DNA of 47,814 nucleotides from a virus, in the IMG/VR virus record IMGVR_UViG_3300036861_000447, positions 1 to 47,814 of that record. One strand, 5' to 3'. The notes beneath the pieces are model-generated. The model saw only the letters and a list, made by a program, of their open reading frames with translations. It was not told the DNA's origin and did no database searches. Shown here piece after piece: positions 1-47,814 of the stretch (the stretch's first letter is position 1; every line of letters begins with the position of its first letter). The translations under genes and the position numbers were made by a program.

Positions 1-288
1 ATGCCGTTACACAAGGGAGAGGTTCGCTACCTCGGCCACCGGCCCGAATTGGAGGCTGGCCTGTACGCGATACGGCCCACCGATGGCACGCCTCCGATTC
101 CGCTTGGTCGCCTGATCGCGCAGGCGTCCGCGATGCTGGAGGCGCTGCGTAACCTCTACGACATTATCGAGAACGAGATCGGCTACCGATCCGACAGTGA
201 CGACGCGGGGGAACGGGAGTATGCGCGTCGCATGATCGCGGCCCGCGCCATCCTGCGCGCGGTGGAGGAGGAGCCGGTCACCCGGTAG
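1..288 (+). CDS. Small hypothetical protein, left-end allele (5' partial)
   Basis: Function unknown. The window opens at what reads as an internal ATG. The copy at 47181 begins four codons earlier behind a good Shine-Dalgarno, so this copy has probably lost its first four codons to the window edge. Residues 1-46 match the right-end copy apart from one base (position 127). The middle (bases 138-239) is unrelated, and the ARAILRAVEEE tail matches again. The ORF then reads into PVTR and stops two bases before the convergent gene ending at 291. It is one of two alleles of the same locus. Confidence 0.7.
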   Translation: MPLHKGEVRYLGHRPELEAGLYAIRPTDGTPPIPLGRLIAQASAMLEALRNLYDIIENEIGYRSDSDDAGEREYARRMIAARAILRAVEEEPVTR

Positions 289-290
289 GC

Positions 291-752
291 TCACGGCGTC
301 GGCCCCGGGGCGGCGAGGGCGGCCTCGTATCCGCAGTCGCACGGACCTGGGCTGCGCGGAATGTACACCCCATGCTTATTCAGCTTGCCGAACGTCGCGC
401 ACGGCCCAACGTGCCCACCATGCCTCCGCAGCGCCGCCTCCAGCCCCGCGACCCGCTCGCGCAGCGCGTCCCGCTCCCGTTGCACCTCCGCTAGCTGGGC
501 CTCGGCGGTCTCGGCGCGCTTCACGATCCATGCGAGCAGCTCGCCATAATCAGGCAACGTGTCATGTTTGCCGGTAGCCTTCGCCCACTGTTCAATCCAC
601 GGCTCCTCGCGCCGTCGCATCAGCGCGGCCAAATGCTCGTATTCGGCGAGGTCTTCTAGATGCGCCTTGATCGCCGCGTCCTTCTCTGCCAGCGCCGCGC
701 GGCAGGTGGCGTGGGGGTCGGCCGGCTCAGAGGACGTATCGCGTGGTCCCAT
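291..752 (-). CDS. Hypothetical coiled-coil protein with C-terminal Cys motif
   Basis: Last gene of the long minus-strand early operon. The 153-residue protein has a charged, heptad-like middle (about residues 20-105) followed by a tail with spaced cysteines (GPC, CDCGYEAA) that might bind metal. No function recognised. A partial second copy of its 3' end lies at 47674-47814. It follows the gene ending at 756 by three bases. Confidence 0.75.
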   Translation of the reverse strand: MGPRDTSSEPADPHATCRAALAEKDAAIKAHLEDLAEYEHLAALMRRREEPWIEQWAKATGKHDTLPDYGELLAWIVKRAETAEAQLAEVQRERDALRERVAGLEAALRRHGGHVGPCATFGKLNKHGVYIPRSPGPCDCGYEAALAAPGPTP

Positions 753-755
753 TCC

Positions 756-1100
756 TCACCCTCCCTCGCCCCTTGGATCGTCCGTGAACGCTACCGCACG
801 GCCCCGGTTGATCGCCTCAACCAACGCCGCAGCCTCGGCATCGGACTCAGCATAGACGCCAGAATCGGGACACCGATGCCACGCCCGCCATGCGCGGCGC
901 AGCCGCGCCCTCAGCGACCAGGGATTCTGCTGCTGGTCGGTGGTGAGGCGCTCCACCGTAAGCCAGCCGCCATCGGTGTGCTCCCCCTCAACCTTGATCG
1001 GCGGGTAGGCCCCGACGACAATCAAGCAATTGGTGCATTCCGTCTCCACGACGACGACGTGCCGCTCGCTTGGCCGTAGCCGGATTCCCTCGAAGCTCAC
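756..1100 (-). CDS. Hypothetical protein
   Basis: 114 residues. GTG start chosen because it overlaps the TGA of the upstream gene as GTGA (1097-1100); the frame is open further upstream but would bury the neighbour. The sequence has a CTNC pair near residue 23 and an Ala-rich C-terminal helix. No family recognised. Confidence 0.65.
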   Translation of the reverse strand: MSFEGIRLRPSERHVVVVETECTNCLIVVGAYPPIKVEGEHTDGGWLTVERLTTDQQQNPWSLRARLRRAWRAWHRCPDSGVYAESDAEAAALVEAINRGRAVAFTDDPRGEGG

Positions 1101-1384
1101 CCCGCCCCTCCATCCCGCGCGGCCCACGCCCGTTCGAGCGCCGCATAGTTCGGGAAGCACCGCTTCTCGCCAAACAGGAGCATGGCGACGTAACCAGGAT
1201 GCGAAGTCCCGTTCGCCTTGGGCGACGTGCCGTCCTCCCACTCGCGGGCCTGCCGGAGCCACAGCTCGCGGTCGGCCTCGAAGCCGGGTGACCCGCAAAA
1301 GGGGCAATGCGGGATCGGCCCCGCGTTGAAGATCACGCCGGACCGCGCGCGTGTCGTCCCGGGACTGGGGTCACGCTCGTTCAT
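1097..1384 (-). CDS. Hypothetical protein with CPFCGS zinc knuckle
   Basis: 95 residues starting MNERDPSPG. A CPFCGSPGF motif near residue 28 followed by aromatic-rich sequence resembles the restriction-alleviation (Lar-like) and short zinc-finger proteins common in phage early operons. A second Cys pair is not obvious, so metal binding is uncertain. Start overlaps the end of the preceding 28-codon gene by 14 bp. Confidence 0.7.
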   Translation of the reverse strand: MNERDPSPGTTRARSGVIFNAGPIPHCPFCGSPGFEADRELWLRQAREWEDGTSPKANGTSHPGYVAMLLFGEKRCFPNYAALERAWAARDGGAG

Positions 1385-1457
1385 CTGCCGGAGCCAAGTC
1401 CCAATCGCCGGTCCAAAACGTACACATCCCGTAGAAGACGTCGGACTCACGTGCCAT
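1371..1457 (-). CDS. 28-residue hypothetical peptide
   Basis: MARESDVFYGMCTFWTGDWD-type microprotein rich in aromatic and acidic residues. Its ATG lies inside the last codons of the upstream gene and its stop lies inside the downstream one, the coupling pattern seen throughout this operon. Support is positional only. Confidence 0.45.
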   Translation of the reverse strand: MARESDVFYGMCTFWTGDWDLAPADERA

Positions 1458-1746
1458 CGGCCCCCTCCCGCGCGGCGCGGGCCAGCGGCAACCCGAGAGC
1501 CACCCGAAGATCGCGGTAATGGACGCAGATACCAGGGCCGTCATGCTGGCAGTCGTGCCAAAGCGCACGACCAGCTTCGACCGCTATCTCATACTTGATT
1601 CGCCACTCTGATCTCGGGCCGGTCTGCTGCTGGCCCTTGGCGTGCCCACAGACTTCGCAGCCTTCAGGCGCCGCCAGGGCGGGGGGCGGGGTGGCCGCGC
1701 GAGCAGCCTCCGCCAAGCGGCGAAGACCACACGGTTTCTCGATCAT
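1447..1746 (-). CDS. Hypothetical protein with CEVCG motif
   Basis: 99 residues beginning MIEKPCGLRRL. Contains a single CEVCGHAKG knuckle near residue 30 and a later C/H-containing segment (HDCQHDGPGICVHY) that could complete a metal site. Start set by ATGA overlap with the upstream gene. Its last codons share a roughly 30-bp GC-rich stretch with 46342-46370. Confidence 0.7.
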   Translation of the reverse strand: MIEKPCGLRRLAEAARAATPPPALAAPEGCEVCGHAKGQQQTGPRSEWRIKYEIAVEAGRALWHDCQHDGPGICVHYRDLRVALGLPLARAAREGADGT

Positions 1747-2003
1747 CCCGCCTCCCTGAAGTTGCCGGTGCGCTTCCTGCTGACCAGGTCGTCTTTCACC
1801 TCCGCCAGCGTCCCCGGCCAGTGGGTCAGCGTGGCCGACCGCACGTCGTTGCCCTGGTGGGCCAAGCGCGTCACGAAGGCCCGCGCCGCGCAGTCCGGGC
1901 AGTGCGTCGAGCCGCACTGGTCCTGCACCTCCTCGCCGTCCTTCACGTCCCGCTGGCAGCCGTGTCCACCCACCGCGTCGATCACGATTCGGTAGTTGCC
2001 CAT
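1743..2003 (-). CDS. Hypothetical Cys/His-containing protein
   Basis: 86 residues (MGNYRIVIDAVGGHGCQRDV start). AGGAGG sits 8-10 bases before the ATG. CGSTHCPDCAARAFV (residues 30-44) is a plausible zinc knuckle. The pattern HGCxR near residue 14 resembles small proteins common in phage early regions, but no function can be given. Confidence 0.75.
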   Translation of the reverse strand: MGNYRIVIDAVGGHGCQRDVKDGEEVQDQCGSTHCPDCAARAFVTRLAHQGNDVRSATLTHWPGTLAEVKDDLVSRKRTGNFREAG

Positions 2004-2069
2004 CGTCTCGCCTCCTGTTGGTTAAGGTTCACTGCTCCCCGCCCGCTCACGGCTCACGCCGGGCTGGCC

Positions 2070-2300
2070 TCAGGCGACCCGCCGTCCCCGGCAGAAAACG
2101 CCGTACTCGATGAGTCCACCGTGCGCGGACTTCTGATGCTCAATAACCGTTCTCGCAATCTCCAGCGTGTCCACGTATTCGATACTCTGCCACCGAGAAA
2201 ACTTGCGGACGCGACGAACCTGAGAGACGGTACCGCGCTCATGTAGCTCCAGCCACCGTCGCTTGACGATGTAGGCGGCGCCGAATTTCTTCCCGCTCAC
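2070..2300 (-). CDS. Small basic hypothetical protein
   Basis: 76 residues from a GTG that overlaps the upstream TGA (GTGA). Sequence is basic and mixed alpha/beta in appearance (KKFGAAYIVKRRWLELHERG). No family recognised. An overlapping 62-codon ORF in another frame is judged a shadow. Confidence 0.6.
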   Translation of the reverse strand: MSGKKFGAAYIVKRRWLELHERGTVSQVRRVRKFSRWQSIEYVDTLEIARTVIEHQKSAHGGLIEYGVFCRGRRVA

Positions 2301-2809
2301 GTCCCCGTCCCCTCCGGCCCCCGGCGAAGGGCCCGAATCGCCGCCGCGATCTTCACGGGCTCGGTGCAGAACACCCGAGGCAAGAACGAGGCTTGCTCGT
2401 GCCGCACCTCGGGCCATTCCTCCGCGATCTTCGCGCACCGCTCCCGCTCCGCCCGGGTGGCGCGGGCGAGTAGCGTCTCTAGGGCCGCGGTCAGTTCCTT
2501 CACCACATCCGCTCGCATCGGCGGGACCGCGATGGCCCCCCAGCGCAGCTCAAACTTCTCCACAATCTCCCGCGCCGCCTCGGCCGCGATGACCGCCTCG
2601 ACGGCCAAGGCCTCCGTGAGCCAGGTCCCCCGCTCAGGCCGCACCGCCCCCTCAGCAACACGCTGGATAATGGCCTGGAGCTGATACCACTGCTCCGGCG
2701 CGAGGCGGGGCGTAATGTGCCGGGCATCGTCCAGGGCGATGGCCAAGAGCGATACAGCCAGGGCCCGCGCCGCCTCGGCCGGGGTGGGGGCCAGTGGGCA
2801 CTCACTCAT
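2297..2809 (-). CDS. Hypothetical helical protein
   Basis: 170 residues starting MSECPLAPTPAEAARAL, predicted almost entirely helical with an RAERERCAKIAEE segment near residues 118-130. That pattern is frequent in small phage early proteins of unknown role. The ATG lies within the last three codons of the upstream gene. Confidence 0.75.
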   Translation of the reverse strand: MSECPLAPTPAEAARALAVSLLAIALDDARHITPRLAPEQWYQLQAIIQRVAEGAVRPERGTWLTEALAVEAVIAAEAAREIVEKFELRWGAIAVPPMRADVVKELTAALETLLARATRAERERCAKIAEEWPEVRHEQASFLPRVFCTEPVKIAAAIRALRRGPEGTGT

Positions 2810-3113
2810 CGCCAGGCCCACGGCGGAGGGCCGCATCCAACCGCTTCACGATCCGACACTTCTTGCAGGCTCGTTCGTCCGCCACCAAGTCATGTTCAAA
2901 GGGGTGATGTAGGATCAGCCCGCGCGCGTCACGAAGTAGCTCCCGCTCCGCCTGGACGGCGCGGGCCAGGGCCGCGGCGCCATGCCGAATCAGCAACGCT
3001 TCCAGGGCTCTCCGCCCAAGCATGATGAAGACGAGCGTGGCCGCCGTATTGCCCAACTCGTCGTCCGACATGTCCTTGATCCGATCCCGCACCCGAGCGC
3101 TGAACTTAGCCAT
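2802..3113 (-). CDS. Hypothetical protein with CKKC motif
   Basis: 103 residues starting MAKFSARVRDRIKDMSDDEL. Mostly helical, with an ACKKCRIV knuckle and an HH pair near the C-terminus (HHPFEHDL), so a zinc site is possible. Start overlaps the previous gene's TAA by eight bases. Confidence 0.7.
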   Translation of the reverse strand: MAKFSARVRDRIKDMSDDELGNTAATLVFIMLGRRALEALLIRHGAAALARAVQAERELLRDARGLILHHPFEHDLVADERACKKCRIVKRLDAALRRGPGDE

Positions 3114-3219
3114 GATGAGCCCGGGCCAGCGCGACCATCGCATCACGCCGGGCAAACCATTGCTCTGGCGAGTACCCCAGACCAATCCGTTCGTGATCGG
3201 CTTCTAGCCACGCCAGCAC
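3106..3219 (-). CDS. 37-residue hypothetical protein
   Basis: GTG-started microprotein with sequence LAWLEADHERIGLGYSPEQW near its start. It fills the gap between two neighbours and ends in a TAA overlapping the next ATG. The amino-acid composition looks coding. No function recognised. Confidence 0.5.
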   Translation of the reverse strand: MLAWLEADHERIGLGYSPEQWFARRDAMVALARAHHG

Positions 3220-3227
3220 CGCCTGTG

Positions 3228-3503
3228 CTAGCTCCGCGAGCCCGGCTCTGCCGGCAGTACATCCAGCCCCAGCTCGACCACCCGCCGTACCTCGTCAATC
3301 AGGGAGTCAAGGGCGTTGTCGAGGGTGAATTTGGACGGTCCACGCCCGTTATAGTCACGGGCGCACTCACTCTCCGCATGCCACGCTTCCTCCGCCAAGC
3401 GTTCGAGCGCCCAGCGGAGTTCGACCAGCTTCGGCACCGGCCCCGCGCTTGTCCCCATCGTCCCCCCCTGCATGGCCAGCTCGATCGCCGAGCGGTCAGC
3501 CAT
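3228..3503 (-). CDS. Hypothetical protein
   Basis: 91 residues (MADRSAIELAMQGG start), helical and acidic. The region from residue 25 on (LVELRWALERLAEEAWHAE) looks like a short coiled coil. Overlaps the upstream gene by eight bases. Confidence 0.7.
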   Translation of the reverse strand: MADRSAIELAMQGGTMGTSAGPVPKLVELRWALERLAEEAWHAESECARDYNGRGPSKFTLDNALDSLIDEVRRVVELGLDVLPAEPGSRS

Positions 3504-3732
3504 GCCGTCGCGCCCCTCCCGCGCCGACCCTCGGAATCGGCGCCACCCCTCGGTTCGCCGCGGCCATTCCGTCGAGCCCGATCTTTCGGAGGATCAGCCA
3601 GCAGTCGCGCGCCGTCGGCGGCGTGGCCTGGATCTCGTCCGACTCGTTCCACTCGCGCATGTAACAAGCCATGGCGTAGATGCGCCGCCAGTCAGCCCGG
3701 GTCAGTCTGAGGCGAGTCCGCAGGACCCTCAT
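3496..3732 (-). CDS. Hypothetical protein
   Basis: 78 residues starting MRVLRTRLRLTRADWRRIYA; basic, Trp/Tyr-rich N-terminus and a Gly/Arg-rich end. ATGA overlap with the upstream gene fixes the start. Not recognised. Confidence 0.65.
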   Translation of the reverse strand: MRVLRTRLRLTRADWRRIYAMACYMREWNESDEIQATPPTARDCWLILRKIGLDGMAAANRGVAPIPRVGAGGARRHG

Positions 3733-3905
3733 GCCGCCCGCGCCACCCGCTCGAGCCGCTGCTCCACGCTCGCCAGAAGGCACGCCCGCTCAGGACTCGG
3801 GGGGCACCCGGCGTAGAGGGCCGCGTAGTACGTCGCCAGGACGGCGGCGTCGGTCGCGCGGGCGACCCAGCGGAACGCAGGGGCCCAAGAGGGGCAGGAG
3901 GTCAT
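3729..3905 (-). CDS. Small hypothetical protein
   Basis: 58 residues (MTSCPSWAPAFRWVARATDA start), Ala-rich and helical with three cysteines. ATGA overlap with the upstream gene. Function unknown. Confidence 0.65.
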   Translation of the reverse strand: MTSCPSWAPAFRWVARATDAAVLATYYAALYAGCPPSPERACLLASVEQRLERVARAA

Positions 3906-4543
3906 GGCGGCGGCGGATTGGTCAAGTTGTGGGTGTAGTAGGTGAATGTCTTCCCAAAGCAGGAGAATGCCTGCGGCCCTGGCGCGGCGCACCGCCGACA
4001 CTTGAAGGCGTGAGATGACGGGTCGGGTTCCCAGTCGTGGGCGCACGGCGGGGTCGGAGCGACGGGGGCCGGCTCAATCGGCACCCCATAGGCGGCGGCG
4101 AGCGCGTCCAGGGCCGTCGCCACGCGGGGGAAGCCCGGCGGGCGCGGGGTCATCGCCCGAAAGAGGCTGACCGGGTAGGCGTACTCTGCCCGGTAGCCGT
4201 CGTCATGCTCGATCACCCGTCCCCACAGGGCCACCCGCCCCCCGACACAGCCGGGCCAGGGCCCGAACCGGGGGGCCTTGAGTGCGTAGATGCCGCACGA
4301 GCAGCCTGGCGCGGCGACGTGGTGGGTCACCCCCTGATTCAGGCAGATCCCTGCCAGGGGCTCCCCCGCGGGCCACACGGTCTCAGTGCTGGTGCTTTTG
4401 AGCCGCCCGTCCCACACATACCACGCCCGATACGCCACGGTCGGCCCCGCGACCAACTCGACCGGAAGCACGGGTGGCTGCGGCCGGTCGGCGTTGAAGT
4501 CGGCCCAATTTATGGTCTTCGTCGAGATCCCCAAGATCCTCAC
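3902..4543 (-). CDS. Hypothetical protein with GCSCGIYALK motif
   Basis: 213 residues, GTG start overlapping the upstream TGA. The signature is HHVAAPGCSCGIYALK around residues 74-89, preceded by a W-rich beta segment and followed by a Cys knuckle (CRRCAAP) near residue 182. The HxxPxxxCxCGIYA pattern recurs in uncharacterised phage and bacterial proteins and suggests a metal or redox site. No biochemical role can be assigned. Confidence 0.7.
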   Translation of the reverse strand: MRILGISTKTINWADFNADRPQPPVLPVELVAGPTVAYRAWYVWDGRLKSTSTETVWPAGEPLAGICLNQGVTHHVAAPGCSCGIYALKAPRFGPWPGCVGGRVALWGRVIEHDDGYRAEYAYPVSLFRAMTPRPPGFPRVATALDALAAAYGVPIEPAPVAPTPPCAHDWEPDPSSHAFKCRRCAAPGPQAFSCFGKTFTYYTHNLTNPPPP

Positions 4544-4674
4544 CGCTCCGCCTCCTGTTCCTCGGGCGCCGCCGCGGGGACCATCGGCGCCGCGTCCGGT
4601 TTGGTCTCAGGGGCTGGCGCCGGCCACTGGACGGGTTCCACGGTCAACTCGCGCAACTCCTTCCCGAGATACAT
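4540..4674 (-). CDS. 44-residue hypothetical protein
   Basis: MYLGKELRELTVEPVQWPAP-type protein with an Ala/Pro/Glu-rich C-terminus. GAGGAG lies about eight bases before the ATG, and the stop overlaps the next GTG start (GTGA). Probably real; role unknown. Confidence 0.6.
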   Translation of the reverse strand: MYLGKELRELTVEPVQWPAPAPETKPDAAPMVPAAAPEEQEAER

Positions 4675-4704
4675 GGGGGTCTCCTCTCTGGCCCTAGGAG
4701 GGGG

Positions 4705-5109
4705 TCACGGGGCGAGCGCCACCGTGATCGCCACGCCCGGGATCTCCGCCTTCGCGGGATCGGCGTAGGCTTTCGCCAGCCGCAGCTCGACCACCTGGGC
4801 GTCGTTCACGAACACGATCCCCTGGAGCACGTCGAGCAGTCCCTTGGCGCAATTCTCCAGATCGGGCCGCGTGAGCGGATAGCGGTCCCGCCGCCGGGTC
4901 TTCGGGCGCGCGCGGAAGAAGAACAGACTGACCGTGAGCGGCCCCTCCAGGAGTGCCACCGGTCGCTGGCCTTGGGCCGCGAGCGCGATCCGATTCGACC
5001 ACTCCATGTGCCGACGGACCGGGAAGACGCGGCCACCCGCCCGGACGACGCTGCCGGTCTGCGTGGTCTTCGGCTCGCCGGCCACGAACAGGGACCACGG
5101 CGCGGCCAG
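4705..5109 (-). CDS. rusA: RusA-like Holliday junction resolvase
   Basis: Family knowledge: RusA dimers cut four-way DNA junctions formed in recombination or replication. Seen here: a FVAGEPKTTQTG beta-strand start, then RPDLENCAKGLLDVLQG and VNDAQVVE, which match the RusA core. Candidate metal-binding acids are D83, D93 and D103 in this numbering. The size, about 134 residues, suits the family (about 120). There is no ATG: a CTG at 5109 has GAGG just upstream, and a GTG at 5085 would cut into the first strand. It lies 13 bp after the RAMP-like gene and close to the exonuclease and SSB-like genes. Confidence 0.85.
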   Translation of the reverse strand: MAAPWSLFVAGEPKTTQTGSVVRAGGRVFPVRRHMEWSNRIALAAQGQRPVALLEGPLTVSLFFFRARPKTRRRDRYPLTRPDLENCAKGLLDVLQGIVFVNDAQVVELRLAKAYADPAKAEIPGVAITVALAP

Positions 5110-5122
5110 GTGGCGCCTCAGG

Positions 5123-5767
5123 TTACTCGGCCCAGCGGACAATCTGAAACCGCCCCCACCCCAACTTGCGACTCGCCCCCACCCCGATTTCCTGCCCGGC
5201 CCACGCGATGAATTGCTTGGCCCGCGGCGCCAGGTCCGCTGAGACCAGCGACAGGCCGCCGACCGCCGTGACGTCGGTGAGGTACTCATCGCTCCGCAAC
5301 CCGCGCTGGTTCGAGAGCGTGTTGCCGGTGCCCGACTTCACGACCACGAACCGCTCCCACACGCCATCCGCCTTCGTCCGGCCGGTCCGGCAATCCTCCC
5401 AGGTCAGCAGCGTGCGGATTTGCTCCGGCCGGGCCAAGCGGACGGCGGCCGGCGCCAAGTCGGCGGCCTGGGCCATCAGGCCGTGCAGCTGATGCGCCGG
5501 AATCACGATCTCCGCGGGGTCGCCCGGCAAGCCCACGTCTGCCGCTGTGTACCAGGCGCGGGCCGCGCGGAGTTCCAGGGCTCGATAGTCCTCCACGCTG
5601 AGGGCCTTCGCCGTCAGGTAGCTGGTCAGCGCCTTTTGGCGTTTGTCCAATGAGCGGGCGCGATTGAGCCCGCTTTCTTTCTGCACCGTGATGAGGCGTT
5701 CCCGCTCGGGCCAATACGGATGGGCGATGTAGCCCTTGGCGAACTGGAGGGTGACGGCGATCCGCAT
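5123..5767 (-). CDS. RAMP-like phage protein of unknown function
   Basis: 214 residues. The N-terminus (MRIAVTLQFAKGYI) is a short beta-strand. Residues 87-100 (IVIPAHQLHGLMAQ) resemble the 'acceptable site, then helix' segment of RAMP-fold proteins. Residues 194-209 carry a glycine-rich loop, IGVGASRKLGWGRFQI, like the G-loop of Cas5/6/7-type RAMP domains. A widespread uncharacterised phage family ends in a comparable GxGxxxxxGxGRF motif, so this is more likely a phage relative than a CRISPR effector; no other Cas gene is present. AAAGGAG precedes the ATG. RusA follows. Confidence 0.55.
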   Translation of the reverse strand: MRIAVTLQFAKGYIAHPYWPERERLITVQKESGLNRARSLDKRQKALTSYLTAKALSVEDYRALELRAARAWYTAADVGLPGDPAEIVIPAHQLHGLMAQAADLAPAAVRLARPEQIRTLLTWEDCRTGRTKADGVWERFVVVKSGTGNTLSNQRGLRSDEYLTDVTAVGGLSLVSADLAPRAKQFIAWAGQEIGVGASRKLGWGRFQIVRWAE

Positions 5768-5976
5768 GGGGGAGGCTCCTTTCGGTCTGGCGAAGGCGTT
5801 GGCGGTGGCGCTGGCGTAGGCGTGGGCGATGGCGGCGGCGTAGGCGAAGGCGATGGCGCTGGCGTGGGCGCAGGCGACGGCGGGGGCGACGGCGCAGGCG
5901 AAGGCGGCGGCGCTGGCGCAGGCGTTGGCGAAGACGTCGGCAGGGGCGTAGGCGTCGGCGTGGACGGCTGGGTCAT
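5626..5976 (-). CDS. Proline-rich low-complexity ORF (doubtful)
   Basis: ORF starting MTQPSTPTPTPLPTS, with about 60 residues of alternating X-Pro, then running out of frame 142 bp into the RAMP-like gene. No good ribosome site precedes it, and the frame after the repeat looks non-coding. It could be a short Pro-rich linker peptide, a former N-terminal extension of the downstream gene separated by a frameshift, or simply the by-product of the hexamer repeat. Confidence 0.3.
   Translation of the reverse strand: MTQPSTPTPTPLPTSSPTPAPAPPPSPAPSPPPSPAPTPAPSPSPTPPPSPTPTPAPPPTPSPDRKEPPPCGSPSPSSSPRATSPIRIGPSGNASSRCRKKAGSIAPAHWTNAKRR
5789..5972. repeat. Degenerate GGCGNN hexamer tandem array
   Basis: About 30 consecutive units of the form GGCG plus two variable bases (read on the plus strand) fill the space between two early genes. 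In the minus frame they encode X-Pro dipeptides and on the plus strand X-Gly dipeptides. Such arrays can change length by slippage. Confidence 0.85.
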
Positions 5977-6012
5977 CGGCGCGGCGTCAGGGCCCCAGGA
6001 GGGGCGGGGAGG

Positions 6013-6303
6013 TCATCGGGGAGTCGCCACCTGTGCAGTGCCTGCCGCATTGGGCCTAGACGCCCCCTGGGGTTCGCTGGCACTCGGCTGGGCCGCGACT
6101 TTCGCCTGAGCCCGTCTCTCTGCCCCTCGGCGGCTGGCCGCCCGGCGCGCCGCTCCGGCCCCCGAGAGGCACCGACCGCATACATAATCGCGGGGTTGCT
6201 CGACCTGGTAGGGCCACCGCATCTCCCCACACGCGCTGCACTCGACTTCCCACGTCTGCGCGGCTTGGTGTCGAACACATCCGCATAATGGGCAAGTTGC
6301 CAC
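6013..6303 (-). CDS. Two-knuckle zinc-ribbon protein
   Basis: 96 residues from a GTG at 6303, with AAAGG about ten bases upstream; a TTG at 6336 in frame is less likely. Cysteine pairs CPLCGC, CSACGEM and CGRCLSG lie in the first 50 residues, enough for one or two zinc ribbons. A basic, Ala-rich tail follows. Probably binds nucleic acid; exact role unknown. Confidence 0.65.
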   Translation of the reverse strand: MATCPLCGCVRHQAAQTWEVECSACGEMRWPYQVEQPRDYVCGRCLSGAGAARRAASRRGAERRAQAKVAAQPSASEPQGASRPNAAGTAQVATPR

Positions 6304-6379
6304 GGTTATTTCGCCTTTCTCGGCTCGGAGTTGCAAAGGTGACCAGCCCTGTCGCGCCCCATCGCCGTCACCTGCTGAC

Positions 6380-6910
6380 TCACCCCACCCTCGGGTCGGC
6401 CGGGACGGCCTTGCGCCGCTCGGGCAGGCGGCGAGGGGCGGCCATCTGCGCCGCCCCGGCGAGGGGCGCCCACCGCCGCTGCTGCTGCGCCAGCCGCCGG
6501 GCCACGACGTCGGGGGGGTCCACCACGAAGCCCCGGTTGTTGATCCGCCACGCGGGGTCCCCCGGAGGGCGGATCACGCAGCTCACGACGTTGCACGGGG
6601 TCGCCGCCGCCTCACCCGGCTCTCCGTGGACCCACCCCCACAAGGCCTCTGCCGGGTAATGCGTCCAGTCCGAGCAGTAGCGGAGGCGCCGGACCTCGAG
6701 CCACCCGTCGAACGCCTCCCGGCGGTCCCGGGTGCGGGGATCGTCCTCGACCACGGCGTGCCACCCGCAGAGCCACCGGTGCGGTGGGGCTATCCGCTTG
6801 CTCGAATCGCCCGGCATGAGGCAACCGCGGGAGCCGTAGACCCACGCGCAGCCCCGGGGGCCGCTCCGCTCAGGGCCGGGGTCGGTCTCGGAAGGCTTGC
6901 GTCTGGGCAC
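6380..6910 (-). CDS. Hypothetical Cys/Trp-rich protein
   Basis: 176 residues, GTG start, overlapping the 3' end of the replication gene by 41 bp. Contains scattered Cys, His and Trp (RWLCGWHAVVEDDPRTRDRR) and an Arg-rich end. It resembles no family I know. Long overlap and basic tail make the exact ends uncertain. Confidence 0.6.
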   Translation of the reverse strand: MPRRKPSETDPGPERSGPRGCAWVYGSRGCLMPGDSSKRIAPPHRWLCGWHAVVEDDPRTRDRREAFDGWLEVRRLRYCSDWTHYPAEALWGWVHGEPGEAAATPCNVVSCVIRPPGDPAWRINNRGFVVDPPDVVARRLAQQQRRWAPLAGAAQMAAPRRLPERRKAVPADPRVG

Positions 6911-7622
6911 GCGAGTGGCTCCAGTACTCGCTCTTGGCGAGCCAGTTACGGAATCCGGCCTTGAGGTTCTTGTGCCGCTGCCCCGGAGTCTTCGACTCGA
7001 CCCACGCGAGGTATTTCAGGAGCTCGTCAAGATAGGCCACGCCGGTGCTCGGCCCGCCCAGCCACGAATCGACCCGTGCCCAATACACGGGGTCGTACAG
7101 CTGCGCCGGCACGCGGTGGCGATCCAGGAACGCCCGGATTTCTTGAAGCTCCTCCGACCACTCGCCCGTGGGGGGGCCATCACTACGAGGGGGGGTCCTT
7201 TGGGATACGGATACGGATACGGATACGGGCTTGAGTTTTGCTTGGCCGTTTGCTTGGATCGCTTCCCGTGTGTTCTCGCGGACTTCCGCCGATCGGCGCC
7301 CGCCGACGCGGCCCGAGGAAGCCCGCACGCGCCGCATGTGCATCGTCTCGGCCCGGGAGGGGTTGTAGCGCAGGTAGTCGTGGACCCGATACCCGTCCGG
7401 GCGCTTCTCCCACCGGCCGGCCTCGACGAGTTGCGCCGCCAAGAGGTAGGGCGTCTCAAGCCGCGGGTCCAAGAGGGGCACGGTCGCCTCCGGGATCAGC
7501 CCGTCTGTCAGGTATTCCGCCGTCCAGCACAGGCCGCAGACGTCCAGCCACCCCGCGAGCGGGGAGACCTGGAGGAGCTTCGGGTGCCGGGCGTAGCGGC
7601 TTTCGAGCTTGATCCACGCCAT
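6870..7622 (-). CDS. Probable replication initiation protein (DnaD/winged-helix type)
   Basis: 250 residues starting MAWIKLESRYARHPKLLQVS. The N-terminal part (GWLDVCGLCWTAEYLTDGLI, then HDYLRYNPSRAE near residues 83-94) matches the winged-helix layout of phage replication proteins that recognise the origin and recruit host helicase loaders. A VSVSVSVS linker separates it from a helical C-terminal domain (about 150-250) ending in RNWLAKSEYW, as in phage replisome organisers. The linker is encoded by a perfect hexamer array (see repeat). Inference from layout, not from a search. Confidence 0.6.
   Translation of the reverse strand: MAWIKLESRYARHPKLLQVSPLAGWLDVCGLCWTAEYLTDGLIPEATVPLLDPRLETPYLLAAQLVEAGRWEKRPDGYRVHDYLRYNPSRAETMHMRRVRASSGRVGGRRSAEVRENTREAIQANGQAKLKPVSVSVSVSQRTPPRSDGPPTGEWSEELQEIRAFLDRHRVPAQLYDPVYWARVDSWLGGPSTGVAYLDELLKYLAWVESKTPGQRHKNLKAGFRNWLAKSEYWSHSRAQTQAFRDRPRP
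7202..7228. repeat. Tandem GGATAC hexamer (about 4 copies) inside replication gene
   Basis: Perfect hexamer repeat, relatively AT-rich in a GC-rich genome. It encodes the Val-Ser linker of the replication protein. Repeats inside an initiator gene are a common place for a phage origin (lambda O is the model), so this may be an iteron-type origin as well as a linker. Confidence 0.7.
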
Positions 7623-7792
7623 CCTTCGGGCCCCCTCCGGCGGCCTCCGCCACGGTATGGCCTCGCCCGCCACATCACGCGGAAGGCGGCGACGATCTCG
7701 GCGCGCCGCGTCGCCTTGGCGGCCACGTCCAAGCGGCGGATCTTCTGCAACACCGCCCGTGCAGCCGTGAGACTCAGGGATCGCGAACCCAT
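7508..7792 (-). CDS. Possible small basic protein upstream of replication gene
   Basis: 94-codon ORF with a believable first 40 residues (MGSRSLSLTAARAVLQKIRR then a helix) and GGAG before the ATG. The second half overlaps the replication gene by 115 bp and is Arg/Ser/Gly-rich like a shadow frame. The first part may be real with the end non-conserved. Confidence 0.4.
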   Translation of the reverse strand: MGSRSLSLTAARAVLQKIRRLDVAAKATRRAEIVAAFRVMWRARPYRGGGRRRGPEGWRGSSSKAATPGTRSSSRSPRSRGGWTSAACAGRRNT

Positions 7793-7805
7793 TTGTTCTC
7801 CTTCG

Positions 7806-8201
7806 TCACCGCCCGCCCGCCGATAGGTACAGCGCCATGAGCCCGCGGGCCCCCGCCTTGTCCGGCGCGGTGATTACCTGGTAAAGCACCCGCTTGTCCC
7901 CCAGCGGCGTGAGCACCAACCGCCCGCGGACATAGGGGGCATCCGTCTGCGCGTGACAGGCCCGGCAGAGGCTCACCAGATTCGCGGGGTCATACTTCAG
8001 CCGGGGGGCCTGGCTCCGCTTGACGATATGGTGGACGTCGCGGGCCGGGGCCCGACACCACGGCACCTGACACCGGCCCTGGTCTGCCTTGAAGACGGCC
8101 GCCCGCACGGTGACCCACCGGGGATCGGGCTTGGCCCGGAGTCGGCGCCCCCGGCGGAGCGGGGTCCGTCGTTTCAGGCGGTTCGTGCGCAGCGCGGACA
8201 C
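7806..8201 (-). CDS. HNH endonuclease
   Basis: 131 residues, GTG start. The HNH core is clear: DVHHIVKRSQ (residues 55-64), then DPANLVSLCRACHAQTD, with zinc-binding CQVPWC and CRAC pairs. The N-terminus is strongly basic. Family members nick or cut DNA using one metal ion. In phages they act in packaging or as selfish nucleases; this one lies in the early region, far from terminase, so a recombination or mobile role is likelier. Confidence 0.85.
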   Translation of the reverse strand: MSALRTNRLKRRTPLRRGRRLRAKPDPRWVTVRAAVFKADQGRCQVPWCRAPARDVHHIVKRSQAPRLKYDPANLVSLCRACHAQTDAPYVRGRLVLTPLGDKRVLYQVITAPDKAGARGLMALYLSAGGR

Positions 8202-8305
8202 AGGAATGCATCCGTAGCCGTCAGGAACTTCCGCCCGCAGCCCGGGCAGATCACCAAGCGCGGGGGCGCCTCGCGGGGGGGCCGCTCGGCCGGATCACGG
8301 GTCAC
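8174..8305 (-). CDS. 43-residue zinc-ribbon protein
   Basis: GTG start. After a Pro/Arg-rich head comes VICPGCGRKFLTATDAFLCP then RC, a complete four-cysteine ribbon (CPGC, 14 residues, CPRC). It overlaps the HNH gene start by 28 bp. Likely a nucleic-acid or protein-binding microprotein. Confidence 0.65.
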   Translation of the reverse strand: MTRDPAERPPREAPPRLVICPGCGRKFLTATDAFLCPRCARTA

Positions 8306-8310
8306 GCCGC

Positions 8311-8529
8311 CTATCCGCGCCAGGAGACTTCGGCCACCCGGCGGCGAAGCCACGCAATCTCGTCAGGCTCGGGCTCAGCTGAGGGGGCCGGTGCGGACGG
8401 TAGGTACTGCTGAAGCACCGGGTAAGTCAGGGACCCAGCCGTCAAGGTGATTGTCCCGGTGGTGTTCAGGCTGTTGAAACTGCCGAGCCATTGGTCCTGT
8501 AGCCCTGAAACTGCCTGACCCAACCTCAT
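8311..8529 (-). CDS. Hypothetical protein
   Basis: 72 residues, start overlapping the upstream coiled-coil gene as ATGA. The N-terminal half is Thr/Ser/Gly-rich beta (SLNTTGTITLTAGSLTY) and the C-terminal half has PDEIAWLRRRVAEV. Unknown function. Confidence 0.7.
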   Translation of the reverse strand: MRLGQAVSGLQDQWLGSFNSLNTTGTITLTAGSLTYPVLQQYLPSAPAPSAEPEPDEIAWLRRRVAEVSWRG

Positions 8530-8990
8530 GCCTTCCTCCCCGCCTTGCCGTCCAGCGCCACGTTCACGTTCGGCAGCCGCGCCAAAATGTCACCCATCAT
8601 GTCCTTGAGGTACCTCACCTCGGCCTCGAACCGCTGCTGCTGGAACGTCATCTGGTCTTCAAACCGCTTCTTGTCGGCGGCGAGGTTTTCTTCACGGACT
8701 TTCAGGACGGCGGCCTGCGTGCCCTGCACGAGTTCGACCTCCTGCCGCTTCTTCTCCAGACCGATCATGTGACGCAGCTCGCGCTCCTGCTTCGCGTGGT
8801 CTTCCTCAATCCTGGACTTGTCGATCTTCAGGTCAGAGATGTCCCGCTTGAGGCGCACCACCTCGTCGGACAGTTCCACGTCCCGGGCAATGGCCGCCTT
8901 CCGGGCTTCGATCTCCACGATCTCCTTGCGAAGCCCGCGAATCTCCTCCAAGAGTTCATCGTCATCCTGACCCAACCACCGCCACGCCAT
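8526..8990 (-). CDS. Long coiled-coil protein
   Basis: 154 residues from MAWRWLGQDDDELLEEIRGL with GGGAGAG before the ATG. Residues 8-130 are an almost unbroken heptad pattern rich in E, K, R and L, ending with LPNVNVALDGKAGRKA. No signal peptide. It could be a scaffold for replication proteins or a virion factor; position in the early operon favours the former, without direct evidence. Confidence 0.75.
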   Translation of the reverse strand: MAWRWLGQDDDELLEEIRGLRKEIVEIEARKAAIARDVELSDEVVRLKRDISDLKIDKSRIEEDHAKQERELRHMIGLEKKRQEVELVQGTQAAVLKVREENLAADKKRFEDQMTFQQQRFEAEVRYLKDMMGDILARLPNVNVALDGKAGRKA

Positions 8991-9030
8991 GCTTACTCTC
9001 CCTGAGCGCGTCCTCGCGCTCGATTCTGAG

Positions 9031-9234
9031 TTACGCCGGCACCCCATAGGTCGCGATGATCTCACGGCACATGTTGATGAACCCGTCCAGGGGGTTCGGG
9101 CAGCCCTGCGCCTCCAGCGCGCGGAACGCATCCCGGATGAGCTGTTCCGCGTCCGGGTCGTCGGCGAAGACGTGCAGGCAGTAGCGCAGGAATCGGTCGG
9201 CGGCCTCGCGGGTCCGCTCTGGCTTCGGCTTCAC
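9031..9234 (-). CDS. Hypothetical protein
   Basis: 67 residues from a GTG overlapping the upstream TGA. Helical, acidic (FADDPDAEQLIRDAFRALEA), ending NMCREIIATYGVPA. Not recognised. Confidence 0.65.
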   Translation of the reverse strand: MKPKPERTREAADRFLRYCLHVFADDPDAEQLIRDAFRALEAQGCPNPLDGFINMCREIIATYGVPA

Positions 9235-9482
9235 CGGCCCATCATCTCCGCGGGGGGCAACGTCACGTGCAGCACACACCCAAAGGCCCGCCCGATGCCA
9301 ATCAGGTGAGAGATGCGGAGGGCTTGCCGTCGGGTCGGCGGCGGGACGCAGAACCGTTCGGCCAAGACCCGGACCGTAAACGCCGCGACGGTCGGATACT
9401 CCGCGAGCGCTCGCACAAACACCTGTTCAACAGTTGGGCCTGCCGCCCGGGACGCAGCGGTCCGCTCCGGCCTCCGCTTCAC
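9231..9482 (-). CDS. Hypothetical protein
   Basis: 83 residues, MKRRPERTAASRAAG start, ATGA overlap with the exonuclease gene. VFVRALAEYPTVAAFTVRVL then QALRISHLIGIGRAFG suggests a small alpha/beta or winged-helix fold. Coupled translation with the exonuclease hints at a shared pathway only. Confidence 0.65.
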   Translation of the reverse strand: MKRRPERTAASRAAGPTVEQVFVRALAEYPTVAAFTVRVLAERFCVPPPTRRQALRISHLIGIGRAFGCVLHVTLPPAEMMGR

Positions 9483-10357
9483 GCGCTGGCCTTCCGCCCG
9501 CGCCTCGCTTTGGGCGCCGGAGCGGGGCCGTGCGCGAGCGTCAGCTCAAGCGGGTAGTCCCGCTGTGCGGGCTTCTCGTCGGCGTGCTCCCGCCCCCAAA
9601 TCACGCGGGCCGCCTCGAACAATTCAAGGCTGTCCGGGATCTCCGTCAGCTTCCAGCCCCGCTTGTTCTCCCGATAGCCGAGTTGAAGAATCCCGAGGCG
9701 GAGGAACGGGAGCGACCCAGGGATGTAGGCTCCGCTCACGCTCGCGGGCGTGTCGGCCAGAAGCAGGGCCTTGTAGGCACTCACCTGGGCGGCGTGCTCC
9801 GGGTAGACCCGTTGTGAGGTCTTCCAGTCGATCAACCAAAGACCCCGCGGATCGCCATCGAAGCCCTCGATCTTCTCGGCCCCGATCCGCCCCACCCAGT
9901 CCACGGTGCCGGCGTAGGCATCCCCGATGAGCACTGCGTCGCGGAGCAGCGTCGTGGGCCACGCCTGCGCCCACCACCGCTGAAAGGCCCAGACGGCCTC
10001 CCATTCCTCAATCGTCAGCGCCGCGAGTTCGCCGGTCGTCGGGTGCCGATACTCCGACTCCTTCGCCAAGGTCTTGCCGTCGATCAGATCGGTGCAGGCC
10101 TGATGCACCTTCGACCCTTTGTCGGCGGCCGCCTCCCGGATGGCAACCGCTTGGTCCCATCCGTGGGCGGCGAGCCAGCGCCAAAAGCCCTCGGACTTCG
10201 GGAGGCTCCCGCAGATCCACGTGATGGAGGGGATGAACTCGAAGCACGGGAGCCCGGTCAGGTCTTCCAACGCCTGGCGGGCGTACCACCGTTCTCCGAC
10301 CGTGGTGACGCGGTACAGTCCGCGCTCGCGATCGACTTCGATGATTTCCTTATGCAT
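9479..10357 (-). CDS. PD-(D/E)XK exonuclease, RecB/Cas4-like
   Basis: 292 residues. Family members digest DNA ends for recombination. Motifs in order: VH at residues 84-85 (the conserved His), GTVDW at 150-154 with metal ligand D153, LIDWKTS at 175-181 with D177 and K179, then QVSAYK at 191-196. That is the full RecB/Cas4-type core. No four-Cys Fe-S cluster typical of true Cas4 is seen. The SSB-like gene, an HNH gene and RusA share the operon, giving a phage recombination module. Confidence 0.85.
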   Translation of the reverse strand: MHKEIIEVDRERGLYRVTTVGERWYARQALEDLTGLPCFEFIPSITWICGSLPKSEGFWRWLAAHGWDQAVAIREAAADKGSKVHQACTDLIDGKTLAKESEYRHPTTGELAALTIEEWEAVWAFQRWWAQAWPTTLLRDAVLIGDAYAGTVDWVGRIGAEKIEGFDGDPRGLWLIDWKTSQRVYPEHAAQVSAYKALLLADTPASVSGAYIPGSLPFLRLGILQLGYRENKRGWKLTEIPDSLELFEAARVIWGREHADEKPAQRDYPLELTLAHGPAPAPKARRGRKASA

Positions 10358-10886
10358 GGGCCATGGCCCCCTGTTGACAAGCCCGCGAGCAGAAGCGTCG
10401 CTGAGCCCACTGTCTGACGGAGTACTTGAAGGGACGCTTGCGCACTGCCCCGCAGTACTCGCAGGTCATGCAGGGCTCTGGCGATCTCGCCTGGCCGCGT
10501 ACGAACTGACCACCGCCGCGACCCTTCCGCATCATGTCCTGCAAGTTGTCCGCTTGCGTGCCGAGGAACAGATGTTCAGGACGAACGCAAGCGGGCACGT
10601 CGCAACGGTGCAAGACGAACAAGCTGGACGGGATCGGGCCGTGCGTCAACTCCCACGCGACGTGATGGGCCTTGGCGATGCCCTGCCCGTCGCGCCCGCG
10701 ATTGATGGAGCCGTAGCCCCGTCGAGAGACGGCCCCCGTCCAGAGGTAACAGCCCGACATGGGTTCCGGCATTACCTTGTCCCAGAAGCGTTCCGCAAGA
10801 GTGCGGCGAATCGGGGCGCCGTGATGATGCCCGCGTCGGACAGGCAGCCCGCAACGGTCGCACGGCCCGATCTTCCGGCGGGTCAT
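10350..10886 (-). CDS. HNH homing-type endonuclease
   Basis: 178 residues with CDRCGLPV at the N-terminus, then SGCYLWTGAVSRRGYGSI and the HNH core AHHVAWELTHG...LHRCDVPACVRPEHLFLGT, followed by NLQDMMRKGR. This order matches small intron-type or free-standing HNH homing nucleases. A second zinc knuckle (CEYCGAV, CSRAC) closes the protein. It sits between the exonuclease and SSB-like genes, so it may be a mobile insertion in the recombination module. Confidence 0.85.
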   Translation of the reverse strand: MTRRKIGPCDRCGLPVRRGHHHGAPIRRTLAERFWDKVMPEPMSGCYLWTGAVSRRGYGSINRGRDGQGIAKAHHVAWELTHGPIPSSLFVLHRCDVPACVRPEHLFLGTQADNLQDMMRKGRGGGQFVRGQARSPEPCMTCEYCGAVRKRPFKYSVRQWAQRRFCSRACQQGAMAHA

Positions 10887-11203
10887 CAGAAGGGCGTCTC
10901 GTCGTCGCTCCCGTCATCGTCCACCCAGACCATGAAGTCCTTGTACTTCCGCCCCGACTTGCCTTCATGGAGACCGAGGTATTCGATCTTCACAGTCTGG
11001 CCCTCCTTCAGCCCCGCGACCTTCTCTTGGAGGGCCGTGTGAACGGGAAAGCGGACCGTCTTGCCGTCTGGCTCCTCCAGCACCCCGAGGTCCCCGAACT
11101 TGCCGGGGGCGATCCCGCGAAAGATCCCCTCCAGAGTGTCGCCCTGCGTCTCCCACTTGCGTATCTCGCCGCCCCCGCCCCCGATCTGCCGCCACTTCGC
11201 CAT
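10886..11203 (-). CDS. SSB-like single-stranded DNA-binding protein
   Basis: 105 residues, strong GGAGGTGA Shine-Dalgarno. The body (TLEGIFRGIAPGKFGDLGVL, then TVKIEYLGLHEGKSG) has the strand pattern of an OB fold. The protein ends VDDDGSDDETPF, an acidic tail with terminal Pro-Phe like the tip by which bacterial SSB recruits partners. It would coat single strands for the exonuclease and replication proteins. Assignment is from motif and context. Confidence 0.65.
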   Translation of the reverse strand: MAKWRQIGGGGGEIRKWETQGDTLEGIFRGIAPGKFGDLGVLEEPDGKTVRFPVHTALQEKVAGLKEGQTVKIEYLGLHEGKSGRKYKDFMVWVDDDGSDDETPF

Positions 11204-11208
11204 TTTCG

Positions 11209-11415
11209 TCACCTCCACCCGATCAGAGAGAGCGCCAGCGCCCACGCCCCGACCGCCGCCCCCAGGACCACGACGCCGAGCACGGCGTCCCACCACACGC
11301 GCGCCCACGCCCGCCGCCGCTCCCAAGCGCGCACGCGGAGCCAGTGACCCTCCGGCTCCTGACGGCCGCGGAGCGCGAGCGCCGTCAAGCCGGGGTCCAG
11401 CGTGCCGCCGCTCAT
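11209..11415 (-). CDS. Small single-pass membrane protein
   Basis: 68 residues. A basic first half (RVRAWERRRAWARVWWD) is followed by one hydrophobic segment (AVLGVVVLGAAVGAWALALS). Positive-inside topology suggests the N-terminus faces the cytoplasm. ATGA overlap with the gene above. Role unknown. Confidence 0.7.
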   Translation of the reverse strand: MSGGTLDPGLTALALRGRQEPEGHWLRVRAWERRRAWARVWWDAVLGVVVLGAAVGAWALALSLIGWR

Positions 11416-11783
11416 CGCGAGGCCCTCCGCACCTCGGCCACCACCGTGCGCATCTGCGCCTCCTGCCGATCCATCCGCGTCAGGAGCAGCGCGTAGCCCC
11501 GCGCGAGCCCGTCCAGCGCGGCCAGCATGTGCTCGGCCAGTTGGAGCATGTCCGCGTGGGCCGCCGTCGCTTTGGCGGCGAGGGCGTCCAGCGTGCGCTC
11601 CCCGCAGGGGTCGGGAGACGCGAGCCTGAGGAGATCCACGTGTTCGTCCATGTCATCCCTCCAGTGTTTGGGCGAGTGAGCCCCGCGCCGTTGAATGACT
11701 GAGGCGTGCCGTGGTCGCCACCGCTCACGCCCCAGGGGAGAGCCGGCGGGGGCTCTTGGAACCTGGCCGTCGCCCGCAGCCAT
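11412..11783 (-). CDS. Hypothetical helical protein, two possible starts
   Basis: Frame of 123 residues. GGGAGGG precedes the ATG at 11783, but a second ATG at 11651 (MDEHVDLLRLASPD) has GGAGGG in front and begins the part that looks folded, a helical coil to residue 123. The first 44 residues are Pro/Arg-rich. Both forms may be made. Confidence 0.6.
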   Translation of the reverse strand: MAAGDGQVPRAPAGSPLGRERWRPRHASVIQRRGAHSPKHWRDDMDEHVDLLRLASPDPCGERTLDALAAKATAAHADMLQLAEHMLAALDGLARGYALLLTRMDRQEAQMRTVVAEVRRASR

Positions 11784-11804
11784 GTGGAGTTGCCCTCCCT
11801 AGCC

Positions 11805-12020
11805 TCAGTCGCAGTCCTCGTCGCCGTCGTCGTCTTCGACCTGAGCCTCGTCGTCCTCGCAGTCCTCACACAGCGTGCCGGCCTCGTCGGTCGGGGTCCC
11901 GCAGACGCGACACGCGGGCTCGGCGGCCCCGGCGGTGTCCTCCAGGAACTCGGCGGCCACGCGGCCGCTCAGGTCTTCGTCCTCGCGGAAGTCGAAGGCA
12001 CCAACTCGGTCCTGGGGCAT
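11805..12020 (-). CDS. Acidic zinc-ribbon protein
   Basis: 71 residues. CRVCGTPTDEAGTLCEDC (37-54) is a complete short zinc ribbon, followed by a run of Asp/Glu to the end. An acidic tail on a zinc ribbon could mimic DNA or dock a host protein; that is inference. Confidence 0.7.
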   Translation of the reverse strand: MPQDRVGAFDFREDEDLSGRVAAEFLEDTAGAAEPACRVCGTPTDEAGTLCEDCEDDEAQVEDDDGDEDCD

Positions 12021-12033
12021 GAGGGGCCTCCTG

Positions 12034-12387
12034 TCAGGCGACGAGGTACAAGCGCGTGAGCGCGGCGTCCCGGTCTTCCCGCACCGTCCCGTACCGCTCC
12101 AGAAGGGTCCGAAACTCCGCGACGGCCGCGTGCCACGCGGCCTCCGAGGGGTAGAACGCCCGGAGCACGATGGCCACGCACTCGCCGGGCTTCTCGTGGC
12201 GGGGGCGAAGATTCACGGGGGCGTCCGATTCGGGCGCCGCCCCGATCCGCGCGCGGGCCTGGCGGCGATGCGCCAGCGCGTGGGCCGCGCAAACCCCTTG
12301 GAACTCAGGAGATGCGGGCGCCCCGCAGATCATGCAGCGGCCGGCGGCCACCTGCCGGAGCTGCCAGCGGCGCTGGCGGCTGATCAT
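12034..12387 (-). CDS. Hypothetical protein with zinc knuckle
   Basis: 117 residues starting MISRQRRWQLRQVAAGRCMI; CMICGAPASPEFQGVCAAH could bind zinc. The C-terminal half (PSEAAWHAAVAEFRTLLERY) is a helical domain. Coupled to the first gene of the operon by ATGA. Unknown role. Confidence 0.7.
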   Translation of the reverse strand: MISRQRRWQLRQVAAGRCMICGAPASPEFQGVCAAHALAHRRQARARIGAAPESDAPVNLRPRHEKPGECVAIVLRAFYPSEAAWHAAVAEFRTLLERYGTVREDRDAALTRLYLVA

Positions 12388-12593
12388 GCGGCGCGACCCT
12401 TGCGGTGGTTCCGGCGGCGGCGGAGGTCCGGCCGGGCCCATCGCGCGCGCTCCCACCAGCGCCGCGCCTTGCACCGCGGGCACCGCCCCGGGAGTCGCCG
12501 CCCGCGGGATCGCCAGCGGTAGGTGCACCGACGACAGCGACAGTCGAGCCGGGGCACGCTCACGACCTTCATGGACGAGCCACGGTGTCTCAT
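12384..12593 (-). CDS. Arginine-rich zinc-ribbon protein, first gene of early operon
   Basis: 69 residues. CRCRRCTYRWRSR and CPRCKARRWW form a four-Cys ribbon in a strongly basic protein that ends in RRRRNHRKGRAA. As the first product from the early promoter it is placed to act as a regulator or nucleic-acid binder. GAGG lies just before the ATG. Confidence 0.7.
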   Translation of the reverse strand: MRHRGSSMKVVSVPRLDCRCRRCTYRWRSRGRRLPGRCPRCKARRWWERARWARPDLRRRRNHRKGRAA

Positions 12594-12599
12594 GGGCCT

Positions 12600-12738
12600 C
12601 TAGCCTACTAGCCACTTCTACGGGTTGTCAAGGGGGTATTTCCCCACGGCCCAGTGGCGCATCAAAGGCCGTTGACACTGGCCTAGTGGCGTGGCAGCAT
12701 AGTAGCCACTTGAGCGGCGAAAGGGGGTGGTGGGCGCG
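12600..12738. promoter_or_regulatory. Divergent promoter and operator region (lysogeny switch candidate)
   Basis: Two perfect TTGACA boxes face apart: plus strand at 12672-12677 and minus strand at 12626-12631. The -10 boxes are weak (minus: TAGGCT at spacing 18; plus: none good). Five related half-sites AGTGGC/GCCACT lie at 12611-12616, 12653-12658, 12676-12681 (partial), 12685-12690 and 12705-12710; TAGCCACTT occurs exactly at 12609 and 12703. CACTGGCCTAGTG (12676-12688) is a near palindrome. Several sites sit between or beside the -35 and -10 positions, as operators do. Confidence 0.65.
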
Positions 12739-13122
12739 ATGGGAGAGGCCAGGAGAGGGTGGAACGAGTGGCTCGTTCGGCTGGCCGTGAAGCGCGGCGG
12801 CTTCCAGAAACTGTCGGCCGACCTCAGCATTCATCCGACGACACTGTTTCGATGGCTGGGCGCAGCCGTTCCCGAGGCGTTCCGGGAGGGAAAGCTTGCG
12901 GAGGTGGCCGGCGCCGAGGTGACGGAGGTGCGGGATTTGCTCAACGCCCTTCGGCGCGAGCGGTCTGCGGAGCGAGCGGAGCGGCGACTTTACCGGGTCC
13001 GGCTGGCCAACGGCACCACCATCCAAAGGAACAGCCGGAAGCCCCTGGCCCACGCCGCCCCCGCGAAAGCGGCATTTCGTCGTCCGGCCCGGCTGCTGCG
13101 GGCCGCTGCCGCCCACAGTTAA
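12739..13122 (+). CDS. Helix-turn-helix regulator (candidate repressor)
   Basis: 127 residues from ATG 12739, about 11 bases after AGGGGG; GTG codons at 12727 and 12730 are alternatives. Residues 17-40 (GGFQKLSADLSIHPTTLFRW) read as a helix-turn-helix. A helical segment and a basic, Ala-rich tail follow. First gene on the plus side of the operator cluster and directly before the integrase, the usual place of a lysogeny regulator. Shorter than classical CI repressors and without a visible protease domain. Confidence 0.6.
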   Translation: MGEARRGWNEWLVRLAVKRGGFQKLSADLSIHPTTLFRWLGAAVPEAFREGKLAEVAGAEVTEVRDLLNALRRERSAERAERRLYRVRLANGTTIQRNSRKPLAHAAPAKAAFRRPARLLRAAAAHS

Positions 13123-13143
13123 TCCCCCGCCGCCCTAGAATCG

Positions 13144-14046
13144 GTGACCCGGCGCCGAAAGTGTCATCACGGCCGGCGCCGCCCAGCCCGCTCCCCGCGT
13201 AACCCTGCGTCGTCTCGCGCCTCTCGTCTGAGCCTCCAGGCTCGCGCGGTTCTTGCACCCTGGCGGCGGCGGCTGGACGCCGTTTCGGTGACCCCCCACA
13301 CGCGCTACGCCTACGGCCGCATGCTCGCCCGGTTCTCGATCTACCGGGTGGCCCACCCGACCGGCCCGATCACCGACAGCGTGCGCGCCTTCCTGGCGAG
13401 CCTGACCCCGAGTGTCGGACACACCGCCTGGCTCGCGCTCAAAGCGGCCCTGCCTGATCTCCCCTGGGACGCCATCGCGCATCCCCGCGCCCACCGGAAT
13501 GAAGCGGTCCTCCAGGCGACCCTCTTGACCCCCGAGGAGCGCGTGCGGATTCGGGCGGCGACCACGATCCGGGAACGCGCGCTGGTCGAATGCTTCTGGA
13601 CGTTGCGCCGGGTCGAGGTGACCCGCGTCCGCTGGGCCGACGTGAACCTCTCGGATGGAACCATCGGCGTCGTCCGCAAGGGCGGGCGGGCGAAGCTGGC
13701 CCTCCTCCCCCTCTCCGCCCAAGCCGCGCTGGCCGAATGGTTCACGGTCGCCGGGGAGCCTCCCGACCACACCTACATCTTCCCCGGCCGGTTCGGCGGC
13801 GCGATGCACCCCGGTTCAGTGAGCCACGTCGTCCGCCGGGTCCTCCGTCGTGCGGGCGTCTACCGACGCTGGCGGGGCGCCCACGCCTTCCGGCGCACTC
13901 TCGCAACGTCCTACCTCAAAGAAAACCCCGGCGATCTGGAAGGGCTCGCGAAGATCCTCGGCCATGAGGCGATCACGACCACGATGCTCTACAACTGGAT
14001 GCGGCCGGAGGAGCTGCGCCCCCGGCTCGACCGCGTTCGGCTCTGA
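13144..14046 (+). CDS. int: Tyrosine integrase
   Basis: 300 residues, GTG start. Site-specific recombinase that would insert and excise the phage genome. Residues 30-115 fit the core-binding (SAM-like) domain. The catalytic set is complete: R155 (LRRVE), K179 in the beta hairpin (VRKGGRAK), H247 and R250 (HAFRR), H274 (LGHE) and tyrosine Y283 (MLYNW). The N-terminal 28 residues are very basic and could be an arm-binding extension. No separate excisionase is recognised beside it. Confidence 0.92.
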   Translation: MTRRRKCHHGRRRPARSPRNPASSRASRLSLQARAVLAPWRRRLDAVSVTPHTRYAYGRMLARFSIYRVAHPTGPITDSVRAFLASLTPSVGHTAWLALKAALPDLPWDAIAHPRAHRNEAVLQATLLTPEERVRIRAATTIRERALVECFWTLRRVEVTRVRWADVNLSDGTIGVVRKGGRAKLALLPLSAQAALAEWFTVAGEPPDHTYIFPGRFGGAMHPGSVSHVVRRVLRRAGVYRRWRGAHAFRRTLATSYLKENPGDLEGLAKILGHEAITTTMLYNWMRPEELRPRLDRVRL

Positions 14047-14087
14047 CCCCCGTTGACAGCCTCCCCATCTCTCGGCATCATCAGGCG

Positions 14088-14213
14088 GTGGCGCGGCTGC
14101 GGCATCGCTCCCGGCGGGTCCGGCAGGTCCGACAGGTCCTCTTCACGGCCGGCGTGGCCGCCGCGCTCCTCGGCGGGGTCTTCGCGCTCCTCTACGGACT
14201 TCCCTGGAGGTGA
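14088..14213 (+). CDS. 41-residue membrane protein
   Basis: GTG start; a strongly basic head (RLRHRSRRVRQVRQ) is followed by one hydrophobic helix (FTAGVAAALLGGVFALLYGL). Stop sits in the Shine-Dalgarno region of the next gene. Unknown role; could be a superinfection or envelope factor. Confidence 0.55.
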   Translation: MARLRHRSRRVRQVRQVLFTAGVAAALLGGVFALLYGLPWR

Positions 14214-14218
14214 CCGCC

Positions 14219-14413
14219 ATGCCCGACTGTTGCCGTGCCGCCGTGCTCCGCTGTGCCGAGCTCGCCGAGGCCCACGCCGCCAAATGGCGGGCCGCCGCCG
14301 GCACCCCCACGGGGATCTTCGGCGCGGTGCCGGCCCACGAAGACCTCGTGCTGTGTCACCAGCTTGAGTCCCAAGCCCAAGCCCTCGCCGACGAGATCCG
14401 AGCCAGCCTGTGA
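14219..14413 (+). CDS. Small hypothetical protein
   Basis: 64 residues (MPDCCRAAVLRCAELAEAHA start); GGAGG eight bases before the ATG decides the start over a GTG at 14210. Helical, with four cysteines in the N-terminal half. Unknown function. Confidence 0.65.
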   Translation: MPDCCRAAVLRCAELAEAHAAKWRAAAGTPTGIFGAVPAHEDLVLCHQLESQAQALADEIRASL

Positions 14414-14676
14414 CCTGGTTGGACACGGCGGGCCGCCTCCTGTGGGGGCATCCGCGCCCGAGTCTCCTCGATCGGTGCTGCGCGGGCGCGTGGCACGTCT
14501 TCATGTGGGCCGTGACGCCCGGGTATCGGGCGGAGGGCTGGGCGCGGCTTCGGGCGCGCGGGGCCGACGCCGTCATGCTCCTGGTGGCCGTGGGCCTCCT
14601 GCTGGTCATCGTGGCCGAGAGCGTGGCGTGGCGGGCGCGCGGGCGGCTGAGACGGTGGAGGCGCCGCGGGGCCTGA
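14410..14676 (+). CDS. Small membrane protein
   Basis: 88 residues, GTG overlapping the upstream TGA. Amphipathic first half; one strong transmembrane helix (AVMLLVAVGLLLVIVAESVA, residues 54-73), then a basic tail (RARGRLRRWRRRGA). Last gene of the integrase operon. A lysogen-expressed envelope role is possible. Confidence 0.65.
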   Translation: MTWLDTAGRLLWGHPRPSLLDRCCAGAWHVFMWAVTPGYRAEGWARLRARGADAVMLLVAVGLLLVIVAESVAWRARGRLRRWRRRGA

Positions 14677-14685
14677 AGACACCAA

Positions 14686-14707
14686 CGCCCGGCCCCGCGG
14701 CCGGGCG
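14686..14707. terminator. Hairpin between convergent operons
   Basis: Perfect 9-bp stem CGCCCGGCC / GGCCGGGCG with loop CCGC, ten bases after the end of the integrase operon and 29 bases beyond the last late gene on the other strand. Flanks are CTTTGG on plus and TTGGTGTCTTC on minus, so the U-tract is weak, but position and symmetry suit a bidirectional terminator. Confidence 0.75.
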
Positions 14708-14735
14708 CTTTGGGGACGGAACGCGGGGCGGAGGG

Positions 14736-14825
14736 TTAGCGGCCCGCGCACACTGGGCAGGGGCCGTGCACGTCGGCGTCGTAGGCCCACCCGCACGTCG
14801 GACAGAAGCGGATGCCGACGCTCAC
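14736..14825 (-). CDS. 29-residue zinc-ribbon microprotein
   Basis: GTG start overlapping nothing but two bases from the previous stop. RFCPTCGWAYDADVHGPCPV then C gives CPTC, 11 residues, CPVC: a complete zinc ribbon in a 29-residue protein. Last gene of the late operon. Confidence 0.6.
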   Translation of the reverse strand: MSVGIRFCPTCGWAYDADVHGPCPVCAGR

Positions 14826-14826
14826 C

Positions 14827-15036
14827 CTATTCCTTCCCCTTGCTATGGTCGTCCGTCACGTTGCCCGAGTCCTTCGGGCCGCAGTCCACGTTGGTCGTGA
14901 TCACGACGTCGCCCGTGGCGCCGCCAGATGACCCTTGGCTACAAATGACAGTCACCGGGGGGCCGGTGACGGACTGGTGGCCGCCGTCGCCGCACGCGGC
15001 GAGGAGCAGCAGGAGCGCGAGGAGTCCGATCAGCAT
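14827..15036 (-). CDS. Small secreted lipoprotein
   Basis: 69 residues with a lipoprotein signal, MLIGLLALLLLLAACGDGG, lipobox LAAC with the modified Cys at 15. The remainder is Ser/Thr/Gly-rich with two more cysteines and a charged tail. GGGAGG lies eight bases before the ATG. Phage lipoproteins often block superinfection or help release; neither can be chosen here. Confidence 0.75.
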   Translation of the reverse strand: MLIGLLALLLLLAACGDGGHQSVTGPPVTVICSQGSSGGATGDVVITTNVDCGPKDSGNVTDDHSKGKE

Positions 15037-15039
15037 TGA

Positions 15040-15267
15040 CTATCCTCCCTTGACCACCGGCAACGCCAGCCAGTAGTCCCAATAGAGCCCGTAGGCTCGG
15101 ATGAGCGGCGGGCCAAGGAGGGCCGCCGCGAGAATGGCCAACAGACACTTGCACCAGAAGGGACAGCGGCCCGCGACGGCGGCGAGCGCGCGGGGTGTCG
15201 GCAGGGATCGCGGCCTCATGCGCGGGGTGGTCCCGGCCCACTTCGCGGCCCAGGGGATCGGCTTCAC
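15040..15267 (-). CDS. Small membrane protein
   Basis: 75 residues, GTG overlapping the upstream TGA. Basic N-terminal half, a Cys cluster (CPFWCKC) and one hydrophobic helix (LLAILAAALLGPPLIRAYGL). Unknown role in the post-lysis cluster. Confidence 0.6.
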   Translation of the reverse strand: MKPIPWAAKWAGTTPRMRPRSLPTPRALAAVAGRCPFWCKCLLAILAAALLGPPLIRAYGLYWDYWLALPVVKGG

Positions 15268-15365
15268 CAGTCCCCTCCCCCGGTGAGGCTGGCCGCGAGG
15301 CCCATCAGCATGACCAAGAAGAAGAGGGCGGCGAGGTAGGCCAGCGCGTCGTCCACGCCCGTCAC
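15264..15365 (-). CDS. 33-residue membrane peptide
   Basis: GTG start. Acidic head, then one transmembrane helix (LAALFFLVMLMGLAASL) and GGGDW end. Both ends overlap neighbours by four bases, supporting translation. Confidence 0.55.
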   Translation of the reverse strand: MTGVDDALAYLAALFFLVMLMGLAASLTGGGDW

Positions 15366-15568
15366 GGGCCCTCCGGGGCCGACCAGGGGATCGGCGCGTA
15401 GCCCGCGACGATGCTCGGCGTCTCGGGGACCGTCCCCTCCCGGTTGAAGCCGACCGGCACCCGCTCGACGTAGCTCGGGACAATCTCCGCCACGATGTCG
15501 GGGTTCTGGCGCTTGGCACAGCGGGCGATCATGGCGAGGGTCTCGGCGGCCTCGCGCTCGGAGGTCAC
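15362..15568 (-). CDS. Small hypothetical protein
   Basis: 68 residues, GTG overlapping the upstream TGA. Soluble, starting TSEREAAETLAMIARCAKRQ and ending in a Pro-rich segment. Not recognised. Confidence 0.6.
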   Translation of the reverse strand: MTSEREAAETLAMIARCAKRQNPDIVAEIVPSYVERVPVGFNREGTVPETPSIVAGYAPIPWSAPEGP

Positions 15569-15636
15569 GCCAGCGCCACCCAGACCCACAGGACGACGGT
15601 GAACAGCAGGGTCCCCAGGGCTGTGGCGTCAGGCAT
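15565..15636 (-). CDS. 23-residue membrane peptide
   Basis: MPDATALGTLLFTVVLWVWV, then ALA: a bare transmembrane helix. Starts inside the last codons of the upstream gene and ends in GTGA overlap with the next. Support is positional and compositional. Confidence 0.45.
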   Translation of the reverse strand: MPDATALGTLLFTVVLWVWVALA

Positions 15637-15739
15637 CGCGGAGGTGGCGGCGGGCGGCCGTCAGATGGAAGCCGATCGCGCCGAGGTAGAGGCCGACTAG
15701 GATCAGGTGATACCAAGCGGCCCCGCGCTCTGAGATCAT
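15629..15739 (-). CDS. 36-residue membrane peptide
   Basis: MISERGAAWYHLILVGLYLG start, one transmembrane helix, then ARRHLRDA. ATGA overlap with the outer spanin gene. Unknown function. Confidence 0.55.
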   Translation of the reverse strand: MISERGAAWYHLILVGLYLGAIGFHLTAARRHLRDA

Positions 15740-16068
15740 GGCCCCGTCCCGCACTGCTCGGGCGTCCCCCCGAGCATCAGGCAGGCGACCTTGAGCCGAT
15801 GCTCCAGCCCCAACGCCCACGCGCCGATCGCTCGCCAATCCACGTCGCGGATGATCAGGTACGCCTTCCCCTCATGCTGGAGATCCCGGATCGGCTCGGT
15901 CAGCTCGGGGCGCGGGGGCGGCGTCACGCGGGCCAGCGGGATCGGGGGGGCGGACGCGCAGGACGTCGCGAAGATCAGGAGCCAGAGGCACAGGATGATC
16001 CGCCGACCAGGCCAGCGCCCGGTTGACGGCGGCCAGCCCCGCCAGCGCCAGCTTCGCGCGTTCTTCAT
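15736..16068 (-). CDS. Outer-membrane spanin (Rz1-like lipoprotein)
   Basis: 110 residues, starting inside the inner-spanin gene in another frame. A basic head leads to a signal helix (IILCLWLLIFATSC) with probable lipid-modified Cys, then a proline-rich segment (APPIPLARVTPPPRPELTEP) typical of Rz1. With the i-spanin it would bridge the envelope and fuse the two membranes at the last step of lysis. The 3' part extends beyond the i-spanin gene, making it longer than lambda Rz1. Implies a diderm host. Confidence 0.65.
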   Translation of the reverse strand: MKNARSWRWRGWPPSTGRWPGRRIILCLWLLIFATSCASAPPIPLARVTPPPRPELTEPIRDLQHEGKAYLIIRDVDWRAIGAWALGLEHRLKVACLMLGGTPEQCGTGP

Positions 16069-16147
16069 TGCGGAGACCCTCCCGCTGCGCCCACCAGTTC
16101 AGGACCGCGATGGCGAGCGCCGCCAGGACGTCGGCGAGGACACTCAC
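15872..16147 (-). CDS. Inner-membrane spanin (Rz-like)
   Basis: 91 residues, start by ATGA overlap with the holin-like gene. N-terminal helix (LADVLAALAIAVLNWWAQ) then a charged periplasmic region with helical pattern. The last 25 residues are Pro/Ala/Arg-rich, imposed by overprinting with the outer spanin frame. Type II signal-anchor layout fits an i-spanin; the short coil makes this moderate. Confidence 0.55.
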   Translation of the reverse strand: MSVLADVLAALAIAVLNWWAQREGLRNEERAKLALAGLAAVNRALAWSADHPVPLAPDLRDVLRVRPPDPAGPRDAAPAPRADRADPGSPA

Positions 16148-16314
16148 GCCTTCGGGCTATCGGCGGCGTGGTAGAAGCCCAGCGCGGCCAGCAGGCCGAG
16201 GACGGCGGTGCTGACGGTGGTCACGTCGAGCCCGTGCCCGCCGAGGTACTGTGCGGCCACGCCGGCCAGCGTGCCGATGGCGGTGAGGATGGCGATGAGC
16301 GTGGTCTTCTGCAT
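16144..16314 (-). CDS. Holin-like small membrane protein
   Basis: 56 residues from ATG 16314 with GGAGA eight bases upstream. Two hydrophobic segments (LIAILTAIGTLAGVAAQYL and TAVLGLLAALGFYHAA) joined by a short turn, as in class II holins, which make the inner-membrane hole that releases endolysin. Lies between endolysin and spanin genes. Confidence 0.7.
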   Translation of the reverse strand: MQKTTLIAILTAIGTLAGVAAQYLGGHGLDVTTVSTAVLGLLAALGFYHAADSPKA

Positions 16315-16328
16315 GACGAGTCTCTCCT

Positions 16329-16631
16329 TCACTTGCCGTGGCTGAGGCCAAGGACTTGCAACACGAGACTGAGCGCCGCGATCACCCCCATGATCCACGC
16401 GACCAGCCGCGCGGTCTGCGCGCGCACGTCGGCCTCGTAGCGTTCGCGCGGGAGCGAAAGGCGCCAATTCTCCGCCGCGCGGGCGTGCTCGTGGTTGAGC
16501 AAATCGAGGCGCCGCTCATACTCGGTCGCTTGCAGCAGCAGCGCCTTGTCGCGCTCGGTGAGCAGCTCGCGCAGGTGCGCCAGCTCCCGCTCCAGCTCGG
16601 CGCGCGTGACCGGATGACTGGGATCGGTCAT
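16329..16631 (-). CDS. Coiled-coil protein with C-terminal membrane anchor
   Basis: 100 residues. ELERELAHLRELLTERDKAL and RRLDLLNHEHARAAEN form a coil, then LPRERYEADVRAQ and one helix (LVAWIMGVIAALSLVLQVLG). Phage proteins of this pattern are common beside lysis genes, with holin, antiholin or virion roles proposed. ATGA overlap with the endolysin gene. Confidence 0.7.
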   Translation of the reverse strand: MTDPSHPVTRAELERELAHLRELLTERDKALLLQATEYERRLDLLNHEHARAAENWRLSLPRERYEADVRAQTARLVAWIMGVIAALSLVLQVLGLSHGK

Positions 16632-17023
16632 CGGCCCGGCGTCCGGTAATAAGTCCAGATCACCTCATGCTCGTGTGCCGGCGGCTCGGCCACGCCGACA
16701 TGCAGGAAGTCCGGCCCGATCCCGAGGCGTCGGAAGCCGGCGGCCAGGGCCGCCGTGACCATCTCCCACCGCTGGCGGCTCGAGGGACACGCGAGATCGG
16801 CGCCCATGAGCGGGTCGGTGATGTGCTCGCTGTCGGGCACCCCGCCGACCTGGGCATTCCACGCGGGGCATCGGGCCCCGCTCGTGATGGTGATCGGCGC
16901 CCCATAGGCGGCCCGCATCGTCTCCAACGTCTGGATCAAGGCCGGAGCGATCCGGGCCGAGGCCTCGCAGGCCCCCCGGCCGCAGCGACAGGCGAACTCG
17001 CGCTCGGAGAAATGGGCACTCAT
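16628..17023 (-). CDS. Endolysin, peptidase M15 family
   Basis: 131 residues. Zinc D-Ala-D-Ala-type or L-Ala-D-Glu peptidase that would cut peptidoglycan peptides. Motifs: TSGARCPAWNAQVGG (48-61), SEHITDPLMGADLAC with ligands H67 and D76 (two residues longer than the usual SxHxxGxAxD spacing), and DFLHVGV with H108. No signal peptide, so export needs the holin. Start by ATGA overlap. Confidence 0.88.
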   Translation of the reverse strand: MSAHFSEREFACRCGRGACEASARIAPALIQTLETMRAAYGAPITITSGARCPAWNAQVGGVPDSEHITDPLMGADLACPSSRQRWEMVTAALAAGFRRLGIGPDFLHVGVAEPPAHEHEVIWTYYRTPGR

Positions 17024-17211
17024 CCCCACAACCGCGCCAGGAGGGCCTCCACGTCGGGGGGGCGCCGGACGTGGAGGAGCTGGCAGAAGGCCCGGTTGAC
17101 GCGGCTCCATTCGTGGACGTGCTGGCAGTCGAGACAGCGGCCGTCCTGGGTCACCCCGGGGCGGCGGCAGGTGAGGCAGATCCCGACCAGGGGCGCGGCG
17201 AACAGGCTCAT
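17020..17211 (-). CDS. Zinc-ribbon protein
   Basis: 63 residues: CLTCRRPGVTQDGRCLDC is a complete ribbon (CxxC, 10 residues, CxxC), followed by HVHEWSRVNRAFCQLLHVRR. ATGA overlaps at both ends link it to the endolysin gene. Confidence 0.7.
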   Translation of the reverse strand: MSLFAAPLVGICLTCRRPGVTQDGRCLDCQHVHEWSRVNRAFCQLLHVRRPPDVEALLARLWG

Positions 17212-17354
17212 GGCGACCGGCGGAGGGCGGCGGGAGTGGGCCGCGGCGGCACGATGCCGCGATGGAGGAGATCGCAGAGCATCCGGGCGGCTTTCCAGCC
17301 GCAGATGCGGCAGGCGCCGAGGACGATGGGGTCCCAAGCGGGTAGTCCGTTCAT
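17208..17354 (-). CDS. 48-residue hypothetical protein with CRIC motif
   Basis: MNGLPAWDPIVLGACRICGW start, single CxxC pair plus a later Cys, basic Pro-rich tail. ATGA overlap with the next gene. Unknown role. Confidence 0.6.
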   Translation of the reverse strand: MNGLPAWDPIVLGACRICGWKAARMLCDLLHRGIVPPRPTPAALRRSP

Positions 17355-17360
17355 GGGATA

Positions 17361-17513
17361 ATGGCCACGATGCTGTCCTGGCTCTTGTGGGTGGTCCTAG
17401 TCTTCGCGACGACGATGTGGGCGCTTGTCCTGGTCGTGGCGACCATCACGCTGATCGTGGCGGTCGGGTCAGTCCTCGCCAAGAGGATCAAGGGGAGAGC
17501 CCCGAGAGGCTGA
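17361..17513 (+). CDS. Antisense single-pass membrane protein (candidate)
   Basis: 50 residues on the plus strand inside the minus-strand late operon: MATMLSWLLWVVLVFATTMW, a second hydrophobic stretch, then AKRIKGRAPRG. Helix plus basic tail looks like a real membrane protein. It starts seven bases from the opposing ATG at 17354 and overlaps the 3' end of the virion gene by 26 bp. Only a weak GGGA lies upstream. A 31-codon minus ORF (17351-17446) competes for the same DNA. Confidence 0.4.
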   Translation: MATMLSWLLWVVLVFATTMWALVLVVATITLIVAVGSVLAKRIKGRAPRG

Positions 17514-18837
17514 ACGGAAGCGGCGCCTCGGGCGCGGTCCCGGTCTGCAGTGGAGGAGCCATCGCGCCGACGGTTACGGCCTCTTCCTCGCCACCCGGTA
17601 GGCCCGGGGTCATGATTCCCGCCCGCACGGCTTGGCCCATCGCATTGACGACCTGATCGAATCCGTAACCATGGCGCGCCATGAAACCAACGACGGCTTG
17701 TCCGGACGGGGACATCAGGAATTGGCCCATGGCCTCTAGCCCGGTCGCGGTTGTTGCCAGGCGGCCAGCCGTCCCGCCGGCCACGCCGAGCGAGGGCGCC
17801 GCCCCCATCCGCTGGACGGGGCTCACGGCGGGCGTCGTGCCAAACTTCTGAAGCGTGGCCATCATCCCGTCGATGGTGTCCTTCGGGATTAGCTTCTCGA
17901 GCATGTCGCGATTGGCTTCGATCCGCTTCATGAGCTGAGACGGCAGCACCTGCTCGATGCCTTGCGGATAGGTCCGGCTCTTGGTGAAGCTCCCGGTAAT
18001 GAACTCGGCCGCCTTCTCTCGCTTGAACGCCTCTACGGCCTCCTTCAGGACCGGGGTGGCCGAGAACTGAAGAGTGTTGAGTTCGTCCCACATGGCACCG
18101 TAGAGCTTCTTCGCCTCGCCGAGCCCGACGCCACCCTTCGCCTTGATCGCACCGATCACCTCGCCGAGCCGCGTCATGGTGGCCCGGAACTGTTGCCAGG
18201 AAACATCGCCACCTTGGGCTTGGGCGGCCTGCAGCAGCCGGTCGATGGGGCCGCGCGCGGCCTTGACCACCGGCTGAGGATCAGCACTCGTGACCAAGTC
18301 ATTGAGTGCGGTGGCGATCCGCTGTGTGCCGATGCGGAGGCCGCCGGCCGCTTGCGCCGCTTGGCCGAAGAGCCGGCCAGCCCCCCCGGCGACGGGGGCG
18401 ACGTACCGCTCGATGAGGCGCTCGCCCGACCGCCCGACCTCGGAGAGGAAGTAGCGCATCAGACCGGCCTCGACGCCTGGAAGGGCGTGGCCGACGGACC
18501 GGATCGCAGGCCCGGCCAGGGCCGTCCCGCCCGCAATCCCGACGTTGAGCGCGCTTGGCGGCCCTTGGCGGACGCCAAGGGGATCGACGTACTGGCTGAC
18601 CGCCTCGCCAGCTGCCGTGCCGAGCACCATCCCAGCCGGAATGCTGAGACCGCCGGTCACGGCGGGCAGTGGCGGCAGCGCCCCGATGGCAGCCCCGACG
18701 CCGCCGCCGACCGTCGCCGGGACCATCTGCAACCCGAACTTGGCCCACCAGGGACGCGCATCGCCCGACCCCGCCCCGGCGGCTTTCCGCTCAAGGGCCG
18801 CGAGTTCCCGCGCTTCGTCTGCCGTGAGCCCATTCAC
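17488..18837 (-). CDS. Large virion/core protein (ejection-type candidate)
   Basis: 449 residues, long Gly/Ala-rich hydrophobic stretches (35-110) and helical regions (130-300), Pro-rich end. Last of four consecutive large proteins after the nozzle gene, where podoviruses keep internal virion proteins that are injected with DNA. No enzymatic motif found. Overlaps the preceding gene by ATGA. Confidence 0.55.
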   Translation of the reverse strand: MNGLTADEARELAALERKAAGAGSGDARPWWAKFGLQMVPATVGGGVGAAIGALPPLPAVTGGLSIPAGMVLGTAAGEAVSQYVDPLGVRQGPPSALNVGIAGGTALAGPAIRSVGHALPGVEAGLMRYFLSEVGRSGERLIERYVAPVAGGAGRLFGQAAQAAGGLRIGTQRIATALNDLVTSADPQPVVKAARGPIDRLLQAAQAQGGDVSWQQFRATMTRLGEVIGAIKAKGGVGLGEAKKLYGAMWDELNTLQFSATPVLKEAVEAFKREKAAEFITGSFTKSRTYPQGIEQVLPSQLMKRIEANRDMLEKLIPKDTIDGMMATLQKFGTTPAVSPVQRMGAAPSLGVAGGTAGRLATTATGLEAMGQFLMSPSGQAVVGFMARHGYGFDQVVNAMGQAVRAGIMTPGLPGGEEEAVTVGAMAPPLQTGTAPEAPLPFSLSGLSP

Positions 18838-20807
18838 GGCTGGCGGCCCGCCCTTCCGCGGAGTTCCTTCAGCCGAGCCCGCTCGGCAGGGGTGAGCGTG
18901 GATGGCACCTTCTGCTCCAGATCGTCGAGCAGCGCCGTGATCCGGGACTTCATCGGGGCGATGGGTTCGCCGGCCACTTCGGCAATCATCGAGGCCCGGT
19001 TGAGATCAAGGATCTCGGAAATGACCGCCTTCTTCAGTTCGCGGACGCCGACAGTGTCGTTGAAGCTGAACCACTGGGCGTCGATGCGCTCCAGGTCGCG
19101 GTCAGAGAGGTTGCCCTTCTGGCCCCCCATCTCCCGCCCGAACACGCTCGAAAAGCCCTGTTGGGTCCCAAAGAGCCCGGCGGCGGCGGGGTTGCTCTTC
19201 AGCACCTTGTTCCACTCCAGGCGGGCAGCTTGCGCCGCGCCCTCGCTGGGCGTCTGGGCAGTAATGACCCGATCGGCCATCGCGAAGATGCGATCCATCG
19301 TGCCTTGGAGTTTCCCGGCGTTGGTGATCGCGGTCTTCTGGTCGGGCGTGATCGCCCGATAGTTGCCCGTGCGAAGTTGGCCCTCACGAATCCCGGCTGG
19401 CGGCTGCACCAACTCCCCGCGTCGGAGGGCGTCGAGATCGACGTGCTTGGCGCGGTCCTCCGGGGAGACGATCTCCGCCAGCTTCGCTCCGGCCTGGATA
19501 CGGGCCGCCTCTGCCCCGGTGGCCGTGGCCGTCTTGACCGCACGAGTGCTCGCCTCCTCGCCTACCTGTTGCCGGGCCTTCTCGACGGCGGCGGCGTGCA
19601 CGGGGTTCTTGATGTCGATCTTCCGGGGGTCAAGTCCCGCCCCCAGAAGCACGTCCTTCACGTCCTGCGATAGAGCCGGCCCCGCGGCCACCGCCTCCGC
19701 CTCTTTCGTCGCTCCCGCTTCCTGGGCCTTCTTCGCCACCCCGAGGCCCTTGTAGCCGAGGTCCGTCAGGTAGGTCTCCACGCTGTCCGGCTTCGCGCCG
19801 AGCCGCCCCGTCAGGTACTCCTCAATGAGTGGCGCTTTCGGCCCCGTTGAGGTTCGGATGTGTGCCAGCAACACCTGCATCGGAATCCCGTTCGGGAACT
19901 GCGCCTTGATCGCCGGGTCACTGGCAAACGCCAGGGCGCGGGGCATCGCAGCCGCCGAGACTCGCTGCTCGACAATCGAACGCACCAAATCTTGGCCATG
20001 CTCCTGCCCCTGCGCTCCGCCCGCAATGAGCGCCACCGCCACGTTCGATTCCAGGAGCTTAAAGTCGTTCAGTTCCTTCGGGTCGCTCTTATCGAAGAAC
20101 GGGGCATACTTGCTCATCAAGAGCGTGACGTCGGGAGATCGCTGGGCGCCGGCCAGCCAGGCGTGCGCCGTTGTGGGGGCAATCCCGGCTTGGGCAAGCA
20201 GTCCGGTCGCCTCATTCATCGCGGCCTCAACATCCGCCTTCGTCGGCGTCTGGCCCCCCCGCATCATCTCGATCGGCCGGGCGGCGACCTTCCATGCCTT
20301 CTCATGAAGCTCGGCATCCCGCTGCTGCGACGTCCCGATGTGGTTCAGCGTTGCCGCGAGGTGCTGCCGCTCGGCGAGGATCTGCGCCTGCCGCTGCTCG
20401 CCCGCCTTCTGCTGGAGGGCCAACATCTGCCCGACGGTGGACTCCGCGGGCGGGACCAGCCTGCGCTTGACGGCGTAGAGGCCCCGCGCGACATCCCCGA
20501 CCGCCGCCAGCCCCAGCGCCGCGCCGTGTGCCACCCGTTGCCCCGTGCTGGGCTGTCCCCCCGCCTCCAGCGCCTTCAGGCGCGCCTGATTGTCGGCCGC
20601 CAGCTGCTCAAGCTGCGCGGTCACCGAGGACGGGGGCGCGGCCAACGTCGGGGCCTGGCCGGTCGAGACAGTCGGCACCGAGGGAAGCGACCCTGCGAGG
20701 CCCCCCAGGACGGGCGCGTTCGGCTCGGTGAGCGTCCCGGGCACCTCCAGCGGGAGCCCGGGATAGAGCCGCTGGTAGGCGAGGATTTCTTCGGGGGTCA
20801 GGGGCAT
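18834..20807 (-). CDS. Large helical virion/core protein (ejection-type candidate)
   Basis: 657 residues starting MPLTPEEILAYQRLYPGLPL. Residues 65-180 are helical and Gln/Ala-rich, the rest mostly long helices, with a basic tail (PAERARLKELRGRAGRQP). No catalytic motif. Size and position suggest an internal core or ejection protein rather than an enzyme. TGATG junction with the gene before. Confidence 0.55.
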   Translation of the reverse strand: MPLTPEEILAYQRLYPGLPLEVPGTLTEPNAPVLGGLAGSLPSVPTVSTGQAPTLAAPPSSVTAQLEQLAADNQARLKALEAGGQPSTGQRVAHGAALGLAAVGDVARGLYAVKRRLVPPAESTVGQMLALQQKAGEQRQAQILAERQHLAATLNHIGTSQQRDAELHEKAWKVAARPIEMMRGGQTPTKADVEAAMNEATGLLAQAGIAPTTAHAWLAGAQRSPDVTLLMSKYAPFFDKSDPKELNDFKLLESNVAVALIAGGAQGQEHGQDLVRSIVEQRVSAAAMPRALAFASDPAIKAQFPNGIPMQVLLAHIRTSTGPKAPLIEEYLTGRLGAKPDSVETYLTDLGYKGLGVAKKAQEAGATKEAEAVAAGPALSQDVKDVLLGAGLDPRKIDIKNPVHAAAVEKARQQVGEEASTRAVKTATATGAEAARIQAGAKLAEIVSPEDRAKHVDLDALRRGELVQPPAGIREGQLRTGNYRAITPDQKTAITNAGKLQGTMDRIFAMADRVITAQTPSEGAAQAARLEWNKVLKSNPAAAGLFGTQQGFSSVFGREMGGQKGNLSDRDLERIDAQWFSFNDTVGVRELKKAVISEILDLNRASMIAEVAGEPIAPMKSRITALLDDLEQKVPSTLTPAERARLKELRGRAGRQP

Positions 20808-22066
20808 CAGCCGGCCTCCGCTTGCGCGCGGGCGAGGGCGAGCTTGAAGAGCCGGAGCCGGAGTTCCAGCTCCTTCGCCTCATCGGCGGCTCCGGGCGAG
20901 CCGGCCGCCATGAGGCCGACCAGCGCCGGATCGGCAGAGGCCAGGCGGGTGCCGAGCGGAATCCGCACCGTCGGCGGCGCCCCCGCGCGGGTTTGAGCCG
21001 CGGGGCCGGCGCCCGGTCCCCCCCCGCCCCCCGCCCCGCCTTCGGGCGACGGCCCCGCCAAGCCCGCCCGCTCGCTGGCCGGGCCCGCGCCCATCGTGCC
21101 CTGGGTCTCGCGGCCCGCCGCGATCGCCGCCGCGCGGTCGCTGATCGAGGGCTGGACCCCCTTCAGCCCGCCTTGGAGTGCGGCGCCGCCCAGCGTCCCG
21201 ATCACCCCCGGCGGCATCACCGCTCCAGTCACGATGCCCATCGCCGCTCGCTCCGCGAGGGCTTGGGCACGCGGGCCCATTGAGGGATAGCTGGCCGCCA
21301 CCGTCGGCATCCCCATGACCATCGAGAGGTTCGGATCGTACTCCTGCCCTTCGATCGCCGTGATCGACCGTGGGCCGTAGCCGAGCGGACTCGTGAAGCC
21401 CCCGCCGAGTTCCGTTTCGCTTCGGGGCGAGGCCGTCGTGCCGCTGAAGGGGTCATTCGGGTTGCCCGGCTCGCCTTTACTGAACCCGGCCGTCTCCACG
21501 TCGCGCGAGACACCGGGTGACCCCCCGCCCCCCCCGGCATCCGCGCCCCCGCCGTCCTTCCCCCCGCAGATCGGCACCAGCACCCGCTGGGTCGTTGGCT
21601 GGGTCCGCCAGGTCGCCTCGAACGCCTCGCGGGTCAGCCAGCCGAGGGCGCAGTCGCCCTCGCCCCACAGCCCTGGGATCACCGGCCCTATCGTCACGCC
21701 CGCCCGGGCGTAGGTCCGCGCGCGGGCGGGCTCGGCCAGGACGATCAGGAGCGGCCAGACGCGGAGGAGCGCGTCGAGGCCCCCCAGGATCGCGCGCAGG
21801 GCCCGCCGCTGGCGGCGGTGGTCGGCCCGGACCCAGAGGCCCAGGATCGCCGCTGCGCACCACGGGGAGGCCCACAGGGCGCTCCAGCAACCGGTGGCGT
21901 CGGACTCCGTGAGGAGCACGGTCGGGGGCTGCATCCGGGCCAGGAAGGCTCCGAGGCGGCGGTGGGCTGGCTGCATGAGCCGGGCGAGGTCGCCCGAGGC
22001 GGCGAGGTCCGCCCACCAGGCGCCCAGCGCCACGTCGGCTTCCGGGCTCGGCTGATAGAGGATCAT
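20807..22066 (-). CDS. Virion protein with acetyltransferase-like N-terminus
   Basis: 419 residues. Residues 1-165 read like a GNAT-type fold: MILYQPSPEADVALGAWWAD, a strand near WSALWASPWCAAAILGLWVR, then helix and VLAEPARARTYARAGVTIG. T7-like phages have a similar acetyltransferase-like internal virion protein at this map position. The rest is a low-complexity Gly/Pro-rich linker (175-300) and a C-terminal helix. Catalytic function not shown. Confidence 0.5.
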   Translation of the reverse strand: MILYQPSPEADVALGAWWADLAASGDLARLMQPAHRRLGAFLARMQPPTVLLTESDATGCWSALWASPWCAAAILGLWVRADHRRQRRALRAILGGLDALLRVWPLLIVLAEPARARTYARAGVTIGPVIPGLWGEGDCALGWLTREAFEATWRTQPTTQRVLVPICGGKDGGGADAGGGGGSPGVSRDVETAGFSKGEPGNPNDPFSGTTASPRSETELGGGFTSPLGYGPRSITAIEGQEYDPNLSMVMGMPTVAASYPSMGPRAQALAERAAMGIVTGAVMPPGVIGTLGGAALQGGLKGVQPSISDRAAAIAAGRETQGTMGAGPASERAGLAGPSPEGGAGGGGGPGAGPAAQTRAGAPPTVRIPLGTRLASADPALVGLMAAGSPGAADEAKELELRLRLFKLALARAQAEAG

Positions 22067-23304
22067 CCGCGCCGCCGGCCCGGCGGGGCCAGCCGGGTTT
22101 CGAGTCGCGCCACCCGGCGATCCACGGCCTTCAGTCCCGCGTGGAGCAACCCGCTGTAGTCCAGGACGTTCACGCGCACCCCGTCGTCGCTGATCTCCGG
22201 CGGGGCCAGCTCCAGGATCGGCCCGATGTGCAGGGGCCCCTGGTCGGGCTCCCAGCGGTAGCGGTAGCGGACGATCGGGGTGGCCCGCACCCGGTCAAGG
22301 GCCGCGTCGTACTCATCGGCCCGGAGCGGGGCGATCCCGCGCTTGAGCCGGGCGGTGGAGTAGTATTGCAGTGCGGCGGCGGCGACTGGCGCGAGAGCGG
22401 TCAGATAGCCGAGGGCGCCCGCGCTCGGATGGCCGACGTTGGCCACGTCCACCGCATTCTGGCGGTTCAGCGCGCCCTGACCGGCCTGAAAGGCTTGGCC
22501 GGACGCTTGGAGCGCGGCGGCCGACCGCTGGCCGGTGAGCTGGCCGAGCAGCCCGGTCACCGACCCCGTGTCCGGCGCCCCCACCGTCGGGAGGCTCCCC
22601 GCGGGCCCGCCGCCACCCCCGAAGCCGGGGACGAACCCCCCCGCCATCGCGGCGCGGTTCTGGAGCGCGGAGGCCCGGAGGTTCGTCCCGAACTGCCGGA
22701 CAGCCTCCGCGAACTGGGCGCGCTGCTGCTCCAGGCCCAGCTCCGCCTGCGCCCGTGCGGCCCCGAGATCGCTCCCGAGTTCCCGAATCTGCTCCAGCGC
22801 CGGCTGCCCGATCGGGGTGTCGGTCAGCCGCAACCCCCGCGCCGCCGCCGCGTCCTCGGCAAACCGCGTGATCGACTCCTCGCCGAGCGTCCGCTGGCGG
22901 GCGAAGATCGTGTCCAGCCGCCCCAGGTCCTCGGGGGTCAGGACGGACTGGCCGGACAGGTAGCGGTCCACTGTTTGCGTGGCCAAGGTCTCCGTCGTGC
23001 TCGGCTGCGCGAGCTGCCCCAGCGCCACGTAGTTCGCGTAGAGTTCCTGCGTGGCGATGGGCAGGATCATGGACTGCGTCTGGACGGCGCTGAGGGCGTA
23101 GCTGTTCTGCGCCAGGAAGAGATCCCGGAAGCCGGGGAGCAGGGTCGTGTAGAGGTCCGCCTGTTGCCGGAGGGTGCCCAGTTGGACGTTCAGGATGTCG
23201 TTGAGCGTCCCGAAGAGGGCGGTTTCGGGCCCGGGGGGCCCGCCGCCCCCCTCGGGCTCCGGGCCGACCGGGCTGATCTCGCCGAGGGTCGGGTCGTCAG
23301 CCAT
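22063..23304 (-). CDS. Virion protein with C-terminal peptidase S74-like chaperone domain
   Basis: 413 residues. Long helical body (25-215, DILNVQLGTLRQQADLYTTL onward), a Gly-rich hinge (222-245), then YYSTARLKRGIAPLRADEYD from 314. S316, R319 and K321 match the SxxRxK motif of self-cleaving intramolecular chaperones, and YRYRWEPD...GPILELAP and LDYSGLLHAGLKAVDRRVAR fit the rest of that fold. Here the domain follows a helical core-type protein, not a beta-helix. Confidence 0.65.
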   Translation of the reverse strand: MADDPTLGEISPVGPEPEGGGGPPGPETALFGTLNDILNVQLGTLRQQADLYTTLLPGFRDLFLAQNSYALSAVQTQSMILPIATQELYANYVALGQLAQPSTTETLATQTVDRYLSGQSVLTPEDLGRLDTIFARQRTLGEESITRFAEDAAAARGLRLTDTPIGQPALEQIRELGSDLGAARAQAELGLEQQRAQFAEAVRQFGTNLRASALQNRAAMAGGFVPGFGGGGGPAGSLPTVGAPDTGSVTGLLGQLTGQRSAAALQASGQAFQAGQGALNRQNAVDVANVGHPSAGALGYLTALAPVAAAALQYYSTARLKRGIAPLRADEYDAALDRVRATPIVRYRYRWEPDQGPLHIGPILELAPPEISDDGVRVNVLDYSGLLHAGLKAVDRRVARLETRLAPPGRRRG

Positions 23305-23307
23305 GGC

Positions 23308-24084
23308 CTAGAGCAGGGTCACCTGCACGGCGAGGCACCGGCTACTGACCGTCGCCGCTGAAAACGAGTTCTGGAACGTGACCGCCAGCGCGAGGGCGGT
23401 GGTCGAGTCCTCCGCGAGCGCGTTGTGGACGCCGATGAAGCCGTCGTTCGAGGTGTTCCCCTGCCCGCCAACCCCGACCCCACTCACGCCCGTCGTGTTC
23501 CCGAAGATCACCTGGCCCGCGCCATACTGCGCGTTCGTGGCATTGGCCGCGCTCAGTTGCGCCTGCGCGAAGATCGGGTAGCGCGTGGCGCTGGTCACGA
23601 TGTTCGAGGACGTCACGTCGAGCCAGGTCGTCGCCCCGTACTTCAGCCGGATCTGGAGCGTCCGGTTCGCCCCCGAGTTGTTCAGGAAGTCGCACCACAG
23701 CCGGATGTCGAGGGCCCGGGTCGTGCTCAAGGTATTCGCGGGCACCGTGAAGGTGTAGACCGTGGTTTCCGCCGCGCTCGACACGTTGTCGAACACGGTG
23801 ACGTCGCGGCTGAGGATGACCGGGAGGACCCGCGCTGCCGACCCGTCATGCCAGGTGAGCCGCTGCCCGTTCCGCCGGAGCCGGCCGGCCGCCGTCGCAT
23901 CCGCCGCCGAATCGGCGAATGCGGCCTCGTTGACGCTGGTGAGGCTGTTCGAGTTGACGTCCAGGTTGCCCGTCAGGGGCGAGATCAGCGCCAGCGCGTT
24001 GTTCAGGATGTTGTTGAACTCCGCGTTGAGATCCGCGGAGTAGAGGACCTCCGCCCCCCACGTCTTCACCCGGGAGAGCGCCAT
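23308..24084 (-). CDS. Tail fibre or appendage protein
   Basis: 258 residues. The head VKTWGAEVLYSADLNAEFNN is the start motif of many short phage fibre proteins. The body is Thr/Ser/Asn-rich beta (residues 90-258) with a hydrophobic end VQVTLL. Probably a receptor-binding or decoration protein. Confidence 0.6.
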   Translation of the reverse strand: MALSRVKTWGAEVLYSADLNAEFNNILNNALALISPLTGNLDVNSNSLTSVNEAAFADSAADATAAGRLRRNGQRLTWHDGSAARVLPVILSRDVTVFDNVSSAAETTVYTFTVPANTLSTTRALDIRLWCDFLNNSGANRTLQIRLKYGATTWLDVTSSNIVTSATRYPIFAQAQLSAANATNAQYGAGQVIFGNTTGVSGVGVGGQGNTSNDGFIGVHNALAEDSTTALALAVTFQNSFSAATVSSRCLAVQVTLL

Positions 24085-25677
24085 TTACCCGAGGCTCCCC
24101 GCGCGGGCCAAGCCCGCCGATTCGAGTTGGAGCGTCAGGCTGTGCGGCTCGCAATCGATATCCTGGCTCCCCTGGCTGATCTCGATCTGGAGTTCCTTGA
24201 ACTGGCCCTCCATGTCGAAGGCCACGGCCGAGGCTTGGCTCGCCACCAAACTGTCCACGTCGAGATCGAACGCGGCGCCGGGATAGGTCGGCGCGGGCGA
24301 GGTCGCGGTGTCCCCCAGAAGATCCCCGCCCCCCGCTTGGGTGATGCTGACCGACTGCGGCGTGTGGTCGTCGCGCTGCCATTGGAGGGTGAAGGTCGCG
24401 TTCTTCTGGACGAACCCGACCCGCCCCTCCACCGCCGTCTTGTCCACCATCGCGGAGCCAAAATCCAGCCGCGGCCACGTCGCCCGGAAGGTGTACGAGG
24501 TCATATCCAGATCGCGGGGCACCCGGTTCCCGCGCCACACCCGCCCCGTGTAGGTGCCGAACCACGGCACCGTTTCCTGGTTCGTGTCGAGCACCATCCC
24601 GATGGACCCGACGGGGTAGGCCGGCCAGCGGAAGAACCGCGGGGGGTCGAAGCGGTAGTCCCAGCCGAGGATGACGTCGTGGGTCGAGGAGCCCGAGAGC
24701 GTGGCCGTCCACAGGGCATACCCGGCCGAGGGGAAGTTCGCGCCCCACACGAAGTCGAAGCGCCCGTGGTTCAGCGCCTTCGTGAACCAGGAGCGGATGG
24801 GCGCCGAGACGAACCCCTCCACGTAGTCCCCGTAGGCATTCGTCGCCACCAGGGAATGGATGCCGCGGTGGTCCCACCAGAGGAGATCGTCGCCCCGCCG
24901 CAGGAGCGCCTGCTGATTGGTGGCGCCGACCCCCGTGATGTAGGGGACCAGGGCGAAGTCCGAGGGCGTCGAGCCGGTCAGCCGGAGGATCGCGCCGCGC
25001 GCGGGGCCTTTCCAGATCAGCAGCTCGTTCCGATGGGAGGCCAGCGCGGTGATCGTGTCGCCGTCGTCCGGCCGGACGTCGATGGAGCCGGAGCCCGCGC
25101 CCACCCAGTCCTCGGGGTTGCCTTGGGCGCAATAGTAGAGACGGGACTTGGCCGACTCCACGCCCGCCGCGAACATCCGGTCCTTGTGCTGGACGTGGAA
25201 CGAAAAGTTCGGCGGCGTGCCGCCGAGATCCGCAAACGTCGTCTGGTTCCACTTCCACGGAACATCCGTGGTCGAGGTCGTCGCCAGCACAATCAGGTCG
25301 TTCATCACCTCGGCCCACGGCATCTTTGCCGCCTCGATCCCCGCCTTGATCGCGGTGAGCGTGCCCGCCCCCGCCTCCGAGTAGATCGACGTCCCCGCGA
25401 AGATGACTTTCCGCTGGGTGGCCGCGCCGGAGCTGTTCGACTTCCAGTAGTCGAAGATCCCGATGACGTGATCGGTGGCGCCCGTCGCCGTGGCGTTGAC
25501 CCGGCCCGCGCCCGGCATCTTCGCGGGCCAGCCGTCGAGGCTGTAGATCAGGTTGTCCGCCGTCACCAGCCACGGCACCATCAGCCGCCCGGTCTGATCC
25601 GGCGGGGCCGAAAAGATCGGCCCCAGCTCCGTGTTCCAGCCCCCCCCGAGCCCCAGCGAGACGAGTTGGCGCGCCAC
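24085..25677 (-). CDS. Tail nozzle / stabilisation protein (P22 gp10, T7 gp12-like)
   Basis: 530 residues, all-beta. Repeated blades such as HVIGIFDYWK, RLYYCAQGNPEDWVGAGSGS and LLIWKGPARGAILRLTGS suggest a beta propeller, as in podovirus nozzle proteins that close the tail and hold packaged DNA. Begins at the base after the adaptor gene's stop, the order seen in podoviruses. Assignment by pattern and context. Confidence 0.65.
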   Translation of the reverse strand: MARQLVSLGLGGGWNTELGPIFSAPPDQTGRLMVPWLVTADNLIYSLDGWPAKMPGAGRVNATATGATDHVIGIFDYWKSNSSGAATQRKVIFAGTSIYSEAGAGTLTAIKAGIEAAKMPWAEVMNDLIVLATTSTTDVPWKWNQTTFADLGGTPPNFSFHVQHKDRMFAAGVESAKSRLYYCAQGNPEDWVGAGSGSIDVRPDDGDTITALASHRNELLIWKGPARGAILRLTGSTPSDFALVPYITGVGATNQQALLRRGDDLLWWDHRGIHSLVATNAYGDYVEGFVSAPIRSWFTKALNHGRFDFVWGANFPSAGYALWTATLSGSSTHDVILGWDYRFDPPRFFRWPAYPVGSIGMVLDTNQETVPWFGTYTGRVWRGNRVPRDLDMTSYTFRATWPRLDFGSAMVDKTAVEGRVGFVQKNATFTLQWQRDDHTPQSVSITQAGGGDLLGDTATSPAPTYPGAAFDLDVDSLVASQASAVAFDMEGQFKELQIEISQGSQDIDCEPHSLTLQLESAGLARAGSLG

Positions 25678-26706
25678 CTAATCCTCGAGGGTGTCGAACC
25701 GCGTGTCGGTGCTGTAGCGCCGCCGCCGGCCTGATTGATAGGGCGCCTGCGCCGCCCCCTGGTAGCCGAGCATCGCGGGGGCCAGGCGCGGCCGGTCGGC
25801 GATGGGGCTCGTGCTGCTGCGCGCCCGCGCGAGGATCGCGTCCGCCTCCGCGCGGTAGGTGTCGGCGCGCGCGTCGTCCTTGCGATCCCGCGTCCAACAC
25901 TCCAGCGCCTTCCGCACGAGGGCCTGGCGGAAGCGCGGGGGCACGATCGGCTCGTCACTGGCCGCGCTCAGGTTCGCCTGCCCGGTCCCCGTGCTGCTCA
26001 CCGCGAGGTTCGTCGTGTAGTAGCGGTAGGGCAGGAGGTAGGTCCGGTCGGGCGCGGGGCCGAACAGAATCCGCGGCCGGAGGCTGGTCGAGCCCGAGGG
26101 CCCCAGCTCGATCAGGCAGGCCACCTCCGGCGGGCCCCGCCGGGTATTCCGCGCGAAGCGGTGGTAGAACGCCCGCGCTCCGAGGAGCGGGATCTTCCGA
26201 TCCTCCGTGAAGTACCGGGCGTCGATCGGCCGGTCGAAGTCGGCCGCCAGCGCGTACTCATCCTCGGTGTACTGGTAGGTCGCGCCCGACAGGGCCGTGG
26301 TCCCCACGTAGCGGTCTTGGAGCGTGAGGCTGGTATCGTTGCTCACGCTGGCGACCTCGTAGGGATCGAGCCCCCCCGCGAAGGTCAGCTTCCCGCCCGC
26401 CCGGACGTTGTTGAACCCCATGCCGGTCACCGCGGTATTCCACAGCGTGCTGGTCCCCGTCACCGTCGTCCGGGTCGCCAGCGCGATCGCCACGGTCCCC
26501 GTGCTGTAGCCGGGATGGGTGAGGATCGTCGCCCGCCGCTCCGCCCACGGCCAGCCGTCCGGCTCCTGGTGAATCTCCTGGAGCGCCTTGTTCACATAGC
26601 GGTCGGCGACCGCGTTGATCGCGGAGTCCCCCGTGACTTCCTTGAGCGCGTTCAAGAAGTCCGTGCGAAGCTCGCTGAGGGTAGCCGGGCTATCCGTGGT
26701 CGCCAT
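25678..26706 (-). CDS. Tail adaptor protein (T7 gp11-like role)
   Basis: 342 residues. Helical N-terminus (RTDFLNALKEVTGDSAINAV), then an Ig-like beta insertion (TVTGTSTLWNTAVTG to SNDTSLTLQDRYVGT) common in phage adaptors, and a helical C-terminal end (RADTYRAEADAILARAR). Would sit between portal and nozzle. No sequence search was done. Confidence 0.6.
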   Translation of the reverse strand: MATTDSPATLSELRTDFLNALKEVTGDSAINAVADRYVNKALQEIHQEPDGWPWAERRATILTHPGYSTGTVAIALATRTTVTGTSTLWNTAVTGMGFNNVRAGGKLTFAGGLDPYEVASVSNDTSLTLQDRYVGTTALSGATYQYTEDEYALAADFDRPIDARYFTEDRKIPLLGARAFYHRFARNTRRGPPEVACLIELGPSGSTSLRPRILFGPAPDRTYLLPYRYYTTNLAVSSTGTGQANLSAASDEPIVPPRFRQALVRKALECWTRDRKDDARADTYRAEADAILARARSSTSPIADRPRLAPAMLGYQGAAQAPYQSGRRRRYSTDTRFDTLED

Positions 26707-26866
26707 CGGGAGACGCTCCCGGAGCGGGGGCCAGCTCGACTGCGGGCGCCCCCCGTTTCAGCGCGAGATTCTCCTGACGGAGCCAATCGTTCTCGGTCGC
26801 CAGGACGGCGAGCCGGAAGGTCAGGTCCCCGATCATCTGTTTCAGGTGTTCCTCGATCGAAGCCAT
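26690..26866 (-). CDS. 58-residue coiled-coil protein
   Basis: MASIEEHLKQMIGDLTFRLA, then ATENDWLRQENLALK: a short parallel coil with Leu/Asn heptads, Pro-rich tail. Overlaps the adaptor gene start by 17 bp. Layout resembles small phage coil proteins (DUF-type) of unknown role. Confidence 0.65.
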   Translation of the reverse strand: MASIEEHLKQMIGDLTFRLAVLATENDWLRQENLALKRGAPAVELAPAPGASPDGDHG

Positions 26867-26870
26867 GGGG

Positions 26871-27089
26871 TCAGCCCTCCCGGGGCGGTCCGAGCGTGAG
26901 CGACATCGGCTGCGCGAGCCCGCGGGCGGCCTGCCCCAGCCGCCGGATCATGGCGAGACCCCGCCGCGGGAGATTCGGGGCGCAGGTCTCGCAGATCCAG
27001 GCATCACAGAGCCCGCAGTACGCGGTGCGCTTTGGGGTGGCGTCCTCGTCCACCAGCCAGCACACATCGCAGCGGAGGTTCTCAGCCAT
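26871..27089 (-). CDS. Zinc-finger protein (B-box/RING-like spacing)
   Basis: 72 residues: CDVCWLVDEDATPKRTAYCG then LCDAWICETC, giving three CxxC-type pairs (residues 7-36), enough for two zinc sites. Joined to the tailspike gene by TAATG. Odd to find between tailspike and adaptor genes. Confidence 0.65.
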   Translation of the reverse strand: MAENLRCDVCWLVDEDATPKRTAYCGLCDAWICETCAPNLPRRGLAMIRRLGQAARGLAQPMSLTLGPPREG

Positions 27090-29752
27090 TACGAGATGCC
27101 CCCACAGACGACGTGGTACTTGTCACTGGTCGCGGGGGCGGTCCCGTTCGTGGTCACCGTGACGGTGGTGGTCGTGGTGGCGACCACGATGGCCGTCTTG
27201 CCGACGACCATGCCGGCGAGGGCCGGGAAGACGGCGCACGCTGGGGCGGTGGCCCACGTCCCGTTGAAGGTCACGACCCACCCCGACGCCGGTGAGCCGC
27301 TGGACCCCATCGTCACGGTCATGAAGGTGTCGGACCCGCTGACGCTCGGGGAGGTGCCGCAGTTCGAGGAGCACGTCGGCGCCGTCTGCTGGGCGGTGCG
27401 GATCTGGGTGCCCGTGGAGGTCGCGCCCGTGGTGACCCCGAACTGGAGCGTCCCCGCGCGCTGCAACTCCAGCGTGCGGGAGCCCGCGCCGCTGGCGGTG
27501 TTGGTCAGGTTGACTTGAAGCAACCCGGGGACGACGCCCGTGGTGTTGTACGTGCCGGTGATCGGGTGGAGCACTGTGGTGCCCGAGCCGGTCACGGAGC
27601 CCCCGGTGACCGTCAGCGCGGCGGCGTCGTTCCGCCCGGTGATGGTGGTGGTCGTGGCGTTGGTCGTCGCGATCTTGACCGACCCCGAGGACGCCGCAGT
27701 GTCGATCAGGAAGTCAGTGGCGTCGTGCTTGAGCAGGCCATACTTGGGGCCGGTCGTGGTGCCGAAGATGTCGAGTTCCTGGGCGTTGGTCCCGCGCACG
27801 AGGGCAATGCGGTCGGCCGCCTGCCGGCTCAGGCAGGCATCGACCGAGCCAATCGTCCCGAATCCGAATTGGCAGTCGGCGGTGCCGCCGAGGATTTCGA
27901 CCTTGCCGCCGCTCGCCGTACTGAACAGGCGGAAGCGGACGGCACTAGCATTGCTCCAGTCCCACGCATTCGCCGCCCCGCGGAACCAGCCGGCCGTCTG
28001 GCCATCGGCGGAGAAGAAGAGGCTTGTGGTCCCGGCGGCCCCGGAGGCCAGCTTCGCTTGCCCGGTCAGCGTCAGGTCGGTAAGCGTCGGCGTGGCACTG
28101 TAGGCCGGCGGCGTCCCGCTCGTGAGCACTTGGCCGGCGCTCGCATTGGCGAGCGAAGTGGGCGTGGCCCCGGCGCCGCCGCCGAGGATCAGGGCATTGG
28201 CGGTCAGGAGTCCCGAGGACGCGAGGGTGCCGGTCGCGGTGAACCCGAGGATGCCTCCATCGGTGCCCGCGGTGAGCCCGGTTCCCCCGTCCCCGACGCC
28301 GAGCGTGCCCGTGATGTCTTTCGTCGCCCCCGAGAGCCGCACCGCGCCGTAGAGCGGGCTGATGCCGGCGCCCGCCCCACGGAGCACCGTACCGTCGGCC
28401 CCGGCTGCGATGCGGGTGAACCCCGTCGTGGAATTGGCGGCGAGAAGATCGCCGATCGCCTGACTGGCAATGGCCAGATGGGCGGCGTTGAGCTTGTCGG
28501 CGACGTTTCCGATCAACGTGTTGGACCCCGCCACCAGCTTCCCGGCGGTGTTCAGGCTGACGTCGCCGCCCGCGAAGCCACCGCCGACGTTCCAGGCGCG
28601 GCCGAAGGTCGCAGACCCACCCGGGGTCAGCGTCACGGACCCGGGATCGAAGTGGTTACCGCTCAGGGTCAGGTGCCCGTTCCAGGTCACCGTGCCCACG
28701 CCGAGAAAGTTCCCGATGAGGGTGGCCCGCGAACTCGTGTCCGTGAATCGGATTTCCGGCGTCCCGCCGGTGGTCAGGTAGGACCCGACGAGCGTGAACA
28801 CGCTGCGGGTCGTCCCGGCCCAGTCGATGAGCACGGGGCCCGCGGCCCCGCCCTTTTTGAAGAAGCCCGTGATGGCCAGGGAGCCGTCGGTCACCGCCGC
28901 CATGCGAGCCAGATTGGACGAGCCTTCGGAGTAGCCGCCGGTGACGGAGCTGCCGTGGCGCTGGGTCCCGGCCAGGTCGAAGTCCCAGCCGGTCACCGCG
29001 AACGCTACCCCATAGGCGTGGAAGCTCCCGCCGTTCGTGCGCACGCCCACCGAGGCGGTGGCCGAGGGGGCCGAGCAGGTCAGGCCGAAGAACCGGTGCC
29101 CTAGGCTATTGCTGTGCTCGATCGAGACGCAGGCGCTGGTGACATTGAGGATCTTGACGTTGTGGAGCACGCTCTCGGCGTTGTTCGTGTCCACATCGGC
29201 GGTGTACCGCACCCCATTGGTGAGGCTGTCCGCCGTGGTGGAGCCGAGGAGGACATGGCTGACGATATTGTTAGTGGGCGCGAAGCCCCCCGCCGCGCCC
29301 CGGTGGTACTGAATCCCGGCCGCAGGCGCGGAGGCGTGCCCGAGGATGCCGAGGTCGCGGATGAGGCTGTCGCGGTTGTTCGTGAGCTTCAGGACGCCCA
29401 GACCCGCCAAGGCGGCCGTCGGCGCGAGCTGGCTGGAGGCCATCCCCGCGCCCTCGATGACGAAGCCCTCCCGGTTGCTGATCGTGAGCTGGGCGGAGAC
29501 CTTGTAGACGCCGCGGGGAAAATAAACCCGCCCCTGGGAGGTAGCCATCGCGTCAAAGGCCGCTTGGATCGCCACCGTGTCGTCAGCCACGCCGTCGCCC
29601 ACCGCGCCGTACTGCTCCACTACGTTGGTCCATGCGCGATGCGAGCCGTCCGCGTTGTGCCCGATCGAGAGGTAGGCGTTGAGCACGTCGCCCCAGTTAT
29701 TGGAGTCGAGCGAGCCGTTCGCCGTGTTCCAGACGTAGGGGAGTCGGGCCAT
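27089..29752 (-). CDS. Tailspike with pectate-lyase-type beta helix
   Basis: 887 residues. Short head (1-42) for attachment to the virion, then YGAVGDGVADDTVAIQAAFD (48-67), the hallmark start of phage right-handed beta-helix spikes. A long repetitive Gly/Ser/Thr helix follows to about 760. The C-terminus has a Cys-containing tip (CSSNCGTSPSVSG ... ATSDKYHVVCGG) found on many phage fibres. It would bind, and perhaps cut, surface polysaccharide. No S74 chaperone is present. Confidence 0.82.
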   Translation of the reverse strand: MARLPYVWNTANGSLDSNNWGDVLNAYLSIGHNADGSHRAWTNVVEQYGAVGDGVADDTVAIQAAFDAMATSQGRVYFPRGVYKVSAQLTISNREGFVIEGAGMASSQLAPTAALAGLGVLKLTNNRDSLIRDLGILGHASAPAAGIQYHRGAAGGFAPTNNIVSHVLLGSTTADSLTNGVRYTADVDTNNAESVLHNVKILNVTSACVSIEHSNSLGHRFFGLTCSAPSATASVGVRTNGGSFHAYGVAFAVTGWDFDLAGTQRHGSSVTGGYSEGSSNLARMAAVTDGSLAITGFFKKGGAAGPVLIDWAGTTRSVFTLVGSYLTTGGTPEIRFTDTSSRATLIGNFLGVGTVTWNGHLTLSGNHFDPGSVTLTPGGSATFGRAWNVGGGFAGGDVSLNTAGKLVAGSNTLIGNVADKLNAAHLAIASQAIGDLLAANSTTGFTRIAAGADGTVLRGAGAGISPLYGAVRLSGATKDITGTLGVGDGGTGLTAGTDGGILGFTATGTLASSGLLTANALILGGGAGATPTSLANASAGQVLTSGTPPAYSATPTLTDLTLTGQAKLASGAAGTTSLFFSADGQTAGWFRGAANAWDWSNASAVRFRLFSTASGGKVEILGGTADCQFGFGTIGSVDACLSRQAADRIALVRGTNAQELDIFGTTTGPKYGLLKHDATDFLIDTAASSGSVKIATTNATTTTITGRNDAAALTVTGGSVTGSGTTVLHPITGTYNTTGVVPGLLQVNLTNTASGAGSRTLELQRAGTLQFGVTTGATSTGTQIRTAQQTAPTCSSNCGTSPSVSGSDTFMTVTMGSSGSPASGWVVTFNGTWATAPACAVFPALAGMVVGKTAIVVATTTTTVTVTTNGTAPATSDKYHVVCGGIS

Positions 29753-29755
29753 GGC

Positions 29756-29854
29756 TCAGGCGCCACCGTAGCCGGAGGTGCCGTAGCGGAGGGCCCCGTA
29801 GCCCGCCGCCCACCGCCCGTACCACCCCGCGCCGTAGGTCAGCCGTCCATACAT
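29756..29854 (-). CDS. 32-residue Tyr/Gly-repeat peptide
   Basis: Begins MYGRLTYGAGWYG and continues GYG-ALRYGTSGYG: YG every four to six residues. Stop is three bases before the tailspike ATG. Shares YGRLxYGxGxYG with the gene above it, so the two look like diverged duplicates. Confidence 0.55.
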   Translation of the reverse strand: MYGRLTYGAGWYGRWAAGYGALRYGTSGYGGA

Positions 29855-29857
29855 GCG

Positions 29858-30013
29858 TCAGCTCCGCCGGGCATCGCCGTAGAACCCGGTGCCGTAGGAC
29901 AGCCGGCCGTAGGCGCCGAGATCGAAGAGGACCTCCCCATGGCTATCTTTGATCTGGCCCTGCCGCCGGAGGACCCACCAGGCCCACGGCACCAGCCGCC
30001 GCGCGAGGCGCAC
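29858..30013 (-). CDS. 51-residue protein with Tyr/Gly-repeat tail
   Basis: GTG start three bases after the previous stop. Basic, Trp-rich head (RLARRLVPWAWWVLRRQGQ), then LGAYGRLSYGTGFYGDARRS. The tail repeats the YGRLxYGxGxYG motif of the next gene. Could be a small virion or spike-associated peptide; no function known. Confidence 0.55.
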   Translation of the reverse strand: MRLARRLVPWAWWVLRRQGQIKDSHGEVLFDLGAYGRLSYGTGFYGDARRS

Positions 30014-30016
30014 CGG

Positions 30017-30532
30017 CTAGGCTCCGGCCAGCGCTCGGAAGCGCGCGAGCTTGTCCTCGAAGGTCTGCCGGGCGGCATCGGCGGCCGCACGGGCGGCCTG
30101 CGCCTCGGTTTGGGCCGCGAGCGCGGCCTCTTTGGCGGCGACCGCCTCCGCGATGACCCGGTGGGCCGCCCGCTCGGCCTCCATGGCGGCATCGAGCTGC
30201 GCTCGGCCCGCCTCGAGCCGCCCCTCCCAGTCGCGCCGCCACGTGGCGGCCTCCACCTCTGCCCGGAGGCGCAGGGCGTGGGCCTCGTTGGCGGCGGCGT
30301 GGCGGGCCTCGTCGGCCTCGGCCCGGAAGGCGAGGGCTTCGGCCCGCGCGGCGTCGGCTTGGGCCCGGAGGCTGTCGGCCTCCTCCAGCGTGGCGGCGAT
30401 GGCGAGGGCCTGATCGAGTGCCGCGTGGGCCTCGGCCAGCTGCGTCAGATGGGCCTGCATCTGCTGGGGGTCGCCGAGGAGATCGAGCAACCGCTGCACA
30501 TCGCTGATGACGGGCGCCGTCACTTTGGGCAT
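30017..30532 (-). CDS. Alanine-rich coiled-coil protein
   Basis: 171 residues, almost wholly heptad-like (residues 25-160; A, E, R and L dominate) with a short head MPKVTAPVISDVQRLLDLLG. Located amid adhesin genes, it may be a fibre stalk or assembly chaperone. Confidence 0.7.
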   Translation of the reverse strand: MPKVTAPVISDVQRLLDLLGDPQQMQAHLTQLAEAHAALDQALAIAATLEEADSLRAQADAARAEALAFRAEADEARHAAANEAHALRLRAEVEAATWRRDWEGRLEAGRAQLDAAMEAERAAHRVIAEAVAAKEAALAAQTEAQAARAAADAARQTFEDKLARFRALAGA

Positions 30533-30535
30533 GGG

Positions 30536-31546
30536 TTACCCCGACATCAGGCCGCGATTGACGTACCCCGCGCTCGACAGCACGGGGGCGCTCGGCGTCC
30601 CGAGGGTGACCCACGCCTGGGGGTTCGTCCCCGTGAGCTGGCAGTAGGCCCCGCGCTTCAGTTGGATCGGCGTGGCCAGGCCCGGGGATTGATCGCTGGC
30701 CGTGACGTTCCGCACGTAGGCGACGGGTTCGCGCGAGAAGGTCGGGTCGGTACTGGTGTAGATGTCGGTGTCGAGGATGGTCAGCACCGCATCGGTCCCG
30801 GTGCCCGTCAGATGGACCTCCTCGATCGTGACCGGCCCCACGAAGGCGGCGAGATCACGGGTCACCCACTGCGTGCGGATCGGGAACCGCGCCCGCGGGT
30901 AGACCCGGACGTCATCGGCGATGATGGCGCCCAGGAGGATCGTCCCCGTGTTCCCCGCCGCCGTGCCGCTCACCGCGCCGAATCGGGCCTGGGTGATGGC
31001 CGCCTGGTCGAGCCCCGTGATCTGGGCGCCGACGGGGGCCCCGTCCACGTAGAAGTCGAGCGTCCCGTCGTTGCCCACCCCCGAGTCGATGACGGCCGCC
31101 AGCTCGATCTGGTACCATCGGCTGTTGCTCCGCGTGATTGCGAGGGTCCGGGTCGCGCCCGTCTCGCCCGCGAACAATTCGTAGGTGCCGCTGTTGTTCC
31201 GCACGCCGACCACCGCCTCGCTCACCGGCCCCGCCGAATCGAGCGAGAAGAGCACCACGGTGTCCCCGGCCGTCAGCGTGAGGTCCGCGCCGATGCAGAC
31301 GGTGAACCACGTGTGAATCGTGCCGGCTAACGCCGTATCCCAGTCGCCGGTTTCCGTGATGACCCCGGTCGCGGTGCCGTTCAATCGCAGCCGCAGCGCG
31401 TGGCCGCCCTGCCAGGGGCTCAACCCCTTGAGGGCCAGGACCCGGTAGTCCGGGAAGTCCAGGATGTTGCTGGCATCCGTTTCCGAGTCGAAGTTCTGCC
31501 GCGTGCCGTCGTCGAAGTTGGAGTGGTGGAGCCACGGGTAGGCCAT
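30536..31546 (-). CDS. Lectin-like (jelly-roll) adhesin
   Basis: 336 residues. Residues 10-225 show the strand pattern of ConA/LamG jelly rolls: LHHSNFDDGT, HALRLRLNGTATG, SRWYQIELAAVIDSG, TLDFYVDGAPVGA, and IIADDVRVYP. A second beta domain follows. Likely a virion surface protein binding glycans. It starts MAYPW, similar in style to the MAYLT start of the next adhesin. Confidence 0.65.
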   Translation of the reverse strand: MAYPWLHHSNFDDGTRQNFDSETDASNILDFPDYRVLALKGLSPWQGGHALRLRLNGTATGVITETGDWDTALAGTIHTWFTVCIGADLTLTAGDTVVLFSLDSAGPVSEAVVGVRNNSGTYELFAGETGATRTLAITRSNSRWYQIELAAVIDSGVGNDGTLDFYVDGAPVGAQITGLDQAAITQARFGAVSGTAAGNTGTILLGAIIADDVRVYPRARFPIRTQWVTRDLAAFVGPVTIEEVHLTGTGTDAVLTILDTDIYTSTDPTFSREPVAYVRNVTASDQSPGLATPIQLKRGAYCQLTGTNPQAWVTLGTPSAPVLSSAGYVNRGLMSG

Positions 31547-31567
31547 CGGGCTATCGCTCCTTTTCCA

Positions 31568-32212
31568 CTACGTCAGGACCGGCACTTCTTCCCACGCCAG
31601 GAAGCCCTGGAGCAGGGTCGCGGTGCCCAGCGTCCCCGTGATCCCGAGACAGGCCCCCGGGGGACAGTTGAAAAGCCCTCCGACCTCCTGCAACGCCCCG
31701 AGCGGCGTCGTCGCGGCAATGGCGCCCGCGAACGGAGAGGCCGGGAACGGGGCGAGGATCGCGCTGGCGGCGGAGCCCGTCATGGCCGACATGATGAAGG
31801 TCTTGGCCGTGCTGCCCCCGGTCGTCAGCGTGAGCGCGTTCACCGCCCCGTTGCCGCCGGTCGCCGTCACGCCTGCGTTCGCGGGCACGAACCCCCACAC
31901 GATGCCGCCGGCCGTCGGGGTGCCCGAGATGTAGCTGGCGAAGCCGAGAAGGATGTTGCAGTTCTTCCCGCTGTTCGCCGGGTTGAAGATCCCGACGATG
32001 GGACTCCACGCCGTCTGCCCGATGGCGGAGGCGGCCACCAGCGTCACGCCTGCGTAAGCCGTGGAGAGCGTCCAGACGCTCCCGTTGCGGACCGCTTCCG
32101 CATACCGGCCGTGCGCATCCTGGACGCGCTGGGCTGCCGTGATCCCGGCGGTAAAGGGCGGGGCCGTGCCAGTCCCGCCGTACACCGGCCCGACGCGCTG
32201 GAGATCAGACAT
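31568..32212 (-). CDS. Hypothetical structural beta protein
   Basis: 214 residues, Gly/Ala/Thr-rich, beta-dominated, with few charges (residues 60-190). Lies within the adhesin block. Similar small jelly-roll proteins occur in tailed phage virions; no closer identity. Confidence 0.55.
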   Translation of the reverse strand: MSDLQRVGPVYGGTGTAPPFTAGITAAQRVQDAHGRYAEAVRNGSVWTLSTAYAGVTLVAASAIGQTAWSPIVGIFNPANSGKNCNILLGFASYISGTPTAGGIVWGFVPANAGVTATGGNGAVNALTLTTGGSTAKTFIMSAMTGSAASAILAPFPASPFAGAIAATTPLGALQEVGGLFNCPPGACLGITGTLGTATLLQGFLAWEEVPVLT

Positions 32213-32221
32213 CGCGGCGCC

Positions 32222-32647
32222 TTACCAGTCGGTCCACGGCGAGCCCGTCTGCGTATAGTCCGGTTCGAGCGTGTCCCACATCTGCCCCTGGGCCGCCGAG
32301 AAGAAGGGCACCTCGAACCGGGCGGGCGTCACCGAGACGCGGAGCCGCCCGTCGTTCGTGAGCGAGAGTGGGCGGATCTCGGCGTCGATGTAGTACGGCG
32401 GGGCATCGCCGACGAGCCCCATGTCGAGCCCGCCCGTCGGCGTGGCGGGCACCGCCCCGGCGGCATACTCCGTCTGGGTGGTCGCGCCGACGTTGACCCA
32501 GAGCCGGCCCGCGCTATCGACCTCCATGACGTGATACTGCCCGTCGGCGTCGGCCAAGGCCGTCGGCGTGTCCTTGCGGACGGCCAGCAGCACGTAGCCG
32601 AGATCCGCGTCCTGGTGGGTCGAACTCTCCGGCCGTTCGTGAGCCAC
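32222..32647 (-). CDS. Hypothetical structural protein
   Basis: 141 residues. LGYVLLAVRKDTPTALADAD, DGQYHVMEVDSAGRLWVNVG and NDGRLRVSV are motifs of small phage head-fibre-like or decoration proteins. Found in the adhesin block after the capsid genes. Confidence 0.6.
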   Translation of the reverse strand: MAHERPESSTHQDADLGYVLLAVRKDTPTALADADGQYHVMEVDSAGRLWVNVGATTQTEYAAGAVPATPTGGLDMGLVGDAPPYYIDAEIRPLSLTNDGRLRVSVTPARFEVPFFSAAQGQMWDTLEPDYTQTGSPWTDW

Positions 32648-32664
32648 GGCTCCTCCCGCCCGGC

Positions 32665-33618
32665 CTAGGTGATCGCGGTGATCAGCACCCCGCCATCGGT
32701 CGCGCCGATGCCGAAGTCGTAGTTCTCGCTGATCTGCGCCTCGCCGGCATCGAAGTTGTCGATCGGGACGGTCACGTTCTCACCGAACTGGCAGTGATGG
32801 ATGCTCGCGCCATCCGCGACGGAGGCGCCCGTGCCGTCGATGCCCGCCGTGATGGTGCCGTTGAAGTCCAGGAAGTCGCACCGCCGGATCAGGCACCGAT
32901 CGGTGGCGGCCCCGACCGTGAGCGCCGCCGCCCACGTCCCGGCCTGCGCGGCGAAGGTGCAGTCCTGCACCAGCGCGTCCACGGTCGCCGTCACGTCGAG
33001 CCCGGCCCCGAAGGCGCCGTCCGAGAGGAAGTAGCAGCGCTCGACGGCGATCTGGGCCGCCGCCCCCGTGGCGTCCAGGCCGAGAATCGAGGTCGAGGCG
33101 GTCGCCGCGGTGAAGTCGAAGAGGCAGTCGTGGACGTAGAGGCCCGAGGCCGCTGCCGAGAAGTCCACGTAAGCCGAGCCCGTGATGGAGGCGTTGCCGA
33201 CGAAGCCGATGTGCGCGATCTCGACGTCGGCGGCGGTCACGTTGACGATCTGGTCGTTGGCGACGATCTCCAGGGTGACCCGCTTGCGGACGGGATTCCC
33301 GGCCCCGCTGTTGAGGCCCCAGAGCGTCAGCCCCGCCTTGTTGAGGGCGATCGACGTGGCCGTGGTCCCGCTGTCGTTGATCGCCGTGTGCGCCCCCGGC
33401 AGGAGCACGATCACGTCGCCGACGTTCGCGGTCGCCAGCGTGATCGCCCGGGCCACCGAGCGGAGGGCCCGCTCGGGCGAGAGCCCGTCGTTGCCGTCGC
33501 TTGCGTCGTAGGCCCGGCCGTCCACGGTGTAGGACGACGCGGGGGCGACCCAGAAGACGCGCCCCCCGGTCTGCGGGATGGCGCCCCAGAGAGCCCCGTA
33601 ACGAGTGAGATAGGCCAT
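32665..33618 (-). CDS. Beta-helix (pectin-lyase-like) virion protein
   Basis: 317 residues. YDASDGNDGLSPERALRSVA (37-56) and VGDVIVLLPGAHT (66-78) are the classic opening of DUF1565-like parallel beta helices. Repeated coils follow (VEIAHIGFVGN, LYVHDCLFDF, CLIRRCDFLDF). A second, tailspike-independent helix adhesin or hydrolase-like scaffold; active-site acids cannot be placed. Confidence 0.72.
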   Translation of the reverse strand: MAYLTRYGALWGAIPQTGGRVFWVAPASSYTVDGRAYDASDGNDGLSPERALRSVARAITLATANVGDVIVLLPGAHTAINDSGTTATSIALNKAGLTLWGLNSGAGNPVRKRVTLEIVANDQIVNVTAADVEIAHIGFVGNASITGSAYVDFSAAASGLYVHDCLFDFTAATASTSILGLDATGAAAQIAVERCYFLSDGAFGAGLDVTATVDALVQDCTFAAQAGTWAAALTVGAATDRCLIRRCDFLDFNGTITAGIDGTGASVADGASIHHCQFGENVTVPIDNFDAGEAQISENYDFGIGATDGGVLITAIT

Positions 33619-33624
33619 GGCGCG

Positions 33625-34389
33625 TTACTCCTTTCCGTCGGGGGGTCCGCTGCCCGGGACGCCGACGCCGGCCGCGAGGCCGGAAGCCGCACGGGACGCC
33701 GCCTTCGCCGCATTGGCGCGCGCGAGGGCGGCAAGTTGCTTCGGCGTGGCCGCCCGCTTCGGGGGCCGGCCTCGCTGCTTCGCCTCGCGCGACTGGACCT
33801 GCGCCAGCGCGGAGGTCGGGGGATCGGGAAAGGGATAGTTCGCCTTGGCCTGCGGGGTCATCGCGAACTGCCCCGGGATCTGCGCGTCGGCCATGTAGGT
33901 CGCCACCCCATCGGGGTGCGCCCCTTCCGGCCGGACCCGCTCGTAGTTCGAGTGGTCGGGATCGGGGTTCTCGGGATCGAGGGCCCGGAGCGCCCGCTTC
34001 CAGGTCAGAACCGCGCGCTTGAAGACCGGATGGCCTTCGGTGCGGCGGAAGTGCCCGACGGCGCCCGCGGGGTTCCGCCGCATCACCGCGCGCGGCAACA
34101 GCCCCGGCCGGATGATCGTCTCCAGCACGGTGTCGGCGAGGGCCTTGACGCGGTTCACCCGCCCGTCGGTGATCTTCTTCGGGGCCTGCGCGGCGAGGAG
34201 CTTGCTGATCTCCCGGCTCCGCCGGAGGGCCGCCCCGCGATTCTGGCCGGTCACATACTGCGGGGCCTGCGCCATCGCCTCGACCCGCGCCTGCTCTTCC
34301 TGCCAGTCGGCGAGCTGGTTCGGCCGGAGCGGATTCTCGGGCTGATCGGTCAGCAGGGCTTGGAGCTCCGCGACGGGATCACTCATCAC
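33625..34389 (-). CDS. Hypothetical protein with basic C-terminal region
   Basis: 254 residues, N-terminal helical (VAELQALLTDQPENPLRPNQ), middle with RREISK-type basic helices, Ala/Lys-rich C-terminus (PKRAATPKQLAALARANAAK) that resembles histone-like or NUMOD-type DNA contacts. Possibly a virion DNA-binding protein. Unrecognised otherwise. Confidence 0.6.
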   Translation of the reverse strand: MMSDPVAELQALLTDQPENPLRPNQLADWQEEQARVEAMAQAPQYVTGQNRGAALRRSREISKLLAAQAPKKITDGRVNRVKALADTVLETIIRPGLLPRAVMRRNPAGAVGHFRRTEGHPVFKRAVLTWKRALRALDPENPDPDHSNYERVRPEGAHPDGVATYMADAQIPGQFAMTPQAKANYPFPDPPTSALAQVQSREAKQRGRPPKRAATPKQLAALARANAAKAASRAASGLAAGVGVPGSGPPDGKE

Positions 34390-34847
34390 TTGAGCCAGAA
34401 CCCGAAGCCCCGGTCACCCTTCCCGCGGCCCCGCCGTCCGCCCTCCCCGCCGTCCGTCGGAGACGGCGGATACGGCACCTTCGGCGCCATCATCGGCGCC
34501 CCGATCGGTGGCGCGGCGGAGGCCTCCAGCCAACTCGGCTGCTCAGGCAGGATCTCGCCCGGCATGATCAGCGCCGGGCTCCGACGGACCACCCGCCGGC
34601 CCAAGAGCGTGTCGCCACCCCGCCGACCCGGAATCCCGGCGCTCGTCGCGTAGGCTTTGACCACCGCCGCGCCCGCTGACCCGAAGCCCGCGCCAGTCGG
34701 CCCCGGCGTCGGCCACGCGGCCGTGCGTTCCTGGATCGTCATCCCTCGCGCCTCCGCGCCCGGCCCGCCCCCCTGCCCCGGCGGGCGGGGGCGCCGGCCC
34801 GATGGAAACCCGCGCTGCGGATTCCGGCTGTAGTCGCGACTCGCCAT
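34386..34847 (-). CDS. Hypothetical Pro/Gly-rich protein
   Basis: 153 residues, largely disordered (PSGRRPRPPGQGGGPGAEAR) with a more ordered middle (RRVVRRSPALIMPGEILPE). ATGA overlap with the next gene. Likely a structural linker or assembly factor. Confidence 0.55.
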   Translation of the reverse strand: MASRDYSRNPQRGFPSGRRPRPPGQGGGPGAEARGMTIQERTAAWPTPGPTGAGFGSAGAAVVKAYATSAGIPGRRGGDTLLGRRVVRRSPALIMPGEILPEQPSWLEASAAPPIGAPMMAPKVPYPPSPTDGGEGGRRGRGKGDRGFGFWLK

Positions 34848-34851
34848 CGGC

Positions 34852-35127
34852 CTATCCCTTCCGGCCTTTCGCGGCCCACTTCGCCATGCGCTTGGCGCCG
34901 TACCGTTTCCGCCCGATGCTTGCGGCGAGGGCCGCCGGGTCCGTCACGCCCTCGCGCTTCGACAGGCTCCGTTCGAGTCGCGCGAACCGCTGGCCCGAGC
35001 CGAGCTTCGGCTTCGCGTCGTTTTGCACGTTCGATTTCTTCGCGTAGAACTGCGCCGGGTACGACCCGCCCCCCGCTTCGGGCGAGCCGGGGCCGTGCTG
35101 GACGCGCGCGGCGGCGGGGCGCGTCAC
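34852..35127 (-). CDS. Small basic capsid-region protein
   Basis: 91 residues. RFARLERSLSKREGVTDPAA and IGRKRYGAKRMAKWA form a motif I know from many phage genomes near capsid or head genes, function undefined. Follows the capsid gene by one base. Confidence 0.7.
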   Translation of the reverse strand: MTRPAAARVQHGPGSPEAGGGSYPAQFYAKKSNVQNDAKPKLGSGQRFARLERSLSKREGVTDPAALAASIGRKRYGAKRMAKWAAKGRKG

Positions 35128-35128
35128 C

Positions 35129-36055
35129 CTAGCTGACCTGGGCGCCGAGAATCCAGCGCCAGTCGTTGTGCCCGAGGCCGTAGCGGCAGTAGAGCCGCCA
35201 CTTCGCGATCAGCGTGTCGAAGTCCTCGACCATCGCGAACTCGGAGCCGATGCGCTCGACCCACTTGAGCCCGTCCTTCATCATGGTCGAATCGAACAGG
35301 GCCCAGTTGTTGACGTCGGTGAGGTAGTTCCACTCCTGGACCTGGTAGGCGCCCTCGTGGACGTTGGCGTTGTTGTTCGCCGAATCCGGCTGGCCCATCG
35401 ACTCCACGATCTCGAACGCGATGTGATAGAGGTCCGGCGGGATCAGAATCCCGTCCGGCATCACGCTGATCCGCTCCGCGCGGTCCCCGCGGAAGCCGAC
35501 CATCTGGATGCGGGCGGCCGTCAGCGAGACGGTCGAGAGCGCCGCCGTGATCAGGTTGTCGAAGCCCGAGGCCGTGGACGCGCCGCTGGTCGTGGTGTGC
35601 GAGTTCGAGCAGAGCGCCACGTTCTCGGTGTGGCTGTTCCAGGTGGTGTCCACCGAGAACATGTTGTTGAACGTCTGCGCCGCGTGCTTCTGCCGGGTCC
35701 GCTGGTAAGCCGTCGCCAGCCCCTTCGGCTTGGCGTCCATGATCCCGTAGAGATCATCGTCGTAGAGCTTCCGCTCGATCTGGAAGCCCGTGGCGTATTC
35801 CAGGGGGGTGATCGTGGCATCGTACCCCTGGCTCACGTCGTCGTAGATGACGCTCCCGTTGAACTGCGGGACATCCCCGAAGGTGCCGACCTGGCTCACC
35901 CGGTAGGTGTCGCGGGTCGGCGCGTCCGCGCCCGACACCACGTCGTAGAACGTGGCGATCTTGTCGGGCAGCTGCTTGAAGCGGTCGTTGTAGATCTTCG
36001 CGAACCGCGAATCGAGCAGGTCCCCGAAGTTGGTCGAGCGCGATGGGACGGGCAT
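35129..36055 (-). CDS. Major capsid protein (gpT/HK97-like)
   Basis: 308 residues, typical of the shell protein. N-terminal LLDSRFAKIYNDRFKQLPDK helix, then TYRVSQVGTFGDVPQFNG and YATGFQIERKLYDDDLYGIM, which resemble the Mu gpT type of HK97-fold capsids. Conserved end DFDTLIAKWRLYCRYGLG-HNDWRWILGA. Preceded by scaffold and structural genes, as expected. Several hundred copies would form the icosahedral head. Confidence 0.85.
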   Translation of the reverse strand: MPVPSRSTNFGDLLDSRFAKIYNDRFKQLPDKIATFYDVVSGADAPTRDTYRVSQVGTFGDVPQFNGSVIYDDVSQGYDATITPLEYATGFQIERKLYDDDLYGIMDAKPKGLATAYQRTRQKHAAQTFNNMFSVDTTWNSHTENVALCSNSHTTTSGASTASGFDNLITAALSTVSLTAARIQMVGFRGDRAERISVMPDGILIPPDLYHIAFEIVESMGQPDSANNNANVHEGAYQVQEWNYLTDVNNWALFDSTMMKDGLKWVERIGSEFAMVEDFDTLIAKWRLYCRYGLGHNDWRWILGAQVS

Positions 36056-36077
36056 GGCTCAGTCCTCCTGCCGGCCG

Positions 36078-36803
36078 CTAGGTGCCGTTCGCGTGGACGT
36101 GCGACACCAGCCGGGCGTAGACGTAGCTGTTACGCTGCGCGTTGCTCACGGTGGAGACGTCGAACTCCAGCTCGATCGGCCGGAGGTCCGCCCCCGTGCC
36201 GACGGCGATGTCCTGCCGGGCCTGCGTGATGAGCGTGGTCGTCTGGATGTTGTCGGCGGCCGTGTCCCCGGGGGTCCAGGGCACGAGGATGAACTGATCC
36301 CCCACCGCGATGGCCGCGAAGGGGTCGATCACCGTGGCGACGGTCGCGGAGACGGAGGTGATCTTGCGGACCTGCCCGAGATTCGCGCCGCTGACGCAGA
36401 CGATCGTGCCTTCATCCATCGTGGGCGAGTTCGGGTCGGGGTCGCCCGCGCCCGAGGCCCCCGTCTTCGTCACGGAGAGCCCGTTCGAGGCGGCGGCGGA
36501 CGCCGTGGTGAGCGTGAGCGCGGTCCCCTCGGTCGCGCCGCCCGACATCAGGAGGCGATACACCGCGAGGGGGTTCAGGATGAGGTCCACGCCCGACGAG
36601 ACGGAGCCCTGCGTGGTCGAGTAGGTCGCGGTGGAGACGGTGACGCCGAGCTGGTCCACCACCGTGGTGGCCACCCCCTTCACCACGCCGGTCAACCCCG
36701 CCGTGGTCACCGTCACGTAGACCCCGGGGTCCGCGAGCGTCTCGCTGATCCGATAGCGCTTGATGACGGGGGCCCCGCCGGTCAGGTCATAGCCGTAGTT
36801 CAT
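36078..36803 (-). CDS. Head structural protein (decoration candidate)
   Basis: 241 residues, beta-rich, beginning MNYGYDLTGGAPVIKRYRIS and containing CVSGANLGQVRKITSVSATV. Sits between capsid and scaffold genes, where head decoration proteins often lie; the early part (about 10-70) could form a trimer beta-tulip. Not certain. Confidence 0.6.
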   Translation of the reverse strand: MNYGYDLTGGAPVIKRYRISETLADPGVYVTVTTAGLTGVVKGVATTVVDQLGVTVSTATYSTTQGSVSSGVDLILNPLAVYRLLMSGGATEGTALTLTTASAAASNGLSVTKTGASGAGDPDPNSPTMDEGTIVCVSGANLGQVRKITSVSATVATVIDPFAAIAVGDQFILVPWTPGDTAADNIQTTTLITQARQDIAVGTGADLRPIELEFDVSTVSNAQRNSYVYARLVSHVHANGT

Positions 36804-36837
36804 GGCCGCGTCCTTTCAAGCCGGGAGATCCGGGGCG

Positions 36838-37176
36838 TCACCGGCTCGCCCATCGCCCGCGCCGGGATGGCCGGGTCCAGTCGCCGATTTCGTCGTGGTA
36901 CGCCTGGGGGATGAACCCCACGCACCGGGGATGCACGCGCTGGCAGCCGTCGCACTTGGCGATGACGACCATGCGCGAGCGCCAGGGCTCGTACTGATTC
37001 GCGCGGGCGTCGAACTTCGCCCGGCAGAAGGGACAGAGCGGAATGAACTTCCGGTCGCCGGCCAGATCCGCGATCCAGCCGCCGGGGACGCGCCCCGAGG
37101 GCCGGCCGGGGGCTTCCAGCGACGGGAGCACCCGTGCCGGCGTCTCGGGTTGCGGGACCAGGACCGTGAGGCTCAT
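36838..37176 (-). CDS. Zinc-binding hypothetical protein
   Basis: 112 residues with CPFCRAKFDARANQYEPW and CDGCQRVHPRC: two knuckles making one or two zinc sites. ATGA overlap with the scaffold gene. Role near head genes unknown. Confidence 0.65.
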   Translation of the reverse strand: MSLTVLVPQPETPARVLPSLEAPGRPSGRVPGGWIADLAGDRKFIPLCPFCRAKFDARANQYEPWRSRMVVIAKCDGCQRVHPRCVGFIPQAYHDEIGDWTRPSRRGRWASR

Positions 37177-37934
37177 CCGAGCCGCTTCCAGCGCTCGCGG
37201 TTGACGTGAGGGAGTTCCGCCAGCATCTGCTCCCGGGAATACCCGCGGCGCGTCCAGTGCTGGAGGAGCGCGGGCGGCACGTCTTTCAGGGGATCGGGCG
37301 CGGGCGCCCCGCGCGTCCCGCTCCCGGGACTGCCGTAGGCTGCGCCGACCGGGATCTTCTGGCGTGGGGCGTCTGCCATCGCGGGCCTCGTCAGCGGGCC
37401 GTAGACCTCGAGCAAGGCCCGGTGCTGGGTGCGGAGATCCTGGGGGTCGAGCCCTTCTTCCTGCGCCAGCTCGGCCACGCGCTGCCAGACCTTCGTGACG
37501 GCGGGGCTCCCCGCCTGGCCCAGGTCGGGGTAGCGCTCGACGTAGGCGTTGACCTTCTGGCTGACGGTCTGCTGGATGCGCGCGGTCGCCGCCTGCGCCT
37601 CGGCCTCGCGTTGGCGCGCTTGGACTTGGAGGTCGGCGAGGTACTGGATGCGCTGGGGTTCACTGAGCCGCCCGGCCTGGAACTCCCGCTCGATGTCGGC
37701 GACCGTGATCGGCGGCGCGGGTTTCTCGGCCGGCCGGGCCCGATCGAGTTCGGCCTGGAGGGCGGCGGCGCGGCCTTCGGCGCGCAAGCGCTCCGCGCGC
37801 TCGCGCTCAAGGAGGTCGGCAGGCGTGGGCTCGGACTCGGGTTCTGCGGTGGCGGCCGCCGCGGCTGCCTCGGCCTCGGCCGTGGCGGTCGCGGTCGCCT
37901 CGTCGGACTCGGGCTCGTCGGGCATCGGCCCCAC
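37173..37934 (-). CDS. Scaffolding protein
   Basis: 253 residues, acidic Ala/Thr/Glu-rich head, a long coil (40-80 LLERERAERLRAEGRAAALQ; 100-135 QVQARQREAEAQAATARIQQ) and a small C-terminal domain ending in VNRERWKRLG. This charged coil layout with position just before the capsid gene matches phage scaffolds, which shape the procapsid and are later lost. Confidence 0.75.
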   Translation of the reverse strand: MGPMPDEPESDEATATATAEAEAAAAAATAEPESEPTPADLLERERAERLRAEGRAAALQAELDRARPAEKPAPPITVADIEREFQAGRLSEPQRIQYLADLQVQARQREAEAQAATARIQQTVSQKVNAYVERYPDLGQAGSPAVTKVWQRVAELAQEEGLDPQDLRTQHRALLEVYGPLTRPAMADAPRQKIPVGAAYGSPGSGTRGAPAPDPLKDVPPALLQHWTRRGYSREQMLAELPHVNRERWKRLG

Positions 37935-37967
37935 ACGCGCGAACGGCCCGGAGGCCGTGTCGCCTCA

Positions 37968-38015
37968 GGGCCGCTTGGGGGGCCGCGTCCGTTCGCGGGG
38001 GCCGCTTGGGGGGCC
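37968..38015. repeat. 17-bp direct repeat between Com-like and scaffold genes
   Basis: GGGCCGCTTGGGGGGCC occurs exactly at 37968-37984 and 37999-38015, 31 bp apart start to start, in the 93-bp gap upstream of scaffold. The minus-strand transcript would carry it in its leader, as a protein-binding or RNA structural site. Confidence 0.7.
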
Positions 38016-38027
38016 GGCCCGCCTACC

Positions 38028-38156
38028 CTACCGAGGCTGGATCGTGTTCCAGTCCCCGCACTTCTTACACCGGATGATGATCCGGGTACGAATCCCGTCT
38101 TCCGCTTCGAAGAGCACCCGGCCGCATGCGCGGCACCGATACTCGACCAGCACCAT
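38028..38156 (-). CDS. Com-like zinc-finger regulator
   Basis: 42 residues (MVLVEYRCRACGRVLFEAED, then RIIIRCKKCGDWNTI): CxxC, 19 residues, CxxC, the pattern of Mu Com, a translational activator that binds mRNA. TAATG overlap with the preceding gene. Located right before the scaffold leader. Function inferred from the motif. Confidence 0.7.
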   Translation of the reverse strand: MVLVEYRCRACGRVLFEAEDGIRTRIIIRCKKCGDWNTIQPR

Positions 38157-38533
38157 TAGCGGCCTACGGGTGACATGGCAAGCGATTTCTTCCAGCGGTC
38201 GGGGATCGCCAGGACGTCCTCGGCCATCGAGACCCGCCCCGCGAGCCGCGCCGCCTCGGCCTTGAGGACCAGAAGCCGGTCCCCCACGGCTTCCGGGGCG
38301 AGGATCTGCGCTTGGAGCGCGGCGAGCGCCGCCACCTCGGTGGCGCGCAGCGCCTCGATGCTCTTTCGGAGGATGCCCCAGTCGTCGTCGTGCTCCAGGT
38401 CCTCCAGCTTGACGATGACCATCCGCTGGAGCCGCCGCTGCTCGGCCACGGCCTCGGGCGTCCACGGCGAACTGGACGCCTCCGCCGCCTGATGCGCCTG
38501 CTCCGCCTCCAGCCACTCGCGGTAGCTGGGCAT
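38156..38533 (-). CDS. Helical hypothetical protein
   Basis: 125 residues, mostly helix, beginning MPSYREWLEAEQAHQAAEAS. LEALRATEVAALAALQAQ is a likely coil. Stop overlaps the Com-like start. Unrecognised. Confidence 0.65.
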   Translation of the reverse strand: MPSYREWLEAEQAHQAAEASSSPWTPEAVAEQRRLQRMVIVKLEDLEHDDDWGILRKSIEALRATEVAALAALQAQILAPEAVGDRLLVLKAEAARLAGRVSMAEDVLAIPDRWKKSLAMSPVGR

Positions 38534-38536
38534 CAG

Positions 38537-38755
38537 TCAGTCCGTGTGGCGCCGAGTGCGCATGTACGCCTCGAGCCAGTCCAAGAGCCGATCGAGATGC
38601 GGGGCCACCGGGTCGCCCGACTTGGCCACGCACGGCATGCCCAGGATGCGATAGAGCCGATTGAAACGCTCAGCGGTCAGCGGTGGATCGTGCGGTGGAT
38701 CGTATGGCTCGGCAGGCCGCGACGAGCGGGACCAGTGAAATAGATCCCAGATCAC
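38537..38755 (-). CDS. Hypothetical protein
   Basis: 72 residues; MIWDLFHWSRSSRPAEPYDP, Trp/Tyr-rich N-terminus then a helical LYRILGMPCVAKSG segment. ATGA overlap with the portal gene. Confidence 0.65.
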   Translation of the reverse strand: MIWDLFHWSRSSRPAEPYDPPHDPPLTAERFNRLYRILGMPCVAKSGDPVAPHLDRLLDWLEAYMRTRRHTD

Positions 38756-41193
38756 GGCGCGTTCCCGTTGCCCGGCCCGAGGGCCGGCGTAGCCGTCTGC
38801 CCCGTCGCCTCCACCCCTGTCCCCATCGGCGGGAGCGCTGTGGGTGACCCCTGCCCCGCGCTCCCCATCTGCTGGCCGGCCGTCTGCTGGAAGAGCCCCG
38901 CCGATTGCGCGAGGGCTTCCTGCTGCGCCCGCTGGCCGAGGTCCTCCAGATACGCCCGGAAGAGCTGCGCCTGCGCGGGGGTCAGGAGGCCGAACTGATC
39001 GGAGCCCATGAACGCCATCAGGGCCTTCGCGTGGATCTGGGTGCCCTCCGCCGGGGCCGTTCCTTGGGGCAGGCGATCGGCGAGGATCAGACTGATGGCC
39101 TCCTCGGCGGAGATCGGCGTCCCGCCGCCCGGGGTCGGGGGCTGGAGATAGCGGCGGTAATCCAGCTTGCGGGCGCGGGCGTAGTCGCGCAGGAGTTGAT
39201 AGAACTTCACGGGGTTGGTAACCCCCGCCTGGAACGCGAGCGGCGTGGCCACGTAGCCGAGCATCGCCTCGATCGCCCCCGCCAGGGCCTCATGGTTCGA
39301 GAGCAGAAAGTCCGGCCGAAAGTCGAAGTCCACCTCGACATCGATGTCCTCCAGCCGCACGGTCTCATACGCCTGCGCCGCCGGGCCGTCCCAGCCGAGT
39401 CGCCGGATCTCCTTCCCGCTGGGGAGCAGATGCCGGTTCATCGCGTGGAAGTAGCGGGCGGCCTGCCGGATGCCCCCGAAGAGCCGGAGAAGCATCTGAT
39501 CGGCGCGGACGTCGCCTTGCTGGAGGAGCGCGGCGGTCGTCCCGTAGGTGCGGAGGGCGGAGGCTTTCCCGGTCGGCACGCGCCCAAGCTGGAGGTCTCC
39601 CAGCATCAGCAGCCGCTCGAACGCCTGGACCGCCAAGCCGATCACCTGGAAGGCCCACGACTGATCGCCCTGCGAGAGCGTGGGGAAGTAGACGGCGGTG
39701 CGGGGATCGCCCGTCACCGGAATCCCGTCCCCGGGCGCCAGCGCGACGAGATCGAGCGGCATCTTCGCGTTGGCCGCGAAGAAGAAGAATGGCCGCTTGC
39801 TGAGGGCCGCCGCGTCATAGGCTTGGTCAAACGTCGCCTTGACGAGATCCTGGAGGGCTTCGCCGAGTTCCAGGAGCCCGATCGCGTACCAGCGGCCCGG
39901 GACCGGAATGCACGCGGCCTCGGGGAGGGGCCGATAGGCGCGGGTCGCGGGCCATTTCTCCCGGAGCAAGCGGGCTTCGCAGAGCACCGACGCGTCGGCG
40001 GCGATCAGGAAGTAGACGTCTTCGAGCAACCCGTCGCCGTCCACATCCCACTGATCGAACACCATCCAGCACGGGAGGCTCACCGAGCCGAGGTCCGCCA
40101 GCTCCGTCGGGGTCGTGTGCGCCCGCCCCTCGATCTCGTCTTTCTGGATCTTCTGGGCGGTGCCCTCCGTGGGCGCCTCGGTCTCCAGGCCGACACGTTT
40201 CTGGGCCTCCGCGGTGATCCGCGCGAGCCCGTCATCGTCCAGCCAGTTGTATTCCCCCGTCTGCTGGCTCCGCCGGATCGCATCCAACGCCAGATAGGTT
40301 CGCACCACGACACGCGGGGCGCCCTTCGGATTCCAGCCGGAGGGGGGCTGGAGGTTGTCGCAGCGGGTCGGGACGAAGAGGTCATCCAGCTCGATCGGCA
40401 GGGCCACCGGCCCGTCGTAGAGCGTGGCCTCCCGGCGGACAACCCATTCTAGGCCGTCGTCCTCGCCGAGGAACACCGCCACCGTGGCCTCCGCCGGGTC
40501 CCCCGGCCGGCCGGGCTCGACGTACCGCACCCGGTAGCGCGCGGCCGATGCCGGATCGGCCTCCACGGTCGCCGTCGCCCCGAAGTGCGTGCGGAACAAG
40601 CCGAGGAGGTAATCGCTGGGGTCCGCGCCCGGCGGGACGCCCTCGCGATACACGACCTCGGTGATCGTCTGGCGGTCGCGGACCCACGGGGTGAAGAGCA
40701 CGGCGTTCCCGTCCTGCGCGAACATCGACACGTAGTCCGACCAGACGCGCTCGGCCCGATCGGGCCCCGGGTCCACGAAGAGTTGCGTGTCGATCAGGTT
40801 GGTGATCCGCTCTTCGCGCTCCACGTGGGCCGCCTGCGTGGCCTTCGCCGACACCACGGGCCGCATGGTCATCACGACGTTGTGGAGCCCCGCGTTCAAG
40901 CGGAGCTCGGCCGTCTGGAGGAGCGGGAGGTGGACGTTGCTACAGCCGGGCCAGGGAGACGTCTTCTCGCGAAGCCACCCGCGATACTTGGCGTAGCGCT
41001 GGAGCCGCGCCTCGTAGAAGCCCATCCGATCCTGGTCTTCGACCAAGTCCTCGACCCAGCGCGACACCGACCGCACGACGGCCTTGGCATCCAGCTCGAG
41101 GGCGCGGCGCGGGCGGCGCGGCCACGGGGGCGGGGGGGGCGCGTCGAGCGCCGGGTCGGCGACGGACTCCGCGATCCCGAGGTCCGGCGTCAC
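38752..41193 (-). CDS. Portal protein
   Basis: 813 residues, a size typical of large podovirus portals. WPGCSNVHLPLLQTAELRLN (around 82-101) and VWSDYVSMFAQDGNAVLFTP (150-169) fit the clip and wing regions of dodecameric portals; a helical stem and Gln/Ala-rich C-terminal tail follow. It would form the DNA gate to which the terminase docks. Preceded by terminase and followed by scaffold, the standard order. Confidence 0.85.
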   Translation of the reverse strand: MTPDLGIAESVADPALDAPPPPPWPRRPRRALELDAKAVVRSVSRWVEDLVEDQDRMGFYEARLQRYAKYRGWLREKTSPWPGCSNVHLPLLQTAELRLNAGLHNVVMTMRPVVSAKATQAAHVEREERITNLIDTQLFVDPGPDRAERVWSDYVSMFAQDGNAVLFTPWVRDRQTITEVVYREGVPPGADPSDYLLGLFRTHFGATATVEADPASAARYRVRYVEPGRPGDPAEATVAVFLGEDDGLEWVVRREATLYDGPVALPIELDDLFVPTRCDNLQPPSGWNPKGAPRVVVRTYLALDAIRRSQQTGEYNWLDDDGLARITAEAQKRVGLETEAPTEGTAQKIQKDEIEGRAHTTPTELADLGSVSLPCWMVFDQWDVDGDGLLEDVYFLIAADASVLCEARLLREKWPATRAYRPLPEAACIPVPGRWYAIGLLELGEALQDLVKATFDQAYDAAALSKRPFFFFAANAKMPLDLVALAPGDGIPVTGDPRTAVYFPTLSQGDQSWAFQVIGLAVQAFERLLMLGDLQLGRVPTGKASALRTYGTTAALLQQGDVRADQMLLRLFGGIRQAARYFHAMNRHLLPSGKEIRRLGWDGPAAQAYETVRLEDIDVEVDFDFRPDFLLSNHEALAGAIEAMLGYVATPLAFQAGVTNPVKFYQLLRDYARARKLDYRRYLQPPTPGGGTPISAEEAISLILADRLPQGTAPAEGTQIHAKALMAFMGSDQFGLLTPAQAQLFRAYLEDLGQRAQQEALAQSAGLFQQTAGQQMGSAGQGSPTALPPMGTGVEATGQTATPALGPGNGNAP

Positions 41194-41405
41194 GGCGCGC
41201 CCCGTCGGAGTTCCACGTCACAGTCGGGGCAGGCCACGCGCTCCGCCCGCGATGGGGGCGGCACGTCGGGACTCGCCGGCCAGAGCACCGATTCCCAGAT
41301 CGGCTCGCCGGGCCGGAGCTGACGGCGGAACACCTTGTAGGGGACGCCCGCGCAGCTGGGGCAGCGGAGGACGCTGTCGAGTTCAAGGCGGAGGGGCTCA
41401 GGCAT
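41190..41405 (-). CDS. Zinc-ribbon protein
   Basis: 71 residues. CPSCAGVPYKVFRRQL near residue 15 and CPDCDVELRRGAP at the end form a ribbon with a long loop. ATGA overlap with the portal gene. Role unknown. Confidence 0.68.
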   Translation of the reverse strand: MPEPLRLELDSVLRCPSCAGVPYKVFRRQLRPGEPIWESVLWPASPDVPPPSRAERVACPDCDVELRRGAP

Positions 41406-41625
41406 TGGGGGGCAACTCCACCGGCCACCCGTTCGTCCCTGTCACCGTCCATATCCAGGTGATCGGGGTCAGCGTGTTCGTCGCGGTGGAGATGGTGACG
41501 GTCGGCGGCCACGCGCCCAGCCAGTCGCCCACCAGCCCGGGCAGGGCCGGCGACGGGAGGGCGGGTCGGATGACGAGGCCCACCGCCGCCCCCACCAGCC
41601 GCCCAAAGAAGCCCCGGCGGGTCAT
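41398..41625 (-). CDS. Small protein with Tat-like or membrane N-terminus
   Basis: 75 residues: MTRRGFFGRLVGAAVGLVIR has RRGFFG, close to a twin-arginine motif, before a hydrophobic stretch. The remainder is beta-rich (TVTISTATNTLTPITWIWTV). Could be exported or membrane inserted; no phage function known. Confidence 0.6.
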   Translation of the reverse strand: MTRRGFFGRLVGAAVGLVIRPALPSPALPGLVGDWLGAWPPTVTISTATNTLTPITWIWTVTGTNGWPVELPPNA

Positions 41626-41903
41626 GCGGCCCGACGCCTCCGCACGACGCGGCCCTGCGGCGTGATGTCGGTGATGGTGCGGGGCGCCTCGCGGTCATCG
41701 ACCGCATCCGCCGCCAGCCAGGCGGCATTCCACGCCACCGTCCGCCAGGTTCGCGGATGGAGCGCGCGCTGATCCGGATGCAAGAAGATCCATTGGTTCC
41801 GGTTCATCGTGCCGAACATCTCGTTAAAGACCCGCTGGGCGTTCGGTGACCACCGTCGCCATTGCCTGGCGGGAACGCGATGCGGATTACCCCGACGGGT
41901 CAC
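41622..41903 (-). CDS. Hypothetical protein
   Basis: 93 residues, GTG start with AGGAGG upstream. Basic head, aromatic middle (MNRNQWIFLHPDQRALHPRT), ATGA overlap with the next gene. The W/H-rich motif looks conserved-type, yet I do not recognise it. Confidence 0.65.
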   Translation of the reverse strand: MTRRGNPHRVPARQWRRWSPNAQRVFNEMFGTMNRNQWIFLHPDQRALHPRTWRTVAWNAAWLAADAVDDREAPRTITDITPQGRVVRRRRAA

Positions 41904-42010
41904 TCAGTTCTCCTCCTGCCCCTGGTGCACGCAATGCACGCAGCGCGCGAGCAGGAGGTGCAGGATCTCCGGGAAGAAGACGAGGCGAGGGCGGTCATCG
42001 GGCGCGTCAT
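41900..42010 (-). CDS. 36-residue ORF, or CVHC peptide in another frame
   Basis: The ORF from ATG 42010 overlaps both neighbours by four bases (ATGA, GTGA), but its Ser/Arg/Cys-rich product looks like a shadow frame. A second frame ending at 41904 reads RLVFFPEILHLLLARCVHC, which looks coding but has no ATG or GTG start. Either is possible. Confidence 0.35.
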   Translation of the reverse strand: MTRPMTALASSSSRRSCTSCSRAACIACTRGRRRTE

Positions 42011-42240
42011 GGGGTCGGCCAGGGCTCGCGGGCCATCACGTAGAGCATGGCGCCGGTCAGGACCAGCCCGGCGGTGTGGTGCCAGAACTCGTGGAGCGTC
42101 GGCTGGGTCGCCCAGTAGGCGCGGAAGGCGGCCAGGATCTCGTCGCCGCGGCGCGTCTGCTCCGCCGCGTCGAGGTCACGGTAGTAATCCAGCTGCTCGG
42201 CGGGGGTGTGGTCCTGCTGGAACCAGGCAGGGGCGGTCAT
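42007..42240 (-). CDS. Small protein with C-terminal hydrophobic segment
   Basis: 77 residues (MTAPAWFQQDHTPAEQLDYY start), helical, with HTAGLVLTGAMLYVMAREPW near the end as a possible membrane helix. ATGA overlaps on both sides. Confidence 0.65.
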   Translation of the reverse strand: MTAPAWFQQDHTPAEQLDYYRDLDAAEQTRRGDEILAAFRAYWATQPTLHEFWHHTAGLVLTGAMLYVMAREPWPTP

Positions 42241-42407
42241 CGGGCGCGTCCGAGACAGGGCGGGCAGGTGGCGGTGATCGTGCCGCTGATCCGCACCGGC
42301 TGGCGAAGCCACGCCTCAGTGGGCCCGCCGCAAGACTGGCAGCGCAATTCGACCCACCCGGGCCCCGGTGATCGGAGGGACTCAGGCATGAAGGCGTGGC
42401 TCACCAT
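42237..42407 (-). CDS. Zinc-ribbon protein
   Basis: 56 residues, ATG overlapping the terminase stop (ATGGTGA). CQSCGGPTEAWLRQPVRISG and CPPCLGRAR form a ribbon of CxxC, 22 residues, CxxC. An internal ATG at 42392 is an alternative. Confidence 0.68.
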   Translation of the reverse strand: MVSHAFMPESLRSPGPGWVELRCQSCGGPTEAWLRQPVRISGTITATCPPCLGRAR

Positions 42408-44113
42408 CCCGTCACCGCCCTCCCCTGCCCCCGCGCCCCCAGGTGGAGGATTTGCCCGCGCCGGGACTCCGCCTGCTGGCACTGGCGCCACTCCGGGTCA
42501 TCCATCGCCAGGTACCGCAGACACGCCGGGAAGTCCGAATGCCGTCGCTCCGGCTGCTCCTTCACGCGGGGCAGCTCGTGCTTGCTCCGCTCCCAGGTGT
42601 GGTGCGTCAGCTGATACAGGGTCTTCGGACAGCGTCGGTGGAGCCGGAGGCGCGGGGCCTTCGTCACGGGGTTCACCGCGAGGGCCTGGACCACGCGCTC
42701 CCGCCCCACCGTGAAGTTCGTCAGGGCCTCCTCGAACTCGAACCCGACCTCCTCGAACGCCCGCCGGATCGTGAAGCGCTGGCCGTCCACCTCTGCCGCG
42801 TACTGGTTCCCCTGCGCGGTAATCTTCGGGTCCCCCTTCCGCCACACCACCCGCCAGTCGTGCTCCCGCTCCATCGCCAGGACCGCGTCCTTCACCGCCT
42901 GGGCGCCCCCGCTCACCTCGAGTTCCCCGACCTGCCACCACTGATCCAGCGGATCCACCGCCACCCACAGACACGCCGTCGGCCGGCTCTGATGCGGGTC
43001 CATGTAGAACACCACCGGCCACTCCGCGAGCCGCGCCGCCGGGACCGCGCCGTCCTCCCAGACGTGGCAGTAGCGGATGAGCGTCCCCCCGCACCCCGCG
43101 CAGGGGCCCTCCCGCCCGGTCGCCGTCGCGCAGCGCGGGCACCAGCCCGTCGGCTGCGCCTTCACGCCCGGGTACACCAGCCCCTCCAGATGGAGCGATT
43201 CCCCCCGAAACCGCGCCGCCGCCTGCTGGGGAGTCAACCCGCGCCGCGCGAAGGCGAGATCCGCCGCGTCCAGCGTCCGGTTCTGCTCTGTCCAGAGGAC
43301 GACCGCCGTCACCGCCGCCGGATCGGACCCATCCAGCCCCGGGGTGATCACCTGGTCGAAGAACCAGCCCGCCGCCACCCCGCTCCCCGCGTCATCCGAC
43401 GGGGTGCCCCCCACCAGAATCCGCCCCCCGAGGTCGAGCACCCGCATCCGGTTCGCCCGGTGGATCTCCTCCGGCGGAATCTCATCTTCCACGACGAGGT
43501 GGAAGGTGCCCTGGTCGAAATCGCTCAGCTCCTGCTCGTGCGACATCACCTGACAGGTCGAGCCGTTGGCGAGCGTCAGCACCCGGTGCTTCTCCGACCA
43601 GCTCGCCTCCCACTCGCCGCCCTTCAGGGCCCCCCGCGGGATCAGCCCCCACAGCCCCCGGTCCGGGTCCCCTGCCACCCCGCCCGTCAGCTTCCCCGTC
43701 CACTGGCTCCACTGGAACTTCGGCTTCAGGTTGATGTCCCACGCGTTCGTCAGGCTCGTCACCACCAGCCGCGCTCGGATCGGCGGCGCCGGCCACTTGC
43801 CCGCCGGGTAGCCCCCCCGCAACGCCTCCGGCACGATCCCCGTCATCGCGATCGCCAGGTCCGCCACCATCGTCGCCGACTTCGCCGACCGGTTCCCGCC
43901 CTGGACCCCGATCACCCGCGCCGTCGCCGTGTGGACCCGCGCCGCCTCCGCGTGGATCGGCCGGTAGTAGACCAGTTGGTTCTCCCGCTGATCCTGCCGC
44001 AGCCACGCCACCACCTCGTCGGCCAACGCCGCCCGCGCCGCCTTCGGCAACCGCGCCAGCTGCCGGTCCGTGAGCGTCAGCCGCCCCTCCGCGACGTACT
44101 GCGCGAGACTCAC
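42401..44113 (-). CDS. terL: Terminase large subunit with internal zinc ribbon
   Basis: 570 residues from a GTG overlapping the upstream TGA; the frame is open further upstream but Gly-rich and overlapping. Packaging motor ATPase: Walker A GGNRSAKS (72-79), Walker B LVVEDE (206-211). After an RARF-type spacer, a four-Cys ribbon (C325, C328, C338, C341: CPRC...CAGC) lies before the RNase H-like nuclease, which begins VVFYMDPHQSRPTA with D372 as likely metal ligand. Would cut and pump DNA into the prohead with the portal. Followed by the portal gene after several small genes. Confidence 0.88.
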   Translation of the reverse strand: MSLAQYVAEGRLTLTDRQLARLPKAARAALADEVVAWLRQDQRENQLVYYRPIHAEAARVHTATARVIGVQGGNRSAKSATMVADLAIAMTGIVPEALRGGYPAGKWPAPPIRARLVVTSLTNAWDINLKPKFQWSQWTGKLTGGVAGDPDRGLWGLIPRGALKGGEWEASWSEKHRVLTLANGSTCQVMSHEQELSDFDQGTFHLVVEDEIPPEEIHRANRMRVLDLGGRILVGGTPSDDAGSGVAAGWFFDQVITPGLDGSDPAAVTAVVLWTEQNRTLDAADLAFARRGLTPQQAAARFRGESLHLEGLVYPGVKAQPTGWCPRCATATGREGPCAGCGGTLIRYCHVWEDGAVPAARLAEWPVVFYMDPHQSRPTACLWVAVDPLDQWWQVGELEVSGGAQAVKDAVLAMEREHDWRVVWRKGDPKITAQGNQYAAEVDGQRFTIRRAFEEVGFEFEEALTNFTVGRERVVQALAVNPVTKAPRLRLHRRCPKTLYQLTHHTWERSKHELPRVKEQPERRHSDFPACLRYLAMDDPEWRQCQQAESRRGQILHLGARGQGRAVTGW

Positions 44114-44592
44114 GGCGCCCCCCCCTGCGCCCACTCCGCCGCCGCCCGCACCGCCCCCCGCTGACTCGCGAGCGTCACCTCCGCCATCTCCCGTAACCAC
44201 CGCTGCACCGTCGGACACCCCCGCCGCTGACACTCCGCCTCCGCCGCCAAGTAGACCGCCGCCGGCAACTGCACCGTTACCGGCCGCAGGCCCCGCCCCC
44301 GGTCCAACCGAGAGGTTGCCGGAAAGGACGACTGGGTGGGACCCCGCCGCCGCGCCTGCCCCAGGGGGGGCCTGCCCAGGGCCGCCGGGGGGCTCAAGGG
44401 CTCGGCGGCGTCCGGGGCTGGGGCCAGGCGGCCCGCAGAACCTGGCACTTGACAGAACTGGCCATTATCAGACCCGTCGGGTAACCCCGCACCCAGACGC
44501 CGATCCGGCGTCCGCTTCCCCGAGGGCTGACTTTCAGCCGATTTCAGCACGCTCGGGTCAGGCGGACGTGGCACCTGGTGGCGTCTGCTCAT
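44110..44592 (-). CDS. Ribbon-helix-helix-like protein before terminase
   Basis: 160 residues. Disordered first 95, then VTVQLPAAVYLAAEAECQRR and WLREMAEVTLASQ, which fits a strand-helix-helix DNA-binding domain. Direct neighbour of the large terminase, so it may be the small terminase or a regulator. Confidence 0.55.
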   Translation of the reverse strand: MSRRHQVPRPPDPSVLKSAESQPSGKRTPDRRLGAGLPDGSDNGQFCQVPGSAGRLAPAPDAAEPLSPPAALGRPPLGQARRRGPTQSSFPATSRLDRGRGLRPVTVQLPAAVYLAAEAECQRRGCPTVQRWLREMAEVTLASQRGAVRAAAEWAQGGAP

Positions 44593-45187
44593 GACTGGTG
44601 CTCGCTGCTGGGACCTCGAACAGCTTGCGGGCCAACGCCAGCACGGCGGGCCTCGCTCGCTCCGCCTCCGCCAACCCCAGGATCTGGGTCGGCCGGCCTT
44701 GCAGGAGGGCCAGCTTGTCAGTCACGATCGCCCACGCCGTAGCCCAGTGTTTGACTTCTGCGGCGCGGCGATACGAGCCCGGCCCACCCCCAGCGTGTGC
44801 CCCAGCCGGTGACCCAGCAAGTGGCCCGCCGGTGACGCTTTGCAGATGCGCCTCGCTGACCCGGGCCATGTGGAAGAACTGGGCCGACAGCGTGGAGGCC
44901 ATCGCCACCTGCTCCTGGACCGTCAACGGGGCCCGGTAGTGACCGGTGGCCCGGACGCGGCGCGCGGCGATCCCGACCTGAGCATGCGGGTTCATGGGAC
45001 GTCCGGCTTCATCGTGCTCCGTGGCTTGGTTCGCCTTGTTCTTGCGGTGTCGGAGGCGGCGTTCGGCACTGGAGAGGCGCGGGGCAGAGGTGGGCGCGGG
45101 GCGATGCTGGGCGGGAGGCTCGGGTGACGGGGGGGCCACAGGCTGGAACAGCGCGAGATCGACCGGGTCGTCGTCCGCGGGCGCCAT
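44558..45187 (-). CDS. Small terminase subunit candidate
   Basis: 209 residues. Basic, disordered first 65 (SSAERRLRHRKNKANQATEH), then a helical core from 80 (LTVQEQVAMASTLSAQFFHM), ending in KHWATAWAIVTDKLALLQGR and an Ala-rich helix. Size and position, two genes before TerL, suit a small terminase, which recognises pac or cos DNA. No clear HTH seen. Weak Shine-Dalgarno. Confidence 0.5.
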   Translation of the reverse strand: MAPADDDPVDLALFQPVAPPSPEPPAQHRPAPTSAPRLSSAERRLRHRKNKANQATEHDEAGRPMNPHAQVGIAARRVRATGHYRAPLTVQEQVAMASTLSAQFFHMARVSEAHLQSVTGGPLAGSPAGAHAGGGPGSYRRAAEVKHWATAWAIVTDKLALLQGRPTQILGLAEAERARPAVLALARKLFEVPAASTSHEQTPPGATSA

Positions 45188-45277
45188 CGCCCCGGAGGAT
45201 TACCGGCCTACAGCGGCGAAGGCAAGCGAAATCAGACGTTGACGATCTGATCTCTTCGGGAAGTCAAGGGCATGGCA

Positions 45278-45571
45278 TTAGCCCGGCCCGGGCGGCCTTG
45301 TCCGTCGACGGCGGCGAAGGGCACACACATGTTCGAGCAATTCGCCGCGCTCGATCGCGACAGTCAGGTATTGCACGAGAATCTTGCCGAGCGGGTCAAA
45401 CGCCTCATCGGCGCTGGCCCCCTGGGCCTCGGCAAGCCAACGCGCCACCTCGGCCGTGGTGGGACCTAGCGAGTCAGGCACCACGTCACCAGGGAGCCGC
45501 TCCCGATCCGGGTCTCGGCCCGGAAGGAGCGGCCAGTGGCGCTTGTCCCCGAACTGTTCGGCGATTTTCAT
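45278..45571 (-). CDS. Hypothetical protein
   Basis: 97 residues from MKIAEQFGDKRHWPLLPGRD with AAAGGA nine bases before the ATG. Longer in-frame reading upstream is not coding-like. TTAEVARWLAEAQGASADEA and ILVQYLTVAIERGELLEHVC are helices. Unrecognised. Confidence 0.68.
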   Translation of the reverse strand: MKIAEQFGDKRHWPLLPGRDPDRERLPGDVVPDSLGPTTAEVARWLAEAQGASADEAFDPLGKILVQYLTVAIERGELLEHVCALRRRRRTRPPGPG

Positions 45572-45624
45572 CCCCCACGCTCCTTTCAAGAGGTCACATC
45601 CTAGCACGACCGCCACCAGACTGC

Positions 45625-45957
45625 CTAAGTGCACTCGCGCGGGGTCGTCAGCTCGGCTCGCCCGAAGGCGTGCCAGGGACAGAGCATACACTGCACGACG
45701 GGGGGCTCCAGGGACAGCAAGCCGCCGCACCGCGGGCAGGTGTCGGGGGCGTCAGTGAGCGAGGGGAGGACCAGCGCTCGCTGCACCGGACTGGGCCGAG
45801 ACGGAGGACGGTGAGCGCGGGCGCGCCGCGCGGCCCGATCTGCCGCCACGCAGCGCCGGCAGGCCCACTTGACCCCCAACCCGGCGCGGGGGCTGAAGGC
45901 GTGGAGCCGATACCGCCGACCGCAGCGGCCACAGCGTTTCCGCCGGTCTTCACTCAC
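45625..45957 (-). CDS. Multi-zinc-knuckle protein
   Basis: 110 residues, GTG overlapping the upstream TGA. CGRCGRRYRLHAFSPRAGLG, CRRC, CPRCGGLLSLE and CMLC give at least two zinc ribbons in a basic protein. Looks like a nucleic-acid-binding regulator at the head of the late operon. Confidence 0.7.
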   Translation of the reverse strand: MSEDRRKRCGRCGRRYRLHAFSPRAGLGVKWACRRCVAADRAARRARAHRPPSRPSPVQRALVLPSLTDAPDTCPRCGGLLSLEPPVVQCMLCPWHAFGRAELTTPRECT

Positions 45958-46061
45958 TGCCAGGAGGCGCCGGGACGGCGAGGGCGCCGCCCGAAGCTGA
46001 CCGCGGCCCCTCCCTCACGGACCGACTCATCCAGGCTCGCGGCTTCCAGGGTCGGGTACAC
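45954..46061 (-). CDS. 35-residue hypothetical protein
   Basis: GTG start (YPTLEAASLDESVREGGAAV follows). Its TGA overlaps the next GTG as GTGA. The frame continues to look coding upstream of the GTG (CEAGWVV), so a different start cannot be excluded. Confidence 0.5.
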   Translation of the reverse strand: MYPTLEAASLDESVREGGAAVSFGRRPRRPGASWQ

Positions 46062-46082
46062 GACCCAACCAGCCTCGCATTG

Positions 46083-46373
46083 TCAGCCGTGGCCAGACGA
46101 ATCGGACCATTCGTGGAAGACGCCGTACTGGCCGTCGCGGAGGCGCACGATCACGAACCCGCACGTGTCCTCGTAAGTCTCGCGCACCTCGACATAGGCC
46201 TGCACGACCGCCACCACGCTTTCGAGCACCTCATCCGTGAGCGTCGGCATCGGGTGGTCACCACAGGAGCGGATGGCCTCGACATAGTTCCTGAAGCCGC
46301 TCACGTCGAGCGCTTTGTCAACTCTCACCCCGCCCCCCCCCTCCCGCGCGGCGCGGGCCGGCGGCACTACCAC
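46083..46373 (-). CDS. Hypothetical protein, first late-operon gene
   Basis: Up to 96 residues; GTG at 46373, GTG at 46328 or ATG at 46250 are all possible starts. The region VVAVVQAYVEVRETYEDTCG and the end VFHEWSDSSGHG look coding. Nearest gene to the 46374-46612 control region. Function unknown. Confidence 0.55.
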   Translation of the reverse strand: MVVPPARAAREGGGGVRVDKALDVSGFRNYVEAIRSCGDHPMPTLTDEVLESVVAVVQAYVEVRETYEDTCGFVIVRLRDGQYGVFHEWSDSSGHG

Positions 46374-46612
46374 CGCTCACCCACCGTCACGGTCCTCTTC
46401 CTGCCATGTCCGCCCAACGACGCCAAACGTGACACTCTGTATCCCCTAGTGACACCTGCGCGCTGAAGGCGCTGAAGCCAGGCCCGCAAGTGCGCGTCAC
46501 CATGCGCCATCCTGGACCCCATCCCGGTATGTATCTTGCTGTATCTTCGGGTATGACTCACCGGAACGACCCCACTCACACGGCCCCCGCGAGGGGCCCA
46601 GAGGAGGCCAAG
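46374..46612. promoter_or_regulatory. Divergent control region with phased repeats
   Basis: 239 bp without a gene, between the late operon and the plus-strand terminal operon. GTGACAC occurs at 46429 and 46449, exactly 20 bp apart, and GTATCTT at 46531 and 46541, exactly 10 bp apart, with another GTAT at 46551. Helical phasing suggests protein binding sites. No good -35/-10 pair found. Confidence 0.55.
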
Positions 46613-46864
46613 ATGACCAGGATGACCAGCGAAGCGAAGTGCGCACGGTGCGCGCGGTGTGGTGGTGATCTGCCGGCCCCGTTCGGGCCGGCCCTCGATG
46701 CGCTCGACGCATATCTGGTCGCGCCAGAAACTGGGGACTGCCCGGGACATCTGCGCGTGGACTTGACGGGTCACGTGCTCGGCTGCGGCGCGTGGGCGGC
46801 GGAGGCGTATCACGCGAGCCAGGTGACCTACGGCCCAGCCGAGCGGGACGCGCTGGAGGATTAA
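46613..46864 (+). CDS. Zinc-knuckle hypothetical protein
   Basis: 83 residues from ATG 46613; GGAGG seven bases upstream decides it over an in-frame ATG at 46490. CARCARCGGDLPAPFGPALD at the start, later C and H residues (DCPGHLRVD, VLGCGAWAAE) could bind zinc. First gene of the plus operon. Confidence 0.68.
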   Translation: MTRMTSEAKCARCARCGGDLPAPFGPALDALDAYLVAPETGDCPGHLRVDLTGHVLGCGAWAAEAYHASQVTYGPAERDALED

Positions 46865-46867
46865 TCC

Positions 46868-47167
46868 ATGACCCGTCCCCTCAAGCCGATCCCCGTCCTC
46901 AAGCCGGTGACCCGCCGCGTGCGGCTGCCGAAGGACGCGCCACCGCCGAATGGCCTCACCACCCTGAACGTCCGCGGCATCGACCCCGTCTCGGTCGCGC
47001 GGATCAAGGCGGCGGCGCGGGCGCGCGGGCTGACGATCGGCCGCTACCTCTGCCAACTGGAACTGCTCCACGCCGAGGCTCGGGTGCTCGCGGACGACCC
47101 CGCGCGCCCCGACGCGCGCGTGGGGACCATCCTCACCCTGCTCGGGCTCCAGACGGTCACGCGCTGA
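46868..47167 (+). CDS. Ribbon-helix-helix DNA-binding protein
   Basis: 99 residues. Basic head (VTRRVRLPKD), then LTTLNVRGIDPVSVARIKAA and ARGLTIGRYLCQLELLHAEA, the strand-helix-helix layout of Arc/MetJ proteins. Would bind the phased repeats upstream as a self-regulator; that is inference. Confidence 0.7.
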   Translation: MTRPLKPIPVLKPVTRRVRLPKDAPPPNGLTTLNVRGIDPVSVARIKAAARARGLTIGRYLCQLELLHAEARVLADDPARPDARVGTILTLLGLQTVTR

Positions 47168-47180
47168 GAGGAGATCAGTC

Positions 47181-47453
47181 ATGAGCCAGAACATGCCGTT
47201 ACACAAGGGAGAGGTTCGCTACCTCGGCCACCGGCCCGAATTGGAGGCTGGCCTGTACGCGATACGGCCCACCGATGGCACGCCTCCGATTCCGCTTGGT
47301 CGCCTGATCGCGCAGGCGCCCGCGATGCTTCGCGTCGTCAAGGCGTACCTGACAGCGTTTCGCTTTTTCGACCACATCGAGGGTCACAGCGGGGACGATT
47401 GTTTCCACTGTGAGGCCCGCGCCATCCTGCGCGCGGTGGAGGAGGAGAAATGA
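47181..47453 (+). CDS. Small hypothetical protein, right-end allele
   Basis: 90 residues. GAGGAG eight bases before the ATG fixes the start. From residue 5 on, the first 46 shared residues match the gene at 1-288; residues 51-78 are unrelated (LTAFRFFDHIEGHSGDDCFH); the tail ARAILRAVEEE matches again. ATGA overlap with the next gene. Confidence 0.75.
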   Translation: MSQNMPLHKGEVRYLGHRPELEAGLYAIRPTDGTPPIPLGRLIAQAPAMLRVVKAYLTAFRFFDHIEGHSGDDCFHCEARAILRAVEEEK

Positions 47454-47650
47454 GCCAGTACGTCAAGGCAACCGTCGGGACGCTCGTCAAGGTGCGCGAT
47501 TATTGGGGGCCGCTGCCCCAATATCGAATGGACATGCCGGCCCGGATTATCAAGATGAACACGGTCGCCGGCCCACAGGATTTCGTGACGGTCGAATATG
47601 CGGACGGCAAGCGATACCGTCTGCCCGTTCGCATCCTGCGCGCGGTGGAG
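47423..47650 (+). repeat. 19-bp direct repeats flanking a removable gene
   Basis: CATCCTGCGCGCGGTGGAG is at 47423-47441 and 47632-47650, 209 bp apart, at the ends of two consecutive genes. It also occurs once at 249-267 in the left-end allele, which lacks the gene between. Confidence 0.85.
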
Positions 47651-47656
47651 AGGTAG
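47450..47656 (+). CDS. Small SH3-like beta protein (present only in right-end allele)
   Basis: 68 residues: VKATVGTLVKVRDYWGPLPQ and FVTVEYADGKRYRLPVRIL look like a small beta barrel. ATGA overlap with the gene upstream. Ends ILRAVER, like the ILRAVEE end of its neighbour, since both use the same 19-bp repeat. Absent from the left end. Confidence 0.7.
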   Translation: MSQYVKATVGTLVKVRDYWGPLPQYRMDMPARIIKMNTVAGPQDFVTVEYADGKRYRLPVRILRAVER

Positions 47657-47673
47657 CCGGTCACCCGGTAGGC

Positions 47674-47814
47674 TCACGGCGTCGGGTCCGGGGCGGCGAG
47701 GGCGGCCTCGTATCCGCAGTCGCACGGACCTGGGCTGCGCGGAATGTACACCCCATGCTTATTCAGCTTGCCGAACGTCGCGCACGGCCCAACGTGCCCA
47801 CCATGCCTCCGCAG
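47674..47814 (-). CDS. Partial second copy of coiled-coil protein gene (C-terminal part)
   Basis: Last 46 codons of the gene at 291-752, cut by the window end. Matches 291-431 except at two bases (303-304 against 47686-47687). Confidence 0.85.
   Translation of the reverse strand: MRRHGGHVGPCATFGKLNKHGVYIPRSPGPCDCGYEAALAAPDPTP

Follow-up and report, generated by a model that had tools for sequence, protein, structure and literature searches.

Tailspikes and many tail fibres are homotrimers, and the way in which such appendages are attached to the phage tail has often not been worked out. In Klebsiella phages of the KP32 type, spikes are reportedly attached in two parts, through an anchor and a short N-terminal peptide of the second receptor-binding protein. 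The likeness to the locus described here is conceptual only, in that a short peptide probably keeps a receptor-binding protein attached to the virion, but in the KP32-type phages the peptide belongs to the spike itself and carries no YG motif. The authors of a study on LSH1 report that they could not find where its side fibre attaches (PMC13243795). A search of the open-access literature gave no relevant account of YG repeats in tails or of docking peptides there. Spike-attachment adaptors are a known kind, and within the open-access literature searched the pairing of motif and anchor, and its detached form, appear undescribed. With a short motif that predicts the fit between spike and tail, attachment could be read directly from sequence and tested in laboratory phages, and many unannotated genes immediately ahead of spikes would gain a function. 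The locus analysed here may add a minimal, detached version of such an element, in the form of two microproteins, ORF51 and ORF32, which we consider reasonably likely to be stand-alone forms of a widespread disordered docking peptide for the anchor of trimeric spikes.

Two microproteins upstream of a tailspike

The window, that is, the whole stretch of DNA analysed, is a 47.8-kb virus record with 70% G+C that encodes a portal of the SU10 type and an HK97-type capsid protein. Its tail genes all lie on the minus strand, in the order LamG-like, coiled-coil, ORF51, ORF32, tailspike, adaptor and nozzle-like (Table 1). An earlier sequence-only reading had described two consecutive ORFs of 32 and 51 codons at this position that share YGRLxYGxGxYG; both ORFs were confirmed, on the minus strand, as was the shared motif, while a second block in ORF32 had been missed. 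The ORF51 block and both ORF32 blocks each hold three YG units at five-residue spacing (the pattern YG-x3-YG-x3-YG, hereafter tri-YG), and 28 of 36 nucleotides are identical between the YGRLxYGxGxYG stretches of the two ORFs. The same reading had drawn attention to a three-base spacing before the tailspike ATG. This is exact, and the gap between ORF51 and ORF32 is also 3 nt, but gaps of 3 nt occur at the LamG-like and coiled-coil genes as well, placing five genes in one frame. Because these preceding junctions have the same spacing, it is a habit of the window phage, not peculiar to the microproteins and not special in itself. The tailspike that follows ORF32 has NWGDVLNAYL in its N-terminal segment, so the ORFs adjoin a spike with a WGxxLNxxL anchor.

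Table 1 Features of the tail-gene region of the window
Feature	Position	Strand	Remarks
LamG-like gene	30536-31546	minus	
Coiled-coil gene, 171 aa	30017-30532	minus	directly upstream of ORF51; same-length homologue in L031
GGAG ribosome-binding site of ORF51	30022-30025	minus	8 nt ahead of start
ORF51, 51-aa microprotein, GTG start, VRLARRLVPWAWWVLRRQGQIKDSHGEVLFDLGAYGRLSYGTGFYGDARRS	29858-30013	minus	one tri-YG block at C-terminal end
ORF51 tri-YG block, YGRLSYGTGFYG	29876-29911	minus	from sequence
GGAG ribosome-binding site of ORF32	29862-29865	minus	7 nt ahead of start
ORF32, 32-aa microprotein, ATG start, MYGRLTYGAGWYGRWAAGYGALRYGTSGYGGA	29756-29854	minus	two tri-YG blocks, little besides
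ORF32 tri-YG block 1, YGRLTYGAGWYG	29816-29851	minus	from sequence
ORF32 tri-YG block 2, YGALRYGTSGYG	29765-29800	minus	from sequence
Tailspike, 887 aa, pectate-lyase-like	27089-29752	minus	PF12708, E 1.1e-14; PHROG tail spike families
WGxxLNxxL anchor core WGDVLNAYL, N-terminal segment of spike	29669-29695	minus	proposed YG partner; sequence, alignment, association
Tail protein, here termed adaptor	25678-26706	minus	
Nozzle-like protein	24085-25677	minus	phrog_5107/phrog_3287; without the YG loop of many other nozzles

Coding scores in the frame of ORF51 and ORF32 were +30.7 and +24.7 bits, respectively, comparable to those of accepted genes of the window phage, and were negative in every other frame; the ORF51 score was reached by 0.16% of wrong-frame segments. 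The motif occurred in 0 of 200,000 peptides simulated from the phage's own composition, and in shuffles of each ORF's own residues at frequencies of 0.3% (ORF32) and 5e-6 (ORF51). An origin of the ORFs by chance or as an antisense artefact is ruled out by these frame-specific coding scores and motif simulations. The six frames of the whole 47.8-kb window held no further YG triple, and neither ORF matched any Pfam or PHROG family at E ≤ 1.

Two other genes of this region are worth recording. An ORF of about 70 aa that follows the tailspike (26875-27090, minus) overlaps the tailspike stop (TAATG), has several Cys pairs (MAENLRCDVCWLVDEDATPKRTAYCGLCDAWICETC...) and resembles a small zinc-ribbon protein. 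A second beta-helix-like protein (32665-33618, minus), with the N-terminus MAYLTRYGALWGAIPQTGG, contains RYGALWG, which is similar to one YGxxx step of the motif, and is kept at 37-57% identity in many phages related to the window phage by their capsid protein.

Distribution of the tri-YG element in other phages

The check proposed in the sequence-only reading, a search for YGRLxYG repeats beside spikes in other phages, recovered a recurrent element. The back-translated YGRLxYGxGxYG-like pattern was found in 19 viral stretches and the YGxGxYGxGxYG pattern in at least 120, and tri-YG is a recurrent phage tail element, not unique to the window phage. It occurs as a loop inside podovirus tail-nozzle propellers (phrog_3287; class A), as the N-terminus of proteins of about 160-300 aa whose gene lies directly before a tail fibre (class B), and as the C-terminal tail of a protein whose gene directly precedes a spike or fibre (class C). 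A double tri-YG like that of ORF32 is also present in the tails of L090 and L337, and a Streptomyces prophage (L193) has the same gene order, with YG before a pectate-lyase-type spike. Apart from L193, the C-terminal YG matches from one genome-contig scan were either bacterial proteins that are rich in YG but unrelated to the element or frames that arose by chance, and were rejected.

The window locus shares features with all three classes. Like the class-C tails (for example, L100, L112, L306 and L352), it has tri-YG with five-residue spacing in the gene immediately ahead of a spike or fibre with the anchor, separated by a gap of a few nucleotides, but in those phages the element is the tail of a larger protein (about 100 aa and upwards), whereas the window has two stand-alone microproteins. 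Similarly, class-B proteins such as phiM5 gp18 carry tri-YG and are encoded immediately before an anchored fibre, but have an Ala/Thr-repeat body, absent from the window ORFs, and a Trp-rich end. The podovirus nozzle loop has the same tri-YG motif and is disordered in the model, but is internal to a large beta-propeller, and the window's own nozzle-like protein has no such loop.

The class-B protein of Sinorhizobium phage phiM5 (phiM5_18; gp18, ARV77520.1; MSYGRGTYGKALYG...) precedes the host-binding fibre phiM5_19. In the proteome of the phage particle, its neighbours phiM5_17 and phiM5_19 are flagged as detected and phiM5_18 is not. As evidence, the non-detection of this one protein is weak, but it would agree, as does the gene position immediately ahead of the spike, with YG proteins that are not part of the virion and act in the cell as chaperones of spike or fibre assembly. 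Such a role is unlikely given that the class-C tri-YG tails sit on proteins matching virion families, namely the tail protein phrog_11649 and the neck terminator PF23961, and that the class-A element belongs to the nozzle.

Size raises a second alternative. Complete tri-YG carriers elsewhere are at least 107 aa long, and the window, with ORFs of 51 and 32 aa, has no larger carrier protein. ORF51 and ORF32 could then be decayed remnants of a lost larger carrier, as the tri-YG of other phages lies on proteins of at least 100 aa and a duplicated block is common to both ORFs, or they could be translation leaders whose function is only translation coupling to the spike. We regard this as quite improbable, as the starts, the ribosome-binding sites, the coding-like codon use and the perfect tri-YG spacing are all intact. 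Other stand-alone YG microproteins were not found among the viral loci examined.

Association with the WGxxLNxxL anchor

The association of tri-YG with the anchor was measured in both directions. In the forward test, the anchor pattern W-x2-5-[LIVTAF]N-x2-[LFWYI] was scored at the N-terminus of the next gene and was present for 37 of 40 class-B/C YG genes versus 30 of 892 genes without YG; it was present in 3 of 52 genes following internal-YG genes. In the reverse test, loci were chosen by the anchor GQxxWGxxLNxAL alone, with no reference to YG, and 62 of the 64 upstream genes that could be used ended in the tri-repeat, versus 0 of 492 other ORFs from the same loci. Of these 62 genes, 60 satisfied the strict rule, and in L305 and L321 a single Y is replaced by F. 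Fisher p-values are extreme for these comparisons but overstate independence, as many of the sampled loci are related. The two exceptions are Streptomyces BRock-type fibres, which are anchored but have another fibre, without YG, as the upstream gene. With their tails removed, the upstream proteins fell into five clusters without mutual similarity and, judged by this comparison, the association of tri-YG and anchor spans at least five unrelated upstream protein families. On sequence grounds, the tie of tri-YG to the spike is strongly supported.

The anchor of the window spike (MARLP...NWGDVLNAYLSIGHNADGS) is of a different subtype from the GQ..WG..LN..AL set. Only one other spike of this subtype was seen within a tail module (L143), and there the YG element is in the next gene and not in the preceding one. 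A third protein with the window-subtype anchor is encoded by Streptomyces phage LuckySocke at a place away from the tail module, and searches for anchor homologues at the level of the genus Streptomyces and its order returned few matches.

Relatives of the window phage

The capsid protein of the window phage is 52-66% identical to that of 21 viral loci in which a syntenic block is kept. The stretch from the LamG gene to the adaptor is variable among these loci, and the tailspike and YG triple are absent from all 21. In one of them, L031, a coiled-coil protein of the same 171-aa length (30% identity) is retained, with other genes after it and neither ORF51 nor ORF32. Judged by their absence from the relatives, ORF51, ORF32 and the spike appear to have been acquired together as a cassette. 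In relatives with the flanking genes (LamG gene, adaptor and nozzle, plus the coiled-coil gene in L031), the tailspike is missing together with the ORFs, and the absence of the ORFs, which the sequence-only reading had named as a refutation, is therefore not decisive. Searches of viral contigs and phage records recovered no relatives of ORF51, the LamG gene, the portal or the spike N-terminus, and tblastn with ORF32 gave no match, perhaps because of the low-complexity filter.

The coiled-coil gene, ORF51, ORF32 and the spike share one frame with single stops between them, and readthrough of these stops would yield a spike with N-terminal YG blocks or would extend the coiled-coil protein by a YG tail. 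This is very improbable, given that three-base gaps are common in the window phage and also separate 12 of 65 anchor gene pairs elsewhere, that each ORF begins at a start codon of its own and each microprotein also has a GGAG, and that the L031 homologue of the coiled-coil protein is no longer or shorter.

L031 also encodes a 45-aa ORF (MIRTVVTRGYASGGAIKFVVTRGYAIGGGAPVATSRHLLLLGAGT; 16881-17018, plus) with a 13-residue GY repeat just before its adaptor gene, which is a different repeat microprotein at a comparable location.

Repeat number and predicted structure

Among 43 distinct element-bearing tails chosen by anchor alone, the period-5 run was exactly three in 41; of the remaining two, one had three plus three and the other scored four only because YD was counted. 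With tailspikes and many fibres being homotrimeric, this repeat number suggests one YG unit per spike subunit. The model of a class-A nozzle has a mean pLDDT of 88.6 and a fold matching the nozzles of Pa223, VP1, SU10, P22 (gp10) and Sf6. Its only segment below 50 is the YG loop (residues 107-127), on which basis the element in the nozzle is predicted to be a flexible loop, in keeping with a peptide that becomes structured when it binds a partner. A natural in-frame fusion of a YG tail and an anchor was modelled with low confidence (pLDDT 61), with the YG part disordered and no docking, and no solved structures containing the phiM5 YG protein or fibre were found.

The suggestion made in the sequence-only reading that these are adhesive or phase-separating Tyr/Gly peptides, to which their composition points, is the least credible explanation and is unsupported, as the number of units is fixed at three, the element goes with a single type of anchor and lies in the termini or loops of ordinary tail proteins, and the repeats are short tri-repeats, with no long low-complexity YG tract. 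Of the broader role in spike assembly or adhesion proposed there, spike assembly gains support from the two-way association in unrelated phages, whereas adhesion does not.

Proposed docking role

In the proposed mechanism, a flexible tri-YG element, which elsewhere forms a C-terminal tail, an N-terminal tail or a loop, would bind the WGxxLNxxL anchor at the N-terminus of the neighbouring spike or fibre, with its three YG units matched to the three spike subunits. In the window phage, this peptide would have been split off as two tiny genes translated just before the spike, and their products, acting as separate peptides in the virion, may attach the base of the spike to the tail or stabilise it there. 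Sequence, association, repeat number and predicted flexibility were computed, and from these we infer binding, the three-to-three match and presence in the virion. A docking role is supported because both the forward and reverse tests link tri-YG to anchored spikes, and because the capsid-protein relatives without the spike are also without the YG ORFs. It is weakened by the divergent anchor subtype of the window spike and the lack of a second stand-alone YG microprotein, by the BRock-type fibres that have the anchor without YG upstream, and by the unflagged phiM5_18. More tentatively, and short of an even chance in our estimation, docking could follow a general rule of tailed phages, whereby tri-YG, with one unit per subunit, sockets WGxxLN trimeric spikes and fibres in podo-, sipho- and myoviruses, the socket of the window phage having been cut free as adaptor microproteins.

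Other repeats were seen in genes that precede anchored fibres and carry no YG. In Microcystis phage MJing1 (L288, 3703-3999, plus), the product of this gene starts MEEAFLRSAFQNDTFQTG, and its period-5 FQ motif may be an alternative docking repeat. In Octadecabacter virus DB2 (L284, 2468-3994, plus), the corresponding protein has a repeated ETW-x-Q/E-x end, and similar W-rich ends are also found in class-B YG proteins.
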